From contig JBCCHD010000001.1 in the NCBI GenBank assembly GCA_039028935.1, positions 1 through 64,000 on the forward strand: a stretch of 64,000 nt of DNA, given 5' to 3'. The notes under the pieces were generated by a model. That model saw only the letters and a list, made by a program, of their open reading frames with translations. It had not been told where the DNA came from and searched no databases. Source of the DNA: Pseudomonadota bacterium (GTDB lineage: Bacteria; Pseudomonadota; Gammaproteobacteria; Steroidobacterales; SZUA-146). A program made the position numbers and the translations under genes. Numbering within the stretch: position 1 is the stretch's first letter; every line of letters begins with the position of its first letter. This document shows, in pieces, positions 1 through 64,000 of the stretch.

Positions 1-24
1 ACTAATTAATTAAATAGTAGTAGA

Positions 25-363
25 ATGGATACCGTATTTCAAGCGCTTTCTTCCACCGTTCGCCGGCAGATGCTGGCGTATTTGTCAAAAACAAACCTAA
101 CCGCCGGTGAAATTGCCGACCGGTTTGATATGAGTAGACCGGCTGTTTCTAAGCACTTAAGCGTGCTGGAGAATGCGGGCTTGGTCGAAAGTGAGAAGAA
201 GGGACTGCACGTGCACTACAGTTTGAACAAGGACAACCTGTTCGCTGGCATGAATGACTTCCTCGTCAACTTCTGTCCGGAGGGGCGTCCGCTGAAGTTG
301 GAGAGCGCGGAAATCGAGAAGGGTCGCGTTAGCCGCCCCGACCAAGAACCAGATGCTTCCTAA
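25..363 (+). CDS. ArsR/SmtB-family winged-helix regulator, SdpR-like
   Basis: A 112-residue DNA-binding protein made almost entirely of one winged helix-turn-helix (about residues 5-80), with the recognition-helix pattern SRPAVSKHLSVLENAGLV near residues 37-55. The N-terminus (VFQALSSTVRRQML) and overall length match the SdpR-type autorepressor branch of the ArsR family, not the classical metal sensors. The ELCVCDL metal-binding motif is absent and only one Cys is visible (NFCPEG). It would act in the cytoplasm as a dimeric repressor, often of itself and of a neighbour. The preceding 24 bases are AT-rich and contain the palindrome TTAATTAA, a possible operator or promoter part. Its other target is probably to the left, outside the window, because the gene to the right (cobQ) converges on it. 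Confidence 0.8.
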   Translation: MDTVFQALSSTVRRQMLAYLSKTNLTAGEIADRFDMSRPAVSKHLSVLENAGLVESEKKGLHVHYSLNKDNLFAGMNDFLVNFCPEGRPLKLESAEIEKGRVSRPDQEPDAS

Positions 364-594
364 ACGTAGCGAAGGCAGTGAGGTTATCGTTGCCGATAGA
401 TTATCTTGAATTTCAGCGATTCGTTGTCGCACGGCGTTATTGGCATTCACCCGCCCGTCCCGACGTTGACACGTGAGTGATGGCAAGGGTGGCGTTTAAA
501 AACGCAGCCGCCGGCGATGGGGCGAATTTGATCGATCTATAGCGGCTGGATTACGGCTCAGTACGATGGGCACAAGCGACACGCGCGGCATCGG
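364..594. other. Convergent intergenic stretch, no gene seen
   Basis: The 231 bases between the regulator and the end of cobQ contain no open frame with coding character. There is a short GCGTTT/AAACGC dyad near 494-507, but its 2-base centre is too small for a hairpin and no T-run follows it. I see no convincing terminator. Confidence 0.4.
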
Positions 595-2070
595 CTAGCG
601 GTACGAAACAGGTTTAGCCGCTGCGAATAGCGCGTCGATATCGAGTGCGGCTTCAACATGATCGGCGAGTGCATCGAGCGCGGTTTCAACGGCGGCCGCG
701 TATTCGTACGCGCGAAAGGATGTCGCCCCGACGTTCTTCAACCAATACTCACGATATTGGTCGTTGGTAAACATACCGTGCACATACGTGCCCGCGATTC
801 GGCCGTCTTTACTGGTGGCACCATCGAAGTGAGAATGAATTTGAAAAAGTGGTCGATCGCAGTCGGGGCCGTGCGTATCACCTACATGAATTTCGTACCC
901 ATTGATCGGTGCGCGACTTTGCTGACACGCGCCTGTGACTTGTTGGACGTTTTTCTCAGGCGTCATGGTTGTTTCCACATTCAGCAAACCGAGACCGTCT
1001 GCACTACCGGGCGGACCATCGACACCAGCAGGATCGTGGATTCGGTTCCCTAACAGTTGATAGCCACCACAAATACCAAGAACGCGTCCGCCCGCACGCA
1101 CATGTGCGTGAATATCATGATCCCAGCCTTGTTCACGTAGAAAGGCGAGATCACCAAGCGTGGATTTTGTGCCGAATAGAATCACTACGTCGCTGTCACG
1201 AGGCAGCGGCTGTCCTGGCGGTGTCCAGGTAAACTCAACGCCGTGCTGCTGGCGAAGCGGGTCCGCGTCGTCAAAATTGGCCATGCGTGAGAGCATCGGG
1301 GCCGAGATCCGCAGCGTATCAGTTTGCGATGGAGCGAGTGGCGCAACATTCACGGCGTCTTCGGCTGGCAAGCGCGCAATGGTTGGAAGCCAGGGCACCA
1401 CGCCAAATGCTTGCCAGCCGGTGTGGTCGACGATGGCGTCGACACCGGCATCAAAGAGCCGCGGATCGCCGCGGAATTTATTCACAATGAAGCCGGTAAT
1501 CATGGCGGCGTCCGCTTTGTCGAGCACGGTTTGAGTGCCGACTAAGCTTGCGATTACGCCTCCGCGTTCGATATCTGCAATGAGACAGACTGGCACGCCC
1601 GCCTCACGCGCAAACCCCATGTTGGCGATGTCGCCTACGCGAAGGTTGATCTCCGCTGGGCTGCCCGCGCCTTCAACGATAATCAAGTCGAATTCGTCGG
1701 CAAGTCGAGTAAAGCTGTGCAGCACCGGTTTGAGCAGCGCGCCGCGCTCGCGCATGTAGTCGGCAGCGGCGCTCGTGGACACCGCCTTACCGTGCACCAC
1801 CACTTGAGCGGTGCGATCCGTTTGCGGCTTTAACAACACCGGATTGAAGTCAATGCGGGGGTCGAGTTTGGCTGCTTGGGCTTGCAACGCCTGAGCACGA
1901 CCGATCTCGCCGCCGTCTTGGCAAGCCGCTGCGTTGTTGGACATGTTCTGCGGTTTAAAAGGCGCGACCGACACACCGCGACGATAGGCGATGCGGACCA
2001 GCGCCGCGGTCAGAATCGATTTTCCGACGTCCGAACCCGTGCCTTGAAGCATGATGGCTTTGGCGGTCAC
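595..2070 (-). CDS. cobQ: Cobyric acid synthase (adenosylcobyrinate a,c-diamide amidase)
   Basis: Glutamine- and ATP-dependent amidation of four side chains of adenosylcobyrinic acid diamide to give cobyric acid, a cytoplasmic step in cobalamin synthesis. The N-terminal half has the dethiobiotin-synthetase-like P-loop QGTGSDVGKS (about residues 9-18) and FKPQNMSNN. The C-terminal class-I amidotransferase domain has the nucleophile in LGICGGYQLLG (Cys about 334) and the His of GTYVHGMF (about 431). I chose the GTG at 2070 because GGGGAG lies about 8 bases upstream and translation then begins directly at the conserved TAKAIMLQG. The frame stays open to an ATG at 2121 without family-like sequence. 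Length is about 491 residues, normal for CobQ. It is the last gene of the cobT-cobS-cobC-cobQ operon. Confidence 0.95.
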   Translation of the reverse strand: MTAKAIMLQGTGSDVGKSILTAALVRIAYRRGVSVAPFKPQNMSNNAAACQDGGEIGRAQALQAQAAKLDPRIDFNPVLLKPQTDRTAQVVVHGKAVSTSAAADYMRERGALLKPVLHSFTRLADEFDLIIVEGAGSPAEINLRVGDIANMGFAREAGVPVCLIADIERGGVIASLVGTQTVLDKADAAMITGFIVNKFRGDPRLFDAGVDAIVDHTGWQAFGVVPWLPTIARLPAEDAVNVAPLAPSQTDTLRISAPMLSRMANFDDADPLRQQHGVEFTWTPPGQPLPRDSDVVILFGTKSTLGDLAFLREQGWDHDIHAHVRAGGRVLGICGGYQLLGNRIHDPAGVDGPPGSADGLGLLNVETTMTPEKNVQQVTGACQQSRAPINGYEIHVGDTHGPDCDRPLFQIHSHFDGATSKDGRIAGTYVHGMFTNDQYREYWLKNVGATSFRAYEYAAAVETALDALADHVEAALDIDALFAAAKPVSYR

Positions 2071-2166
2071 GTTGCCATCTCCCCGTTTACAAACGGCAGG
2101 TTCACGCGCAACCCGCAGCATTCATCGCGCACAGACCATGCTCGGCGTGTTTCATCAATACTGTAT

Positions 2167-2715
2167 TTACTCATCAGCGCTTGTGTTTCGCGTAGCGGCG
2201 TCAGGCCAGGCAATCGTCTCGCCGTACCCGATGGATGTTTTAAAATCGTCTGCGGTATTCCCGGTGGCAAACACCGCGCGCACCACGCCAGCATGACAGA
2301 CAATGAGTGTCGTGCCGTCATGTTTTTTATAGTCATTCATCGCGTTGAGGCACCGGTCGCGAAAGGCGCGCACACATTCACCGCCGTGGGGCTTGGCATC
2401 GAGAAAGTCGGCGGCCCAGGCATCGAGTTCGTCGCGTGGCAAAGCCGACCAAGGCTGGCCTTCCCACTGACCAAAATCCATTTCGCGGACACGTTCGTCG
2501 ATGTGCACGGACAGCTGTCGGCGCGAGGCGATGTTCTCCGCCAGTCGTCTAGCCCGCTGCAGTGGACTGGCAACGATGCGTTGGACAGTCGGCAGCGTTG
2601 CGACGGCCGTTTCGGCATCGCTCGCGAACGTGTTGGCTAGTTCGATGTCCAGCGCGCCGTAGCAAACGTCTTGACCCAGCACGGGTCGCGTATGACGCAT
2701 TAAGAGGATTGCCAC
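2167..2715 (-). CDS. cobC: Histidine phosphatase, alpha-ribazole-5'-phosphate phosphatase type
   Basis: A 182-residue branch-1 histidine phosphatase. The phosphohistidine motif LLMRHTRP lies at residues 4-11, the SPLQRARR arginine motif near 50, the acidic EMDFGQWEG near 77-85, and the second catalytic His in VCHAGVVRA near 140. The expected role is removal of the 5'-phosphate from alpha-ribazole phosphate (or from adenosylcobalamin 5'-phosphate) in nucleotide-loop assembly. The general family is broad. The CobC assignment rests on position, because the start overlaps the end of cobS by 16 bases and cobQ follows. Confidence 0.88.
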   Translation of the reverse strand: MAILLMRHTRPVLGQDVCYGALDIELANTFASDAETAVATLPTVQRIVASPLQRARRLAENIASRRQLSVHIDERVREMDFGQWEGQPWSALPRDELDAWAADFLDAKPHGGECVRAFRDRCLNAMNDYKKHDGTTLIVCHAGVVRAVFATGNTADDFKTSIGYGETIAWPDAATRNTSADE

Positions 2716-3473
2716 AGCAGCAATCCAAGGTAGAGACTCAGTTCACTGAGCTGTTGAACAGCGCCCAGCGTATCGCCTGTGTAGCCACCGAGGCGGCGTT
2801 CGAACAGCGCGCGCATAAACACATGGCCGACAAGAACCGCAACGAGCGCATAAACTGCGGCCGTAATCTCGGTGGCGACTGTAAGCCAGGCGAGCAGCAG
2901 CAGACCGGTGCCGCCGGCGACAAGCAGTCCGGTTTTGTCGATGCCAGCCGCCGTGGGTTTGCCGATACCGTGATCACGTACGTAGTGACCGGTTGCGATG
3001 ACAGCAACTGCGGAGAGTCGCGACAGGCCGTGCGCCACAACAAACGCAATGACAACGAGTTGCGATGATAGAGCAGACAGTGCAGCGGCCTTGGCAGCGA
3101 GCACCATGACCAGCGCCAACGTACCGTAGGTGCCTATCCGACTGTCGCGCATGATCTCGAGCGACTGCTCACGCTCAATGCCGCCCAGACCATCAAAGGT
3201 ATCGGCAAGCCCGTCTTCATGAAAGCCGCCGGTGATCAACAAGCCCGCACCGAGCGCAAGAATCACGGCAACCGTTGGGGTCAACGACGACTCGGCAAGA
3301 AGATAGACAAGCGCACAGAGCGCGCCAACCAACGCGCCAACCAACGGGTAGTAGCGCGCCGCCGCGGTGAGTCGTTCGGGCGTGAAGGCGTTGCCCACGG
3401 GGATAGGCAGTCGGGTCAGAAACTGCACGGCCAGTGCAAAAATCGCTAGTTCATTCAGCGCGCGTTGTTTCAT
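2700..3473 (-). CDS. cobS: Adenosylcobinamide-GDP ribazoletransferase
   Basis: An integral-membrane enzyme of 257 residues that joins adenosylcobinamide-GDP to alpha-ribazole (phosphate) to make cobalamin (phosphate). The family signature is clear: FLTRLPIP near residue 19 and GGFHEDGLADTFDG near 81-94, the acidic metal-binding loop. At least five hydrophobic segments follow. Its ATG overlaps the cobT stop (ATGA), which indicates translational coupling. The kinase/guanylyltransferase CobU/CobP that supplies its substrate is not in the window. Confidence 0.95.
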   Translation of the reverse strand: MKQRALNELAIFALAVQFLTRLPIPVGNAFTPERLTAAARYYPLVGALVGALCALVYLLAESSLTPTVAVILALGAGLLITGGFHEDGLADTFDGLGGIEREQSLEIMRDSRIGTYGTLALVMVLAAKAAALSALSSQLVVIAFVVAHGLSRLSAVAVIATGHYVRDHGIGKPTAAGIDKTGLLVAGGTGLLLLAWLTVATEITAAVYALVAVLVGHVFMRALFERRLGGYTGDTLGAVQQLSELSLYLGLLLWQSS

Positions 3474-4519
3474 GCCGGGCCATCCACACCTGCGCTATCG
3501 AAGCTTGCCATGTCTCGTAAAAAGGCACCGGCGGCCTGTACGAGTGGCCAGGCGAGCAGAGCGCCTGTGCCTTCACCGAGTCGCAGCCCAAGACCCAACA
3601 GCGGCTTAGCATCGAGCGATTGGAGCAGCGGCGTGTGGCCGCTCTCAACGGAATGGTGTGCGAACACGAGCGCGGGACGAATAGCGGGATCAATCGCGAT
3701 CGCCGCTTGCGCTGCCGCCGAACAAATAAAGCCATCGACCAACACCAAACGTCTGGCACGAGCGGCGCCGAGCATCGCGCCGGCAATCATGACTATTTCA
3801 AAACCCGCGTATTCGCGCAGCGCGTCGTGAGGGGGGAGCTCAGAGGCGGTGCGCGCGGCCGCTTTAGTGAGCAAGTTCCGCTTGCGCTTGAGGCCCGCAT
3901 CGTCATGACCCGTGCCACGTCCAGTTAATTGGGCGACTTCAATGCCCGTCAATTTGGCGGCGACCAGGCTCGCGGCTGCGGTGTTGCCAATGCCCATATC
4001 CCCGAACGCCACAACAGGGTGTGGGGCGTCGCGGCCCAGACACTCGCCGATGGTCAGCGCGGTCTGACATTCCTGTGCGGTCATGGCCGGTGCGTCGATC
4101 GCGTTGTCGGTGCCGCTTCGAATTCGATGGGACAACAGCGCGGCGTCATCGACCGGATCACCGGCGACCCCCGCATCGACGACCTGCATCGATACTCCCA
4201 GGGTATTGCAAAACACGTTCGCGGCGGCGCCACCCTGAAGGAAGTTGATGAGCATTTGGCGGGTGACAGACTGTGGATAGGCTGACACACCCTCTAGTGC
4301 CATGCCGTGGTCGCCGGCAAATATCGTTAAACCGCACGAGGACGTGTTAGGCGATAGGGAGCGCTGAAGTCGCGCGAGCTGCGCGGCCAGCGCTTCGATG
4401 CGGCCGAGTGACCCCACTGGCTTGGTCTTTCCGTCGATCAGTGCCTGCAGTCTGGTTTCGAATGCGGCGGATGAAAGATCGTCTGTGACAGAGTCAGGCG
4501 GTGGAGGCATGATGAGCAT
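3470..4519 (-). CDS. cobT: Nicotinate-nucleotide--dimethylbenzimidazole phosphoribosyltransferase
   Basis: Activates the lower ligand by transferring phosphoribose from nicotinate mononucleotide to 5,6-dimethylbenzimidazole. The 349-residue protein has the family motifs KTKPVGSLGRIE, FAGDHGMALEGVSAYPQSV, GDMGIGNTAAAS and, near the C-terminus, LRLGEGTGA with the catalytic Glu. The frame opens at 4519 and a second ATG lies at 4510 (MPPPPDSV); either could be the start. It is the first gene of the cobalamin operon. I looked upstream (4520-4629) for a B12 riboswitch and found no recognisable B12 box. Confidence 0.95.
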   Translation of the reverse strand: MLIMPPPPDSVTDDLSSAAFETRLQALIDGKTKPVGSLGRIEALAAQLARLQRSLSPNTSSCGLTIFAGDHGMALEGVSAYPQSVTRQMLINFLQGGAAANVFCNTLGVSMQVVDAGVAGDPVDDAALLSHRIRSGTDNAIDAPAMTAQECQTALTIGECLGRDAPHPVVAFGDMGIGNTAAASLVAAKLTGIEVAQLTGRGTGHDDAGLKRKRNLLTKAAARTASELPPHDALREYAGFEIVMIAGAMLGAARARRLVLVDGFICSAAAQAAIAIDPAIRPALVFAHHSVESGHTPLLQSLDAKPLLGLGLRLGEGTGALLAWPLVQAAGAFLRDMASFDSAGVDGPA

Positions 4520-4629
4520 TCCGAAATATCTGCGTCAAAAACACCGGTCGATTCGCGTGTTGTGCCAAGTCTCTAAACCGGTCGGCGCAGTGTAACTGAA
4601 GTGGGCACACGAGCAGTATGCCGATTGCG

Positions 4630-5700
4630 TCAGTCGGACAATGATTCAACAGGCGCCGCGATCGTCATCACGCTGTCGCCCTGGCGGATCGGTGGACCCG
4701 CCAGTCCATAAATGCCATGCCCGGAAGCGGGTGCGATCACGGTTTCAACGACCTTGCCTTGGTAATCCCGAAGCGTGCCGAGAATGTCGCCCTTTTTTAC
4801 TGGTCCGCTGTGACGGGTGGGTGTCCACAAACCGCTGTGATTGACAGGGACCGATTGGGTGCCGTCGAACAATCGGGGTTTGACGTTGTCTTTGGCGGGT
4901 AAGGGTTCCAGCATGCCCAAAAAGGCCAGCGCCCGACTCAGTCCGTCGACGATCAAGTTTACGTCTTGCTCACGGCGACTGCCGTTTTGTCCCACCTCGA
5001 CGAGCACGGTGGGCAAGCCCTGCGCCACCGCTTGCCGATTTAACGAACGGCGTCGATCAACCTGCGCCTGTGTGTTCATTTTGTACCGGACAACGTTTGG
5101 AAAGCCCATCGCCAACGCCACTCCGAGCGCCGTGTCGTAATCGCTCGCGAGCGGCCCACCATACACGCCGATGAACGCCTCCAGCCATTCGGCGCCATCA
5201 CCGCTATGAACATCGAAAACAAAGTCCGCTCTGGGGATGACCTGGGAGGATAGGGCGTAAGCAATTCTCTCAGTTTGAGTGCCGTCCGGCGTCCCGGGAA
5301 ACGACCGATTGAGATTTTTACGGTCGAATGGGTTCACATACGGAGAGCGGTTTTCAAAGGCCGGTATGTTGGCCACTCGCACGATGATCAACGTGCCGCG
5401 CAGTGTCGACGGTGCTAGGCGTTCGATCAGTCGATCTGCGGCGATAATGGGTGCAAATTCATAGCCATGCACCCCTGCAACCATCAACGCTGTGGGGCCG
5501 TTTTCGGTACCGCGAATAACCGACAGTGGAATGTGGGTTGCCGGTGCGCGTTCCGAGGCGTCGATAGGGAGTGAAAAATGATGAGTCTCGCCGATCCCAA
5601 TGGCAAACGGGTCGGTATGAGGTGGCTCTTGGGCCAGCACGAACGGATTGTGGGTCAACCACGCGGCAATCGTCAGCATCAATATTAATCGATATTTCAT
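4630..5700 (-). CDS. Exported succinylglutamate desuccinylase/aspartoacylase-family zinc hydrolase
   Basis: A predicted periplasmic, zinc-dependent amide/ester hydrolase of the M14-like AstE/AspA group. A signal peptide (MKYRLILMLTIAAWL...VLAQ) is followed by the zinc site VAGVHGYEFAP (His and Glu, near residues 65-75) and the third ligand in VFDVHSGDGAEW; the substrate-arginine region reads KNLNRSFPGTPDG. The C-terminal domain (KKGDILGTL) resembles the beta-barrel of this group. I chose the ATG at 5700 because GAAGG sits 9 bases upstream and the signal peptide starts there; the open frame extends to 5736. The substrate is unknown: the family cleaves N-acyl amino acids, and in the periplasm it could act on acylated or peptide-like metabolites. 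It is transcribed away from the TonB-receptor group. Confidence 0.75.
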   Translation of the reverse strand: MKYRLILMLTIAAWLTHNPFVLAQEPPHTDPFAIGIGETHHFSLPIDASERAPATHIPLSVIRGTENGPTALMVAGVHGYEFAPIIAADRLIERLAPSTLRGTLIIVRVANIPAFENRSPYVNPFDRKNLNRSFPGTPDGTQTERIAYALSSQVIPRADFVFDVHSGDGAEWLEAFIGVYGGPLASDYDTALGVALAMGFPNVVRYKMNTQAQVDRRRSLNRQAVAQGLPTVLVEVGQNGSRREQDVNLIVDGLSRALAFLGMLEPLPAKDNVKPRLFDGTQSVPVNHSGLWTPTRHSGPVKKGDILGTLRDYQGKVVETVIAPASGHGIYGLAGPPIRQGDSVMTIAAPVESLSD

Positions 5701-5774
5701 GACACGGCCTTCACACTCATTTGCATCATCAAACACTATAGTTCAATCAACTCAAATTGTGTTAACGTCCGCTT

Positions 5775-6068
5775 GTGATCATCCATAGCAATAAAGTACG
5801 TTTTAGCTTGGTGCTGCTTCTGGTAGTCGGCCATGCGTACGCCATTGCACACGCGGCTGAACACAGCATTGGTCATCACGGTCACGAATGTCAGCAGTGC
5901 GTCTATGGCGCTCAAAATGACGATAATTCCGACGCCATGCTGGAGTCTGCACCCGACGCGGTTATTCGATCACACCGCGATCAGCCCGACTGTTCCACCG
6001 TTGATCACGATCCTCTTGTCGTCGATTTTGTTCTCCCCCCGCCAACCGGTCCCCCTACTGCCGACTGA
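5775..6068 (+). CDS. Small His/Cys-rich exported protein, DUF2946-like
   Basis: A 97-residue protein with a hydrophobic export signal (about residues 9-28) and a metal-binding-looking cluster immediately after it: HAAEHSIGHHGHECQQCVYG, with five His and a CxxC. The tail is acidic with more His and ends in a Pro-rich stretch. The frame opens with GTG and has no strong ribosome-binding site, so the exact start is uncertain. It resembles the short DUF2946-type proteins found next to metal-linked TonB receptors, and a TonB receptor follows 169 bases downstream. A role in periplasmic copper or zinc binding is an inference from these residues and the neighbour. Confidence 0.55.
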   Translation: MIIHSNKVRFSLVLLLVVGHAYAIAHAAEHSIGHHGHECQQCVYGAQNDDNSDAMLESAPDAVIRSHRDQPDCSTVDHDPLVVDFVLPPPTGPPTAD

Positions 6069-6178
6069 TCGACTCATTTAAGTGACGTGACACTGAGGCC
6101 TGCGCTGAAGCCAGCACAGTGCCGTGTTCGCCCATGTGGCGAATCAATGTTGGTTGTCCGTTTGTAGTTCGTGACGTT

Positions 6179-6193
6179 CACACAAGGTGTGTG
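6179..6193. promoter_or_regulatory. Inverted repeat upstream of TonB receptor
   Basis: CACACA-AGG-TGTGTG, a perfect 6-base dyad with a 3-base centre, lies about 45 bases before the receptor start. It could be an operator half-site pair. It does not look like a Fur box. Confidence 0.3.
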
Positions 6194-6237
6194 CGCGTTT
6201 GCTTCGTGTAAATTTTGAACATTGTAGGGGATTCATC

Positions 6238-8475
6238 ATGCTTAGTTATAAGCAAACTTGTCCGGGCGTGCGGCGTGCCGGACGCCGACCTGTGGCTTAC
6301 GGCGTGTTGCCATTGGTCACCGCGGTTGCGTTTTCATTGGCAGGACCCGGCGCCTTGGCGCAGACTGAGGATTCGTCGAATCAGGTAGTCGAGAATGTGT
6401 TTGTCATCGGTGAGCGGCGCGCCTACCAGGGTGCCTTCGATACACAGGAAGTGCCATCAGTCACCCAAGTCGTGGGAGCCGAGCTGATTGAAGAAGTGGG
6501 CGCGCTCAACCTCAACGAGGCGCTGGATCTGTCCGCGACCGTTGCGCGGCAGAATAACTTTGGTGGCTTGTGGAACAGTTTTTCTATCCGTGGTTTTTCT
6601 GGTGACATTAACCTTCCAAGTGGGTTTCTCGTTAACGGATTCAATGCCGGTCGAGGCTTTGGCGGGCCCCGTGATCTGGTCGGTATTGAAGCGGTTGAAA
6701 TCTTAAAAGGACCTCGGTCAGCCTTGTTTGGGCGTGGTGAGCCAGGCGGTACCGTAAATTTGGTGACGAAACGCCCCGAGTTTGAGACGGGTGGCAACGC
6801 TCGCTTGACGCTCGGCAGTTGGCAACAGGTTCGTGTCGAAGGCGACTACCAAACCACCTTCGGTGTTGATGATGGAGTGGGTTTGCGCCTGGTCGGCTTC
6901 TATGAAGATGCGGAGAGTTTTCGGGACACCGTTGAAACCAATCGCATCGGCTTTTATCCGTCGATCACATTTAATTTGACCGATGAAACGCGCTTGACGT
7001 ACGAACTGGAATACACCGAGCAGGAAATTCCGTTCGATCGGGGTGTCGCGTTTACCGAGGACTTTGGCTTTACGCCGCGCGACACCTTTGTAGGCGAGCC
7101 GGGTGACGGTCCAATCGATACCGAAGTCGTCGGGCATCAGCTTGAACTTCAGCATAACTTCTCGGACAACTGGAGTTTGCTCGCCGGTTTTGGATTCCGC
7201 ACCACATCCCTGGAAGGGAACGCGTCGGAGACCAACTTTGGTGGTCGTCAAACGCTGTTTCTCGACGGCCAAACGCTGTCGCGTTTTTTCCGTTTCCGCG
7301 ACTTTGACTCCGACTACACCGTATTGCGTGCCGAAATAGCAGGTCAATTTGATACGGGCAGCGTGCAGCATCGACTGCTGTTCGGCATGGACTACGATCA
7401 GTTCGAAAACAGTTTGTTTATATTGCGCTTCCGTCCCGGCTTTTTCCCGGCTGGAACCGATATCAACACACTGGATCCGGCGGAGTATCTGTTTCTCGAC
7501 GTGTTTAATCCGGTTTACGGCCAGTTTCCTCAGCCTGTTCCGGGTCCGAACACCGATCGTGAGGAAGATCTCGATGGGTTCGGTTTTTACCTTCAAGATC
7601 AAATCGACATCACCGAACAGTTTCAGGTTCGATTGGGGTTGCGATGGGATGACTTTGAGCAGGATTTGACCAATCTACGTGCGGACCCTGTGACGACGAC
7701 CACATCGTCGGACACTCGAGTCTCGCCTCAGGTCGGTGCTGTGTATTTGGTTAACGATGGTTTCAGCGTCTACGGGTCTTATGGCGAAGGTTTCCGTCAG
7801 CAAACGGGTTCCGACTTTCAGGGTAACCAGTTTGATCCCAATGTCACGGAGTCAGCAGAGCTTGGCTTCAAGCTGGATTTGAGCTACTTCAATAGCAATG
7901 TCAACGGTTCGCTGACCGCAACGATCTTCCAAGTTGATCAAAGCAATATTTTGGTCAACGACGATCGTCCCGAAGCGGTGGCGGCGGGGTTCTTCTCGCG
8001 CTCGGCGGGTGAAGCTCGGAGTCGCGGTCTCGAACTGGACGCTAATTTGGAAACCCAGAGCGGATGGAGCGTATGGTTTTCGTATGCGTTTACCGATGCG
8101 GAATTTACCAACAGTAACCCCGACGCCGATTTCGGTGCTCAGATTGAAGCCGGTGATTCACTGATCAATTCGCCTGAACATCAGTTGAACGTCCAAGTGA
8201 GTAAACGGTTTGATGTTAATGGCCGGGCGGCTCAGGTGGGCGCCGGTTTGCAGTATACCGATGAGCGTTTAGGTTGGACGGCGTTCGATTTCTTTTTGCC
8301 AAGTTACACAACGGCAAGATTGTTTGGTGAGATCGAATTGACGGACGCCGTAACCGTGCGGCTTGATGTCGACAATCTCTTCGATGAGACGTTTTATACC
8401 AACTCGTTCGCCGATGTGTGGGTCGAGCCCGGTACGCCGCAGCGCTTCCGCCTGTCGGCACTGTTCGACTTTTAG
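6238..8475 (+). CDS. TonB-dependent siderophore-type outer-membrane receptor
   Basis: A 745-residue outer-membrane receptor that would import a metal chelate using TonB energy. A signal peptide ends near GALAQ (residue about 41). The TonB-box region (NVFVIGE) comes next, then the plug domain with SIRGFSG and VEILKGPRSALFGRGEPGGTVNLVTKRP (near residues 118-180), the signature of the siderophore-receptor subfamily. The 22-strand barrel ends in a terminal aromatic (LSALFDF), as expected for BAM recognition. The ATG at 6238 follows AGGGGATTCATC; a longer open frame begins at 6187 but lacks a signal-like start. Eleven bases separate it from the ABC ATPase gene, so receptor and ABC genes probably share a transcript. 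Confidence 0.92.
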   Translation: MLSYKQTCPGVRRAGRRPVAYGVLPLVTAVAFSLAGPGALAQTEDSSNQVVENVFVIGERRAYQGAFDTQEVPSVTQVVGAELIEEVGALNLNEALDLSATVARQNNFGGLWNSFSIRGFSGDINLPSGFLVNGFNAGRGFGGPRDLVGIEAVEILKGPRSALFGRGEPGGTVNLVTKRPEFETGGNARLTLGSWQQVRVEGDYQTTFGVDDGVGLRLVGFYEDAESFRDTVETNRIGFYPSITFNLTDETRLTYELEYTEQEIPFDRGVAFTEDFGFTPRDTFVGEPGDGPIDTEVVGHQLELQHNFSDNWSLLAGFGFRTTSLEGNASETNFGGRQTLFLDGQTLSRFFRFRDFDSDYTVLRAEIAGQFDTGSVQHRLLFGMDYDQFENSLFILRFRPGFFPAGTDINTLDPAEYLFLDVFNPVYGQFPQPVPGPNTDREEDLDGFGFYLQDQIDITEQFQVRLGLRWDDFEQDLTNLRADPVTTTTSSDTRVSPQVGAVYLVNDGFSVYGSYGEGFRQQTGSDFQGNQFDPNVTESAELGFKLDLSYFNSNVNGSLTATIFQVDQSNILVNDDRPEAVAAGFFSRSAGEARSRGLELDANLETQSGWSVWFSYAFTDAEFTNSNPDADFGAQIEAGDSLINSPEHQLNVQVSKRFDVNGRAAQVGAGLQYTDERLGWTAFDFFLPSYTTARLFGEIELTDAVTVRLDVDNLFDETFYTNSFADVWVEPGTPQRFRLSALFDF

Positions 8476-8486
8476 GAGTGACTCCG

Positions 8487-9209
8487 ATGTCGAATGCTCT
8501 TTTGGTCGCGGATAACCTGACAGTGTCTCGTGGCGGTCGACAGGTGCTCGACTCGGTGAGTTTTGCAGTTGAGAAGGGCGGCGTGTTCGCCCTTCTCGGC
8601 GGCAACGGTGCCGGGAAATCGACGACCCTGCTCACCCTACTTGGTTTAATTACGCCGACTTCGGGTGAGGCCCGTATCAATGGCAATCGCGTGCACGATA
8701 ATCTTGCTGAGATCCGGCGAATGACGGCCTATCTGCCCGAATCGGCCAATCTCTATCCGCATCTCACGGCGCGAGAAAACCTGGATTACTTTCTGGCACT
8801 TGCCGGTTTGCGTCGCTCGGACGCCGAAATCGAGCAAGCGCTTCATAAAGTCTCGCTCGCGTCGGACGCGCGCCATCGCCGACTGGCCGAATATTCTAAA
8901 GGAATGCGGCAAAAGGTGGCGATCGCACTGGCGGTCTTGCGCGATACACCTTTACTACTATTGGATGAGCCCACCTCAGGGCTCGATCCGGTGGCGGTCG
9001 ATGAGTTTAATGCGCTGATTGTGGAACTGTCGGCGGGTGGTACGACCGTCATGATGGTGACGCACGATGTGTACGGTGTGTGCCACGTCGCGCGAAGCGT
9101 TGGACTGCTTCGCCACGGCAAGCTGGTCTCGGTGTTTGATGCGCCGGAGGGCGGGAACTTTGATCCCGAGACATTGCACGAAGCGTTTACAAGTCGGGGT
9201 GTGGCATGA
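8487..9209 (+). CDS. ABC transporter ATP-binding protein (CcmA/Nod-type)
   Basis: A 240-residue cytoplasmic ATPase. Walker A is GGNGAGKST (near residue 38), the signature motif EYSKGMRQKVAIA, Walker B LLLLDEPTSGLDP and the switch His in VTHDVYG. It belongs to the single-domain ATPases that power ABC-2-type permeases. The start at 8487 follows TAGGAG. Its stop overlaps the ATG of the next permease (ATGA), so the three ABC genes are translationally coupled and the ATPase presumably serves both permeases. Confidence 0.9.
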   Translation: MSNALLVADNLTVSRGGRQVLDSVSFAVEKGGVFALLGGNGAGKSTTLLTLLGLITPTSGEARINGNRVHDNLAEIRRMTAYLPESANLYPHLTARENLDYFLALAGLRRSDAEIEQALHKVSLASDARHRRLAEYSKGMRQKVAIALAVLRDTPLLLLDEPTSGLDPVAVDEFNALIVELSAGGTTVMMVTHDVYGVCHVARSVGLLRHGKLVSVFDAPEGGNFDPETLHEAFTSRGVA

Positions 9210-10654
9210 ACAGCGCGTTGCGCATCGCGCTGGAAGAGTGGCGATTCTGGTTGCGTTCCCGATTGGCTATCAGCGCCGCCGCATTGATGTTTGTGCTCAT
9301 TGTGGCGGCCGTTGTCAGTACCGTTTCGCGAATGCAGTCTGAAGCCGAGACTCGCCACGCTATGCAGGATGCCGCTGAAAAAACGTTTCTCGCCCAGCCT
9401 GACCGTCATCCCCATCGCATGGTGCACTACGGGCATTACGTGTTTCGCGCTCCGGCTCCGCTTGCTGTGATCGATCCAGGTGTCGATCCTCTGACGGGTA
9501 CGGTGATGTTTCTGGAAGGGCATCGCCAAAATTCGGCCACCTTTCCGGCGACTTACGATACGCCTTATGCCGCCGGTTTTCGGTTGCTGACGCCCGCCTT
9601 TACCTATCAGGTGCTGGTGCCTCTTGTACTGATCGTCGTGGGGTTTTCAATCATGGCCCGTGAGCGAGAACTGCAAACCGACACGCAGCTTGTCGCACAG
9701 GGCGTGAGTCCACTGACGGTTTGGCTAGGAAAATCGCTCGCTCTGATCGGACTCAGTGTTCTTATTATGCTGCCTTTGGTATGCGCCGCCGTATTGACCT
9801 CGCGTGGTGAATCCGGATCCACCGTGGGCACTCTGTTAATGGCCTATTTTTTGTATCTGGCCGCCTGGTCATTTGCCATTGTCGGCTTTTCGGCTCGAGC
9901 GCAGACTGCGGCGATGTCTCTGCTTTGGTGTTGCGTGGCGTGGCTTGCAGTGACGATTTTGGTGCCGCGTTTGGCGAGCGATGTGAGCAGTGCGCTCGCA
10001 CCAGTAGCCGGGAAAATACAAACGGATTTGGCGCTCATCGAAGAGCTGCGCAAATTGGGCGATGGCCATAATGCGTCGGATCCGGCATTTGATGCGTTAA
10101 GAGCTCGCGTGCTCGAGCAGTATGGGGTGGACGAAATCGAGAAGCTACCCGTTAACTATCGCGGCATTGTTGCCGAAGCCTCAGAAGCGCGTCTGACCGA
10201 TGTGTTGAATCAATTTGCCGAAGAGCGGATGCAAAACGAATTGGCCCAAACCCACATCGCTGGTCGCGGCGCGTTTCTTTCACCGATGGTGGCGATCAAG
10301 CACGCGTCGTTGCGACTGGTTGGGAGCGATCTTCGCAATCACCATCGTTATCTGCGTGAGGCCGAAGCGGCGCGCTTCGAGTTTGTGCAGGGCCTTAATC
10401 GCGCTCATATCCATGACCTCTCCTACCAAGACGATATCAATCGCAATAATGGGGATGAGGCTTCGAGGCGCGCTCGGGTGAGTGCGGATAATTGGCGCGT
10501 ACTGCAGTCGTTCAATTTTCAACCGACCGCAGCGAGTGATCGTATCCAGGCGGCCGGCGGTATGATGCTGATGCTCTTTCTTTGGTTTGCGGCGATGGCG
10601 GTATTTGCTTTTAAAGGTGTCAATAACAGCGAGGAGCGATTCCATGCGGGGTGA
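9206..10654 (+). CDS. ABC-2-type permease, DUF3526-like (first of two)
   Basis: A 482-residue membrane protein with one N-terminal transmembrane helix (around residues 18-38), a large extracytoplasmic loop, a block of about five helices (residues about 135-265), a second long hydrophilic segment and a final helix near the C-terminus. This one-loop-five-loop-one plan is typical of DUF3526 permeases. These genes recur beside TonB-dependent receptors with an ABC ATPase. The transported compound is not established: it may be export of a metallophore or handling of the imported ligand. Confidence 0.75.
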   Translation: MNSALRIALEEWRFWLRSRLAISAAALMFVLIVAAVVSTVSRMQSEAETRHAMQDAAEKTFLAQPDRHPHRMVHYGHYVFRAPAPLAVIDPGVDPLTGTVMFLEGHRQNSATFPATYDTPYAAGFRLLTPAFTYQVLVPLVLIVVGFSIMARERELQTDTQLVAQGVSPLTVWLGKSLALIGLSVLIMLPLVCAAVLTSRGESGSTVGTLLMAYFLYLAAWSFAIVGFSARAQTAAMSLLWCCVAWLAVTILVPRLASDVSSALAPVAGKIQTDLALIEELRKLGDGHNASDPAFDALRARVLEQYGVDEIEKLPVNYRGIVAEASEARLTDVLNQFAEERMQNELAQTHIAGRGAFLSPMVAIKHASLRLVGSDLRNHHRYLREAEAARFEFVQGLNRAHIHDLSYQDDINRNNGDEASRRARVSADNWRVLQSFNFQPTAASDRIQAAGGMMLMLFLWFAAMAVFAFKGVNNSEERFHAG

Positions 10655-11894
10655 ATTTCAGCGCGAATGGTGGTTTTTCATGCGTGATCGCCAGGCTGTC
10701 ATGACGGTGATGGCGGCGTTTTTGTTGGCCGTCATAGCGGTTGGCATCGGCTTGCGTCATGTCGCCATTCAGCACAATGAAATCGCGATTCTAGAAAACA
10801 GCACGCTGGCTGATTTGAACGATAAGTTAGCGGATGAAACCGACCCTGGCAGTGCGGCGTACTACGGATTTCGGTTTGTTTACGACCCGCCGAGTGAGTT
10901 GGCGTTTGCGGCACGTGGCGTGCGCGATCAGTTGCCGTGGAAGCATCGGCTACGGCTGTTGGCACTCGAAGGTCAAATTTACGAGCACGATAGCGGTAAC
11001 CCACAGCTTGCACAGGCCGGGAGCATTGACTATGCGTTTCTGATCGCTGTGCTGGTGCCGCTGCTCATCATTTTGATGCTGCATGATTTAGTCCACGTTG
11101 AGCGACGTAACAACCGTTTCGATTTGCTGGCGGTTACGGCCGGCAACGCAAGCACAACGATTCGATGGCGTGCCGGTGTTCGGTTGCTGGCGCTGACCGT
11201 CGCATTGGTGCTGCCATTTGTGCTCGCGTCCACTTGGTCGGGTGCCAGCGCGTTAAAGGTGACCTGGCTGGTGCTCACGACGGCCGCCTACATTGTGTTT
11301 TGGGGGGTGTTGGTGACCGTGTTAGCGCGGCGGGTGCCGACTGCCGCTGCGGCGGCCGCGTCGTTGCTTGGCGTATGGGTGGTGTTGGTGTTAGTTGTGC
11401 CGCTAACGGCTGCTTCCATTGCCGAGAGACGCATCGCCGTGCCCGAAGGCGGTGAAATTCTGCTGCAACAACGAGAAGTGGTTAATCGCGCGTGGGATTT
11501 ACCGGAGGAGGAGACGATGGAGGCCTTCGTAGTAACGCACCCAGAGTGGGCGGACTACGTGGAAACCGGCGACGGCTTCGAATGGAAATGGTACTACGCA
11601 TTTCAGCAGGTCGGCGATCAGGCGGTGGCCGACGCATCGAGCGCCTTGCGTCGCGGAGTGCGCGAACGCGACGACACTATGGCGGCCGCTGCCTGGCTGT
11701 CGCCACCTTTACTTATCGATCGGTTTTTTACACGGCTGGCGCGTACGGATATCTCGGCCTACCAGCGCTACGAGCAATGCGCGCGGCGTTATCACGCGTA
11801 TTTAAGAAAAGCGCACTATCCGATGATTTTTGATGCAGAGCCATTTGACGTTGGGCCTCTGCTTGCTCTGGATAACACCAAGGCTTGTTCTTAA
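10644..11894 (+). CDS. ABC-2-type permease, DUF3526-like (second of two)
   Basis: A 416-residue partner of the previous permease with the same plan: an N-terminal helix (residues about 17-37), a large periplasmic loop, several central helices (about 145-275) and a second large loop (about 275-400). Unlike its neighbour it lacks an obvious last C-terminal helix. The start at 10644 (MRGEFQREWWFFMRD) follows GAGGAGCGATTCC and overlaps the preceding gene by 11 bases. The pair likely forms a heterodimeric channel with the upstream ATPase. Confidence 0.72.
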   Translation: MRGEFQREWWFFMRDRQAVMTVMAAFLLAVIAVGIGLRHVAIQHNEIAILENSTLADLNDKLADETDPGSAAYYGFRFVYDPPSELAFAARGVRDQLPWKHRLRLLALEGQIYEHDSGNPQLAQAGSIDYAFLIAVLVPLLIILMLHDLVHVERRNNRFDLLAVTAGNASTTIRWRAGVRLLALTVALVLPFVLASTWSGASALKVTWLVLTTAAYIVFWGVLVTVLARRVPTAAAAAASLLGVWVVLVLVVPLTAASIAERRIAVPEGGEILLQQREVVNRAWDLPEEETMEAFVVTHPEWADYVETGDGFEWKWYYAFQQVGDQAVADASSALRRGVRERDDTMAAAAWLSPPLLIDRFFTRLARTDISAYQRYEQCARRYHAYLRKAHYPMIFDAEPFDVGPLLALDNTKACS

Positions 11895-11973
11895 CGGAGC
11901 CCTGTATCGGGAGAATGGTCGCTTGCATTTTTAGTGGATTGCGCAACACTTATGATTTGCGCTGAGAAAATCC

Positions 11974-12888
11974 ATGACCATCTCACTCAAAGACGTGACG
12001 GCCTTTTTGGCCGTTTATGAGTCCGGGGGCGTAAACGCGGCGTCGAGACGTCTAAGCGTCTCAAAATCCGTTATTTCCAGTAGATTGTCATCGCTGGAAG
12101 AGGAGATCGGTACTCCGTTGTTTATTCGCTCGACGAAGTCCACTACACCTACCGGTGCGGGAACCTTGTTCTATCAACGCGCCTCGGCTGTTGCGCGCAG
12201 CCTCGAAGATGCGGTCGAAGATGTTCGGCCAGAGAACCGAGGATTGTGCGGTACGTTGCGCATTGCCGCGCCGGTGAGTTTTACGTTGGCGCGACTTCAA
12301 GCGCCTGTCATTGAATTTGCCGGTCGCCATCCAGAGCTGCGCGTGTCGGTAAGCCTCAATGATGAGCAGGTTGACCTTGCGACGGGCGTCTTCGACTTAG
12401 CGGTGCGGGTGGGTCGGCTGCGCGACTCGACGCTCAAAGCGCGCAAGCTAGCTAGCGCGCGTCGAGTGCTGTGCGCGTCCCCGGCGTATTTGAGCGAGCG
12501 CGGTACACCGAAGTCACTTGCGGATTTGATCGATCATGACACGATCGGCTATGCCAACGCTCCGATCAGCCGCGAGTGGGAATTCAAAGACGCCTCGAGC
12601 GATACATGGGACCCGGTTAAAGTGGTGCCAAGGTTTGTGAGCAATAATGGTGAGACCATGCGCGCCGCCTTGCTCGCGGGCTTGGGACTGTGTGCAATCC
12701 CTGAGTTTTTAGTCGCGGACGACTTGGAATCGGGGCAGTTGGTGCGCGTCTTAGCGGAATACGAACTCACACTCGACGGAATTTATTGCGTGTACATGCC
12801 AGGCAGAGAGCAGTCGAAGAAAGTCCGTGCGTTTATCGACCATTTGGTCAGTCACTTTGGTGGCGCGGCCTTGCCGGATTCAGGCTAA
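11974..12888 (+). CDS. LysR-family transcriptional regulator
   Basis: A 304-residue regulator with an N-terminal winged HTH (residues 5-62; AVYESGGVNAASRRLSVSKSVISSRLSSLEEEIGTPLF) and a C-terminal periplasmic-binding-like effector domain (from about residue 90). The effector region (GTLRIAAPVSFTLARL ... LPDFAVRVG-like) is of the CrgA/DsdC-like subgroup common in Proteobacteria. It lies between the ABC operon and the next lipoprotein gene in the same direction, so its target cannot be told from position alone. The 79-base gap before it holds no terminator. Confidence 0.88.
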   Translation: MTISLKDVTAFLAVYESGGVNAASRRLSVSKSVISSRLSSLEEEIGTPLFIRSTKSTTPTGAGTLFYQRASAVARSLEDAVEDVRPENRGLCGTLRIAAPVSFTLARLQAPVIEFAGRHPELRVSVSLNDEQVDLATGVFDLAVRVGRLRDSTLKARKLASARRVLCASPAYLSERGTPKSLADLIDHDTIGYANAPISREWEFKDASSDTWDPVKVVPRFVSNNGETMRAALLAGLGLCAIPEFLVADDLESGQLVRVLAEYELTLDGIYCVYMPGREQSKKVRAFIDHLVSHFGGAALPDSG

Positions 12889-12997
12889 GCACAAAAACGA
12901 CCTGTTTGGTGATCCCGAACACGCTGTTCGTCCTCGCTGACTTAACGCACCAATTCAGAATGTTTATCCTCCTTGCAAGACGAATCGGGAGGGTTAA

Positions 12998-14245
12998 ATG
13001 TCTATCCAAAACCGCCTTTTACCATTAAGCGCGTTGGCGCTTTCGTTTCTCACTGTGGGCTGCGCCCACTCGACACCTCCGGCGATGAGCAGCCCTGTCC
13101 TAGCATCCGCTGGGGCGTTGGCGTTTGATGAGGGTAACGTGCTCTTTGTCGGTGATTCGAGGGCAGGACTTGTGCATGCCTTTGATCTGAGTAACCGTAT
13201 CGAAGATCAGTCGGAGTATCAGGTGGGGCGCGCACAGACGTTTGAAGGTCGAACCATCATCGACGGCATCGATCGACAGATTGCGGCACTGCTTGGTGTC
13301 GACGCCGATCAGGTGCTGATTAATGACATGGTCGTGCACAAAGCCAGTAAGCAGATCTTTCTTTCGGTGCATCGTGGACTAGGGCCTGACGCGGAGGCAC
13401 TAATCCTTCGCGTAAACAAAGGCCGTCTTGAGCTGGTTGATACGTCCGGGGCGATTCATACGGCCCAAAGTGTCGGTCCGGTGCCGGATGTCGAAACACT
13501 CGAATTCGGACAACCACTCAATAGCCTAGCGATTACCGACATTGATTTCTACCACGGTGAATTATTTGTTGCGGGCGTGTCGAACGATACGTTTAGTTCG
13601 ACACTGAGGCGGATGAACTATCCTTTCGAGGGCGATGTAAAAACATCGTCCATCGAAATCTGGCACGCGGTTCATGCGCAATATGAGACTCGGGCGCCGA
13701 TTATCACGCAGACCATCGCAGAGTTGGACGGTGATCCAACCCTCATTGCAATTTATGCCTGCACACCGATTGTGCGAATACCGCTTGAGCAACTCAAAGA
13801 CGGTGCGAATGTTCGCGGCGACATGATCGGAGAGATGGGTTTTGGCAATACGCCGATAGACATCGTGCACTATGTGAATGGCTGGGATCAGACTCAGAAT
13901 GTGATCGTAACAAACACCAATCGAAGCGCGGTGCAGATTCCTCTTACCGCGTTAGCCGGCGCCGAATCGATGCCGAGCGGTGAAGGGGTGCCACCAAACT
14001 TCACAGTGAGTGGCGTCACGCAATACCCGATGCCACTGAGTGGTACGCTGCATTTAGACACATTGGATGAACAATACGCAGTGGTCATTCGACGCAGTCC
14101 AGAGAACGTGCAGAATATCCAGTTGCACACGCTGCCGATGCCGTTTTTCTTTGATCGGGCCGACCACATCGTTGAAATGAACTGGGCGGATGGGCCTGAT
14201 CCATTCGGATACAAATCGGCGCCCCCAATCCAATTTGACGAATGA
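12998..14245 (+). CDS. Exported lipoprotein of unknown function, possible beta-propeller
   Basis: A 415-residue protein with a lipoprotein signal (LALSFLTVGCAHS; Cys at about 23). The mature part has repeated short beta-strand-like blocks (GNVLFVGDSRAGLVHAFDL, KQIFLSVHRGLG, GELFVAGVSNDTFSSTLRR, VIVTNTNRSAVQIPL) that suggest a beta-propeller such as an NHL/SMP-30-like fold. I do not recognise the family. The ribosome-binding site GGGAGG is strong. Its stop overlaps the next start (ATGA), tying it to the Ig-like protein, and the cytochrome and sulfite dehydrogenase genes converge on the pair. Confidence 0.6.
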   Translation: MSIQNRLLPLSALALSFLTVGCAHSTPPAMSSPVLASAGALAFDEGNVLFVGDSRAGLVHAFDLSNRIEDQSEYQVGRAQTFEGRTIIDGIDRQIAALLGVDADQVLINDMVVHKASKQIFLSVHRGLGPDAEALILRVNKGRLELVDTSGAIHTAQSVGPVPDVETLEFGQPLNSLAITDIDFYHGELFVAGVSNDTFSSTLRRMNYPFEGDVKTSSIEIWHAVHAQYETRAPIITQTIAELDGDPTLIAIYACTPIVRIPLEQLKDGANVRGDMIGEMGFGNTPIDIVHYVNGWDQTQNVIVTNTNRSAVQIPLTALAGAESMPSGEGVPPNFTVSGVTQYPMPLSGTLHLDTLDEQYAVVIRRSPENVQNIQLHTLPMPFFFDRADHIVEMNWADGPDPFGYKSAPPIQFDE

Positions 14246-15375
14246 GTTCGTCCGGTGGGGCAGTGCGGCGTCTGATCTTCGTCGCGCTTCTATCGATATG
14301 GGGTCAAGCGGCGCACGCGGAGCCGTTCGTAACCTTTGACGCACAGGATGCTTCGCTCAGTATTCATCACCTTACTGCGCAACAGCGTCGCGATATCGTT
14401 GCGCATCCGGATGCCGTCACATTGCGGCTTGCGGGTGCAACGGGCGGTATGCTGCTCACGGTGATAGAGGAGACACCCACGATCCGAATAACGCCTCGCT
14501 TTCGACTTCTGTCCGGTCGTGAGTATGAGCTGTCCATCAAGCGAGACCATGACATTTGGTTTACGGCGCCGGTTAAAACGCCAAGACAACGTGCACCGAC
14601 GCCGACCGTGCACTCGCTACACCCAACGACCATTCGCGTGCCGGCCAATGCTCTTAAGTGGTACTTACGGTTTTCCGAGCCCATGTCTCGCGGCCAACTC
14701 AGGCAGCGAGTCGCGTTGTTCGATGAAGCCGGTCAACAGGTTGAGCACCCGTTTCTTAATCTTAAGCGTGAACTGTGGGACGCCGATCAAACGCAGCTCA
14801 CCTTGCTGTTTGATCCGGGGCGCGTAAAACGGGAGGTGGGTCCGAACCGGCACGCGGGAGCGCCACTTGTCGCGGGCAAGCGCTATACATTGCTCATCTC
14901 TGGTGAGCTACAAAGCGCTGAAGGCCAACCGCTCGGCCAGGATCATCGATTGACGCTTGAAGTGGGTCCCGCCGAGCGCACGACATTCAATCCCGATCGT
15001 TGGGTGATCGGGCCACTGCAGTCCGGCTCTCAACGGCCGCTGACGATTGCGTTCGACCGAGTAATGGACGCCAGCGCTGCGCGTCATGCCATTCGTATCC
15101 AGGATAATTGTGGCCAAGCTGTGATCGGCACCACTCATTCAGATGGAACGCGCTGGCACTTTACCCCCGTCGATTCTTGGCGGGCCGGTCATTATTCCAT
15201 CTTGATCGACCCAGCGTTAGAGGACATTGCCGGTAACACCATGGCGGCACCGTTCGATCGGCGCTTCGATCCTGCGCGTCGGCGCGCGCCTGCGCCGGCC
15301 TATGCACGACCGTTTTCGATTGGCGAAAATGCGTCAAACGGCGCTCGCCGTTCGATATCGTCAGAGGGTCATTGA
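14242..15375 (+). CDS. Exported protein with Ig-like (SbsA-type) domains, unknown function
   Basis: A 377-residue exported protein (signal peptide ending near AAHAEP). Two stretches resemble bacterial Ig-like/SbsA Big_5 modules: residues about 115-225 (TIRVPANALKWYLRFSEPMSRGQLRQRVALFDEAGQQV) and about 255-335 (PLTIAFDRVMDASAARHAIRI ... GHYSILIDPALEDIAGN). Such modules usually mediate surface or periplasmic contacts and are not catalytic. It is translationally coupled to the preceding lipoprotein, so the two probably work as a pair. Its last 7 bases overlap the convergent cytochrome gene. Confidence 0.6.
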   Translation: MSSSGGAVRRLIFVALLSIWGQAAHAEPFVTFDAQDASLSIHHLTAQQRRDIVAHPDAVTLRLAGATGGMLLTVIEETPTIRITPRFRLLSGREYELSIKRDHDIWFTAPVKTPRQRAPTPTVHSLHPTTIRVPANALKWYLRFSEPMSRGQLRQRVALFDEAGQQVEHPFLNLKRELWDADQTQLTLLFDPGRVKREVGPNRHAGAPLVAGKRYTLLISGELQSAEGQPLGQDHRLTLEVGPAERTTFNPDRWVIGPLQSGSQRPLTIAFDRVMDASAARHAIRIQDNCGQAVIGTTHSDGTRWHFTPVDSWRAGHYSILIDPALEDIAGNTMAAPFDRRFDPARRRAPAPAYARPFSIGENASNGARRSISSEGH

Positions 15376-15704
15376 GTTGGCTTTGGCAATGGAGGCCTTA
15401 ATTCCGGATCCAGTAAGGGGCGCCGCGACCAGTCTTCCTCTTTGTACTGCGCTTCTAAGTAATCCAAGATTTGTTTTTCTTGTTCCGGCGGAATGGGCCA
15501 CAGGTTTTGGGTGGCCTGCATCCAGCGGATAGTCTTGAGCCAAAACGCGCGATCGCCGCGCTGGGTGGTGACCAAAAGCAGCGAATGGCAGCCGCTGCAG
15601 TGTGCGCGCACGAGCGCGTCTCCGTCGCCCGGTTTGAGGTCGCTTGCCTGACTGTTCGAGGCCAGCGTAAGAAAAAGCAAAAGTAGTAGGCTCGCCCTCT
15701 GCAT
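15369..15704 (-). CDS. Monohaem cytochrome c, probable electron acceptor of sulfite dehydrogenase
   Basis: A 111-residue periplasmic cytochrome c. After the signal peptide (ending near NSQAS), the haem motif CSGCH is at residues 36-40; a Met in IRWMQATQNLWPIPP may be the axial ligand. It begins 3 bases after the stop of the sulfite-oxidase-family gene. This is the arrangement of SorA/SorB-type sulfite dehydrogenases, in which a small cytochrome takes the electrons from sulfite oxidation. The Pro-rich C-terminal tail is a minor peculiarity. Confidence 0.8.
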   Translation of the reverse strand: MQRASLLLLLFLTLASNSQASDLKPGDGDALVRAHCSGCHSLLLVTTQRGDRAFWLKTIRWMQATQNLWPIPPEQEKQILDYLEAQYKEEDWSRRPLLDPELRPPLPKPTQ

Positions 15705-15707
15705 ACG

Positions 15708-16874
15708 CTAGACCGCTTGAACCGCGATGCGATGACACGCATTGTTTAAATAGCCCTTGGGATTCCAGCCCGGTAAGAGCATCGGTTGTGCGCGGCCCAT
15801 CTCGTCTGTCGCCCGCACAAAAATCTCATGGTATCCGGTTGAGGGCAGGCGCACATCGGCTTGCCAGGCCTGCCAGGCTAAGCGATTGTCGGGCGCCGCT
15901 AATTCGGCTTGTTGCCAGGTGGCGCCAAAATCGCAGCTCGTGTGCACCGCGTCCACTTTGAAATCCCCAGCCCACGCTTTACCGCGCACGCGGAAACGTT
16001 TGTTGTGTGGCGCGGTTGAGCCGGACCGTGGAAAAGTGATGAGTGACTTGACCGGCATCGATTCGATTATGCACATGTCCTGCTCGGCGACCTGTGTGCC
16101 GGGTGCAACGGGGTCACACGGCACGCGATACGAATAGCCTTGCATTTTCGGTCCGTCATGTACGCGATCACGCACTAATAGCGTGGTTAGCCATTTGCCC
16201 GAAACAGAGCCGGGCCAGCCGCCTAAGACCAAACGCAGTGGCGCGCCGTGCAATGGATCGATCGGTTTGCCGTTGAGCTCAAACGCGATTAACGATTCTG
16301 CTTCCAAGGCCTTGGCCACGGGCACGCCGCGCGAAATGACCTTCTTGTTCGGGTCGCCCGATAGATGGCGGTCGGCACCTTCGTAGGCGACGTACACCGC
16401 GTCATCGCTGACACCGCAATACTCGAGCACCTCTTTTAACCGCACGCCTGTCCATTTGGGACAACCGATTGCACCGGTTGACCATTGATTGCCCGACGCG
16501 CGCGGGCGGAACTCGGAGCGACCGTTACCACCACATTCAAGCTGCAAAGCGAGGGTGACCGTCGTGAACCTTTCTTTCAGCTCGCGAATGGAAAACGAAG
16601 TGGGGCGCAGACACGATTCGCCTTTGACCTGTAGCGACCAGTTGTCGGCATTCATCGACTTCGGCAGTAATCCATTGTTTCGTACAAACAGATGGCGTGT
16701 CGGTGTCACGATGTCATCGAGCAAATGCGCCGGACACTCGGCATTAAGTGGTCGATCGTTTAAAACGCGTAGAGCACTTTTGTCAACGCCGTTTTCCACT
16801 GCACGGACTAGCGTGGGCGGAGCGAGCACGAAACTGCCCGCGCTTAAAATAAATGACCGTCGATCGAATTTCAT
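15708..16874 (-). CDS. Sulfite oxidase-family molybdopterin enzyme (SorA/SoxC-like)
   Basis: A 388-residue periplasmic molybdoenzyme predicted to oxidise sulfite to sulfate. A Tat signal (MKFDRRSFILSAG) precedes the molybdopterin domain with the Mo-binding Cys in LQLECGGNGRS (Cys 114) and the typical GAIGCPKWTGVRL and HGAPLRLVLGGWPGSVSGKWL. A dimerisation domain occupies the C-terminal third (from about 270). The cytochrome gene immediately downstream supports a SorAB-type sulfite dehydrogenase. Sulfite could arise from organosulfur compounds; the DMSP lyase in this window does not itself release it. Confidence 0.85.
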   Translation of the reverse strand: MKFDRRSFILSAGSFVLAPPTLVRAVENGVDKSALRVLNDRPLNAECPAHLLDDIVTPTRHLFVRNNGLLPKSMNADNWSLQVKGESCLRPTSFSIRELKERFTTVTLALQLECGGNGRSEFRPRASGNQWSTGAIGCPKWTGVRLKEVLEYCGVSDDAVYVAYEGADRHLSGDPNKKVISRGVPVAKALEAESLIAFELNGKPIDPLHGAPLRLVLGGWPGSVSGKWLTTLLVRDRVHDGPKMQGYSYRVPCDPVAPGTQVAEQDMCIIESMPVKSLITFPRSGSTAPHNKRFRVRGKAWAGDFKVDAVHTSCDFGATWQQAELAAPDNRLAWQAWQADVRLPSTGYHEIFVRATDEMGRAQPMLLPGWNPKGYLNNACHRIAVQAV

Positions 16875-17249
16875 CGCCTCTCCTTACGGGTCTAGAGTGA
16901 GGGAGGGACCTCGACAGTCCCACTATCGGGTGTCATGCCCTGTCACTTAAAACGCTCAGTACAGCCGCTTCACGCAATACGGTCGTTTGCGCTACCGAGG
17001 TCGCGCCGAAGCAGCAATCGGTGCGCGGCATAGACGCCCTGGTCATGCTGGATCGTGATCCACGCGATCGCTTGGCACGGTAACCGTATTGCCCGAATGG
17101 TGATCATAACTTCCCGTTTGACGTTGCAACACATGAAGGGTTGTTTGCCCGACACTCTATTCGAAGCACCATTCTATACCATACAATCATAGACTGTGCT
17201 CAGGATGATTTTATATGCGATAACGCACTGTCTCCCAATCGACTCACTC
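16875..17249. other. Divergent intergenic region between sulfite dehydrogenase and epimerase-like gene
   Basis: These 375 bases hold the start signals of both flanking genes. The minus-strand gene has GGAGAGGCG just before its ATG. On the plus side an AT-rich stretch (about 17160-17215, including TATACCATACAATCATAG) is the likeliest promoter area, but I cannot define -35/-10 boxes with confidence. The plus frame is open from 17196, but the protein's conserved start is at 17250. I see no small gene or RNA. Confidence 0.35.
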
Positions 17250-18356
17250 ATGTTCATCAAAGAAATTCATATCTATCGAAAAGAACTGCCGATAAAAGAC
17301 GGTCCGTACATCATGTCGGATATCACACTTGAGCAGGTCGATTCGACCATTGTCGAGATCGTGACCAACACCGGTTTAGTCGGCTATGGTGAGACCTGTC
17401 CGCTGGGAGCGGTGTATCAACCGGCGCATGCGCTCGGCGCGAGAGCCGCGTTGAGGCAATTGTGTCCCGGTCTGATCGGTGAATCCCCGCTGGCCATTGA
17501 TACGGCGCATCGCAATATGAATGAGTTGCTCAATGGGCATCGCTATGCCAAAGCCGCATTGGATATTGCGCTGTGGGATATTTGCGGCAAGCACTATAAC
17601 GTGCCGCTGTGCACGTTGTTAGGTGGTGCGGTTGCGCCTTCGGTGCGCACTTACTATGCGCTGGGTATTGATTCGCCAGAAGACACGGCGCGACGGGCGA
17701 GTGACAAAGCACGGGAAGGATTTTCGCGATTGCAGGTGAAAGTCGGTGGCCGTACGATCGACGAAGACATTGCCACCCTTCATCAAGTCGCCGAGGCAGT
17801 GGGTCAGCGTGTTAAGTTAGTAGCGGATGCCAATCGCGCCTGGACCGCCGCGGATCTTCTGCAGGTTAGTACGGCATGCCGGTCAGTTCCGCTGGTGCTT
17901 GAGCAGCCGTGTGACTCGCTCCAGGAGATCGCTCGCGTTCGCGCCCAGCTTTGTCACCCTGTCTTTATCGATGAGCGCAGCGAATCCATTGCCGCTATGC
18001 TCACCTGCATTGAACGCGGTATCGCGGATGGATTCAGCCTGAAGGCGACGCGTCTTGGCGGTGTCAGCGCGATGCGCACCGCGCGCGATGTCTGTGCGGC
18101 GAGGTCTCTGCCTCACACCTGCGACGACGCGTGGGGTGGGGACATTATCGCTGCGGCGTGCGTGCATCTAGGCGCGACGGTGGATCCAAGATTGTTTGAG
18201 GGCACCTGGATTGCTGCGCCGTATATCGATGAACATTATGATGAAAAACAGGGTGTCCGGATAGAAGGAGGTCGTATTGGCGTGCCTTTGGGTCCGGGCT
18301 TAGGCGTTGTGCCGCCGGCTGGTTTTTTTGGGTCGGCATTGTGCTCGTTTGGCTGA
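17250..18356 (+). CDS. Mandelate racemase/muconate lactonizing-superfamily enzyme, hydroxyproline-betaine 2-epimerase-like
   Basis: A 368-residue enolase-superfamily enzyme. Visible catalytic parts are Lys164 in RLQVKVGG, the metal ligands Asp193 (VADANRAW), Glu218 (LVLEQPC) and Asp241 (FIDERSE), and Lys265 (GFSLKATRLGG). From memory, the hydroxyproline-betaine epimerase HpbD uses Lys163 and Lys265 as its acid/base pair and Trp320 for cation-pi contact with the quaternary nitrogen. This protein has Lys164, Lys265, Asp292/293 and a Trp at exactly 320 (FEGTW). That makes a proline-betaine or hydroxyproline-betaine epimerase/racemase the leading call, with cis-3-hydroxyproline dehydratase-type chemistry as an alternative. 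The start is the ATG of MFIKEIHIYRKELP. It stands alone, 27 kb from the BCCT/MttB region. Confidence 0.75.
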   Translation: MFIKEIHIYRKELPIKDGPYIMSDITLEQVDSTIVEIVTNTGLVGYGETCPLGAVYQPAHALGARAALRQLCPGLIGESPLAIDTAHRNMNELLNGHRYAKAALDIALWDICGKHYNVPLCTLLGGAVAPSVRTYYALGIDSPEDTARRASDKAREGFSRLQVKVGGRTIDEDIATLHQVAEAVGQRVKLVADANRAWTAADLLQVSTACRSVPLVLEQPCDSLQEIARVRAQLCHPVFIDERSESIAAMLTCIERGIADGFSLKATRLGGVSAMRTARDVCAARSLPHTCDDAWGGDIIAAACVHLGATVDPRLFEGTWIAAPYIDEHYDEKQGVRIEGGRIGVPLGPGLGVVPPAGFFGSALCSFG

Positions 18357-18462
18357 CCGAGACTGAACGTGAGATCTTTTCGAGGTGGTCAAAGCGATGT
18401 CGACGCAGTGAAGAGTTAATGGAGACGCGCACACACAGGGTGACGCGCGGTAAGTGAGGACT

Positions 18463-19713
18463 ATGATGATCAAATGGCAGATCGTGTTCGGTTTGGTGGT
18501 GGCCTTTTTATTGGGCTGTGCTGCAGTAGACGTTGAGCCGGGGGAGGATACGGCGACGCGAAGTGAGGCGGTTACGCACCCGGTGGTGATTCAGGCATCC
18601 GTGCCTGCTGATGCGCCGGTGGTGTATGTGGCAGGCAACTTACCTGAACTGGGTCCATGGCACCCAGCGGCACTCAAAATGGCTGGTGACGGCACGAGTC
18701 GATCCGTGACCATCCAGGTTCCGCATGGGCACAACCTTCAGTACAAAATTACGGCGGGCTCGTGGGAACAAGAAGGGCTGGGGCCCTCGGCGACCGTGTT
18801 ACCCAGTTTCACCGCGACGATTACCGAACCCGTCACGCTAACTGCCGCGATAGCCGGGTTTCGCACCGATCCGGTCGCGCTGATCTCCGATTGGCGTGGA
18901 AGCGGGGTGAAGGGTGATCTGACGTACTGGACCGATGTCACCTCAACGTTTTTGGAGGAGACACGTCATGTTGTCGTGTGGACGCCGCCCGATTATGCGG
19001 CACACCCGGATCGCGACTATGCCGTGATTTACATGCACGATGGTCAAAATCTGTTTGATCCACGCCTGTCGTACACGAACATCGACTGGGGGGTCGATGA
19101 GGCCATGATGAAAGGCGCTGAAGAGGGTTTATTTGAACCGGCTATTGTCGTCGGCATTTGGAACACGGCCGCACGACTCAAAGAGTATTCGCCCGACCAC
19201 CTCGCTCCGCAGTATGCGCGGTTCTTGATTGAGGAGCTCATGCCGCGTGTTGAACAAGACTTTCGCGTGAAACGCGGTCCCGAGCACACCTTTACTATGG
19301 GGTCGTCAATGGGCGCGATCGTCTCGTTCTATTTGGTACGCGACTATCCGGAGGTGTTCAGCGGCTGCGGTTGCCTGTCGACGCATATCACATGGTCTGA
19401 GCAACAGATCGCTTGGTACAACGGCGAAGATCCGACCGATGCGAATCCAGTACCCTTTTTACTCCGCTCGCTGACGCCCGATGCTGCTATGCCGTCGGGT
19501 CAGCGCCTGTATTTTGATTACGGCACAGAAGGGCTCGATGCGCACTATGAGCAGCCGACGCAGGTGTTGGCCCAATGGCTTGAAACGCAAGGATACCGGC
19601 GTGGCGACACGCTCAATGTCGAGAAATACGATGGGGCGGATCATAATGAGGCCGCCTGGCGCGCGCGCGTTGGCAAACAGCTCACCTGGCTATTGGCACC
19701 TCGTCGCCCCTAG
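18463..19713 (+). CDS. Lipoprotein esterase with N-terminal starch-binding-like (CBM20) domain
   Basis: A roughly 417-residue lipoprotein (LLGCAAVDV; lipobox Cys near 20). Residues about 45-145 form a CBM20/CBM48-like beta-sandwich (VVYVAGNLPELGPWHPAALKM, QYKITAGSWEQEG). The rest is an enterochelin-esterase/PF00756 alpha/beta hydrolase with YMHDGQNLFDP, the nucleophile in MGSSMGAIVS, and the catalytic His in DGADHNEAAW. ATGs at 18463 and 18466 are both possible after GAGGA. Substrates in this family range from ferric-siderophore esters to acylated sugars. The carbohydrate-binding module favours a polysaccharide or glycoside ester at the cell envelope. The second TonB receptor lies downstream across a long leader. 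Confidence 0.8.
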   Translation: MMIKWQIVFGLVVAFLLGCAAVDVEPGEDTATRSEAVTHPVVIQASVPADAPVVYVAGNLPELGPWHPAALKMAGDGTSRSVTIQVPHGHNLQYKITAGSWEQEGLGPSATVLPSFTATITEPVTLTAAIAGFRTDPVALISDWRGSGVKGDLTYWTDVTSTFLEETRHVVVWTPPDYAAHPDRDYAVIYMHDGQNLFDPRLSYTNIDWGVDEAMMKGAEEGLFEPAIVVGIWNTAARLKEYSPDHLAPQYARFLIEELMPRVEQDFRVKRGPEHTFTMGSSMGAIVSFYLVRDYPEVFSGCGCLSTHITWSEQQIAWYNGEDPTDANPVPFLLRSLTPDAAMPSGQRLYFDYGTEGLDAHYEQPTQVLAQWLETQGYRRGDTLNVEKYDGADHNEAAWRARVGKQLTWLLAPRRP

Positions 19714-19871
19714 GGCGGCGCGGCCACCGGCAAGACGGGGGTGCTGCACGACGTCGATCGTAGACGCGGTTACGGCACGATTTGGGTCCAAGGGAAAGAC
19801 AAATTTGGCCCCAAATCGGGGCGGAATCTAATCAATTCTAGAAGTTTGACTTAATCGAAACCCTTAAAATT

Positions 19872-19889
19872 TGTTGCGCTATTGCAACA
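19872..19889. promoter_or_regulatory. Inverted repeat TGTTGC-6-GCAACA
   Basis: A perfect 6-base dyad around GCTATT, about 380 bases before the TonB receptor start. Related TTGCAAT words recur at about 19936 and 19973. It may be a regulator site; it lacks the T-run of a terminator. Confidence 0.35.
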
Positions 19890-20080
19890 CGCACAATAAT
19901 CGGCTAACTTGTTGATTTTATAGAATGAGTTTTTTGCAATGCGCCAATTTTATGGGTCATCCGTTGCAATATTCGTGTGAATTACCGGTGAAACTATTGG
20001 TCGGTGTCGAGATGATTTACACCCAGGCGACCCGTGTTATAACCACAACGACTGATTGTTGCGGCCTCACCCCATTCGCG

Positions 20081-20111
20081 TTGACTTGATGCATCGATGC
20101 ATTAGAGTCAA
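20081..20111. promoter_or_regulatory. Nested palindrome (TTGACT...ATGCATCGATGCAT...AGTCAA)
   Basis: The core ATGCATCGATGCAT (20089-20102) is a perfect 14-base palindrome. It is enclosed by an outer inverted pair TTGACT (20081-20086) and AGTCAA (20106-20111). A further ATGCAT lies at 20147. The element is about 160 bases before the receptor ATG and is a strong candidate operator; the left arm could also serve as a -35 box. Confidence 0.5.
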
Positions 20112-20268
20112 GCAGGTTAAAAAGACACAAGCGAGTCATCACACGGATGCATGCAACTTACAATCGCGCTCCAGCCTTCGGACGGGTTGGCGACGTGCCT
20201 GGCACATCGGTCTTTACATCACTTAGTAACTGTCTTTAACGATTGAGGTAATCCTCGGGGATTGAACT

Positions 20269-23001
20269 ATGTTTCAAAAGAAGAAGTTGTACACGGCAGT
20301 CGCGGGAGCGCTTGCCATAGGCGCGACGGGAACCGCTCACGCCCAGCTTGAAGAAGTATTAGTGACCGCGACCAAACGCGCTGAAAGCGCGCAGGACATC
20401 GCGGTGTCCGTGCAGGCTCTGGGCGGCGAGTCGCTCAAAGAATTGGGCGTATCCACGTTCGATGAATACGTTAAATACCTGCCGAACGTAGTTCAGCAAG
20501 GTCGCGGTCCGGGCCGTAGCGAGATCTACATTCGCGGTGTCGCGACTGAACAGTCCAACAACACGGTGTCGTCGGTGCAGGGTTCATCACCTGCTGTGGC
20601 GGTCTACCTCGACGAACAGCCCGTTTCATTCGGTGGTCGTAACCTGGATATCTATGCGGCCGATCTTGAGCGTGTGGAGGTTCTACCTGGACCTCAGGGC
20701 ACACTGTTCGGCTCAAGTTCTCAGTCGGGTACGGTGCGTCTGATCACCAATAAACCGGTGCAAGGCGAATTCCAGGCTGGCGTCGACGCCGGTTACGGCT
20801 TCATCACCGACGGTGAGAACGTGTCAAACCTCGAAGCGTTCATCAACATTCCGTTGTCTGAGAAGCTCGCCGCACGTGCGGTGGTGTACAACGACACCCA
20901 GGGTGGCTGGATCGATAACGTAGCCGGTTCGTTCAACCCCGACGATCAGGCGCTGATCGACGTGATCAACCGCAACCAGATCTTCGGTGCCAACATTCTA
21001 GACGGCGCGGAAGTTCGACGTTCAAACAACAGCGACCTGATCGAAGACGACTGGAACAAGGCGGTCTACCAGGGTCTGCGTCTGAGCCTTGCTTACGACA
21101 TCAACGACGACTGGAACCTGCTGGTGGCTCACGCTAGCCAGTCGCTGCGTACCGACGGCACGTTCGAATATTCGCCGGTGCTCGGCACTGACGACCAGTC
21201 TCAGCTCTATTCGCCTGACGAAAACCAAGACGACTTTGGTCTGACGACTTGGACCCTCAAGGGCCGAATTCGAGGCCTGGATGTGGTGTACACCGGTGGC
21301 TTCCTCGATCGTGAGGTGTACCAGCTCACCGATTACACGCTGTACAGCTTCGGTGGCGGCTATCAGGTCTACTACATCACGACCGGCGGCTACACCACTG
21401 CCGACACGGTTTACGATTTCCGAAAGCAGTACGTGGACAACACCGACAACGAACGCACCACCCACGAGCTTCGCTTCCAGACCGATGCCGACAAACGTTT
21501 CCGCGGCACGTTCGGTCTGTACTTTGACGAATCGCAAACCGAATCCGTTGGTGAGTTCCAGTACTTCGGTGCAGTGGACGCCGGGTTCGACGTGGCTAAC
21601 CAAGCGGGTGACGGCACGGTTGAGGGCACGACCGATAACTTCGGTCACGGTCAGACCACAATCTTTGTCAACGATTTCACGCGTAAAGAAGATCAGTTTG
21701 CCGTGTTCCTCGACGTCAGTTTTGACCTCACTGATTCGCTGACCTTCAGCGCTGGTGCGCGAAACTACGACATCGATTTTGCGCTGCTTGGACACACCGG
21801 CTCATCGTTTAGCTGTAAGGGTGTGGATCCGGCGACGCTGCCTACTGAATTCGGACCAGGACCCGGTAACCCAGGGCCTCGAGCGATTCCTCGACCCGAC
21901 GGCACACTTGGCTGTGACGCATTCAACGGCAACAACGTGACCGCGCGTCTTCGCGACCAAGCCACGCTCGCCGCATCCGGTGCAGCTGGGTTTGAAAACC
22001 TCGACGCCAACGGTGTGGCGAATGAGTCCGATACCATCACTCGTTTCACGCTCGACTGGAAACCGAATGATGATCTACTGCTGTTCGCGACGATTTCTGA
22101 GGGGTTCCGACCTCTGGTGAGTAACCGAAACGCGGGTGTGCCCTCCGGTAACCAGTCAGGTGTATTCGCCGGCTATGTGGTACCAGCGGTGGCCGTGACT
22201 GACGAATTGACCAACGTTGAGGTCGGCTTCAAAGGCGACTTCCTTGGCAATCGACTGCGTTGGAACGCGACCTACTACAATTCGGAAATCGAAAACCTGC
22301 AAACCACTCGCTTTGACCCCTCGAACATCGCGTTCTTGGTGTTCATCGAGAACGTGGGTGATGCGGATATCCAAGGTATCGATACCGATCTACAGTGGGC
22401 ACCTACCGACAATCTCACCATCACCGGTGCGGCGAGCTGGGTCGATTCCGAAATCACCCGACTCAACCCTCAGCTTGAAGGTATCGCGGTGCCGGTTGGC
22501 AGTGAACTTCCGTTTACCGCCGACTTCTCGTTTAATGTGCGGGCTCGTTACGACTGGCGCCTGAACGGCTTTGGCGCAGATGCGTTTGTGCAGGCCGGTA
22601 TTACCTATACCGGTGACAGCAAAGCCGGCATTATCGGTAACGCTTATCTTGCGGAAGACACAACACGTCGAATTTACGGCGTCGGATCTGGTCTTCAGAT
22701 TGAGAACGAGGGTGGCACGTTCGGTTCAACCGAAGTGGCCTCAGACTCACCGGGATCGGTTGGTACAGTGGTTGTCAATGGCGAAGAGTTTTTCCAGAAC
22801 GGTCGCTATGTTCAGGAAGCCTACACGCTGTTCAATTTCTCAGCCGGTGTACGCAAGGATAACTGGGGAGCAGAGTTCTACATCGATAACCTCGGCGACG
22901 AGCGTGGTGTCACTCACATCTCTACGTTTGACTACGTCCCGACTGTGACGAGTACCCGTCCTCGCACGATCGGACTGCGTTTCTCGTACGACGTCGAATA
23001 A
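20269..23001 (+). CDS. TonB-dependent receptor (large, non-siderophore type)
   Basis: A 910-residue outer-membrane receptor. The signal peptide ends near TAHAQ (residue 25) and is followed at once by the TonB box LEEVLVTATKR. The plug domain contains IYIRGVATEQSNNTVS, VAVYLDEQPVS and VEVLPGPQGTLFGSSSQSGTVRLITNKP, and the barrel ends with LRFSYDVE. It matches the receptors of marine Gammaproteobacteria and Sphingomonads that take up unknown organic ligands, not the siderophore subgroup. Plug and barrel are complete. Transcription ends at the strong hairpin just downstream. Its neighbours suggest that the ligand, or the cell's product, is related to hydroxylated or sulfated peptides or glycans; this is inferred from position only. 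Confidence 0.92.
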   Translation: MFQKKKLYTAVAGALAIGATGTAHAQLEEVLVTATKRAESAQDIAVSVQALGGESLKELGVSTFDEYVKYLPNVVQQGRGPGRSEIYIRGVATEQSNNTVSSVQGSSPAVAVYLDEQPVSFGGRNLDIYAADLERVEVLPGPQGTLFGSSSQSGTVRLITNKPVQGEFQAGVDAGYGFITDGENVSNLEAFINIPLSEKLAARAVVYNDTQGGWIDNVAGSFNPDDQALIDVINRNQIFGANILDGAEVRRSNNSDLIEDDWNKAVYQGLRLSLAYDINDDWNLLVAHASQSLRTDGTFEYSPVLGTDDQSQLYSPDENQDDFGLTTWTLKGRIRGLDVVYTGGFLDREVYQLTDYTLYSFGGGYQVYYITTGGYTTADTVYDFRKQYVDNTDNERTTHELRFQTDADKRFRGTFGLYFDESQTESVGEFQYFGAVDAGFDVANQAGDGTVEGTTDNFGHGQTTIFVNDFTRKEDQFAVFLDVSFDLTDSLTFSAGARNYDIDFALLGHTGSSFSCKGVDPATLPTEFGPGPGNPGPRAIPRPDGTLGCDAFNGNNVTARLRDQATLAASGAAGFENLDANGVANESDTITRFTLDWKPNDDLLLFATISEGFRPLVSNRNAGVPSGNQSGVFAGYVVPAVAVTDELTNVEVGFKGDFLGNRLRWNATYYNSEIENLQTTRFDPSNIAFLVFIENVGDADIQGIDTDLQWAPTDNLTITGAASWVDSEITRLNPQLEGIAVPVGSELPFTADFSFNVRARYDWRLNGFGADAFVQAGITYTGDSKAGIIGNAYLAEDTTRRIYGVGSGLQIENEGGTFGSTEVASDSPGSVGTVVVNGEEFFQNGRYVQEAYTLFNFSAGVRKDNWGAEFYIDNLGDERGVTHISTFDYVPTVTSTRPRTIGLRFSYDVE

Positions 23002-23016
23002 GCGCTAACGCGTAAA

Positions 23017-23053
23017 CCAAAAAAAGCGGGCGTTCAGCCCGCTTTTTTTTTGT
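23017..23053. terminator. Bidirectional rho-independent terminator
   Basis: AGCGGGC (23025-23031), loop GTTCA, GCCCGCT (23037-23043) is a perfect 7-base stem. It is preceded by an A-run and followed by a run of nine T. It therefore works in both directions, ending the TonB receptor on the plus strand and the hydroxylase-sulfotransferase gene on the minus strand. Confidence 0.93.
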
Positions 23054-23074
23054 CCTGTCGCCGGGTAACACTGC

Positions 23075-24919
23075 TTAGTCACATGCCGGGCGCAGTTGAG
23101 CGAGGTCGTCGACAACAGATTGCAGACCGGGCATGACCCGATTGATTTCCGTTTCATAACGTTTCCATTTATTCGGATCGGGCGGTGAAACCGTGTATTG
23201 AGAGAGCGGGCTTTTTTCGCTGGCCAGCGCTTGCATACGAGGGCCAAACGGTACGTCTGCAAACGAACATAGGCGTTCAACGGTGGTGGCCTTGTCCGAG
23301 ACGAGTTGCGAATAGCTCACGGAGCACCACGCATCGGCAGGGAGGTCGGCAAGATCGCTCAAAATTTGGCGATTGGCACTGGCCCATTGGAACGCCGCAA
23401 TATCGGCCATGGGGTGATCGGCAAGGGCGCGCCAGCCCTCTGGAAGCAGCAGCGACCAAGGCAGTCCGTGCCAGCCGGGCAGGTTGGGGTAGGTAACAAA
23501 GCGACCCGATTGCCACGCCTCCATAATACTGGCCACGCTTTGCTGTGGATTTCGATGTAGAAAGATAAAACGCGCATCGGGGAACACAGCACGCAAAAAC
23601 GGAATACGCAGCGCGTTTTTCGGCGTCTTTTCCAAAAAGCGACATTGCGCTAAACGTGTTTCGGCCGGAATGTCGGCGAACAGCGTGCCACGCGCGTTTT
23701 TTAGGTTGCCCAAAAAGCGTCGAATGAGCGCATCGACTACGCCTGGCGTGGCGTTCTCGCGACCCAGTGCGTTTGAATCAAAGTGGCGCGCGGCGGGGTG
23801 AAGGGTCCGAATGGACTCAATTTCAACGTGACTTTCGTCACCCGTTGTCCAAAACTCAATATTCTGCCGCATGAGTTCAAACAGCAGCGTACTGCCGGAG
23901 CGCGGTGCCGCGACAATAAACACCGGGCGGTCGAACAAAGAGGACGACATCAGAGCGCCGGCTTCATTAGATCCGCGCGCCATTAAGAGTCTGTCGTCAT
24001 TAAGCGTGCTGAGCCAGCTGTGCAAAACAGTACGGACACTTGAGCCGTTGGCGCTAAACGTCGCGCCGTCCAGCATCGATTCAACAGTCGCTTCGAAGTC
24101 TCGAATAAGCGTTTGGTAGGTGGATATTCCTTCCTGCAAGTCGCCGTAACGCGACCAGGCCGAGCGCCAATCGTGGCGAAACGCACTGGATGCCGCTATG
24201 AATTTAGGTGATTGCGTGATTCCGCATCGCGTGGGTTCTTGAGTAAAATCGTCAAGCAGTGCATCCACGTCGTTTGGTGTGCGCACGGCTACGCTGTTGA
24301 AGCGTTCGTATTCGAGAGTCGGTGAGGCGCTGGCGTCATAGGCAACGTGCTTCAGGGCGCCGTTCTGACCGTGAGCGAGCGACTCATCTACCTGTTGCCA
24401 AAACGCAGCGCTGCCGGTCGTGTCGACGACTAAATGCACTCGTCGGCTGGCGCCTCGGTTGTATACGGCGTGCTCTTTCCAGTTATCAAAGATCCACGCT
24501 TCACCTTCAGCCATGTTAACAGTGCTATGGCCAATCGATTCAAAACTGACCTCGCTGTCGGTCACGATCGGGATATGAATACGTACTCGATGACGCCAGC
24601 TGTAATCGATATCGCAGTGCGGGCGCACCTGACAACCGGGTTCGAGTCGCATCAGACGTGAGCGCCCGATGACTGAGCCAAAGGCTGCCAGCACTTGACG
24701 AATATAAGGGCAGCGTTCCAGGTGGGGGGTGGCTTCCATAGGTCCGGTGTAACGATTGTTGCGCCCACCTTCTGACGACACCAAAATCAGCGCTGTATTG
24801 CCTTCGAAGCCTTGTGGATGCGTGTCCCAATCGCTGTCGGAAAACTGCGCTATCTCATGTTGAAGTTGCGACGCATCAAATCGCAGTGGGAGGCGAATGA
24901 ACTCATGGGGAAGCTTCAT
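23075..24919 (-). CDS. Fusion: Asp/Asn beta-hydroxylase domain plus sulfotransferase domain
   Basis: A 614-residue two-domain protein. Residues about 1-190 are an aspartyl/asparaginyl beta-hydroxylase (2-oxoglutarate/Fe(II)) domain. The iron site is VRPHCDIDY (His101, Asp103) and DNWKEHAVYN (His150), and Arg/His residues in RVRIHIPIV and RRVHLVVD suit 2-oxoglutarate. Residues about 330-600 form a sulfotransferase domain, with the PAPS 5'-phosphosulfate loop PVFIVAAPRSGSTLLFELM (332-350) and the 3'-phosphate element FIFLHRNPQQSVASI (451-465). The start at 24919 matches the start of the paralog at 28974; the frame is open to 24961. No signal peptide is visible, so it should act in the cytoplasm. 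The domain pairing implies sequential hydroxylation and O-sulfation of one substrate, but neither the substrate nor the order is known. Confidence 0.85.
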   Translation of the reverse strand: MKLPHEFIRLPLRFDASQLQHEIAQFSDSDWDTHPQGFEGNTALILVSSEGGRNNRYTGPMEATPHLERCPYIRQVLAAFGSVIGRSRLMRLEPGCQVRPHCDIDYSWRHRVRIHIPIVTDSEVSFESIGHSTVNMAEGEAWIFDNWKEHAVYNRGASRRVHLVVDTTGSAAFWQQVDESLAHGQNGALKHVAYDASASPTLEYERFNSVAVRTPNDVDALLDDFTQEPTRCGITQSPKFIAASSAFRHDWRSAWSRYGDLQEGISTYQTLIRDFEATVESMLDGATFSANGSSVRTVLHSWLSTLNDDRLLMARGSNEAGALMSSSLFDRPVFIVAAPRSGSTLLFELMRQNIEFWTTGDESHVEIESIRTLHPAARHFDSNALGRENATPGVVDALIRRFLGNLKNARGTLFADIPAETRLAQCRFLEKTPKNALRIPFLRAVFPDARFIFLHRNPQQSVASIMEAWQSGRFVTYPNLPGWHGLPWSLLLPEGWRALADHPMADIAAFQWASANRQILSDLADLPADAWCSVSYSQLVSDKATTVERLCSFADVPFGPRMQALASEKSPLSQYTVSPPDPNKWKRYETEINRVMPGLQSVVDDLAQLRPACD

Positions 24920-25173
24920 GGACTTATGGTACCGGCAATTGGCCGGAATTTCCCTGCCCAACGGTGTGCAATGGGCTGATACACGCAGTGGTTATCTGTT
25001 TCTAAGGCGCGACAGCCCGCGATGATGTCGGGTGTTGCATCGTCTTAATCACGCACGTTGCTGTCGGTGTTCGCTGGGGATGCATCAGCCTATTGGTTAT
25101 CGTTCTAGGGTAAAATCTGGGGCTGGACGCAGGCGACTCTCTGCGGCCTCATCGCCGTCATCAGGAAGTGCTA

Positions 25174-27207
25174 ATGAGTACCAAGCCCGAATCGCCAGTC
25201 GCTCCTCCCGGTGGCGGCAAACGCAGCGCATCCGCCGCTGACTACGCGCAGCAGCTGGCTATGCAGGGTAAATTTGCGGAGAGCCTGCACGTGCTGGACG
25301 ACGCTGGGCAGTCGGCGCACACCATTGAGGGGCTGTATGTCAGAGCGGTGTGCTATCGCAAGCTGGGACAAACTCAAAGCGCGTTGGCGGCACTTAAAGC
25401 GCTTAACGATCTGCCTGGCGACTATGCGCGCGCCTATCAAGAGTTAGGGCACACGCATATGGATGTCGGTGCCACTGCCAAGGCGCTGGTGGGCTATGAG
25501 CATGCCGTGAGGCTGAATCCGGCACTGGTGGCATCGTGGCGAGCATTGACCAAACTGTACCTCGATGGGGGGCAGCCAGCGGCGTTAGCCCATGCTCAAG
25601 ATCAGTTGCGCCAACTCGAGCAACTTCCACCTGAGCTGCAGTCGGTAAAGAGCCTGCTTCATGAGGGTAATTTGGAGCAGGCTGATCGACTCTGCCGACA
25701 CTTTCTAACTCGCAATAAAACGCATGTCGAGGGAATGCGCTTGCTTGCCGAAATTGCGATCAGACACCGCATTATCGACGATGCCGAATTCCTGCTAGAA
25801 AGCGCCGTCGCGTTCGAGCCAAAGCACGTGGGCGCACGCGTGGATTACGTCAATATATTGCTTAAACGACAACGGTTCGAAAACGCGAGGGACATAGCAG
25901 AGGAGCTGGTCAACGAATTTCCAGACAACCATCAGTTCCTGGCATTGCTGGGCGCCTCCGAGCTTGGTGTCGGTAACACCAATCGGGCCATCGATGTGCT
26001 TTCAGGGTTGGTCGATGCGAAGTTCAATTTGCGCAGCTCGTTGCTGGCACTCGGGCATGCCCGCAAAACGGCTGGTGATTTCGACCAAGCGGTGAGCGAT
26101 TACCAATCGCTTTATCACCATATTCCCGATTTTGGTGATGCGTTTTGGAGCCTGGCGAATACCAAAACTTATCGCTTTGCCGACGACGAAATTCAACACA
26201 TGCAAACGTATGAGGCGAACGAATCGACATCGATTGTCGATCGCGTTCATTTTTGTTTCGCACTCGGCAAAGCGTTTGAGGACCGTGCTGATTATGACCG
26301 TGCGTTCGACTATTATGAACGCGGAAACCAGCTGCAAAAACAGTCGCTCGATTACGCTCTACCTGCTTTTGATAAGCGTGTACAGCGTCAAATCGAAGTG
26401 TGCGATCATACGCTCTTTGAGCGACGCAAGACGGTTGGCTGTCCAGATCCTGATCCCATTTTTATTCTGGGTTTGCCGCGTGCTGGGTCTACGCTACTAG
26501 AACAGATTTTGGCGTCGCATTCTCGGGTTGACGGTACGTTAGAGTTGCCGAATATTTTGAGTCTTTCTCGTCGGCTGCTCGGTCGGGCACCCGCCAAGCC
26601 AGGCGAAGAACCACAGTATCCGCGCATTTTGGGTGAGCTAGACGACAGTTATTTCGAACGCTTTGGTCGTCAATATCTCGACAATACGCAAGTCTTTCGG
26701 CAGGGTGCCGAATTTTTTATCGACAAGATGCCAAACAACTTTTTGCATATTGGCTTGATCAAACTGATCTTGCCGAACGCAAAGATTATCGATGCTCGTC
26801 GTCATCCTATGTCCTGCTGTTTCAGTGGATTTAAGCAGCTGTTTGCGGAGGGTCAGGAGTTCACTTACGGTCTCAGCGACATCGGTGCGTACTACCGAGA
26901 ATATGTGCGCATGATGGATCATTGGGATAACGTGCTGCCCGACTTTGTGCTGCGAGTTCAGCATGAAGATGTGATCGATGACCTCGAGGGGCAGGTGCGG
27001 CGGTTGCTCGATTTTTGTGATTTGCCATTCGAGCAGTCGTGTGTGGACTTCCATAAAACGGAGCGGAATGTGCGTACCCCAAGTTCTGAGCAGGTGCGTC
27101 AGCCGATTTTTCGAACGTCCATGGAGCAGTGGCGACATTTCGAAGATCAGCTCCAGCCGCTCATCGATGCGCTGGGTCCGGAAATCATGGAACGATACCC
27201 GATCTAG
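25174..27207 (+). CDS. TPR-repeat sulfotransferase
   Basis: A 677-residue protein. Residues about 20-420 are tetratricopeptide repeats (for example FAESLHVLDDAGQSAHTIEG, AKALVGYEHAVRLNPAL, FDQAVSDYQSLYHHIPDFGDA, YDRAFDYYERGNQ). The C-terminal 250 residues are a sulfotransferase: PAPS loop PIFILGLPRAGSTLLEQIL (about 428-446) and 3'-phosphate region AKIIDARRHPMSCCFSGFK. This architecture is commonly annotated as a tyrosylprotein-sulfotransferase-like family, with the TPR array thought to hold a protein or peptide substrate. The start at 25174 follows AGGAAG; the frame opens at 25168. It lies back to back with the hydroxylase-sulfotransferase fusion and just ahead of another sulfotransferase gene. 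Confidence 0.9.
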   Translation: MSTKPESPVAPPGGGKRSASAADYAQQLAMQGKFAESLHVLDDAGQSAHTIEGLYVRAVCYRKLGQTQSALAALKALNDLPGDYARAYQELGHTHMDVGATAKALVGYEHAVRLNPALVASWRALTKLYLDGGQPAALAHAQDQLRQLEQLPPELQSVKSLLHEGNLEQADRLCRHFLTRNKTHVEGMRLLAEIAIRHRIIDDAEFLLESAVAFEPKHVGARVDYVNILLKRQRFENARDIAEELVNEFPDNHQFLALLGASELGVGNTNRAIDVLSGLVDAKFNLRSSLLALGHARKTAGDFDQAVSDYQSLYHHIPDFGDAFWSLANTKTYRFADDEIQHMQTYEANESTSIVDRVHFCFALGKAFEDRADYDRAFDYYERGNQLQKQSLDYALPAFDKRVQRQIEVCDHTLFERRKTVGCPDPDPIFILGLPRAGSTLLEQILASHSRVDGTLELPNILSLSRRLLGRAPAKPGEEPQYPRILGELDDSYFERFGRQYLDNTQVFRQGAEFFIDKMPNNFLHIGLIKLILPNAKIIDARRHPMSCCFSGFKQLFAEGQEFTYGLSDIGAYYREYVRMMDHWDNVLPDFVLRVQHEDVIDDLEGQVRRLLDFCDLPFEQSCVDFHKTERNVRTPSSEQVRQPIFRTSMEQWRHFEDQLQPLIDALGPEIMERYPI

Positions 27208-27221
27208 GCGCACACGCTGCC

Positions 27222-27851
27222 GTGATTGTTTCGCACACACATCGATTTATCTTCTTTGCGGTGCCGCGCACGGCGACCCATTCGGTGCGTGCGGTACTTG
27301 CACCGCATTTAGGCGATGACGATTGGCAGCAGGAACGTTTGGACAGCGCGCACCGTTTGCCCATTCCTGAGTTGGCCGGGGCCGGTCACGGGCATCTCGG
27401 TGTGCGCGCCATCAAACCACACTTGCCCGAGGAAGTCTTTCAGCACTATTACAAATTTGCTTTGGTGCGGCATCCGTATGATCGGTTTGTGTCGGTGTGT
27501 TCTTTTCTTAATCGTGACAATCCTGACTTTGCGCATGACCCGGAGCAGTGGATGTGGGACGCGTTAGAGCGCGAGCGATTTCGAGCGCGTCTGCTCGTGA
27601 GGCCCCAGATCGCGATGCTGGTTGATGAATCCGGTGAATTGGCGCTCGACTTTATTGGTCGTTACGAGGCGCTGGCCGAGTCCCTGCGCAATGTGGCTGC
27701 CAGACTTGATCTGCAATTGGACGACTTACCGCACAGGAACCGGTCACCCGATGCCATTCGTTTGGCCGCACTGACGCCGCGGCTACGCCGTGCGCTCGAT
27801 GCGTTCTACGCGGCTGATTTTGAGGCGTTCGACTATGATCGGGCGAACTAA
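27222..27851 (+). CDS. Sulfotransferase family 2-type protein
   Basis: A roughly 209-residue protein of the PF03567-like sulfotransferase group, the type that includes Golgi carbohydrate sulfotransferases. The modified PAPS loop FIFFAVPRTATHSVRAVL is at residues about 8-25 and the 3'-phosphate motif FALVRHPYDRFVSVCSFLNRD about 78-98. The frame is open from 27129 inside the preceding gene, but family-like sequence begins at the GTG at 27222, 15 bases after the TPR-sulfotransferase stop. The ribosome-binding site is weak, so translation may be coupled. It is short for the family but has both substrate-binding elements. Confidence 0.75.
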   Translation: MIVSHTHRFIFFAVPRTATHSVRAVLAPHLGDDDWQQERLDSAHRLPIPELAGAGHGHLGVRAIKPHLPEEVFQHYYKFALVRHPYDRFVSVCSFLNRDNPDFAHDPEQWMWDALERERFRARLLVRPQIAMLVDESGELALDFIGRYEALAESLRNVAARLDLQLDDLPHRNRSPDAIRLAALTPRLRRALDAFYAADFEAFDYDRAN

Positions 27852-28017
27852 GACCGAATCGGTTTTCTCAGCTATCGGCCTGAGTCCCCGTTATGCCGAC
27901 AGGCGACGACGAGCACCCCCATTTAAAAGGCCCTCCCGGCAAACGCGCACGACACCGAGTGAGTCGCCGCATTGCGCTGGTCACCGTGGGATCCCGCGGG
28001 GGGTGATAATTGCGCTG

Positions 28018-28974
28018 TCAGGTGAAGTAGGGCAACAGGTCGGGCCGCAGAGCGGCGCGGACGATGCGCTGCATGACGATTGGTGTGGCGCCGAGGTCAT
28101 TGCTTTTTGTGGTGAGTGCGCGGGGTGGCGGTAGTGCCGCGACCGCGCGCTCGAGTAGCGCCTGATACACCGGGAATCCAGTTCGAGCGTAGCCATGCAG
28201 TGCCCAGGTGCTACGCCAGTCTCGATACAGCGTCCGCAGTGTGGTTTGTAGCGCGGCCAGTGCTTGTGGGTCGTTTTGTGTATTGAGCTTAAGATCTTCA
28301 ATGAGATCGTCGCCGAGCGCGCGCATTTCACCTGGCGCGAGTACCGGGGTTGAATTGAATCGCTCGGTTTGAATCGTGTGTCGGCCGGATTCGTCAAAGA
28401 CCAACGGCGACTCGGGCGGACTGAGTTGTTCGTACAGAACCCGTTCAACGTTGGCCCAGAATGCGGCGGAACCGGCCGTGTCCAGCACCAAGTGAATGCG
28501 ACGCGCTGAGCCACCATTCACCACGCGATGCGGGCGCCAGGAGTCGAAGATCCAGCATGTGCCAGCCGCCATGTGGATGTGATCGTCGCCGCAATAAAAT
28601 TGTACGTCGGCGCTGGTGACAATAGGAATGTGAATTCGAACGCGTGAAAACCAATGATAGTTGAAATCGACATGACGACTGACCTCCGCGCCGGCATCGA
28701 GCGCCATCAGACGAGAGCGACCATAGACCTCGCCGATGTGGTGCATGCACTGTTGTAGATACGGGCTGTCTTGCAGGTGCGGCGTGGTCTTCATCGGCCC
28801 GTCAAACGCATCATTATTGCCGCCATCCCGCGACACAAGCGGCAACGCTTCGTTGCCGTTCATGCGAGATGGGTGAGGCAGCCATTTACGTGATGAAAGC
28901 TGCTCAACCTCGTACTGCAGGCGCGTCGTATCGAATCGATACGGTAGCTGAATGAAAGGTCGTTTGAGTTTCAT
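28018..28974 (-). CDS. Asp/Asn beta-hydroxylase-domain protein
   Basis: A 318-residue 2-oxoglutarate/Fe(II) oxygenase that aligns from its first residue with the N-terminal half of the fusion protein at 23075. Both begin MKL..F(I)(R/Q)LP(L/Y)RFD, both have GRSRLM about residue 86, and both have the iron site: here SRHVDFNY (His101, Asp103) and DSWRPHRVVN (His149). RIHLVLDTAGSAAFW follows in both. The human AspH enzyme lacks a carboxylate at the position of Asp103, whereas these proteins have one. The sulfotransferase domain is missing; the last 120 residues are a helical region of unknown role that also has a counterpart in the linker of the fusion protein (RDWRSTWALHGY compared with HDWRSAWSRYGD). 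Confidence 0.82.
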   Translation of the reverse strand: MKLKRPFIQLPYRFDTTRLQYEVEQLSSRKWLPHPSRMNGNEALPLVSRDGGNNDAFDGPMKTTPHLQDSPYLQQCMHHIGEVYGRSRLMALDAGAEVSRHVDFNYHWFSRVRIHIPIVTSADVQFYCGDDHIHMAAGTCWIFDSWRPHRVVNGGSARRIHLVLDTAGSAAFWANVERVLYEQLSPPESPLVFDESGRHTIQTERFNSTPVLAPGEMRALGDDLIEDLKLNTQNDPQALAALQTTLRTLYRDWRSTWALHGYARTGFPVYQALLERAVAALPPPRALTTKSNDLGATPIVMQRIVRAALRPDLLPYFT

Positions 28975-29114
28975 GAGCGATTAGATGATTTCCAGCGTCA
29001 GGTTGAGCGGTGTTTAAAGAGCAAACATAGGATGTCGGATCAAAGGTCACAGAACGATAGTAATTGCGTGCCGTTGCGCGCACACTCCTATTGTTACCCG
29101 TTTGAGTATAGCTA

Positions 29115-30044
29115 ATGTCGACTGACTCATCATCTACACAGATTGCCTCACGCGATTTGCGTGACGGCATCGTCGCCGGCCTATTCGCCTATTTTGCCTG
29201 GGGTGTGCTGCCGGCCTACTTCAAGTTTATGGGTCATGTGCCGGCGGCCGAGATGGTGGCTCACCGCATTATTTGGTCCGTGCCGTTTGGTGCGCTGATC
29301 ATCTTATTGCGCCGCCAGTGGGGAGAGGTGTTAGGCGCTTTTTTCACGCCGCGTACGATCGGACTCCTGTTCGCAACGTCGTTGCTCATCTCGATCAATT
29401 GGGTGATTTACGTTTGGGCGGTGCAGAATAATCAGGTGTTTCAGGGCAGTCTTGGCTATTACATCACGCCCTTGTTTTACGTGTTGGTTGGCGTGGTGTT
29501 TTTCGGCGATCCGTTTCGTCGCTTTCAAAAGCTTGCCATTGCTAGCGCGACGCTTGCAGTACTGTCGCTGATTTTCTTGGGCGGGCAATTTCCAGCGATT
29601 GCTCTGGCGCTCGCGTTTTCCTTCACGTTATATGGCTTGATTCGCAAGACGGTCGAGATAGGCGGGATGCCGGGTTTGTTCATCGAGACGGTGATTCTGT
29701 TGTTGCCGGCGTTCGCCTATCTTTGGTGGCTCAATCAAAACGGATCGCTGGTGTTTCGTTTTGATCACCCGCGCGCTGGTGTCGATTTCATGTTGTCCGG
29801 TCCCTTCACTGTATTGCCGCTTTTGATGTTTGCGCTCGCTGCGCGACGCTTAACGTTGTCAACGATCGGCTTTATGCAGTTTATTGCACCGACGATGCAG
29901 TTTTTGATGGGAGTTTACTTTGGCGAGCCGCTTACGCCGGCTGTGTGGGGTTGTTTTACACTGATTTGGCTCGCAGCGGGACTCTATGGCTACGATGCCT
30001 GGCGACATGCTCGTCAGCAGCGGCCGAATGTAAAGTCGAGCTAG
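29115..30044 (+). CDS. rarD: EamA-family permease, RarD type
   Basis: A 309-residue inner-membrane protein with ten predicted helices in two EamA repeats. RarD hallmarks are GLFAYFAWGVLPAYFK near residue 18, AHRIIWSVPFG, INWVIYVWAV and SLGYYITPLFYVLVGV. The family is annotated as chloramphenicol-sensitivity protein, but its natural substrate is unknown. No clear Shine-Dalgarno sequence precedes the ATG. Ten bases separate its stop from the next gene's ATG, suggesting co-transcription. Confidence 0.88.
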   Translation: MSTDSSSTQIASRDLRDGIVAGLFAYFAWGVLPAYFKFMGHVPAAEMVAHRIIWSVPFGALIILLRRQWGEVLGAFFTPRTIGLLFATSLLISINWVIYVWAVQNNQVFQGSLGYYITPLFYVLVGVVFFGDPFRRFQKLAIASATLAVLSLIFLGGQFPAIALALAFSFTLYGLIRKTVEIGGMPGLFIETVILLLPAFAYLWWLNQNGSLVFRFDHPRAGVDFMLSGPFTVLPLLMFALAARRLTLSTIGFMQFIAPTMQFLMGVYFGEPLTPAVWGCFTLIWLAAGLYGYDAWRHARQQRPNVKSS

Positions 30045-30053
30045 GTGGCGGTC

Positions 30054-30680
30054 ATGGATACGTATCAGATCCCGGCTGAGCGGTTTGAGCATCGGATTGA
30101 TATTAAGCGCAGCACGTTTATTACGTGTATTGGCCACACCCGAGGTGTAGCCGCCGCAAATGCCTTCGTTCAAGAACAGCGCGTGGCCTTTCCCGACGCC
30201 AATCACCATTGCTATGCCTATATTGCCGGCGCGCCCAATGACATCTATCAGGTGGGTAAGAATGACGATGGCGAGCCGCGCGATACCGCTGGTAAACCGA
30301 TGCTCAATGTCTTGACGCACTCGGGAATCGGTGAGATTACCGTCGTTGTTGTGCGCTATTTCGGTGGCGTTAAACTTGGTGCGGGTGGTCTGGTTCGCGC
30401 TTATACGCAAAGCGTCAGTGTGGCGCTGACCGAGCTGCCAACACAATCTTATGTTCGTTGCGACCCATTGATCGTTGCGCTGCCTTACACACTGCTCGGA
30501 CGTCTAGAGCATTGGCTCGATGCCTCTCCTGCGCAAATTTTGGATAAGCAATTTGGTGCGCACGTGACGCTCACGCTGTCTGTGCCAGTCCGCGACATCG
30601 ACGCCCTAAAGGAGGCCATTACCGAGCTTGGCCAGGGCTCGATCGACATCTTACCCGAGAATGAGAGCGAGTCTGAATGA
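30054..30680 (+). CDS. yigZ: YigZ/IMPACT-family protein
   Basis: A roughly 208-residue cytoplasmic protein of the UPF0029/IMPACT family. The family core DANHHCYAYIAG, DDGEPRDTAGKPMLNVLTHSGIGEITVVVVRYFGGVKLGAGGLVRAY spans residues about 45-120, with a C-terminal ferredoxin-like domain. The biochemical role is poorly defined; the eukaryotic homolog IMPACT affects translation control. The frame opens at a GTG (30045), but AGGTGG sits at the right distance for the ATG at 30054. Confidence 0.88.
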   Translation: MDTYQIPAERFEHRIDIKRSTFITCIGHTRGVAAANAFVQEQRVAFPDANHHCYAYIAGAPNDIYQVGKNDDGEPRDTAGKPMLNVLTHSGIGEITVVVVRYFGGVKLGAGGLVRAYTQSVSVALTELPTQSYVRCDPLIVALPYTLLGRLEHWLDASPAQILDKQFGAHVTLTLSVPVRDIDALKEAITELGQGSIDILPENESESE

Positions 30681-30749
30681 GCGCAGCGATAGGTCACTCA
30701 ATAACACTCATGCTAGGCTCAGGATAATTCGCCGCAACAGGAGATCCGT

Positions 30750-31352
30750 ATGGCAAACGACGCGATTGTCGAACTTGAACAGAAAATCTACGGCCTGACA
30801 CTTGAGCTCAATCAGCTTAAGCAGCAAGCGGAGCGTGTAGAAGTGCCGAACTATACATTTGAAACCAATGAAGGCACCGTGCATCTGAGCGAGCTGTTTG
30901 GTCAGCACGACAGACTGATTATGATTCACAACATGGGGCAAGGTTGTCGCTACTGTACGCTTTGGGGTGATGGCATAAACACCTTTCTGCCGCATTTGGA
31001 AGCCGCGGCCAGTGTCGTCATGGTGTCCAAGGATTCGCCGTCTGTGCAACGCACTTTTGCCAACGGCCGAGGCTGGCGTTTTCGAACGGCCTCTCACGGC
31101 GGCGGAGACTATATTCGCGAGCAAAGTGCCGTGCCTGGCCAGGACAATTATCCCGGCGTGGTTGGGTACGAACGAGACGGTAATGCAATTTTTCGTACCA
31201 ACGCGTCTCCGTTTGGACCTGGTGATTTGTATTGCTCTTTTTGGAACTTGCTGGGCGTTATTGGGCTGGACGAGAAGCAGTTTACACCGCAGTACGCCTA
31301 TTGGCAGCGACCGCAAACGCTCGATGATGGCGGCGAAAATGTGTTGGACTAA
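30750..31352 (+). CDS. DUF899 thioredoxin-like protein
   Basis: A 200-residue protein with a thioredoxin-like fold of the DUF899 group. It has a short N-terminal coiled segment (residues 7-30) followed by LSELFGQHDRLIMIHNMGQGCRYCTLWGDGIN. This is the family signature, with a CxxC at about residues 67-70. Members are thought to be redox proteins, but no reaction is established. A strong ribosome-binding site (AGGAGA) precedes the ATG. It converges on the methyltransferase gene that follows, with 27 bases between stops. Confidence 0.85.
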   Translation: MANDAIVELEQKIYGLTLELNQLKQQAERVEVPNYTFETNEGTVHLSELFGQHDRLIMIHNMGQGCRYCTLWGDGINTFLPHLEAAASVVMVSKDSPSVQRTFANGRGWRFRTASHGGGDYIREQSAVPGQDNYPGVVGYERDGNAIFRTNASPFGPGDLYCSFWNLLGVIGLDEKQFTPQYAYWQRPQTLDDGGENVLD

Positions 31353-31379
31353 ACGCGTCGAGAGTCGTAGTGGATGCGG

Positions 31380-32042
31380 TCACTCTTTCGCAACTGATTC
31401 GGAAACACGCCAGACAAAGTAATGTATGCCAATTTTCTCGGCGAAACTTGGGTTGCCCGGCAAATACGGCCGCGGCTCCGTTGATTCGATTTGTTCAATG
31501 CCGTGTTCTGCTCGAAGTGCCGAGAACAGCGCGTGCTGATCGCGCTCGACATACAAATCTTGCCGTTGCGTAAAGACAATTATCCCGCCGGGTGACGTGA
31601 CCCGAATCAGTTCTGACAGAACAGGCTCAAGGTCATCGATGTAAGTGAACACGCCGATGCTCACTGCACCAGCAAACTGTTGGTCTTGGAACGGCAGTGG
31701 TTCGGATAGGTTTAACGCCAGCACAGCTCGGTAAAATGGGGTGCCCTTGGCGATCGCGATTGAATCGGCAGAGAGGTCCGTGCCGGTGATGTGTGTAAAT
31801 CCGGCCGCGTTGAGCGCCTGACCGGTGAGTCCCGTGCCGCAACCCGCATCGAGCACCGGCGCGGTGCGGGCGACATATTGGCCTAGGTACTGTGCCGCTT
31901 GTTCCGGCGCGTCGTAACCCCAGTCGACCACGGTCCGATTGTATTCGCTGGCGAACTCGTCATATAAGCGCCGTACCGTTTGTTCATCGGTTGGGCCATC
32001 ATCTGAGATGGCGTTGTTCCAGTTGCTGGGTCGGTCCGGCAT
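31380..32042 (-). CDS. Class I SAM methyltransferase, METTL27-like
   Basis: A 220-residue Rossmann methyltransferase. Motif I is VLDAGCGTGLTGQAL (about residues 61-75), the acidic post-I residue lies in GTDLSADS, and motif IV-VI reads AVSIGVFTYIDDLEPVLSELIRVTSPGGIIVFTQR. The N-terminal RRLYDEFASEYN and the motif pattern are those of WBSCR27/METTL27. A paralog occurs at 48592. Its ATG is 3 bases after the stop of the pilin-accessory-like gene, so it is probably the last gene of the efflux operon. The substrate is unknown. Confidence 0.85.
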   Translation of the reverse strand: MPDRPSNWNNAISDDGPTDEQTVRRLYDEFASEYNRTVVDWGYDAPEQAAQYLGQYVARTAPVLDAGCGTGLTGQALNAAGFTHITGTDLSADSIAIAKGTPFYRAVLALNLSEPLPFQDQQFAGAVSIGVFTYIDDLEPVLSELIRVTSPGGIIVFTQRQDLYVERDQHALFSALRAEHGIEQIESTEPRPYLPGNPSFAEKIGIHYFVWRVSESVAKE

Positions 32043-32045
32043 GCG

Positions 32046-32747
32046 TTACTTTTCAGTCAGTTCGGAAAACCGTCGAGTTCCTGGATGGAAGCACACTTGG
32101 GCAGTGTCGAAGGCGGTTTGCAGCGTTCGTTCGATACAACGCTGCTCGATGGACTCGGGTCGATCCAGGCCGAGGCGGAGCTGTGTGGCCAATGCATCTT
32201 GATCGGTAGACAGTGGCTCGAACTCGTCGGTCATAAAGCGCGGTGACGTGCCCGAAAATTCGATTTCGACCATGCGCGAACGCGCTTCATCATCATCAGT
32301 GGGAAGTGTGAGATTGAAGAAGGTTGGCGACAACAGATTGAGATCAGTCGGTGCCGACGCGCTCTGCGCCACAAACTCGTCAACCTTACTCGTATAAAAC
32401 TGATCAAACGCATACGTGACAACGGCGGGGCGGCTGTTGTAGACAATGTACATGCCGGCACCAAGGGCCGCGATCTGGATTGTGGCGATGACGATTAAGT
32501 CGCGCGCGAGCTCGTTGAGTGGCTTGCTGCGGTTGTAAATCACCAGCGTCAGCAGAGGCCCCAGCACCATGTCTACGCCAGCGATGATCTTGATGCCGTC
32601 GATGCCGCCTGCCAGTTTGAACAGCGCGCCTGGGAACAGAACAAACGCGATGAGTGCGGATAGAACGATAAGAATGAGTAGGCTTAAGAGAAGGTGCCCG
32701 ACAAATGCGCCCCAGCGTGTGGCGGGTAATCGCGTAGAAATCGGCAT
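32046..32747 (-). CDS. TfpX/TfpZ-like type IV pilin accessory protein
   Basis: A 233-residue inner-membrane protein with three N-terminal helices (about residues 11-37, 42-68 and 82-105) and a periplasmic C-terminal domain. The core GGIDGIKIIAGVDMVLGPLLTLVIYNRSKPLNELARDL ... QIAALGAGMYIVYNSRPAVVTY matches the TfpX/TfpZ family. That family assists assembly or stability of a cognate type IV pilin, usually from the gene next to the pilin. Here no pilin gene is near, and the gene sits at the end of an ABC efflux operon. The start at 32747 follows AGAGGAGAT; the frame is open to 32807. Confidence 0.8.
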   Translation of the reverse strand: MPISTRLPATRWGAFVGHLLLSLLILIVLSALIAFVLFPGALFKLAGGIDGIKIIAGVDMVLGPLLTLVIYNRSKPLNELARDLIVIATIQIAALGAGMYIVYNSRPAVVTYAFDQFYTSKVDEFVAQSASAPTDLNLLSPTFFNLTLPTDDDEARSRMVEIEFSGTSPRFMTDEFEPLSTDQDALATQLRLGLDRPESIEQRCIERTLQTAFDTAQVCFHPGTRRFSELTEK

Positions 32748-32828
32748 CGCAATCTCCTCTTCGTTGCGCGATATAGTGATGATGTTCGCTCGTTGCGAGT
32801 GGTCCAATCGATCGAGTCGCTGCGCCGA

Positions 32829-34019
32829 TTAGGTCGCGTCCCGAAAGGCAAGCAGCACAGGCAGCCGAGCCGCGCGAAACGCCGGGAAGAACCCTCCCAC
32901 CAATCCAACAATTAGTGCAAGCACAATGCCCTGCTTAATAAGATCGGTTGATAACTCGAAACTAAACACTACCTGAGAGAAACTGGCGCCGAGCGTCGAG
33001 GCGGTCACACCATCCAGGAGAAGATAGGCGGCGATCGAGCCGACAATCCCACCAATAACCGAGAGCACTAGCGATTCGGCCATGGTGCCCACAAAGGCCG
33101 AGAAATTGCTGAAGCCGAGTGTGCGCAAAGTGGCAATTTCCTTGGAACGCGCGGCGACGGACGTGTACATGGTGTTCAGTGCGCCCGCCAACGCGCCCAG
33201 CGCCATCACGATACTCAGCGCCCAGCCAAGATTAACGATGCCGTTCAACGCCTCACCCTGACTGGCGAAATAATCGGCTTCGGTTTCAATGTCCAGCTGC
33301 AACCTCGGTTCCGACTCGGCAAAATCCACGAGCGGTTGCACAGTGCCAGACTCGGCCAACTTGATGCGCACCGTTTGAAATGTGGAGCCGCGATTAAATT
33401 GGCTCTGCACCGTCGGTGCATCGGCCCATAATTCACTTTCAAAGGCAGTGCCGCCCGTCGAGAAGATGCCGACGACTTCCCATTGTGAGCGTCCAAATCG
33501 CGGTTTCTGGCCAAGCTCAAAGCCTTCGAATTCATTCAGAATGCCTTGCCCCACAATGATCTCATTACGTCCGGACTCGAACATACGGCCTTCGACAATC
33601 TCCACCGCGTCACGCAACGCAAAACCCGACTGCGAGATCCCGCGCATGGGTAGATTGACCTCGGTTTGGGTTGTTTTCTTGATGCCGTCAACAATTACGT
33701 ACAGTTCAGCAGAGGCGACCGGGTCGCCATTACTGTCTTTTGCAATACCGGGTGCGGTAAGCAGCAAATTAACGTTATCCCGCGAGACCGTGCTATTGAG
33801 TTCGGATTGCGAACCCACGCGTGAAGCAATGGCCACGTCGGCGCGTCCTGTGCCTTTCAGCGTTTCTTCAAAGCCGTTGGCCATCGCCAAAAACGACAGC
33901 AGCACGGCGACGACCACCGATACGGCAAACACCGCGGCGAGCGACATCCAAAGACGCTGTGGCAGGCTACGAATATTCATCACCACGACGGTCCAGATTT
34001 GAGATAGAAGGCTGCTCAT
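32829..34019 (-). CDS. ABC transporter permease, MacB/FtsX type (second)
   Basis: A 396-residue MacB-like permease: one N-terminal helix (residues about 22-48), a large periplasmic MacB_PCD domain, then three C-terminal helices around the FtsX domain (TSVAARSKEIATLRTLGFSNFSAFVGTMAESLVLSVIGGIVGS). It lies 8 bases after the first permease gene. Having two different FtsX permeases implies a heterodimer, in contrast to the MacB homodimer. Confidence 0.88.
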   Translation of the reverse strand: MSSLLSQIWTVVVMNIRSLPQRLWMSLAAVFAVSVVVAVLLSFLAMANGFEETLKGTGRADVAIASRVGSQSELNSTVSRDNVNLLLTAPGIAKDSNGDPVASAELYVIVDGIKKTTQTEVNLPMRGISQSGFALRDAVEIVEGRMFESGRNEIIVGQGILNEFEGFELGQKPRFGRSQWEVVGIFSTGGTAFESELWADAPTVQSQFNRGSTFQTVRIKLAESGTVQPLVDFAESEPRLQLDIETEADYFASQGEALNGIVNLGWALSIVMALGALAGALNTMYTSVAARSKEIATLRTLGFSNFSAFVGTMAESLVLSVIGGIVGSIAAYLLLDGVTASTLGASFSQVVFSFELSTDLIKQGIVLALIVGLVGGFFPAFRAARLPVLLAFRDAT

Positions 34020-34027
34020 GATGGTTC

Positions 34028-35182
34028 TCAGCTGCGGCTTAAAGAAGAGATGATGTTCAAACGCAGTGCGTTGAAGGCTGGAATGATGCCAGTGATAAGG
34101 CCCATCAAAAGCATGATCCCGATCGCTTTGGCCGCGATTTCGCGGTCCAGTATCAGCGTGGGGACTTGCGCGCCCATGCCGCTGGTCAGCGATGTTAAGC
34201 CGGCGGCGGCAGCCAATCCAAGCAAGCCGCCAATCAGTGCAATGGCGAGTGATTCGGCTAGCACCATGCCGAAAATGCGCGTCGACTTGAAGCCCAGTGT
34301 TTTCATGACGCCGATTTCCCGCGTCCGCTCTCGAATCGATAGCACCATTGAATTGCCAACGATTACCAAGATGATGAAAAAGGCCGCGAGTACCACCGAC
34401 GACACAATCAGGCCAATATTGCCAATCTGCTCAATGAAGGCCTGGTTGAATGCCTTCTCCGGCATCGATTCCGTTTCTGCTTGGGTGTTCTCGAAGAGAC
34501 CGTCGATCGCGTTGATGACCGCCTCATTGTTGCTCGAATCATTGGTGCGAACCGCCATCCAGCCAATGCGATCACGTCCGAAGGACTGAGTCTCATTGAA
34601 GTAGTTGTAGTGAAAATACAGCGACGAGGTGTCGGCCTGCTCATCCGCGCCTGAATAAATGGCTTCGATATCGAAATCCCAATCAGTGCGACCGTTAGTT
34701 TGACTGAAAATATTGGAATTAAGCGGAATGCGATCGCCCACCTTCCAGCCGTACGTTTGGGCAACCTTCTCACCCACAATCAGGCCCTGTCGGTTATCGA
34801 GCCAGGCCTTTTTCTCGTCTTCGGTCATCACCAGCTCAGGGTAAACGCGAACAAAGCTCTCGGGTGATACCGCGATCGTGACCACAAGGTTTTTCGGGTC
34901 TTGATAATAGCCACCGAACCAGTTGAGATGCGCAACGTCAACCACGTTCTCGACCGCTCGTACTCGATTGACGTACGAAATGGGCAGACTTTGAGTGAAG
35001 TTGATTTTGTTGATGACAACCAAACGATCGTCGGCCGCCAGATCAATTCCCGAATTGAGGTAGGATTGGAACGAGGCGAGCACACCATAGACCATGAACG
35101 CGATAAACGTGGCGAACAGGGTCAGCGCCAAGCGCAGCTTCGAGCGCGTAAGGTTTTTTAGGACGAGATATAAATCGCTCAT
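34028..35182 (-). CDS. ABC transporter permease, MacB/FtsX type (first)
   Basis: A 384-residue permease of the same topology as its downstream partner. The N-terminal helix is at about residues 16-38, the periplasmic domain at about 40-260, and the FtsX module contains GNSMVLSIRERTREIGVMKTLGFKSTRIFGMVLAESLAIALIGG. The ATG overlaps the ATPase stop. Together with the adaptor this forms a MacAB-like tripartite pump. The substrate is unknown, with lipids, peptides and macrolides all possible for the family. Confidence 0.88.
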   Translation of the reverse strand: MSDLYLVLKNLTRSKLRLALTLFATFIAFMVYGVLASFQSYLNSGIDLAADDRLVVINKINFTQSLPISYVNRVRAVENVVDVAHLNWFGGYYQDPKNLVVTIAVSPESFVRVYPELVMTEDEKKAWLDNRQGLIVGEKVAQTYGWKVGDRIPLNSNIFSQTNGRTDWDFDIEAIYSGADEQADTSSLYFHYNYFNETQSFGRDRIGWMAVRTNDSSNNEAVINAIDGLFENTQAETESMPEKAFNQAFIEQIGNIGLIVSSVVLAAFFIILVIVGNSMVLSIRERTREIGVMKTLGFKSTRIFGMVLAESLAIALIGGLLGLAAAAGLTSLTSGMGAQVPTLILDREIAAKAIGIMLLMGLITGIIPAFNALRLNIISSLSRS

Positions 35183-35871
35183 GCATCCTCCTTCTCTATG
35201 AACTCACCTTTATCCAGGTGCAGAGTGCGCTTGGCGTAAGTTGCAGCACGAGGATCGTGCGTGACCATCACGATGGTCTTGTTAAATTCGCTATTGAGCA
35301 GCTGTAGGATGCCGAGGATCTCATCAGCGGTTTCACGGTCTAGGTCACCAGTGGGTTCGTCGCACAGCAACAGTTTGGGGTCAGAGACCAAAGCGCGAGC
35401 GATGGCAACGCGCTGCTGTTGCCCGCCCGAAAGTTCGCTCGGTTTGTGTTTAGCGCGATCACCGAGTTTGACAAGTTCCAACGCGGCGGCAACGTTCTTT
35501 TTTCGTTCGCTGCCTTTGAGTTTGGTCAGGAGCAGAGGCAGCTCGACGTTGCGTGCTGCGTTGAGCATGGGCATAAGGTTATAAAACTGAAAAATAAAGC
35601 CAATGTTATTCGCGCGCCATTTCGCGAGCTGGCCTTCCGATAGCGTGTCGACACGACTGCCGTCAAACATCACCTCACCGCTTGTTGGCTGATCTACGCC
35701 GCCCAGCATATTGAGAAGTGTGGTTTTACCAGAGCCGGATGGCCCCATAATGGCCAGAAAGTCGCCATGTTCGATCTGCATGTTGAGGTTGTCGAAAACG
35801 GTGATCTTTTCTTTGCCTTTCACAAAGCTCTTGGTCACATTCTTCAGTTGGTACAGCACGTCGTCTGACAT
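35179..35871 (-). CDS. ABC transporter ATP-binding protein, MacB/LolD type
   Basis: A 230-residue ATPase with Walker [17 protein letters not shown] (about residue 40), signature [16 protein letters not shown], Walker [20 protein letters not shown] and switch His in [12 protein letters not shown]. These are the standard features of the LolD/MacB class, which energises mechanotransmission by FtsX permeases. GGAGACC precedes the start, 15 bases after the adaptor stop. Confidence 0.93.
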
Positions 35872-35886
35872 GACAGGTCTCCGTTA

Positions 35887-36924
35887 TCAGGAAGTTGCGG
35901 CGCGCATAAACGCGACACGTACGCCCATGTCGGGCAAAATGCGTGCGTCTCGCTCAAGAATACCGATGCGCACTCGCACAGTGGCTTTGGAACGGTCCGC
36001 GGTGGGAATAATGGCGATCACCTCGGCGGGAATGTCCCAGTCGGGGTAGGCATCGAGGTTGGCTTGAACGGGTTGCCCGGCAAACACACGGCCAATGAAG
36101 GCCTCATTGACATCGACTTCAATTTCGAGCGAGCTCATATCCACGATGGTACAGATGCCGGTCCGCGTAAAGCCGCCACCGGCTGATCCCGGTGAGATGA
36201 TTTCGCCTTCTTGTGCGTTCTTCACGGTCACCACGCCGCCGAACGGCGCGCGCACCGTGTGGTCGGCGAGTCGCTCCTGTTGCCGATCGACTTCAAAGCG
36301 CGACACCTGGGTGTTGGCTTTGGCGCTTTTGAGTTGCGCGGTGAGCGACTCGACGCTGGCATTAGCGGCAGTAAGTTCGGCTTCGGAAATCAAAGAGCGC
36401 GATTGCAGTTCTTGTGCGCGGTCGAGCACGCGGGTCGCTTCGGCCAGCGATGCCTCAATGTTGTTGATTTGAGCAAGCTGCGCGTTGAGTTGGGAGCGAG
36501 ACAGATTCAAGTTGACCTTTGCCACCGCATCATCAAGTCGGGCCAGCACCTGGCCGGTTTCGACCACCATGCCTTCTTCAACATTGACCTCGGTAATAAG
36601 CCCGGTGATTTCAGCGGACACCGTCGCGATACGGCGAGCGGTAATGTAGCCTGAGGCATTAAGAATACGGTTATCGGGCGTTTCGGGCGCGGCGGCGGGC
36701 GCGGGTTCCGGTGTCGCGGCTGGCGCTGCCGTGGGGGCGGGTGTCATGGCCTGAACGGGCGCGTCGAGCGCGGGTTTGGGAGCAAAGAACGTCAGGGCAA
36801 TGTACGCGCTCGCTACTGCGGACACGACGGCCAACGCCAGCATGGCAAGCGTGGACCAGCCTTCCGATGTGACCTCCGATCGATCAATCTTGAGTTGATC
36901 CAAAAGCTCGCTTTTGTCGTTCAT
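35887..36924 (-). CDS. Efflux periplasmic adaptor (MacA/HlyD family)
   Basis: A 345-residue membrane-fusion protein. After an N-terminal cytoplasmic segment, the single membrane anchor (about residues 24-48) is followed by an Ala/Pro-rich linker (about 52-85), the lipoyl half-motif YITARRIATVSAEITGLITEVNVEEGMVVETGQVLARLD, an alpha-helical hairpin (about 135-205) and the second half-motif APFGGVVTVKNAQEGEIISPGS. It would connect the ABC permeases to an outer-membrane channel such as TolC, which is not in the window. It is the first gene of the operon. Confidence 0.9.
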   Translation of the reverse strand: MNDKSELLDQLKIDRSEVTSEGWSTLAMLALAVVSAVASAYIALTFFAPKPALDAPVQAMTPAPTAAPAATPEPAPAAAPETPDNRILNASGYITARRIATVSAEITGLITEVNVEEGMVVETGQVLARLDDAVAKVNLNLSRSQLNAQLAQINNIEASLAEATRVLDRAQELQSRSLISEAELTAANASVESLTAQLKSAKANTQVSRFEVDRQQERLADHTVRAPFGGVVTVKNAQEGEIISPGSAGGGFTRTGICTIVDMSSLEIEVDVNEAFIGRVFAGQPVQANLDAYPDWDIPAEVIAIIPTADRSKATVRVRIGILERDARILPDMGVRVAFMRAATS

Positions 36925-37136
36925 GGTCTCTTTCCGTGTTCAGACTGGGTAAGTGTCCCAAAATGAGGGGGGTTTATCCAGCGAACGAGCTGTCGGGTGA
37001 TGGCATAACTCGTACATGCCGGTGCCGTCCTTGCCGACCGCGACATCGCTGCGGCGATGGTCAACGGTCGGGGCGTTACGTCGGGTGTTGGGCTGCACGC
37101 TACTGATCGCAGAATCGGTCTTTTGATCAACGCCTA

Positions 37137-38156
37137 TCAGCGCCGCCGTCGGCGGCGCCGCCCTCGCGTCGGTTTGACTTTTTTACTGGCGCTGGCTGTG
37201 TTGTTCACGAGTGCGCCGAGTACGGCCGTGACATGGTCGATATCCGGTCGCGCGTCGGGCGTATGGTTGTCGATGGCGCTGCGCATGGCGGCGACATGCG
37301 CGGGCGTTGTGCCACAGCACCCCCCCACGATGCTGGCTCCGGCATTGATCGCCAGACCCGCATAGCTCGCCATCAATTCGGGAGTGCCAGAATACACGAT
37401 GTCGGTGCCCTTGAATTGCGGTATTCCGCAATTGCCTTTCACAATGAGTGGCGTCGCGGTTTGGGCAGCGCTCATGTCGAGCAGCGAGGCAAGAATATCG
37501 GGCGCGCCGACGCCGCAGTTGGCGCCCAATGCAACGGGCGGGGTATCCAATTCGGCACAAACACCGTGTATCTCGGCCGGCTCCAGGCCCATCATGGTCT
37601 TACCAGCCGTATCGAATGAGCCGGTAAAACAATAGGGCACCCCCACGTCGATGGCACTCTGTGCCGCGGCGCGAATTTCTTCGGGTGCCGACATGGTTTC
37701 GATCCAGACCATGTCCACGCCACCGGCCTTGAGACCCCTGATTTGGTCGGTAAACGCGGCAATCGCCTCGTTGGGCGTTAATGTACCCAGTGGCTCAAAC
37801 AACTCGCCTGTCGGTCCGACGGATCCGGCAACCAGCGGTCGCCGCTCCGCACGGTCGGCAACCTCGTTGGCCAACACCGCCGCCCGTTCGTTGAGTTCGC
37901 CAACGCGGTTGGCGGCATCGTGCAGTTTTAGGCGAGGTGCCGTGCCACCGAAGGTATTCGTGAGCAATAGGTCGGTACCGGCGTCAACAAAGCTCTGATG
38001 AAGCGCGCGAATTCGGTCGGGATGATCCGCGTTCCACAATTCGGGGGCTTCACCCGAAACAAGTCCCGCTGCAAAGAGGTTGGTGCCGGTTGCACCGTCG
38101 GCAAGCAACACGCCGCGCTCGTCGATCAGCGTGGCCAGTAACGAAGGGGAGGGCAT
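37137..38156 (-). CDS. Homocysteine S-methyltransferase family protein (betaine/SMM-type)
   Basis: A 339-residue zinc methyltransferase of the BHMT/MmuM class. The zinc ligands are visible as GANCGVG (Cys214) and GGCCGTTP (Cys280, Cys281); LADGATGTNL near residue 19 and LTNTFGG near 65 are family landmarks. It should transfer a methyl group from a betaine, sulfonium or S-methylmethionine donor to homocysteine, giving methionine. That fits the osmolyte genes in this window. The start at 38156 follows AAAGGA; the frame is open to 38204. The C-terminus is odd: after the barrel comes a basic tail ending RGRRRRRRR. Confidence 0.85.
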   Translation of the reverse strand: MPSPSLLATLIDERGVLLADGATGTNLFAAGLVSGEAPELWNADHPDRIRALHQSFVDAGTDLLLTNTFGGTAPRLKLHDAANRVGELNERAAVLANEVADRAERRPLVAGSVGPTGELFEPLGTLTPNEAIAAFTDQIRGLKAGGVDMVWIETMSAPEEIRAAAQSAIDVGVPYCFTGSFDTAGKTMMGLEPAEIHGVCAELDTPPVALGANCGVGAPDILASLLDMSAAQTATPLIVKGNCGIPQFKGTDIVYSGTPELMASYAGLAINAGASIVGGCCGTTPAHVAAMRSAIDNHTPDARPDIDHVTAVLGALVNNTASASKKVKPTRGRRRRRRR

Positions 38157-38317
38157 TGCATTCCTTTGACTAATTTGACGTCCGCGCTGTACAGGGCAAA
38201 GCACCTGATAAAGGACACCACCGCGATGATAACGACCCGATTTTTTTATTCAAGTGATTCGCGATCTGGTTTGGTTGTGAACGCGGTGATGATGGCGTTC
38301 GCATTCGAATGCACGAT

Positions 38318-38346
38318 AAAAAAACGCCGACAAAAGTCGGCGTTTT
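38318..38346 (-). terminator. Rho-independent terminator
   Basis: AAAACGCCGAC (38321-38331), loop AAAA, GTCGGCGTTTT (38336-38346) forms an 11-base stem. Read on the minus strand it ends in a run of seven T, so it terminates the methyltransferase-lipoprotein gene. It may also work weakly in the other direction. Confidence 0.9.
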
Positions 38347-38371
38347 AGCTGGTGTGGGTCTTGCTTGACGA

Positions 38372-39238
38372 CTAGGGTTTACGGAATTTTAGCGTCATGC
38401 GGTCTGATTCACCGATCGCATTCATTTTCGCGCGCAGCATCTCGTCCTCACGACTTGTAAACAGCGTCGGAGGCAGTCGCCACACAATGTCTTCGGCGGC
38501 GGGTTGATCGTTGGGGTTTGCGTTCACCTCGCTTGAGCCAACGAATTCGAACCCCGCCTTTTTCATGAAGGCAATCACATCGCTTTGCTTAAGATACCCA
38601 CGACCGCCCTTGACCGAAGCCGCCGGCGCGTCTTCTGGCGCGCGATGCTGAACGATGCCGACTATGCCACCGGGCTTCAGAACGCGCATCGTGTCATTAA
38701 GCGCGCTGGAAAGATATTGGCCTTGATCGTTAAAACGGCTCAGATTGTGCAAGGCGCGCACGAACAGCACGGCATCCACGGTTTCGGACAAGGTGGCGGG
38801 CATGTCGCCAAACTTAAACGCAGCGACGTAAGCATCATCGCCTGAATTGCGCCAGCCGTTGGCGTCTTTGGTCCAATCGGCCGTCCACGTTTTCTTGGCT
38901 TCAATTTGATCGGTCGAGAAGAACCCAAAAAGAGGCCACATTTCTTGTGCGTAGTCGACGCCGATAAGGCGGCCATCATTGCCCAGATAGGGAAGTAAAA
39001 TTTTAGAATACCAGCCGCCGCCTGGTAGCGCTTCAACCACTGTCATGCCGGGCTCGATCCCGAAAAACTCGATGGTCTGCTGTGGGTTGCGGGCGTTGTA
39101 GCGCTCTTTGGCTTTCTCTTCCTGCGCGCTAAGCGCTTGGCTTAGTCGGGCGCTGTCTACGCCAGAACGGCTGTCATTCTGGTAGGTGCTGCAGCCGATC
39201 AGCGCGGCCGTGGCGATAAAGGGCAACAAATATCTCAT
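38372..39238 (-). CDS. Exported methyltransferase-fold lipoprotein (COG4798-like)
   Basis: A 288-residue protein with a lipoprotein signal (MRYLLPFIATAALIGCSTYQ; Cys 16) followed by a class I methyltransferase fold: TVVEALPGGGWYSKILLPYLGNDGRLIGVDYAQEM (motif I and post-I), VDAVLFVRALHNLSRF and VLKPGGIVGIVQHRAP. Export is strange for a SAM enzyme because SAM is not expected in the periplasm, and motif I reads EALPGGG in place of the usual DxGxGxG. The fold may have been reused for another ligand. GAGG lies 8 bases before the ATG at 39238; a second ATG at 39244 is too close to it. Confidence 0.78.
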   Translation of the reverse strand: MRYLLPFIATAALIGCSTYQNDSRSGVDSARLSQALSAQEEKAKERYNARNPQQTIEFFGIEPGMTVVEALPGGGWYSKILLPYLGNDGRLIGVDYAQEMWPLFGFFSTDQIEAKKTWTADWTKDANGWRNSGDDAYVAAFKFGDMPATLSETVDAVLFVRALHNLSRFNDQGQYLSSALNDTMRVLKPGGIVGIVQHRAPEDAPAASVKGGRGYLKQSDVIAFMKKAGFEFVGSSEVNANPNDQPAAEDIVWRLPPTLFTSREDEMLRAKMNAIGESDRMTLKFRKP

Positions 39239-39403
39239 TGGCATATCCTCAGGAATAACGCGGAAGCGATCACTATACCGAAAAATCATGGTGTCTATGG
39301 AAAAGCCGAGAAATTTTGCGACGATTGCCCAGATTGGCGCGACCGAAACCCGGCCGCCACGCGGTACCATTGCCCGACGCGGATTCTACTGAGGAGACAA
39401 CCC

Positions 39404-40114
39404 TTGAAAAAATTTGCTGTGATTCAGCGTCGCGCTGCCAAACGCAAAGGGGGTGCGGACGCACTGGAAGACTTATTGCCGATTGCACCGAGCGTGCGCA
39501 CCCTTCGCAAACTGGGTAATGACCGTGTTCTGGCTACTATGACACGCTGTATCAACAATGCGGGATTCAATTGGGGCGTGATCGATAAGAAGTGGCCACA
39601 GTTTGAAGAGGCGTTCCACGGATTTGATCCGGATACGCTCGTGATGTTGCCGCCGGAGGAATGGGAGGCCTACACACAAGACACCCGTGTCGTGCGCAAC
39701 TGGCAAAAGATTGCTGCGGTACGCCACAACGCACAGTTTGTACTCGATGTGTCGGCGCAGCACGGTTCGTTTGCGCGTTTTGTGGCCGAATGGCCAGCTT
39801 CTGATCAAATTGGGTTGCTCAAATACCTAAAGGCCAACGGCCAACGCCTCGGCGGCAACACCGGCCAGTACTTTCTAAGATTTATCGGTCGAGATGGTTT
39901 TTTACTCTCTCGCGATGTGGTCGCCGCGCTTCAGGACGCGGGGCTCGATATTAAAGATACGCCGACGAGCCAGGCCGATTTTAAGCGTATTCAGGAGGCA
40001 TTCAACGCGTGGCATGAGCAGACTGGGTTACCGTATTCTCACCTGAGCCGCATCGCCGCCTACTCGGTCGGTACCAACTACCCGATTGAGCAGATTGTCG
40101 AATACACTCGCTAA
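39404..40114 (+). CDS. DNA-3-methyladenine glycosylase I-family protein
   Basis: A 236-residue HhH-superfamily base-excision repair protein. The Tag-type pattern is ATMTRCINNAGFNWGVIDKKWPQFEEAFHGFDP near residues 45-77 and RVVRNWQKIAAVRHNAQFV near 93-111. It would excise 3-methyladenine from alkylated DNA. It is longer than E. coli Tag and belongs to a distant branch, so substrate range is uncertain. It uses a TTG start placed 8 bases after GAGGAG. Confidence 0.8.
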   Translation: MKKFAVIQRRAAKRKGGADALEDLLPIAPSVRTLRKLGNDRVLATMTRCINNAGFNWGVIDKKWPQFEEAFHGFDPDTLVMLPPEEWEAYTQDTRVVRNWQKIAAVRHNAQFVLDVSAQHGSFARFVAEWPASDQIGLLKYLKANGQRLGGNTGQYFLRFIGRDGFLLSRDVVAALQDAGLDIKDTPTSQADFKRIQEAFNAWHEQTGLPYSHLSRIAAYSVGTNYPIEQIVEYTR

Positions 40115-40233
40115 CGTCGACGCCCTTTCCATCGACTCGTCGCGAATGGCCACTGACCGCCGCGCTGTGCCCGAGCGCCACTGAGTCGACCTGTCAACAG
40201 GGCTGCGGTAAAGTCTCCCGGCGACATCGCTCG

Positions 40234-41508
40234 ATGTCGAGCCGAATCGAATCGCCTCCGTTTGCAGGGTGGGTCAATTACGCCATGTTTGCACTGCTAA
40301 AAAGAGAGTGGCGCCTGATCGTCTTTGGCGTGCTCCTGTCGTTTGCCTCTGCGCCGGGACAGACCTTTTTTATCTCGCTATTTAGTGGCGAGTTGCGCGA
40401 CGCCCTGGGCATTAGTCACGGGCAGTTCGGTAGCTATTACTCGCTGGGTACGTTGCTCAGTGCTGCCGTGATGGTATGGAGTGGGGCGCTGATTGATCGA
40501 GTGGACCTCCGACGATTTGCGGCGGGCATTTTCATCGGGCTGATTGTGGGCTGTCTGATGATGTCAATCAGTTCCACCGGTGTCGCGCTTGTGCTGTCGA
40601 TTTTTCTATTGCGGCATTTTGGTCAGGGCTTAATGTTTCTGACGGCGTCCACGACGGTGGTGCGTTATATCGATGCGGACAAAGGTAAAGCGAATGCCAT
40701 CAGCGGCATGGGCTATTCGCTGTCTGAAGCATTAATGCCCAAGCTCGTTGTGCTAATGCTTCTGCTTGTCGGGTGGCAACAAAGCTGGCGATGGATCGCG
40801 CTCGGGATGGTCGTCGTTTTACCGATGGCGCTGTGGTTGCTCACAGGCCATACAGCCCGCCATACGGCGTACCTTGAGGCACTGGATACGGATCGACGAC
40901 AGTTTGTTCGGCGGCAGTGGCGTCGTAGCGAGGTGTTACGCGACAGCCGTTTCTATTTGTTCGTGCCCAATCTTATGGCGCCAACCCTACTGTTTACCGG
41001 GTTTATCTTTCACCAGGTGCATTTGGTCGCGAGCAAAGGATGGTCAATGTCGCTATGGACGACGTATTTTGCCGTGTATGCGGGCGTGGCCATCGCTATG
41101 AAGGTGATCGCCGGTTTTCTAGTCGATCGTTTTAGCGCCACAGCGTTAGTGCCGCTTCACACGGCGCCGCTTCTTTTGTCGTTGGTGTTGCTTTCGTTGT
41201 CCGATGCGCAATGGGTGGCGCTGGCCTTTCTAGTGTTGCTGGCGATAAGTAGTGGGCTACAAAACACCATCGCGACGCCATTCATGTCCGAGCAGTATGG
41301 CAATCAATACCTGGGCAGTATCAAATCGGCCACATCGGCCATCATGGTGTTTGTGTCGGCATTGTCCCCATGGGCGATGGGGTGGATGATTGATCAAGGA
41401 ATCACCCTGGAGCGCCAGGCGCAGATGGGCGCCGCCTACACGGCGGTAACGATTGCGTTGGCAGCCATTGGCTGGCGAATCACGAAACGACGGGCGGCCG
41501 TGCTCTAG
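40234..41508 (+). CDS. Major facilitator superfamily transporter
   Basis: A 424-residue inner-membrane carrier with twelve predicted helices. The N-half has FFISLFSGELRDALGISHGQFGSYYSLGTLLSAAVMVWSGALIDRVDLRR, with the loop 2-3 motif in GALIDRVDLRR. The central loop is basic (RRQWRRSEVLRDSR), and the C-half contains the equivalent GFLVDRFSA. It resembles the oxalate/formate- or monocarboxylate-like branch, but the substrate cannot be told. The ATG at 40234 has a weak ribosome-binding site; ATG 40285 is a possible alternative. Confidence 0.85.
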   Translation: MSSRIESPPFAGWVNYAMFALLKREWRLIVFGVLLSFASAPGQTFFISLFSGELRDALGISHGQFGSYYSLGTLLSAAVMVWSGALIDRVDLRRFAAGIFIGLIVGCLMMSISSTGVALVLSIFLLRHFGQGLMFLTASTTVVRYIDADKGKANAISGMGYSLSEALMPKLVVLMLLLVGWQQSWRWIALGMVVVLPMALWLLTGHTARHTAYLEALDTDRRQFVRRQWRRSEVLRDSRFYLFVPNLMAPTLLFTGFIFHQVHLVASKGWSMSLWTTYFAVYAGVAIAMKVIAGFLVDRFSATALVPLHTAPLLLSLVLLSLSDAQWVALAFLVLLAISSGLQNTIATPFMSEQYGNQYLGSIKSATSAIMVFVSALSPWAMGWMIDQGITLERQAQMGAAYTAVTIALAAIGWRITKRRAAVL

Positions 41509-41563
41509 TCCTACAGCATTGATGCAGATTGCGGTGAACACGCCGGGCCGCGGTGGGTCGATG

Positions 41564-42352
41564 CTAGCGTGATGGCAGTGACAGCTGTGCGGTACGACCG
41601 CCGTCTATTGTGATAGTTTGGCCATTGATGAAGCTTGCGTTGTCAGAACACAAAAAGACGACAAGGGCCGCCACTTCATCGGCTGTGCCGGTACGGCCGG
41701 AAGGATGGATCTCACCGAGGGACGCGCGAAAACGGGCCGGGTCGGGCATCGATGCGATAAACGCGTCGTTGAGTGTTGTATCGATCCAGCCGGGCGCGAT
41801 GGCGTTGCAGCGCACCGTTTGTCCGTGATCGACGGCGAGTCCCCGAGTGAGGGCATGCAGCGCGGCTTTCGATGCGCCGTAAGCGCTGTGTCGCGGATTG
41901 CTAGCCTGCCCTTCAATTGAACCGATGTTCACAATGCAGCCTAAACTGGCGGATAAATGCGGCAATGCAAGCAGCGACAGCAAGTAGGGCGCGCGTAGGT
42001 TGATGGCCAACGTCCGATCAAATTGGGTCATGGCGTCGCGAATGGTCTGTGTCGCGACGGCGCTATCGTCATCCTGGGGTGGTGTCGTGTTCGGACTTTC
42101 CAGCATTATGCCTGCGTTGTTGATTAACGCATCAAGGCGGCCGTGTTTTTTTATGGCTACATCGATAAGCTGTGTGCAGGCGTGATCGTCCGTCAGGTCG
42201 GTGGCTAACCAAGTGGCGTGCGCGAGAGCGGCATCGGGTTCACCGCGCTGCGCGATGATCACTTGGTAACCCTTAGCGAGCAGCGCCTGACTGATTGAAC
42301 TACCAATGCCCTGTCCACCGCCTGTGACGATCGCTACTTTGTCGCTGATCAT
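41564..42352 (-). CDS. Short-chain dehydrogenase/reductase (SDR-1)
   Basis: A 262-residue classical SDR: cofactor loop TGGGQGIGSS (about residues 10-19), NNAG (about 83-86), catalytic Ser in NIGSIEG and YGASK (Tyr/Lys). Family chemistry is NAD(P)-dependent oxidation of a secondary alcohol or the reverse. I used the ATG at 42352, 9 bases after GGAG; the frame extends to a TTG that touches the stop of the upstream gene. It is the last gene of unit A, directly behind another SDR. The pair may oxidise or epimerise hydroxyl groups of the osmolyte substrate. Confidence 0.88.
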   Translation of the reverse strand: MISDKVAIVTGGGQGIGSSISQALLAKGYQVIIAQRGEPDAALAHATWLATDLTDDHACTQLIDVAIKKHGRLDALINNAGIMLESPNTTPPQDDDSAVATQTIRDAMTQFDRTLAINLRAPYLLSLLALPHLSASLGCIVNIGSIEGQASNPRHSAYGASKAALHALTRGLAVDHGQTVRCNAIAPGWIDTTLNDAFIASMPDPARFRASLGEIHPSGRTGTADEVAALVVFLCSDNASFINGQTITIDGGRTAQLSLPSR

Positions 42353-42367
42353 ATCGATACGCTCCAA

Positions 42368-43126
42368 TTAGCCGACCGGTTTCGCGCCATTCACCTCAAT
42401 CACACTACCGCAGACATAACGCGACTGATCGGAACACAGAAAGACAATGACATCGGCGATGTCGTCTGGTGTGGCGATACGCCCCAACGGCACCGACGCA
42501 TCCAGCTCGGATACCGCGGTGTCGACGTTCAGTCCACGAATTTCAAAACCGCTGCGAAGCATAGGGGTATCGACTTCGTTTGGGGCCACGGCGTTGACTC
42601 GGATGCGATCTGGCGCATGATCGCGACCGAGGCACCGGGTCATCGCCGCCACAGCAGCCTTGGTGGTGCAGTAGGCGAGGTGATCAGGGCCCGGATAGAG
42701 ACCCCAGCACGACGCGACATTGACGATAACGCCAGCTTGCCGTTGTGTTGTCAGCCACGCGATTGCGCTTCGACAAATGCGAAACACCGCGTCAACATTG
42801 ATGGCAAAACTCGCTCGCCAGTCTGCATCCCGTGTTGCGAGCACGTTGCCACGAGTGATGATGCCGGCGTTGTTGATTACGCCGTCTAAACCGTTAAGCC
42901 GCGAGGCGGCCTGTTCGGCGAGCGAATCGCAAAATGCGGGTTCGAGCAGATCGCCCGCGAGCCACTGGGCGGCTTCGCCGAGCTCCACGCACACGCGCTC
43001 GAGAGGTTCCGCTTCTCGATCGGTGAGCAACACCTGAGCACCTTCGGCTACCGCGCGGCGAGCGGTGGCGCGCCCAATTCCGCCCGCTGCGCCGGTAATG
43101 ACAAGGCGCTGCTGATCCAGCCTCAT
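42368..43126 (-). CDS. Short-chain dehydrogenase/reductase (SDR-2)
   Basis: A 252-residue classical SDR with TGAAGGIGRA (about residues 11-20), INNAG (about 84-88), catalytic Ser in NVASCWG, and YCTTK. The C-terminal IATPDDIADVIVFLCSDQSRYVCGSVIEVNGA is typical for the family. An Asp in LLTDRE after the second strand points to NAD as cofactor. It follows the mttB-like gene by 27 bases and precedes SDR-1. Confidence 0.88.
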   Translation of the reverse strand: MRLDQQRLVITGAAGGIGRATARRAVAEGAQVLLTDREAEPLERVCVELGEAAQWLAGDLLEPAFCDSLAEQAASRLNGLDGVINNAGIITRGNVLATRDADWRASFAINVDAVFRICRSAIAWLTTQRQAGVIVNVASCWGLYPGPDHLAYCTTKAAVAAMTRCLGRDHAPDRIRVNAVAPNEVDTPMLRSGFEIRGLNVDTAVSELDASVPLGRIATPDDIADVIVFLCSDQSRYVCGSVIEVNGAKPVG

Positions 43127-43153
43127 GGCGAGATGATCGCGTTGTTTGGTCGA

Positions 43154-44680
43154 TCAGTGCACATCGCCGGGCAGCTCCTGTTCTCGCCGCTGAATAAACT
43201 CGCGTAATGCCTCATCCACCTCCGGATCGAGATGGGGTTGTTCATACTGATGGAGAAGTTCCTTCACTTTGTTGGCCGCGCGTTCGGTGATTTCAATGGA
43301 ACCATCTTGTTCCCACTGTTCGATCGAATTGTTGTCAAACAGCTTAGGCATAAAAAACGCGCGCTGAAAGTTCTTTTGCGTGTGCTCATGGCCCATGTAG
43401 TGTCCGCCCGGTCCGATGTCCCGAATCGCAGCGAGCCCTTCGTCAAAGTCATCCCAGCGCGGACCCTCGGTCATGCGATAGGCCATTGCGCATTGCTCCG
43501 CGTCTACAACGAACTTCGACATGCAGCAGTGCATGCCGCCTTCATTCCAACCCGCCGAGTGCCAGATGTAGTTTGCGCCCGCCAGCATGACTGCCATGAG
43601 TGTCGTCGCACTTTCGTAACCGGCCTGAGCGTCAAACGTTTTCGCCCCGCCAAGTGTATTGGATGTACGCCATGGCACGTCGTAAAACCGTGCAAGCTGC
43701 CCAATCATAAAATTCATCAGCGAAATTTCTGGCGTGCCAGCCATCGGCGCGCCTGACGCCATCGATACGGTGCTTAAGTAGTGGCCGTAGATGACGGGCG
43801 TGCCTTTGCGCACTACCTGTGAGTAGGCCAGTCCCGACAGCGCTTCGGCGTTGAGCTGCGCGACCGATGGCACCAAACTCGCGGGCGTATTCGCGCCGCC
43901 TAGCACAAACGGTGAGCACAACACCGGCTGGTTGTAGGCGCCAAATGCACGCATGGCGCCGAGCATGGTTTCATCCCACACGAGCGGTGAGTTGCCATTA
44001 ACATTGGCCGTTACTACCGGATGGGTGTGAAGATACTCTTCCCCAAACAAAATTTTGCACATATCGATGACGTCGGCTGCGTTGTCACCGGAGGTGGACA
44101 TGCCCATAAACGTTTTGTCGGAGTGGGCCATCGATGAATAGGTAATCCAAAGATGTCGATGCCCGACCGGTACGTCCATCGGTTCACAGATCACATGTGC
44201 CGAGGAGTGTAGCGCTGGACTTAAGTGAGACAGTTTATGAAAGATGTTGAGGTCGGCTAATGATCCCCATCGGCGTTGGCCTTCGAGATCACGGATAAAC
44301 GGTGCGCCGGTCATCGGAACGAAGATCGATTGGCCATGGCCGAGTGTTACTGACTTCTCTGGGTCGCGAGCGTGCAGCGTGATGGTATTGGGTATTGATG
44401 CGATCAGACTCATCACTAGCTCGCGCGGAAACCGCACTCGCTCTCCGTCCACTTCAGCACCGGCCTGTCTGAGTTGTTCAAGCGCTACCGGGTCGCGAAA
44501 GTCGACGCCTACTTCTTCGAGAATCGCCAGAGACGCCAGGTGAATTTGATGGACCTGGTCCTCACTTAAGGGCTCGGTGTAGGGCAGATTGCGAGTCAGG
44601 CTCGGCAACATGCCCTCAAGCTGATTGCTGCGCAGGCGTTTGCGCGCATCGTGTCCACCTCGTCTTGATCGTCGACTCAC
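43154..44680 (-). CDS. MttB-family trimethylamine/betaine methyltransferase homolog (unit A)
   Basis: A 508-residue member of the MttB superfamily. The family includes the pyrrolysine-containing trimethylamine methyltransferase and the non-pyrrolysine glycine-betaine enzyme MtgB. Landmarks are ILEEVGVDFRDPVALEQLRQAGAEVDGERVRFP, FVPMTGAPFIRDLEGQRRWGSLADL, NGNSPLVWDETML and ANYIWHSAGWNEGGMHCCMSKFV. The frame is continuous with no amber codon, so it is a non-pyrrolysine type. A very basic N-terminus (SRRSRRGGHDARKR) precedes the core. It uses a GTG start after AAGGAG. No corrinoid protein or RamA-type activator is nearby, so whether it uses a corrinoid is open. It is in an operon with an amine oxidase, an aldehyde dehydrogenase and a DHDPS-family lyase. 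Confidence 0.88.
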   Translation of the reverse strand: MSRRSRRGGHDARKRLRSNQLEGMLPSLTRNLPYTEPLSEDQVHQIHLASLAILEEVGVDFRDPVALEQLRQAGAEVDGERVRFPRELVMSLIASIPNTITLHARDPEKSVTLGHGQSIFVPMTGAPFIRDLEGQRRWGSLADLNIFHKLSHLSPALHSSAHVICEPMDVPVGHRHLWITYSSMAHSDKTFMGMSTSGDNAADVIDMCKILFGEEYLHTHPVVTANVNGNSPLVWDETMLGAMRAFGAYNQPVLCSPFVLGGANTPASLVPSVAQLNAEALSGLAYSQVVRKGTPVIYGHYLSTVSMASGAPMAGTPEISLMNFMIGQLARFYDVPWRTSNTLGGAKTFDAQAGYESATTLMAVMLAGANYIWHSAGWNEGGMHCCMSKFVVDAEQCAMAYRMTEGPRWDDFDEGLAAIRDIGPGGHYMGHEHTQKNFQRAFFMPKLFDNNSIEQWEQDGSIEITERAANKVKELLHQYEQPHLDPEVDEALREFIQRREQELPGDVH

Positions 44681-44720
44681 CCTGTTACTCCTTCGAATGT
44701 CAGCGTGTTGTTGTGTGTTG

Positions 44721-46055
44721 TTAACGGTCTTTGCCGGCTCGCCACTGTGTCCAAGCCAAATACGCTCTCGCAGCCGGTGTCATAAGCGCAGCGGGCGGCA
44801 GGCGCGACGGCGCCGGCCCGTTCAGCATGGCGTGCAGGTCGTCGCTGTGTCGACCGCACGCGTAGTCCGCGATTAGCATACCGCCGAGCGTCCCTTTACT
44901 CGTGCCCAAGCCGTTGTGGCAGCAGGCGGCGTACAGGTTTTTTTCAAGTTCACCGAAGACGGTGGCGGAGTTGCGCGACAAGCACAGATGTCCGCCCCAG
45001 CGTGACCGCACGGGCACCTCGCCGAGATGACCGAAGCGGCGGGCAAACGAACGATCATGGCGCTCACCCAACCGTTCGACCTGCTCGGTGGTCGTCGCCA
45101 TGTCCGGATTGTAGGTAAAGGTGTTCCGGATGATGATGCGGTTGTCGATACGGCGCACCGTCGAGCCCATCGGATGCGCCGAAACCAGGCCCCATTCAGG
45201 TTGTCCACCGAGCGTCTTCTGAGCAGCGGCTGACAATTGACGCGTCATCGTGGCAAACGTAAAGACATGCATAAGATCCCGTTGGTGCCAGCCGAACGAG
45301 GCAAGGTGGCCATTCACCGTCAGTACCAAACGCTGGGCATGAATTTTGCCGGTGGGCGTCTGCACGATATGTTCGCCGTCTCGCGATTCGATGCGGAGGG
45401 CGGGTGAATGCGCAAATACGCGAAGCGATTGATAGCGACGATCCAGTTCGCGCACCAAGCCGCGAATGTAGCCCGCCGGCTGAAGGATGGCGCAGCCTGG
45501 CGTGTGAATACCGCTGGTGTAAAAGTCGCTGCCGGTGAGTGCTTTCATGTCCAGTGCACTGAGTTTCGTGTACGGCTCGTTGAGGCGATCGAGTCCGTCA
45601 CAAAACGCATCGAGAGCCCGTGTGCCGGCCGCGTCGGCGGCGCCGTGGTACTTTCCGACGCGCTTCAAATGCGCGCCAAGATCAAATTCCTCGGCGCACT
45701 GGGTGGCAAAGTCGATCGCGGTTCGATTGATCCGAATCTCATCTTCGGAGTGACTCGTATCGGCGCTGTAGTCATCGCTTTGCAGTTCATGCGGTAGATC
45801 AATCATAAAGCCAGAGTTGCGACCACACGCACCAAACCCAATATCCTGCGCCTCCAGTAACACAACGTCGGCCGTATCGTTCAATTCCAGAAGGCGTCGC
45901 GTGGCGTGACAGCCGGCAAAACCGGCACCGATGACCAGAAAGTCGGTGTGAATCGTTTCGGCGAGCGCCGGTGTGGCGTCCGCCGCCGGGAGTATGTCGT
46001 ACCAGCCGGATCCAGCGAGGTCCTCAGGGGTACGCCGCGCGCTGCGCACGCTCAT
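44721..46055 (-). CDS. FAD-dependent amine/imino-acid oxidase (DAO family)
   Basis: A 444-residue flavoprotein. The dinucleotide motif FLVIGAGFAGCHATRRL (about residues 39-55) is followed by GFGACGRNSGFMIDLPHEL, characteristic of the PuuB/OrdL-like branch, and the C-terminal second FAD contact is LYAACCHNGLGTSKGTLGGMLIADY. It should oxidise a C-N bond of an amine or cyclic imino acid. Next to an aldehyde dehydrogenase and a DHDPS-family protein, a D-hydroxyproline oxidase role (HypO-like) is attractive; gamma-glutamylputrescine oxidase is the other obvious reading. Confidence 0.82.
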   Translation of the reverse strand: MSVRSARRTPEDLAGSGWYDILPAADATPALAETIHTDFLVIGAGFAGCHATRRLLELNDTADVVLLEAQDIGFGACGRNSGFMIDLPHELQSDDYSADTSHSEDEIRINRTAIDFATQCAEEFDLGAHLKRVGKYHGAADAAGTRALDAFCDGLDRLNEPYTKLSALDMKALTGSDFYTSGIHTPGCAILQPAGYIRGLVRELDRRYQSLRVFAHSPALRIESRDGEHIVQTPTGKIHAQRLVLTVNGHLASFGWHQRDLMHVFTFATMTRQLSAAAQKTLGGQPEWGLVSAHPMGSTVRRIDNRIIIRNTFTYNPDMATTTEQVERLGERHDRSFARRFGHLGEVPVRSRWGGHLCLSRNSATVFGELEKNLYAACCHNGLGTSKGTLGGMLIADYACGRHSDDLHAMLNGPAPSRLPPAALMTPAARAYLAWTQWRAGKDR

Positions 46056-46121
46056 CGGTGCCGGACTCGCGAACGGGCTCCTTTGCGCTTTGGATGCTGG
46101 CTGAAGCGTGATGCGCGCATA

Positions 46122-47645
46122 TTAGTCGAGTGCATCCTGAGAGCTGTCGGCCAGATCGATCCAAATCGTTTTGAGCTCGGTAAATTGATCATGCGCATGT
46201 AGGGAATTGTCGCGTCCGCCAAAGCCGGATTGTTTGAAACCACCAAAGGGTGTGGAGATATCCCCTTCGCCATACGTATTGACGGTGACCGTACCGGCGC
46301 GAATTGCCTTGGCCATGCGATGTGCTCGGCGCACGCTTGCGGTGAACACCGACGCGGCCAAGCCGTAACACGTATCGTTGGCTACATTGATGGCCTCTTC
46401 TTCACTGGCGATCTCGATAACCGCGAGCACCGGGCCAAACACTTCTTCTTTGGCAAGGGTCATCGAGGGTGTGACGCCGGTGAAAATTGTTGGGGCGATA
46501 AAAAATCCATTTGCGACTTCAATCGATTCACCGCCCGTGACGAGCGTCGCGCCCTCGGATTTGGCTTGCTCGATATAGCCCATAATGCGCGCGTGTTGTT
46601 GTTTTGAAACGATGGCTCCGAGGCGATTGACAGGATCGAGTGGATTACCAAGTGGCCACTGTTTAAGGTGATTTTCGATATGTGTAACCAGCTTGGTCGC
46701 GATCTCTTTATGGGCGACGAGACGTGAATTGGCCGAACAGTTTTCACCCATGTTCCAAAATGCCGCGTTGGTCGCGTGTTGTGCGGCCATATCGAGATTC
46801 TCGACATCGTCCATTACCACGCAAGGATTCTTGCCGCCGCATTCGAGCACGATTTTTTTGAGATTGCTTTGCGCTGAATACTCAAGAAAGCGTCGACCGA
46901 TTTCGGTCGAACCTGTGAACGACACCATGTCGACATCGTGATGCAGGCCCAATAATTGGCCCGTGATCTCTCCAGGTCCGGTTATGACATTGAATACGCC
47001 CCGCGGCAGGCCTGCTTCGATGGCCAGTTCGGCCACGCGTAGGGCGGTCATGCTGGTCTCTTCCGCCGGTTTGACGATCAAGCTATTGCCGGCGGCGAGT
47101 GCGGGCGCCATTTTCCACGCGAGCATGAGCAATGGAAAATTCCAGGGCAATACCGCACCGACGACGCCGAGTGGCTCGCGCACGATCATTGCCACTGCGT
47201 CGTTACCCGCCGGGGCGACTTGGTCGTATATTTTATCGGCGGCCTCGGCGTGCCACTCGAGGCAGTGCAATGTCTCGGGCAGATCGACCGTCTCAATATC
47301 GTAAATCGGCTTGCCGCTTTCTAAACTCTCCAACACGGCCAGCTCATGCTGATGCCGTTTGATGAGTTTGACCAACTTGATCAGCGTTGCTTTGCGATCA
47401 GCGGGATGTTGGTGCGCCCAACTGCCCGAGTTGAACGCGTCGCGCGCCTTTTCAACCGCAAGATCAACGTCCGCGGCTTCGCACAGCGCGAGCTGGGACA
47501 GTGTGTCGCCCGTGGCCGGATTCAGGCTCTCGAAGGTGCGACCGGATGCCGCACGGCGAGCGCTGCCATTAATGAAAGCGCCGGTAGGCAGCGTGAGACT
47601 CGCCGCGATGCCTTCATATTCAGATTGAGTCAGTACGTCAGTCAT
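46122..47645 (-). CDS. NAD(P)-dependent aldehyde dehydrogenase
   Basis: A 507-residue class-1/2-type ALDH. Family motifs in order: PWNFPLLMLAWKMAPALAAGN, KPAEETSMTAL, the cofactor loop FTGSTEIGRRFLEYS, the general-base Glu in VLECGGKNP, the nucleophile in NMGENCSANSRL, and KEEVFGPVLAV. The C-terminus has TPFGGFKQSGFGGRDNSLHA. The likely role is oxidation of an aldehyde released by the oxidase/lyase partners in the operon. In the hydroxyproline model this would be 2-oxoglutarate semialdehyde; betaine aldehyde or gamma-glutamyl-aminobutyraldehyde are alternatives. Confidence 0.92.
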   Translation of the reverse strand: MTDVLTQSEYEGIAASLTLPTGAFINGSARRAASGRTFESLNPATGDTLSQLALCEAADVDLAVEKARDAFNSGSWAHQHPADRKATLIKLVKLIKRHQHELAVLESLESGKPIYDIETVDLPETLHCLEWHAEAADKIYDQVAPAGNDAVAMIVREPLGVVGAVLPWNFPLLMLAWKMAPALAAGNSLIVKPAEETSMTALRVAELAIEAGLPRGVFNVITGPGEITGQLLGLHHDVDMVSFTGSTEIGRRFLEYSAQSNLKKIVLECGGKNPCVVMDDVENLDMAAQHATNAAFWNMGENCSANSRLVAHKEIATKLVTHIENHLKQWPLGNPLDPVNRLGAIVSKQQHARIMGYIEQAKSEGATLVTGGESIEVANGFFIAPTIFTGVTPSMTLAKEEVFGPVLAVIEIASEEEAINVANDTCYGLAASVFTASVRRAHRMAKAIRAGTVTVNTYGEGDISTPFGGFKQSGFGGRDNSLHAHDQFTELKTIWIDLADSSQDALD

Positions 47646-47681
47646 AGTGTATCCATGGGTCGTCGATTCGTCGCAGGCCGA

Positions 47682-48602
47682 TTACTGTGCAGCGCCAGTG
47701 GGCTCAACACCCAGTTTCAAGAGCGTCGCCCGTAGGGTCGATAAAACCGTATTGAGTTCGCGTTTTTGTTCTTTCGTCAGTTCACGCAGCGGTTGACGCA
47801 CCGGGCCACTGGGCAGTCCCTGAAGCCGGCACGCGTGTTTGATGCTCTGGATGAACTTGCCGCTTTGCTCAAGGATGCGCATGAACGGCAAGAGGGCGGC
47901 CATGATTTGTCGGCCTCGAACGAAGTCGTTGTTGATAACACACGCTTCATAGAGCGCAACATGCTCGCGCGGCAAGCAATTTCCGCCGCCGCATACCCAG
48001 CCTTTGGCGCCCCATGCGAAGAACTCGAGCGCTTGATCATCCATCCCGCAGAACAGATCGATGTGTGGGTATTCGCGTGCGAGCAAATGCAATTGATTAA
48101 TATCTCCCGATGATTCTTTAATCGCCCGCACATTGTGACTGGCACCCACACGATCAAAGAATTCGTCTTGCATCAGCGTTCCGGTGCGATGCGGATAGTT
48201 GTAGAGCATGATCGGCAGATTCACCGCCCGATCGATCTGCAACGCATGGTTGGCCAGTTCGAGCTGGGTGGGGACGGCATAGTAGGGTGAACTCACGAGT
48301 ATTGCGTCGCAACCGGCCGCTTTCGCAGCGAGCCCGTAGTCGATGCAATCCGCGGTGCGAATCGCCGCAATGCCGGCGATAAGCGGGCAGCGCTGGCGAA
48401 CCAGTTCGTGGGTTAAACCAAAAAGTGCAATCCGCTCGTCGTGACTCTGCGCGTAATACTCGCCTGTTGTGCCCCCCACGATAAGGCCATGCACGCCATT
48501 GTCGATCAAAAAGTCGATCATGACCGCCAGGCCGTCCTTATCGATCGCACCATCGTCGTGATGAGGCGTGATCACTGGCGGGATAACGCCTTTAAATTCC
48601 AC
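47682..48602 (-). CDS. DHDPS/NAL-family Schiff-base lyase or deaminase
   Basis: A 306-residue TIM-barrel enzyme of the dihydrodipicolinate synthase family. GGTTGEYYAQSHDER near residue 43, the catalytic Tyr in IMLYNYPHRTG (about 133-143) and the Schiff-base Lys in RAIKESSGD (about 163) are present. Lysine biosynthesis is unlikely given the position among amine-catabolic genes. In hydroxyproline pathways a member of this family (HypD/LhpC) deaminates pyrroline-4-hydroxy-2-carboxylate to 2-oxoglutarate semialdehyde, and the oxidase and dehydrogenase that flank that step are the next two genes. Its start lies inside the tail of the upstream methyltransferase gene (11-base overlap). Confidence 0.85.
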   Translation of the reverse strand: MEFKGVIPPVITPHHDDGAIDKDGLAVMIDFLIDNGVHGLIVGGTTGEYYAQSHDERIALFGLTHELVRQRCPLIAGIAAIRTADCIDYGLAAKAAGCDAILVSSPYYAVPTQLELANHALQIDRAVNLPIMLYNYPHRTGTLMQDEFFDRVGASHNVRAIKESSGDINQLHLLAREYPHIDLFCGMDDQALEFFAWGAKGWVCGGGNCLPREHVALYEACVINNDFVRGRQIMAALLPFMRILEQSGKFIQSIKHACRLQGLPSGPVRQPLRELTKEQKRELNTVLSTLRATLLKLGVEPTGAAQ

Positions 48603-49404
48603 GAAGGCCTCCGGGTTGGCCTGCGGCCCTCAGCGCTACATAGAGCGCGTGATCCTCCGAGACATAGCGCCCCCAAGTTGACTCGATATGCGTCGCGTCA
48701 CCGGCTGCGATCAGTGCGTCGCAATGGGCCTCGAAACCATGGGCCTCATAGTACTCTTCTCGAACCGTCGCAAGAACAAGCCCGCCCGGTCGCGTAATCG
48801 ACAGCAAACTATCCAACACGTTAACCGGCACGTGGCCTAAGGTGAACACGCCAACGCAAACGGTTAGATCAAACTGATCGCTCTGTTCCGTTGGCAATCC
48901 GGTTGCGGTGCTCACCTGTGTGCTGATGTTCTGAGTCAAATCGATATCACCACACAACGTTTCATATACGTTGGTTCGGGCGGCCAAGTCGACCATGTTT
49001 TGGCTAAGGTCGACACCTGTGAGGCGGCGGAATCCCACCTGGTGGAGGGCAACACCTACCAAACCGGTTCCACATCCTGCGTCAAGGACGCGAGCGGTAT
49101 CGACGGTTTCAGGATGCGTCTTGTCCGACGACGTGGCAGTGGGGTACAGCCGAGCCGCCATGTCGGCGATGGTGATTGGACCGGCATAACGTTCATCGGT
49201 GACATCCGCGTCATAGTCCTCAGACCATTCGTTGTAAAAGCGATTGATACGGTCATTTTCCAGATTCAACATCAACGCTTTTTTTATGCGTTCGTGGTCG
49301 GTCATCATGCTCTCGCCATCGGATGATGCCTCCGTTTTAACAACATTCGTTGTCGGGTCAAACCCTATTTCGACAGGAACGTCTAACGGGTCGGTCTCAG
49401 ACAC
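48592..49404 (-). CDS. Class I SAM methyltransferase, METTL27-like (unit A)
   Basis: A methyltransferase of up to 270 residues with RINRFYNEWSEDYDADV, motif I VLDAGCGTGLVGVAL, GVDLSQNM and VCVGVFTLGHVPVNVLDSLLSITRPGGLVLATVREEYYEAHG. It is a clear paralog of the protein at 31380. The frame opens with GTG at 49404, but two ATGs at 49308/49305 start much closer to the conserved region and may be the real start. It heads the unit A operon. A methyl-accepting or methyl-donating role with the osmolyte substrate is possible but unproven. Confidence 0.83.
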   Translation of the reverse strand: MSETDPLDVPVEIGFDPTTNVVKTEASSDGESMMTDHERIKKALMLNLENDRINRFYNEWSEDYDADVTDERYAGPITIADMAARLYPTATSSDKTHPETVDTARVLDAGCGTGLVGVALHQVGFRRLTGVDLSQNMVDLAARTNVYETLCGDIDLTQNISTQVSTATGLPTEQSDQFDLTVCVGVFTLGHVPVNVLDSLLSITRPGGLVLATVREEYYEAHGFEAHCDALIAAGDATHIESTWGRYVSEDHALYVALRAAGQPGGLRGI

Positions 49405-49643
49405 GTGTATGTCGAGTCCATATGTTAGATTTCTATCGTTGATGCGTCAGCTGATATGCTGCGATGCGTCAACGTAGCGCCTGAGGTGTCGGAAAGCCGC
49501 ACACATTCAGGCGCGTGGTGATGCGTCAGCCCTTTCTCGACAGTGGTGACGCGTCAGTAACGAGCACCCCTGACGGACCGTCGATGGTTCAGGGTCAGCG
49601 TCTTGCCAGCCGGCGGCGCTGCAAATAAGAACGGGATAATACC
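49405..49643. promoter_or_regulatory. Shared control region of unit A operon and BCCT gene
   Basis: A 239-base divergent region. It contains four TGAYGCGTCA-like boxes (listed separately) and a GACGG-A-CCGTC dyad at 49572-49582. I could not fix promoter boxes. The BCCT gene starts with TTG after a weak GGGA. Confidence 0.5.
49440..49556. repeat. Four copies of a TGAYGCGTCA-type box
   Basis: TGATGCGTCA at 49440-49449, CGATGCGTCA at 49462-49471, TGATGCGTCA at 49519-49528 and the perfect palindrome TGACGCGTCA at 49547-49556. All have the same orientation and are related to one 10-base palindrome. Start-to-start distances are 22, 57 and 28 bases. The first two are about two helical turns apart. 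They lie between divergent genes, as expected for operator sites of one dimeric regulator. Confidence 0.7.
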
Positions 49644-51266
49644 TTGATAAAACAATCATCCACGTCTGAAGCGGTCAGCGACCGCTATGAGACCTCGCAT
49701 GTCACGGGCGAGCACAACATTAAGGTGGCCGGTCTCGATATCCACAATCCGGTTTTCTTGATATCGGGTGTGGGTGTGGTGCTATTCGTTTTCTTCACAT
49801 TGTTGTTCAACGAACAGGCGGCTGAATTTTTCAAAGGGCTTCGGCCGATGGTCACGTCGCGCTTCGACTGGGTGTTCATGGGCGCAGCGAACCTGTTTTT
49901 CCTAATTGCAATTGGTCTTGTGTTTTCCCCCTACGGCAACATTCGTCTGGGCGGTGCCGATACACAGCCTCGCTACGGCTATATTAGTTGGGTAGCCATG
50001 TTGTTCGCCGCGGGAATCGGTATCGGCATCATGTTTTATGCCGTACTCGAGCCAATGAACCATTTTATCGCGCTGTCGGGTTCGGCTGAGGAAGCGGCCC
50101 GCGCTGCACCGCTCGGCCTGGCCCTTGGCACCGGCGACGAAGCGCAGCGTCTTGCGATGGCCGCCACACTCTATCACTGGGCGTTTCACCCCTGGGCTAT
50201 TTACGCCATGGTGGGATTAGCGCTTGCCTTTTTTTGTTACAACAAAAATTTGCCGATGGTCATTCGCTCTGCGTTCTACCCGCTGCTTGGAGAACGGGTG
50301 TGGGGCTGGCCCGGACACGTGATCGATATTTTTGCCGTCTTTGCCACTCTATTTGGTCTTGCTACGTCGTTGGGCTATGGCGCGGAGCAGGCCGGTGGCG
50401 GCTTAAACTATGTGTACGACGCGCCAACTGGGCAGTTTAGCAATCTGGTTGTCGTGATCGTGATCACGGTAATGGCATTAATCTCAGTACTGCGTGGTCT
50501 TGACGGTGGCATTAAACGGCTTAGCGAAATCAATATGGCCATGGCGGTTATTCTGGGCGTGTTCGTATTGTTAATCGGCCCCACGGGCGACATCCTGCTT
50601 GATATTGCTAAAAACGTGTGGGCTTATCTAACCTATTTGGTTCCGCTGAGTCGCTGGAGCGGTCGCGAAGACCTTGGCTACATGCACGACTGGACGACTT
50701 TTTACTGGTCGTGGTGGATCGCCTTCTCACCGTTTGTGGGGATGTTTATCGCGCGCATTTCGCTGGGCCGAACGGTGCGCCAGTTTGTGATTGGCTGCAT
50801 TCTCGCGCCGTCCTTCATCTTTGTCGTGTGGATGACGGTGTTTGGTAGTTTTGCCTTTGATCAATATCTGGTGGATGGCTACCAGGGTGTGGTCAATGCG
50901 GTCAAAGACTGGCAGCCTGAGTTGTCGCTGTTTAAGTTCCTCGATGAATTGCCGTTTGCCAAAATCACATCGACCATCGGCATCGTGCTGGTGCTTGTGT
51001 TCTTTGTGACGTCGATGGATTCGGGCTCCTTGATTCTCGATACCATGACGGCGGGCGGCAAAACTAAGACCCCCGTGGTTCAGCGCATTTTTTGGTGTGT
51101 GTTTTTGGGCTTGCTCGGTATCGCGCTGCTTCTGGGTGGTGGCCTCGCCTCATTACAGAGTTTGAGCCTGACCATGGGCCTGCCGTTTTGCCTGATTATC
51201 GTCGCGATGTGCGTGAGCCTTCTCATGGGGCTGCACAACGAGTGGCGTGACACCCATCCAAAATAA
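49644..51266 (+). CDS. BCCT-family betaine/carnitine/choline transporter (unit A)
   Basis: A 540-residue carrier with twelve helices. The BCCT glycine stretch FAAGIGIGIMFYAVLEPMNHF (near residues 115-135) and the aromatic substrate-box region DWTTFYWSWWIAFSPFVGMFIARISLGRTVRQF (near 350) are well conserved. GIGIG with a Met after it fits a Na+-coupled betaine-type carrier. The hydrophilic C-terminus is short (NEWRDTHPK), without the long osmosensor tail of BetP, so it probably feeds catabolism and not osmoregulation. TTG is the only plausible start. It diverges from the unit A operon. Confidence 0.92.
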   Translation: MIKQSSTSEAVSDRYETSHVTGEHNIKVAGLDIHNPVFLISGVGVVLFVFFTLLFNEQAAEFFKGLRPMVTSRFDWVFMGAANLFFLIAIGLVFSPYGNIRLGGADTQPRYGYISWVAMLFAAGIGIGIMFYAVLEPMNHFIALSGSAEEAARAAPLGLALGTGDEAQRLAMAATLYHWAFHPWAIYAMVGLALAFFCYNKNLPMVIRSAFYPLLGERVWGWPGHVIDIFAVFATLFGLATSLGYGAEQAGGGLNYVYDAPTGQFSNLVVVIVITVMALISVLRGLDGGIKRLSEINMAMAVILGVFVLLIGPTGDILLDIAKNVWAYLTYLVPLSRWSGREDLGYMHDWTTFYWSWWIAFSPFVGMFIARISLGRTVRQFVIGCILAPSFIFVVWMTVFGSFAFDQYLVDGYQGVVNAVKDWQPELSLFKFLDELPFAKITSTIGIVLVLVFFVTSMDSGSLILDTMTAGGKTKTPVVQRIFWCVFLGLLGIALLLGGGLASLQSLSLTMGLPFCLIIVAMCVSLLMGLHNEWRDTHPK

Positions 51267-51317
51267 TTTCTCCCATTGCGGTGAACGCCGCACACGGTTG
51301 CCGTTCGACGGTAGTCG

Positions 51318-51860
51318 CTAGTCCCAGTTCATCTGGTCAAGCGCGTCGCGCAAGCCGCGGTCCCATTTTGGCGCATAGTGAGCGGCTTTGGTTTGGTTTG
51401 ACGCATTACCGTCGGCGCCGCTGGTGTCTACCTCGCGCAGATCCAGCACCATCTTGCCCTGTCCGTTTATCAGAAACAGCGTGGGTAGGCCTTTTACGCC
51501 ATGAACACGGGCAAACTCATCACCACCCAGAATGTGTATGAACGGCCAGTTGGCCCGGCTGGCGTAGTCTTGCGGCGCGAGATCGTCGAACACATTGAAT
51601 GAGAGCACTTCAAGATCGGGGTAGTCTCGTTTAATGTCCACCAGGATGGGCATGAGCTGTTTGCAAAACGGACACCAGGTCGCCCAAAAGACCATGATGC
51701 GATTGCCCGGTTGTTGGATCCGTTCCCCAAGATTGATCGCCTCGCCGTCGAGCGTATTGAGCACCCAACGCGGTGTAGTCGGCGTGTCGCCCAGAGCGGT
51801 CGGGGCAGACGCGATCATCACCGCGAGTAGGAGCGAAAGTAACAACGATTTTGAAGTCAT
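51318..51860 (-). CDS. Periplasmic TlpA/thioredoxin-like protein
   Basis: A 180-residue exported thioredoxin-fold protein: signal peptide ending near TALGD, active site FWATWCPFCKQLMPIL (CxxC near residues 62-65), cis-Pro in VKGLPTLFLINGQGK. It is a TlpA/ResA-like thiol-disulfide oxidoreductase, perhaps for cytochrome or metalloprotein maturation. It is oriented against the BCCT gene and has no operon partner. Confidence 0.88.
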   Translation of the reverse strand: MTSKSLLLSLLLAVMIASAPTALGDTPTTPRWVLNTLDGEAINLGERIQQPGNRIMVFWATWCPFCKQLMPILVDIKRDYPDLEVLSFNVFDDLAPQDYASRANWPFIHILGGDEFARVHGVKGLPTLFLINGQGKMVLDLREVDTSGADGNASNQTKAAHYAPKWDRGLRDALDQMNWD

Positions 51861-52052
51861 AGTAGTCTCGGCTTAGGTATTAGTTCGGTGTGGGTGGATT
51901 AGCAGGATAGTAGACCCAAACGTTCAGAGTAATGTTTCGTGTGTTTTCAACCTGTCACAATTCAGGCAGCGTTTTTGTTCGTGGATTGGCGCAGGATGAA
52001 GGCGGCAAATGGACTGACGGTATTGGCAAAAACAAAACTGTTGCGCGCCGAT
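51861..52052. other. Intergenic stretch, no gene seen
   Basis: This 192-base AT-richer stretch holds the promoter area of the TlpA-like gene and the downstream end of the LOG-family gene. No open frame or hairpin stands out. Confidence 0.3.
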
Positions 52053-52592
52053 TCACGCGTTAGTTTCGAGCTGGCTGAGCAGTCCCGCCGGTGTCTGATC
52101 GACCAGTAGCCGATCGCGCTGCGACGTGGCCACAAAGTGCTCGGCGGTCACGTGATCGAGAAAACGAATCAGATCGTCGTAATAGCCGTTGAGGTTGAGA
52201 AGCCCCAGCGGCTTGTTATGGAACCCAAGCTGAGCCCATGTCCATACTTCAAACACTTCCTCAAGCGTGCCAATCCCGCCGGGCAATGCGATGAAGCAGT
52301 CCGCCAACTCGGCCATGCGCGCTTTGCGCGTGTGCATGGAGTCGACGATGTGCAGCTCGGTTAATCCCGGATGCGCGAGCTCGCGGTCGGCAAGCGATTG
52401 GGGCAAGACCCCAATCACCTTGCCATTTTCAGCGAGCGCCGCGTCGGCGACCGAGCCCATCAGCCCGACAGAGGCGCCGCCGTACACCAGCTGATTGTTA
52501 CGTTGGGCGAGGGCATGACCCAGTTCGGCGGCGGCGTGTTTATAGCTGGGTGCGCGACCATCACTGGAGCCGCAAAATACACACACATTCAT
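52053..52592 (-). CDS. LOG-family nucleotide-5'-monophosphate phosphoribohydrolase
   Basis: A 179-residue Rossmann-fold protein starting [13 protein letters not shown], with [12 protein letters not shown], the catalytic region [30 protein letters not shown] (PGGxGTxxE) and [13 protein letters not shown]. The family hydrolyses N6-modified AMP or ordinary AMP to base plus ribose phosphate; it is often called lysine decarboxylase-like in older annotation. The GTG at 52601 is an alternative start. It has no link to the osmolyte genes other than position. Confidence 0.9.
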
Positions 52593-52657
52593 AGTGGTCA
52601 CTGACGCTGTGTTTGGGCCGCCTAATTTACCGGTATTTTATGCGGACGAACAGCGCG

Positions 52658-55069
52658 TCAGCTCCGCATGCGCGAGCCAGTGGGGTCGTAGAGAGGGGTG
52701 TCCTGGACCTGAGTGGCATATCGCTCGCCGAGAATCTCAACTTCCAGTGCGGCGCCGGACGCTAACAGCTCACTTGGGATATACGCCATCGCCATGCTTT
52801 TCTGAACGTGGTGTGCGTAGCCGCCGGATGAAACAAAACCCACGCACTCATCGTTATGATATACCGCTTCATCTCGGTGGCAGTCAATGTCGTGACTGTC
52901 GACCGTGAGCGTTACAAGTCGACGCGCAGGCCCTGTCTCGCGTTCCTTGATTGCCGCATCTGAGCCGATGAATGACTTACCAAAGTCGATAAAGGCGTCG
53001 AGGCCCGACTCTGCCGCCGAAAAATCATGTCGAAAGTCGAGTCCCCAGGCACCCCAGTTCTTTTCCAGTCGCATCGACATGAGAGCGCGATTGCCGTACC
53101 AACCCAGACCGAGGTCTTTGCCGGCCGCCTCTATTTCTTCGTAAAGCTTAAGTTGATATTGCGGTGCGCAGTACATCTCGTAACCCAGCTCTCCGGAAAA
53201 CGAAACGCGGGCGAGAATGACCGGCACGCCGCCGACCGTTGTTGAGCGCACATCGCAAAACCGCAGGGCGTCGGCGGAGACGTCATCTCGCGAAATTTGG
53301 CTCAGTAATGTCCGGGCATGCGGTCCGGCAATGGCAATTCCGTGAAGCGCGTCAGAGGCATTTTGGTAGTGCACGCCTTCTTCGGGGAGATGCGCTTCGA
53401 ACCATCGACGATGCATTTCTTGCGCCGATCCGGAACCCAATACGTAGAAGTGATCGTCAGCAAGGCGGGCGATGGTGAGATCGCCATACAGCTTGCCCTT
53501 GGGTGTGAGCATTGGGCTCAGTGTAAGGCGGCCCACGTTAGGAAGTTTTGCCGCGAGTATATGATCGAGAAACGCTGCGGCACCTGGGCCGCTAAACGCA
53601 TGTTTGCCAAAGTTGGCAATCTCGATGGCGCCGACATTGTTGCGTACATTGTCTACCTCACGGGCGACGTGTTCGAACGCGTTTGAACGCCGGAAGGTGG
53701 GTTCTTCGAAGGCGTCTTCGGGAGAGGGGGCAAACCAGAGCGCGTGTTCGAGACCGAAACTTGCGCCCATGACTGCGCCACGTGCGATCAGACGGTCGTA
53801 CAGCGCGGTGGTTTTTTGACGCCGCATCGCGGGCAGTTCCTCGTTTGGAAAGGCGAGCAAGAAGCGACGTTCATAATTTTCAGAGGACTTGATTGTGCCG
53901 TATTCGCGCGTGGCAAATTCCCCGAATCGCGCGATATCCATCGCCCAAATATCGAGCGACGGTTCGCCGTCCATCATCCATTCTGCAAGGCTCAACCCGA
54001 CGCCGCCGGCTTGGCAAAAACCGGCCATGACCCCAACCGCGCACCAGTAGTTTTTCAGTCCAGGCACCGGCCCGATCATGGGGTTGCCGTCTGGGCCGAA
54101 TGTAAATGGCCCGTTAACCACGGTTTTGATGCCAGCGCGCCCAAGCGCTGGTATACGTTCGAAGGCAAGCTCGAGACGGTTGGCGACACGATCGAGATCG
54201 TCTTGCAGCAATTCATGACCAAAGTGTTGAGGCGTACCGTTGACCATCCAGGGTGTCGCGGGTTCTTCATAAGTACCGAGCAGCAAACCTTGATGTTCTT
54301 GCCGAAAATAGATGTTGGCCTCGTAATCGACGCCCGCGATCACCTCTTTGCCGTGTGCCACAATCTCGGGAATGTCCTCGGTAATGAGGTAATGGTGTTC
54401 CATGGGTTGCACCGGCAATTCGATACCGGCGAGGTGTCCGACTTCGCGCGCCCATAAACCGGCTGCGTTGACGATCATCTCGGCGTTGATCGTGCCATTG
54501 GGTGTCACCACATCCCAGCTTCCATCCGCACGTTGATTGGTCTCGATTACCGGCGTGTTGCGATAGTACTTTGCGCCGTAGTGACGCGCCGATTTGGCGT
54601 AAGCCCAGGTCACTCCGGATGGATCGATATGACCGTCGACCGGATCAAACAACGCGCCTATGTACTGGCTCTTGTCAATGAGTGGATTCATCTCGACGGT
54701 TTCGTCTAGCGAAATAAACTCGAGCTCCAAGCCGAGGTAGCGCGCTTTGGCCCGTTCCTGTTTGAGGTAGTCCATGCGTTCGGGTGTGGAGGCCAGATAC
54801 ACTTGACCGGGTGTGTGCAGTCCGACCGATTGGCCCGACGTTTCTTCCAGCTCGCGATAAAGTCCAATGGTATAGCCCTGCATACGCGATACATTTGGGT
54901 CGCTGCTGATCGTGTGGAATTGCCCCGCGGCGTGCCAGGAAGAACCCGAAGTGAGTTCGGACCGTTCGAGCAACACCACGTCTTTCCAGCCGTATTTGGC
55001 AAGGTGAAATAAAATTGAACAGCCGACTACGCCGCCGCCAATAACGACCACCTTTGCATGAGATTCCAT
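52658..55069 (-). CDS. Dimethylglycine/sarcosine dehydrogenase-like FAD protein with GcvT domain
   Basis: An 803-residue fused oxidoreductase. The N-terminal DAO domain has VVIGGGVVGCSILFHLAKYGWKDVVLLER and SGSSWHAAGQFH, where the His corresponds to the covalent FAD site of dimethylglycine dehydrogenase. An FAO linker domain (about residues 385-440) precedes the GcvT aminomethyltransferase-like domains (about 440-800; VGAIEIANFGKHAFSGPGAAAFLD, ARVSFSGELGYEMYC). Such enzymes oxidise N-methyl groups and pass the formaldehyde-level carbon to tetrahydrofolate. Next to an MttB homolog it would perform the later demethylations of a betaine. The exact substrate is open. Confidence 0.9.
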   Translation of the reverse strand: MESHAKVVVIGGGVVGCSILFHLAKYGWKDVVLLERSELTSGSSWHAAGQFHTISSDPNVSRMQGYTIGLYRELEETSGQSVGLHTPGQVYLASTPERMDYLKQERAKARYLGLELEFISLDETVEMNPLIDKSQYIGALFDPVDGHIDPSGVTWAYAKSARHYGAKYYRNTPVIETNQRADGSWDVVTPNGTINAEMIVNAAGLWAREVGHLAGIELPVQPMEHHYLITEDIPEIVAHGKEVIAGVDYEANIYFRQEHQGLLLGTYEEPATPWMVNGTPQHFGHELLQDDLDRVANRLELAFERIPALGRAGIKTVVNGPFTFGPDGNPMIGPVPGLKNYWCAVGVMAGFCQAGGVGLSLAEWMMDGEPSLDIWAMDIARFGEFATREYGTIKSSENYERRFLLAFPNEELPAMRRQKTTALYDRLIARGAVMGASFGLEHALWFAPSPEDAFEEPTFRRSNAFEHVAREVDNVRNNVGAIEIANFGKHAFSGPGAAAFLDHILAAKLPNVGRLTLSPMLTPKGKLYGDLTIARLADDHFYVLGSGSAQEMHRRWFEAHLPEEGVHYQNASDALHGIAIAGPHARTLLSQISRDDVSADALRFCDVRSTTVGGVPVILARVSFSGELGYEMYCAPQYQLKLYEEIEAAGKDLGLGWYGNRALMSMRLEKNWGAWGLDFRHDFSAAESGLDAFIDFGKSFIGSDAAIKERETGPARRLVTLTVDSHDIDCHRDEAVYHNDECVGFVSSGGYAHHVQKSMAMAYIPSELLASGAALEVEILGERYATQVQDTPLYDPTGSRMRS

Positions 55070-55136
55070 CGACAGAGTCCTCTTGTGTCTTGGTTAGCGA
55101 ATCCGGCGCACTGCCGGCCGGATACGCGCGGAGTTA

Positions 55137-56684
55137 CTAATACCAGGCGTCATCGCGGCTGGCTTTGGTTCGGGCGATATAGTCGCGCAGTGCGTCATCG
55201 ATCGCGTCATCAATCGGTGGCGCTTCGTATTCGTTGAGCTCACGTTTTACGCGTTCGTTGGCGCGTTGCACCGCCTCTTTGCTGCCCGTCTCTGACCATT
55301 GTTCAAAGCTCTCCGAGTCAGACAGTTCCGCGTCGTAAAAGGCGGTTTCGTAGTTGCGCATCGTGTGGCTGCAGCCGAGAAAGTGATTGCCCGGGTCCAC
55401 TTCTTCATAGGCGTCGGCCGCCAGTGCATTGTCGTCGGTGGCCAGTCCAGCAGTGAGCATGCGTTGAAGTCCACCCAGTCGGTCCACATCGAGCATGAGT
55501 TTTTCGTAGCCAACGGTGAGTCCACCTTCCAGCCATCCGGCTGAATGCAGTACGTAGTTGGCCCCGCCTAGAGCGGTCGAGTGCATACTGTCTGCGCTTT
55601 CGTAAGCCGCCTGCGCATCGCAGAGTTTCGACGCGGTGAGCGAGCCGCCGCAGCGTAACGGCACGCCGAGGCGTCGAGCGAGCTGGCCGATGGCATAGTT
55701 AGACGTGACCGGTTCAGGCATGCCAAAGGTTGGCGCGCCGGACTTTAAACTCATCGACGATAAAAAATTGCCGAGGACAAACGGTGCGCCGGGTCGAACA
55801 AGCTGGCTGTATGCGCCGGCAGCCATGCCTTCGGCCAGTGCCTGGGCAACCGCTGCAGCGGTTGTTACCGGTCCCATAGCGCCACCGAGTATGAATGGCG
55901 CGACAATGATGCCTTGATTGTTCTCGCAGTAAACCTGAATGGCCTCGGTAGCGACTTTATCGAACATAAGTGGCGAGTTGGCGTTGACGTTTCCCATGAT
56001 GCAACAGTTGTTGTCAACGACATCATCACCAAACAGGATGCGCGTCATGGCAATCGATTCTTCCGCCCGGTCTTTTTGTGTAATGGATCCGAGAAACGGT
56101 TTGGTTGAGTAGCGCATGTGCGCATACACCATATCGAGATGACGTTTGTTGACCGGCACATCGCAGGGTTCGACGACGGTGCCACCGGAGTGGTGCAACC
56201 ATTTGGCCCGATAGACCAGTTTGACCAAATTTTGAAAATCGTTGAGGGTGCCGTAGCGTCGGCCCTCATCGAGATCGCGAACGAATGGCGAGCCGTAGTT
56301 CGGCGCAAACACCGTGTGACGTTCACCAATCTTCACGTTGTGTTTGGGATCGCGCGCTATTTGCGTGAACTGCTTGGGAATCGTCTGACACAGCGTTCGC
56401 GCCATGCCGTCGGGCATTCGGACACGTACGCCATCAATCTCCGCACCGGCTTCTTTCCACAGTGCCAACGCATGGGCATCATCGCGAAACTCGACCCCAA
56501 CGTGTTCGAGTAACCAGTCCGCCTGCTGTTCGATGCGCTCGAGGGCTTCGTCGCCCAGAAAGTCGTAGTAGGGGATCTTGCGCGTAATGTATGCGGGCGC
56601 CGTGCTATTTTGCGATGCAGGACGTTCGCGTCGGGCGCGGCGTGATGATCCTCTTCTGGCCATAGTCTTGAGATCCGGTGGCAT
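55137..56684 (-). CDS. MttB-family trimethylamine/betaine methyltransferase homolog (unit B)
   Basis: A 515-residue MttB-superfamily protein, a diverged paralog of the one at 43154. Shared landmarks are LLEHVGVEFRDDAHALALWKEAGAEIDGVRVRMP, FAPNYGSPFVRDLDEGRRYGTLNDF, NANSPLMFDKVA, ANYVLHSAGWLEGGLTVGYEKLM and DPGNHFLGCSHTMRNYETAFYDAEL. It has no in-frame amber codon. A basic N-terminal segment (ARRGSSRRARRERP) again precedes the core, as in the unit A copy. The start could be 56684 or the ATG at 56663; neither has a strong ribosome-binding site. It lies 67 bases upstream of the DMGDH-like gene and diverges from the PhyH gene. Confidence 0.88.
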   Translation of the reverse strand: MPPDLKTMARRGSSRRARRERPASQNSTAPAYITRKIPYYDFLGDEALERIEQQADWLLEHVGVEFRDDAHALALWKEAGAEIDGVRVRMPDGMARTLCQTIPKQFTQIARDPKHNVKIGERHTVFAPNYGSPFVRDLDEGRRYGTLNDFQNLVKLVYRAKWLHHSGGTVVEPCDVPVNKRHLDMVYAHMRYSTKPFLGSITQKDRAEESIAMTRILFGDDVVDNNCCIMGNVNANSPLMFDKVATEAIQVYCENNQGIIVAPFILGGAMGPVTTAAAVAQALAEGMAAGAYSQLVRPGAPFVLGNFLSSMSLKSGAPTFGMPEPVTSNYAIGQLARRLGVPLRCGGSLTASKLCDAQAAYESADSMHSTALGGANYVLHSAGWLEGGLTVGYEKLMLDVDRLGGLQRMLTAGLATDDNALAADAYEEVDPGNHFLGCSHTMRNYETAFYDAELSDSESFEQWSETGSKEAVQRANERVKRELNEYEAPPIDDAIDDALRDYIARTKASRDDAWY

Positions 56685-56869
56685 CGCGTTTGGAGCTCTT
56701 GAGATAGCATGGAAAATCGTTCTTACTCAATCATTTCAGTACCGGAAGATGGCGCTGGCCCGACATCGGTCGCTGTGATGCAACTTGATGGCGTGAAAAT
56801 CCAACCCTCGACTAGGTGAGAAGATTAAAAAGAAGGGTAGATACCTTGCAATAGGAGAGGGAGATCGCG

Positions 56870-57679
56870 ATGAACGCATCCGACCCCGAGCTTGCACGCC
56901 GCTATTTCGATCAGGGTTTTGTCCATCCCATCGACTTGATGACGGATATCGAAGTGGAGGGGCACTATGCCAGGCTGCTGGGATACGAGCGCCACAATGG
57001 CCCCTTGCACTATCGAGTCAAGCCCTATCTTGTGTTTTCATCTGCCTATGAGATTGCGACGCACCCGAATTTGCTTGATGCGGTCGAGCAGGTTCTGGGT
57101 CCTGATATTCTTCTTTGGGATGCATCGTTCATTGTGAAAGAGCCGGATAGCAAGGGATTTATTAGCTGGCATCAAGACATGACCTATTGGGGACTCGAAG
57201 CGGACAGCGACGATGATCTGGTCAGTGCATGGGTGGCGTTAACACCGGCCATGCAAATGAACGGTTGCATGCAGTTTGTGCGCGGGTCTCATCGGGGTCC
57301 GCGACTCGAGCATAAAGATACCTACGACGAAAATAACTTGTTGCATCGAGGTCAAGAAATTGAGAACCAGTTCGATGAGTCGCTGGTCACTCATCTTGAG
57401 ATGCAGCCTGGACAAGCGTCGTTACACCACGGTTGGGCCGTGCACTCGTCGAATCCCAACGCATCGCACACTCGGCGTGTGGCTTTGGCGATCAACTATG
57501 TACGACCGAACGTACGGCAAACGGTGACAGACGGGGAGTCTGCGACGCTCGTGCGAGGCGAGGACCGGTATGGGCACTTTCGCCATGAGCCGACGTGCGG
57601 GGAAGACAACCTGCCGGAGAACGTGGCGTTTCAATTGGAAGTCGAGCGATTAAAACGCGAGGTTTACAGCAACGCGTAA
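56870..57679 (+). CDS. Phytanoyl-CoA dioxygenase (PhyH)-family 2-oxoglutarate oxygenase
   Basis: A 269-residue Fe(II)/2-oxoglutarate oxygenase. The facial triad is visible as SWHQDMTYWG (His101, Asp103) and AVHSSNPNASHTRR (His192), with a nearby Arg for 2-oxoglutarate. GDIL-like LLWDASFIVKEP precedes the first motif. Members hydroxylate or demethylate many small molecules, including quaternary amines and ectoine. A ribosome-binding site AGGAGAGGGAG is strong. It heads the plus-strand branch of unit B ahead of BCCT and dddP. Confidence 0.88.
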   Translation: MNASDPELARRYFDQGFVHPIDLMTDIEVEGHYARLLGYERHNGPLHYRVKPYLVFSSAYEIATHPNLLDAVEQVLGPDILLWDASFIVKEPDSKGFISWHQDMTYWGLEADSDDDLVSAWVALTPAMQMNGCMQFVRGSHRGPRLEHKDTYDENNLLHRGQEIENQFDESLVTHLEMQPGQASLHHGWAVHSSNPNASHTRRVALAINYVRPNVRQTVTDGESATLVRGEDRYGHFRHEPTCGEDNLPENVAFQLEVERLKREVYSNA

Positions 57680-57843
57680 ATGGGCCACTGCCTTTGCTCG
57701 CAGAGAAAGTGATCGCGCTTCAGCGTCGCATGGCGAGATCAAAATAGGGTTGGAGGATGCCCTGGTTACGCGTCGAGTCAGGCCCCTCATTTTGTGTTGG
57801 GTCATCGGCGTGGTAAGTTTTCACGCTGAATAAAAACGAGTAG

Positions 57844-59388
57844 GTGAGCGGTATCTCTCAATCCAAGACGTCGGCGTCGCACGCCGAACCCACGATCGAT
57901 TGGAGCGTTTTCGTTCCAACGTTCATCATGGTCGCCCTGCTGGGTGGCGCGTTGATCGGTTTTCAGGACGCCTCGAATCAGTGGGTGGCCGATGCCGTGA
58001 GCTTCATTAAAACCAATCTGAGTTGGCTCTACTTGCTCATCGGATTGGGCGCGCTGTTTTTTTGCGGTTGGCTGGCGTTTGGCCCCTATGGCGGTATGAA
58101 GTTGGGGGCGGATGACGAGCAGCCCGAATTTACCACACCGCACTGGGTAGCCATGATGTTTACGGCGGGTATTGGTGCTGGGTTAATTGTCTGGGGATTT
58201 GCTGAGCCCATCTACTATATCCAAACGCCACCGTTTGGCATTACACCCCACTCGGATTTGGCGTTCGAATGGGCGCACGTTTACCCGCTTTTTCATTGGG
58301 GCGTGATTCCATGGGCCGTTTATGCCGTGCCGGCTATCCCGATCGCGTATCTGCTCTACCGTCGGCGCGAATCGCATCTTCGCATTAGCCATACGTTGAG
58401 CGATTCGTTCCCCGGTGCGAAGCATCCGGCCATCGCGTCCTTTATCGATATTCTGATCATGCTGGGCATATTGGGCGGCACCGCCACGTCGCTTGGGCTG
58501 GGCGTGCCGCTCGTTTCATCATTCCTTTCGGCGCTAACGGGTATGGAAGATTCCGTGACGCTCAAATTCATCGTGCTGTTCGGCTATACGCTAATCTTCG
58601 GTGCCAGCGCTTATCGCGGATTGAAAAAAGGCATCAAGGTGCTTGCCGATATCAATATGGTGTTAGCGATCATCATGATGCTGTTCATTTTGTTGATCGG
58701 CCCCACCGTGTTCATCCTATCGTTAAGTGTCAATAGCCTCGGCATGTTTTTCGACAACTTCTGGCGCATGAGTTTGTGGACTGATCCAATTACACAGAGC
58801 GGTTTTCCGGAAGATTGGACCGTGTTCTATTGGGCCTGGTGGATTGCTTTCGCGGCCTTTATCGGTTTGTTCTTTGGCCGGATCTCGCGCGGGCGCACCA
58901 TTCGGCAGGTGGTTTTGGGAATTATTGGATTGGGTAGCCTCGGTACCACGTTCTTTTTGCTCATCGCCGGCGGCTATTCCCTGCATCTTGAGCAATCGGG
59001 TGCACTGGCGGTCAGTGAGGTGCTATCCGAGCATGGCTTGTCGTATACGGTAACCGCTGTGTTGTCACAGTTGCCCTTTGGCAAACTCACATTACTGGCG
59101 TTTTTTATTTTGGCGCTCATTTTTTACGCGACCACGCTGGATTCAGCGGCGTATGTGTTGGCCAGTGTGTCGTCAAAAGATTTGCGTAACGATCAGGAGC
59201 CGCCGCGCGCGAACCGCTTGATTTGGGCTTTCGCGCTGGCCTTCTTTACGGCCGGACTCATCAAGGCGGGCAGCCTCAGTATTGTGCAGTCCATGACGAT
59301 CGTCTTCTCGCTGCCGATTATTCCGATTTTGGTGCTGATGAGTCTGTCGCTTGTCAAATGGTTGCGCGCTGATCCGTATCGTCAATAG
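57844..59388 (+). CDS. BCCT-family betaine/sulfonium transporter (unit B)
   Basis: A 514-residue twelve-helix carrier. The glycine stretch is FTAGIGAGLIVWGFAEPIYYI (near residues 102-122), with Ala and Leu where the unit A carrier has Ile and Met. The downstream box is DWTVFYWAWWIAFAAFIGLFFGRISRGRTIRQV. It ends soon after the last helix (KWLRADPYRQ), so no regulatory tail is present. Position before dddP suggests DMSP or a related zwitterion as substrate. It begins with GTG and lacks a clear ribosome-binding site. Confidence 0.9.
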   Translation: MSGISQSKTSASHAEPTIDWSVFVPTFIMVALLGGALIGFQDASNQWVADAVSFIKTNLSWLYLLIGLGALFFCGWLAFGPYGGMKLGADDEQPEFTTPHWVAMMFTAGIGAGLIVWGFAEPIYYIQTPPFGITPHSDLAFEWAHVYPLFHWGVIPWAVYAVPAIPIAYLLYRRRESHLRISHTLSDSFPGAKHPAIASFIDILIMLGILGGTATSLGLGVPLVSSFLSALTGMEDSVTLKFIVLFGYTLIFGASAYRGLKKGIKVLADINMVLAIIMMLFILLIGPTVFILSLSVNSLGMFFDNFWRMSLWTDPITQSGFPEDWTVFYWAWWIAFAAFIGLFFGRISRGRTIRQVVLGIIGLGSLGTTFFLLIAGGYSLHLEQSGALAVSEVLSEHGLSYTVTAVLSQLPFGKLTLLAFFILALIFYATTLDSAAYVLASVSSKDLRNDQEPPRANRLIWAFALAFFTAGLIKAGSLSIVQSMTIVFSLPIIPILVLMSLSLVKWLRADPYRQ

Positions 59389-59710
59389 CCGGTCAATTCA
59401 GCCGCCCCACGCGAACTGTGGTGACTCAGCACGTTGCTTGTTAGATCGGTTGCTCTTTCTTTTTACTTTTCACTCGCAGCGGCTTTCTGACCCGCAGTAA
59501 TAATCCACCGAATTGCCTCGAGGTCTCGCGCGAGGCGAGGCTAAACGAGGGATCGCGTCACCCGCGCGCATGTTCAAAAAACGACATTTGCCTTTCGGAT
59601 TTTCCCGACTCTGGCGGTTTGCGATTTCGGGACGCATTTTCTCCGTGACCATCGCTTCCCCTGTCACCGAAAAGGTGGTTTATTGAGATCGGGAAGTGCG
59701 AGGTGATGAC
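59389..59710. other. Intergenic stretch with GCCTCG/CGAGGC hairpin
   Basis: These 322 bases hold no gene. A dyad GCCTCG (59515-59520) to CGAGGC (59531-59536, repeated at 59536-59541) can form a GC-rich hairpin, without a T-run. A T-rich stretch (59449-59470) just after the BCCT gene has no clear stem before it. The dddP ribosome-binding site is GAGGTG. Confidence 0.4.
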
Positions 59711-61039
59711 ATGAGCTATTCAGTTTCAAAACCAAAAATCAATCCGTTTACGTCAGGCGCTGGCGGACTTAAAGCCGATGGTTCGCCGGACGATAACGAT
59801 CGCGTTGAAATTGGCCCGACGCACATCGCATTCGAAGAGTGGCAACGCGCTGGCTTACAACCCCCCAATCTTGAGCGCATGCGCGAGCATCGTTTGGCGC
59901 GTGTTGTTGCACAACTTCAGCAGCGCGATTACGCCGGCGTATTGTTGTTTGATCCGCTCAATATCCGCTATGCCTGCGACAGTACCAACATGCAGGTGTG
60001 GACGCTGCACAATTATTCTCGAGCCGTGTTTGTATCGGCCAGCGGCAAGGTGATTCTGTGGGACTATCATCGTTGCGAGCATGTTTCGGCGCACTTGCAT
60101 CGCATCGATGAAATTCGTCACGGGGCCGGTTTCTTTTACTTTGAAACCGGTGATCAAACCGACCAATACGCCCAAGATTTCGCCAAGCAGATAGACGGCG
60201 TCTTGCGGGAGCACGGTGGCGATAATCGGCGTTTGGCCATCGACAAGATGGAAGTGGCCGGCATCCAGTCGCTGCAGAAACTCGGAGTTGACATAAAAAG
60301 CGGGCAGCAGGTTATGGAGCATGCACGCGTCGTAAAAGGGCCCGAGGACATAAAAGCCATGCGTTGTGCCATCTACAGTTGTGAACAAGCCATGGCCGAA
60401 ATGCATAGCGCCATGACACCGGGTATGACGGAGGTCGAACTGTGGTCGCATCTTCACGCTGGCAACATACGGCGCGGTGGAGAATGGATTGAAACGCGTA
60501 TTTTCAGTTCTGGCCCGCGCACGAACCCCTGGATGCAGGAATGTGGGCCGCGCATAATTCAAAACGGCGATATCGTCTCGTTCGATACCGACATGGTAGG
60601 GCCGTATGGCATGTGTGCTGACATTTCGCGCTCATGGATCTGTGGCGATAAAAAGCCCACCGACGAAATGCGGCGTGTTTATCAAATGTCCCGCGAACAT
60701 GTCGAAACCAATATGCGCTTGCTGGCACCCGGTGTGCCATTCAAAGAGCTCACATTCGGCGGCCATATGTTACCGGATGAATTTGTTGCTCAACGTTATG
60801 GAGTGAAAATGCACGGCATCGGACTGTGCGATGAGTTTCCGGCGATCTACTATCCCGAGGACTACATCGACAATGCGTTCGACTACGAGCTGGAAGCCGG
60901 CATGACCCTGTGCGTTGAAGTGTACGCGGGCGAAGTAGGTTCCAGTGTTGGAATAAAAATAGAGCAGCAGGTGCTCGTCACCGAAACCGGCTATGAGTGT
61001 CTCAGTCAGTTTCCTTATGATGAGCGCTTAATGGCGTAA
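59711..61039 (+). CDS. dddP: DMSP lyase, DddP (M24 peptidase family)
   Basis: A 442-residue M24/creatinase-fold protein. DddP cleaves dimethylsulfoniopropionate to dimethyl sulfide and acrylate. The N-terminus DDNDRVEIGPTHIAFEEW and PLNIRYACDSTNMQVW are nearly the same as I recall for roseobacter DddP. The metal ligands fall at Asp292, Asp304, His368, Glu403 and Glu418. Each is exactly three less than the ligands I recall for the Ruegeria lacuscaerulensis enzyme (Asp295, Asp307, His371, Glu406, Glu421). Ordinary prolidases and creatinases lack this set of flanking sequences. The start at 59711 follows GAGGTG; the frame opens at 59696. It follows a BCCT carrier and precedes a ProC-like reductase by 8 bases. 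Confidence 0.88.
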   Translation: MSYSVSKPKINPFTSGAGGLKADGSPDDNDRVEIGPTHIAFEEWQRAGLQPPNLERMREHRLARVVAQLQQRDYAGVLLFDPLNIRYACDSTNMQVWTLHNYSRAVFVSASGKVILWDYHRCEHVSAHLHRIDEIRHGAGFFYFETGDQTDQYAQDFAKQIDGVLREHGGDNRRLAIDKMEVAGIQSLQKLGVDIKSGQQVMEHARVVKGPEDIKAMRCAIYSCEQAMAEMHSAMTPGMTEVELWSHLHAGNIRRGGEWIETRIFSSGPRTNPWMQECGPRIIQNGDIVSFDTDMVGPYGMCADISRSWICGDKKPTDEMRRVYQMSREHVETNMRLLAPGVPFKELTFGGHMLPDEFVAQRYGVKMHGIGLCDEFPAIYYPEDYIDNAFDYELEAGMTLCVEVYAGEVGSSVGIKIEQQVLVTETGYECLSQFPYDERLMA

Positions 61040-61047
61040 ACAACACT

Positions 61048-61827
61048 ATGAACACAACTATCGGTGTAGTGGGCGCGGGCACCATCGCCACGCCCATGGT
61101 GCGGTCACTGCTGCGCCGTTTCCCGGACATTTCCATTGTTCTTTCTCCTCGTTCCGTCCATGTTGGCGAACGGTTAAGCGCTGAGGATGCGCGCGTGCAG
61201 GTGGCGCCGGATAACCAAGGCGTACTGGATGCGAGCAAAATTGTCTTGCTGTGCATGATGCAAGACGTGGCGCGCGAAGTATTGCCTGCGCTGAGTTTTC
61301 ATTCCGATCACCGATTGGTGACTGTGATGGTCGACTACTCGGTTGAGGATTTATTGGTCGACTGCTATCCCGCCACGGACATTGAACTTACGATGCCGCT
61401 GCCGTTTATCGAGACGGGTGGCTGCCCGCTGCCTTGCTATCCCACCGCCCACATCGTCCGCGAGCTTTATGGTGACGACAATGACATTGTTGAATTGGAT
61501 CGCATCGAGGCCATGGCGCCGCACGTCGCCGTATCGGGCGTTGTGTCGGCATTTATGCAGAGCGTTGATGAGGTGGGTCAATGGTTGGGCCAACAAACGG
61601 GCGATGCGGTTGCCGCGGAGTCGCACGTCGTGAAAATGCTGGTAGGCTATCTTAAATCGGTAAAAGCGGATGGTGCGGACAGACTCAAGGACGAAATGAA
61701 AAACCTATCCACGCGCGGTGGCCTCAATGCCCAGTTTCGACAGAATCTTAACGATGCGCAGGTCTATTTGCGCATGCACGCTGAACTCGATGCGTTGCTC
61801 AAGCGTTTAACCCAACCCTCGTCGTGA
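61048..61827 (+). CDS. ProC/F420-dependent-reductase-like NAD(P)-binding protein
   Basis: A 259-residue protein with an N-terminal dinucleotide fold (IGVVGAGTIATPMVRSLL, residues 5-22) and a C-terminal helical domain like that of pyrroline-5-carboxylate reductase (AFMQSVDEVGQWLGQQTGDAVAAESHVVKMLVGYLKSV ... LNAQFRQNL). It should reduce or oxidise an imine or a carbonyl. A true ProC role is doubtful because the dimerisation helix is diverged. It lies between dddP and a permease; the stop overlaps the next start (GTGA). Confidence 0.78.
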   Translation: MNTTIGVVGAGTIATPMVRSLLRRFPDISIVLSPRSVHVGERLSAEDARVQVAPDNQGVLDASKIVLLCMMQDVAREVLPALSFHSDHRLVTVMVDYSVEDLLVDCYPATDIELTMPLPFIETGGCPLPCYPTAHIVRELYGDDNDIVELDRIEAMAPHVAVSGVVSAFMQSVDEVGQWLGQQTGDAVAAESHVVKMLVGYLKSVKADGADRLKDEMKNLSTRGGLNAQFRQNLNDAQVYLRMHAELDALLKRLTQPSS

Positions 61828-62705
61828 CCACTCCCGCGGATTATCGACGCGGCGTTATCCAAGCCATTGTGGCCGGCTTCTTTCTGTCGAGCGCCGGCAT
61901 CGGCATGCGCCTAATGGAGCAGGCCACGCCCGAACACGTCACGTTCTATCGCGCGCTGGGACTTACGTTTTTTGCACTGGCGGTGCTCGTGGTTAAAAAT
62001 CCCACGCGACCGTGGCGGCCCGTCATTGAGACCGGCTGGATTGGGTTGGCCGCAGGAATTCCCTTTGCGTTTGCCTCACTGTGTGTCGTGTTTGGTTTGG
62101 CCAGCACCACCGTCGCCAACGTGATGTTCATCGTCTCGCTGTCGCCGTTTTTCGCCGCGCTGCTCGGCTGGCTGATTCTCAAAGAGCGCGTTTCGGTGCG
62201 CACTTGGATAGCCATCACGATTGCCGTATGCGGCGTACTCATCATGGTACAAGGTGGACTGTCCGCCGAGGGTTGGGTCGGTGTCCTGTGGGCGTTTGGC
62301 ATGGCCTTCAACTATGGCCTATTCATGGTGCTCACGCGGTTCGGCAAAGATAAGGATATGTTCCCGGTCGTGTTCTGGTCAGGCGTGCTGCTCGCAGCGA
62401 TCATTACCTTCTTTATTGACAGTTTTGCATTGCCCGCTCAAGACGTTTTGTTGGGTCTTGCACTCGGTGTCTTTCAAATTGGTCTGGGCGGCCTGCTGCT
62501 TGTCGCGGCGTCAAAACATGTGCCCGCCGCGCAGATAGTCTTTCTCGCTATGCTTGAACCGGTTCTGAGTCCTATTTGGGTGTGGCTCGGTGTGGGCGAA
62601 GTGCCGACATCTCAATCACTCGTGGGCGGCGCCATCATTCTGTTTGCCATCGGATTTTTTACGCTAGCAGGCGGTGCGCGCGAGGACGCCGCGCCCAAGG
62701 GCTGA
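61824..62705 (+). CDS. EamA/DMT-superfamily permease
   Basis: A 293-residue inner-membrane protein with ten predicted helices in two EamA repeats (VAGFFLSSAGIGMRLMEQATPEHVTFYRALGL; then GWVGVLWAFGMAFNYGLFMVL). Such proteins usually export metabolites or amino acids. The GTG start overlaps the previous stop, making it the last gene of unit B. It may relieve accumulation of a pathway product; no substrate can be read from the sequence. Confidence 0.87.
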   Translation: MTTPADYRRGVIQAIVAGFFLSSAGIGMRLMEQATPEHVTFYRALGLTFFALAVLVVKNPTRPWRPVIETGWIGLAAGIPFAFASLCVVFGLASTTVANVMFIVSLSPFFAALLGWLILKERVSVRTWIAITIAVCGVLIMVQGGLSAEGWVGVLWAFGMAFNYGLFMVLTRFGKDKDMFPVVFWSGVLLAAIITFFIDSFALPAQDVLLGLALGVFQIGLGGLLLVAASKHVPAAQIVFLAMLEPVLSPIWVWLGVGEVPTSQSLVGGAIILFAIGFFTLAGGAREDAAPKG

Positions 62706-62780
62706 CACGGCCGCGTGCCGTATTCAGGTGATGACGGTAAATCACTTGAGTTCATTCGGTCGTAAAGCCAATCCACAGCT

Positions 62781-62803
62781 TAGTCGAGTGTCTATGTCGA
62801 CTA
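62781..62803. repeat. Inverted repeat TAGTCGA-9-TCGACTA
   Basis: A perfect 7-base dyad whose right arm includes the stop codon of the minus-strand hydantoinase gene. It lies between two convergent genes. There is no T-run, so a terminator role is only possible. Confidence 0.35.
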
Positions 62804-64000
62804 TTCGTTGGCCTCGAGACGGCGAGCGTTTTCGCCCGGTAAACTGTCACATGAAGCCGTCACCCGTGCGCTGATCAGGCCGGAATCATCGTCAACCTCC
62901 GGAAGTTGGATGCGCTGTACATCCAACGTCACGTCACTAGATTGTCCACCCTTGGTTTCTTGCAAGGCTTGCACTTGTTGTCGAGCCAGGTTTTCGGCTC
63001 GGGCGAGTGCGGCGGTCGGATCGATCTCTGATTCGGGCTCAGCGCCAGTATGAATCAGATAGCCACCACGCTCATTAAGCGTAATCTCAATGGTGTATTC
63101 GGATCGAATCATGCCCACGGCCGCGCCGACAGCGTTAGCCACGTGGCTGTGTTGGGGAACGTGTGTTTCGATGTTCAAACGCTGACCGACCGCTGGGTAG
63201 AACACATTAGCAGGCCCCCCCACCGCGACGAGGGGCAGGGCCGACGTAAACGTCACGCCCAGGTGATTGATCTTGTCCTGACCGGCCGCTACCGCGGCAA
63301 CGAGTGCGTTGTCGTCGCTAAAATTCGTATCGCTCAATTCATTAATAATGAGCCGCGTGCTCTTATCGATGGTGAGATTGACTACCTCTTGGCATACGTT
63401 ACGCACCTGTTCGTCCACATTAGACCCAGCCACCCGATAGCTGGCGCGGCCCAAGAGCTCAGCCGCCGAGCGCGCCGCGCGCACCGACCATTGTCCTTGA
63501 AGCCCGAGCACATGGGCTGCGTCACTCGGAGTAAAACCCGAGCGCCGCAAAATGCCGCGATCGACCAGCGCGCGCACGCAGGCGCGATCGGCGGCGCCAT
63601 TTATCACGTTGCGGCTTTTGTTGGGGCGCGCTGGATTGAGCGTGGCAATAAAGCGCTGTTCGCGCGCGCTCAGCGTGGCGCTTTCGGTGAGATTCAGCAC
63701 AAGATAATCGAGTGCTGACAGCATACCGCCCGAGGCTGAAAGCGCGGCCTCGAGTTCGATTTCGAGTTCAGGGTAAAGGGTTGCCAGCATGGAGATGGGT
63801 GCCACGCGCGTATCCAGCAGGGTTAGGCCGGAGGCGGAGTCGACCTCGACGCCGCTGTCACCGCCCAAGCCAATGGTCTGCATATCGATGGCGTGCACGA
63901 GCGTACGGTAACCGCCGACGTTTGAGCCACGCGCGCTTAAGGCGGGCCAGCCGTTGCGCACGGTGGCGACGTCGGAGGTGGTGCCGCCCATATCGGCCAC
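62801..64000 (-). CDS. Hydantoinase/oxoprolinase (HyuA) family protein, partial
   Basis: The last 399 residues of an HyuA-type protein; the 5' end lies beyond 64000. VADMGGTTSDVATV-like sequence at the visible start, then GLGGDSGVEVD and the C-terminal PLVAVGGPANVFYPAVGQRL ... PQHSHVANAVGAAVGMIRSEY define the family (actin/hexokinase-like ATPase). These subunits open hydantoin or 5-oxoproline rings with ATP, usually with an HyuB partner that is not visible here. N-methylhydantoin to N-carbamoylsarcosine would link to the methylamine genes, but this is a guess. Confidence 0.85.
   Translation of the reverse strand: MADMGGTTSDVATVRNGWPALSARGSNVGGYRTLVHAIDMQTIGLGGDSGVEVDSASGLTLLDTRVAPISMLATLYPELEIELEAALSASGGMLSALDYLVLNLTESATLSAREQRFIATLNPARPNKSRNVINGAADRACVRALVDRGILRRSGFTPSDAAHVLGLQGQWSVRAARSAAELLGRASYRVAGSNVDEQVRNVCQEVVNLTIDKSTRLIINELSDTNFSDDNALVAAVAAGQDKINHLGVTFTSALPLVAVGGPANVFYPAVGQRLNIETHVPQHSHVANAVGAAVGMIRSEYTIEITLNERGGYLIHTGAEPESEIDPTAALARAENLARQQVQALQETKGGQSSDVTLDVQRIQLPEVDDDSGLISARVTASCDSLPGENARRLEANE

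Follow-up and report, generated by a model that had tools for sequence, protein, structure and literature searches.

A fused oxygenase–sulfotransferase gene recurring near TonB-dependent receptors in Pseudomonadota

The locus and its genes

A fused gene lies beside a TonB-dependent receptor. We analysed a 64,000-nucleotide stretch (the window) from a gammaproteobacterial genome of the lineage SZUA-146 (assembly GCA_039028935.1, contig JBCCHD010000001.1, positions 1 to 64,000). The region of interest carries, in order, genes for a TonB-dependent receptor, an oxygenase–sulfotransferase (AspH-ST) fusion, a TPR-sulfotransferase, a Sulfotransfer_2-family sulfotransferase and a second oxygenase (Table 1). 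The reading frame of the fusion is unbroken, as the initial annotation had proposed, and its start codon aligns with the starts of its relatives. A Pfam search, suggested with that annotation, placed both families above their cut-offs in the one chain: Asp_Arg_Hydrox (PF05118) at residues 62-167 (E 1.3e-17, 64.6 bits against a cut-off of 22.6) and Sulfotransfer_3 (PF13469) at residues 332-558 (E 4.2e-26). Pfam detected no TPR domain in the protein, and no NCBIfam family matched it above cut-off. A chance fusion or an assembly read-through can be ruled out, as full-length fusions recur in other genomes and on an Asticcacaulis plasmid. The fused hydroxylase–sulfotransferase gene is confirmed as real.

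Table 1. Features of the fusion gene and its neighbours in the window.
Feature	Position	Strand	Remarks
TonB-dependent receptor, 910 aa	20269..23001	+	Pfam Plug and beta-barrel
AspH-ST fusion gene, 614 aa and stop	23075..24919	-	ATG at 24919, stop at 23075; no internal stop
Oxygenase half, residues 1-300	24020..24919	-	PF05118; predicted double-stranded beta-helix and C-terminal helices
H101-x-D103, predicted metal-binding motif	24611..24619	-	invariant in 25 relatives
H150, predicted third metal ligand	24470..24472	-	invariant
R160, predicted 2-oxoglutarate C5-carboxylate arginine	24440..24442	-	invariant; counterpart of cis-P3H R168
Linker, residues 301-328	23936..24019	-	model confidence low; length varies among relatives
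Sulfotransferase half, residues 329-606	23102..23935	-	PF13469; fold matches to TPST1 and CurM ST
PRSGSTLL, 5'-phosphosulfate loop, residues 339-346	23882..23905	-	P339, R340 and S343 invariant
E362, predicted catalytic base	23834..23836	-	invariant; aligned to Glu of the TPST GEET motif
R456...S464, predicted 3'-phosphate-binding residues	23528..23554	-	invariant
TPR-sulfotransferase, 677 aa	25174..27207	+	Pfam TPRs and Sulfotransfer_3, E 5.9e-49
Sulfotransfer_2-family sulfotransferase, exact start unsure	27165..27851	+	PF03567, E 3.5e-13; profile match 27165-27845
Second, stand-alone oxygenase, same clade	28018..28974	-	shares 44% identity with the fusion's N half

Several other genes lie on the far side of the receptor. 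A putative esterase with a lipoprotein-like start and a weak match to a starch-binding domain (18454-19713, plus strand) directly precedes it. At 17196-18356 (plus strand) there is an enolase-superfamily gene, which among NCBIfam families comes closest to cis-3-hydroxy-L-proline dehydratase, at 282 bits against a cut-off of 500. A sulfite-oxidase-like molybdopterin enzyme (Oxidored_molyb and Mo-co_dimer; 15369-16874, minus strand), followed by a small c-type-cytochrome-like protein, is located about 6 kb from the fusion; its presence may be due to chance.

Both halves look catalytic. To assess conservation we aligned the oxygenase half with 25 relatives, all of which match the PF05118 profile, and the sulfotransferase half with 24. 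The residues named by the initial annotation (H101, D103, H150 and a PRSGSTLL loop) are all present and invariant or almost invariant among the relatives, with the loop exactly at the residues listed in Table 1. The oxygenase half contains the H-x-D/H triad and 2-oxoglutarate (2OG)-binding arginine of a 2OG/Fe(II) oxygenase, and R86, R88 and R113 are also invariant. The sulfotransferase half has the 5'-phosphosulfate loop, catalytic base and 3'-phosphate residues of a PAPS sulfotransferase, with P339, R340, S343, E362, H364, R456 and S464 invariant across the alignment. Judged from these residues both halves look catalytic, and the earlier claim that each keeps its key residues holds for both sequence and predicted fold. 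An APS kinase is encoded in the genome, so PAPS can be made.

Predicted structure and likely substrates

The oxygenase half resembles hydroxylases of free amino acids. In an AlphaFold2 model built from nine sequences (mean pLDDT 72.7, pTM 0.50) both folds are present, but neither the linker (around residues 287-326) nor the arrangement of the halves relative to each other is reliable; given the pTM, the model does not fix the mutual position of the two active sites. Fold comparisons, for which Foldseek was also used, count differences in Z of less than 1 as ties. By fold the oxygenase half best matches a Cpz10/Mur16-type beta-hydroxylase of nucleoside antibiotics (7v4m, Z 16.4, 22% identity) and L-proline cis-4-hydroxylase (Z 15.8), followed by human AspH (Z 14.3). 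When a profile of the oxygenase clade was compared with solved structures, L-proline cis-4-hydroxylase ranked first (E 7.3e-13), then proline 3-hydroxylase and Cpz10-type enzymes; human AspH was absent among the matches at E <= 0.01.

Each of these enzymes is an imperfect template for the fusion. The L-proline cis-4- and cis-3-hydroxylases (4p7w, 1e5r) share with it a like fold, the H-x-D...H triad, the 2OG arginine, an R-S-R motif and a similar length of the oxygenase unit, but are only about 20% identical, are not fused to a sulfotransferase and act on free proline. The Cpz10/Mur16-type enzyme, unlike the fusion, is a separate protein of an antibiotic cluster. Human AspH belongs to the same Pfam family and has the same fold, but it carries a TPR domain and coordinates its metal through two histidines (His679 and His725) and two waters (PMC6817910), whereas the fusion has no TPR domain and keeps the Asp ligand. 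The marks of a human-type AspH, metal binding by two histidines only and a TPR domain in the same chain, are therefore both missing, D103 being invariant.

The arginines of the oxygenase half are informative as to what may be bound. In human AspH the carboxylate of the substrate Asp is salt-bridged by K666 and R688 (PMC6817910), whose counterparts in the fusion are R88 and R113. Docking and modelling of cis-P3H assigned the substrate carboxylate to R95, R97 and R122 and 2OG to R168 (PMC9968057); by alignment, R86 and R88 correspond to R95 and R97, forming an R-x-R ahead of the H-x-D motif as in proline cis-hydroxylases, and R86, R88, R113 and R160 correspond to the carboxylate/2OG set as a whole. 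Because R86, R88 and R113 match carboxylate-holding residues, their conservation reasonably suggests that the carbon to be hydroxylated lies close to a carboxylate. Such a site would be compatible with Asp as well as with a related group or a free amino acid. The Asp or Asn target initially assigned to the oxygenase is not borne out, since the nearest solved relatives are free-amino-acid proline hydroxylases and Cpz10-type enzymes, with human AspH lower and having a two-His metal site; "Asp/Asn beta-hydroxylase" is the name of a Pfam family and not an established activity.

These similarities raise the prospect of small-molecule chemistry, in which the fusion would act on a small peptide or on a free amino acid such as proline rather than modify a protein. 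The profile ranking described above, the lack of a TPR domain in the fusion and the dehydratase-like gene at 17196-18356, albeit below its family cut-off, are in line with this alternative. However, resemblance to the proline hydroxylases amounts to only about 20%, we saw no recurrence of the dehydratase-like gene alongside the fusion, and the neighbouring enzymes have TPR domains, which in human AspH help to bind protein substrates (PMC6817910). We consider a free amino acid substrate somewhat unlikely.

The sulfotransferase half resembles both TPST and polyketide-type enzymes. By fold this half matches TPST1 (Z 16.7), CurM ST (Z 16.5) and STF9 (Z 16.4), while its best sequence matches among solved structures are CurM ST (E 7.5e-20) and olefin synthase ST (E 6.7e-15). 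The PAPS loop and catalytic Glu align with those of TPST1/2, which, unlike the fusion, is a Golgi enzyme that acts on tyrosine and has no fused oxygenase. The CurM and olefin synthase domains sulfate a beta-hydroxyl, but they are parts of polyketide synthases with a thioesterase after them, a context not found around the fusion. Their closeness in sequence is what favours a role for sulfation as activation, in which the new hydroxyl, once sulfated, would be lost by elimination or displacement to leave a double bond or ring but no stable sulfate. Such a role appears very unlikely, as TPST is an equally good fold match and the neighbours examined include no recurrent gene for a thioesterase, a polyketide synthase or an enzyme of elimination.

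Linkage and spread of the fusion

Hydroxylase and sulfotransferase are consistently linked. Among 51 loci of this oxygenase clade, 33 encode the fusion, and in 47 the oxygenase is either fused or has a sulfotransferase gene within 500 bp. In the remaining four, the sequence ends at a contig end (L138, L143) or a TPR-sulfotransferase lies 2.5-3.9 kb away (two loci). This link is not general to PF05118, as these genomes also encode about nine more distant members of the family, none with a sulfotransferase in view. A separate fusion family has the opposite order, ST-AspH-TPR, with one protein each in L050 and L051; Pfam matches to its first part are weak (E 8e-4 and 0.017), and the sulfotransferase call rests on similarity to the other sulfotransferases of the cluster. 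Together, the conserved fusion, the adjacent split genes and the separate reverse-order fusion provide strong support for the functional link between hydroxylation and sulfation that the initial annotation had drawn.

The neighbours of the reverse-order genes (L050 5321-7300, L051 9156-11111) include TonB receptors as well as two or three tryptophan halogenases. Halogenases, AspH and sulfotransferase are also found together at L046 and L048.

The two halves could instead modify different positions or molecules of one pathway, with the fusion merely keeping the dose of two cluster enzymes equal. The clusters contain other enzymes (TPR-ST, TPR-AspH, Sulfotransfer_2, 2OG-FeII_Oxy_3), so the decorations could be independent, and the oxygenase clade pairs with other sulfotransferase families as well. 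It also occurs as a stand-alone protein beside a different kind of sulfotransferase, and a shared hydroxyl is therefore not forced. On the other hand, that fusions exist in either order, and with sulfotransferases of two kinds, favours a direct hand-over, and separate targets seem to us a rather doubtful explanation.

The fusion is widespread. It recurs across several classes of Pseudomonadota at about 40-51% identity. Matches were found in 28 of 196 related genomes (E 1e-10), 48 of 396 sampled genomes of the same order (E 1e-25), 14 of 369 genomes in the class and 6 of 398 genomes of a phylum sample (E 1e-30). The nearest full-length relatives, 51% and 49% identical, come from another family of the same class. 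Two plasmid-borne relatives, from Asticcacaulis sp. DW145 (42% identical) and Diaphorobacter sp. HDW4B (41%), are annotated simply as "sulfotransferase". On the former plasmid (L149 9001-10791) the whole fusion frame is open, while the CDS in the record covers the sulfotransferase half only. On the latter (L150 6380-11987), where no receptor is present, the fusion is flanked by an IPTL-CTERM surface protein and a DUF4915/TIGR03032 protein.

In trees of the oxygenase and of the sulfotransferase, fused, paired and single forms group far more than in shuffles. At least 5 changes of fusion state are needed on the oxygenase tree and about 2 on the sulfotransferase tree, counts in which gains and losses are inseparable because the contig ends noted above inflate them and several deep forks are weak.

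TonB-dependent receptors and further enzymes accompany the fusion. Most loci with enough sequence contain a TonB-dependent receptor, TPR-sulfotransferases and further hydroxylases. A receptor is present in 30 of the 51 loci, many of them short stretches, compared with about 11% expected within 10 kb from the 24 receptors in the 4.1 Mb of this genome; since the loci are related, the p-value of this enrichment serves as a guide only. Fused copies with no receptor in view occur at L060-L062, L103, L104, L134 and L135. One recurrent cluster (L033, L037, L039-L041, L105-L118) comprises a TonB receptor, a TPR-sulfotransferase, a 2OG-FeII_Oxy_3 protein, a TPR-AspH and the AspH-ST fusion, with a weak Sulfotransfer_1-like protein and another AspH on its other side. 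The window departs from this arrangement (Table 1); L139 and L145 have the gene set of the window minus the fusion. The linked receptors fall into two unlike subfamilies, in neither of which did we find an obvious site that would serve as a telling modification motif.

We also looked for candidate substrates within the clusters. Clusters of the L041 type are compact and leave no gap between members for a precursor-peptide gene. Large open reading frames after the gene pairs in L034 and L035 look like antisense shadows, being of low complexity and without a Pfam match. A secreted protein of 140 aa with two conserved cysteines is encoded in or beside the clusters at L105, L107 (8664-9077), L109 (10955-11374) and L111, and also at L038, L040, L108 and L116. 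It is a possible substrate and a lead only, as it has no Pfam match and is absent from the window and many other clusters.

Proposed function

A proposed two-step modification of one target. We infer that hydroxylation followed by sulfation is the best reading of this gene. A bifunctional enzyme that hydroxylates and then sulfates the same target, with a product tied to the adjacent receptor, has in our estimate a probability of roughly 45%. The enzyme would be cytosolic. Its N-terminal 2OG/Fe(II) oxygenase would hydroxylate a carbon near the carboxylate of an amino-acid-type substrate, whether a free amino acid or a residue within a peptide or protein. Its C-terminal sulfotransferase would then use PAPS to sulfate that target, most likely at the new hydroxyl. 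Sequential action, sulfation of the same hydroxyl and a carboxylate-bearing substrate are all inferred; hydroxyl and sulfate may reside on one single residue. The fusion may cooperate with the neighbouring TPR-sulfotransferases and further hydroxylases, and the product would be linked to the adjacent TonB-dependent receptor, whether as the receptor itself or as something handled by it.

A more specific version holds that cytosolic fusions, together with TPR-sulfotransferases and TPR-hydroxylases, place a hydroxyl-O-sulfate on the adjacent receptor or an exported protein before export. The linkage to two unlike receptor subfamilies and the TPR domains of the partner enzymes prompt this idea, which we hold to be distinctly unlikely at present.

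Significance. Each of the two enzyme families is well known. The fusion and its receptor-linked gene set are apparently undescribed; a search of the open-access literature, with subscription journals outside its scope, found no description of either. What recurs here is a group of hydroxylase and sulfotransferase genes associated with TonB-dependent receptors and, at some loci, with tryptophan halogenases. If the two steps are coupled, a single chain would place an O-sulfate on a carbon that is not activated, which would be useful chemistry and possibly a new kind of modification for bacterial surface proteins or metabolites. Should the receptor itself or an exported protein prove to be the target, this would be a bacterial surface-protein modification not described so far. 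The proposed activity would also assign a role to many genes that at present carry no more than the label "sulfotransferase" or "aspartyl/asparaginyl beta-hydroxylase domain-containing protein".
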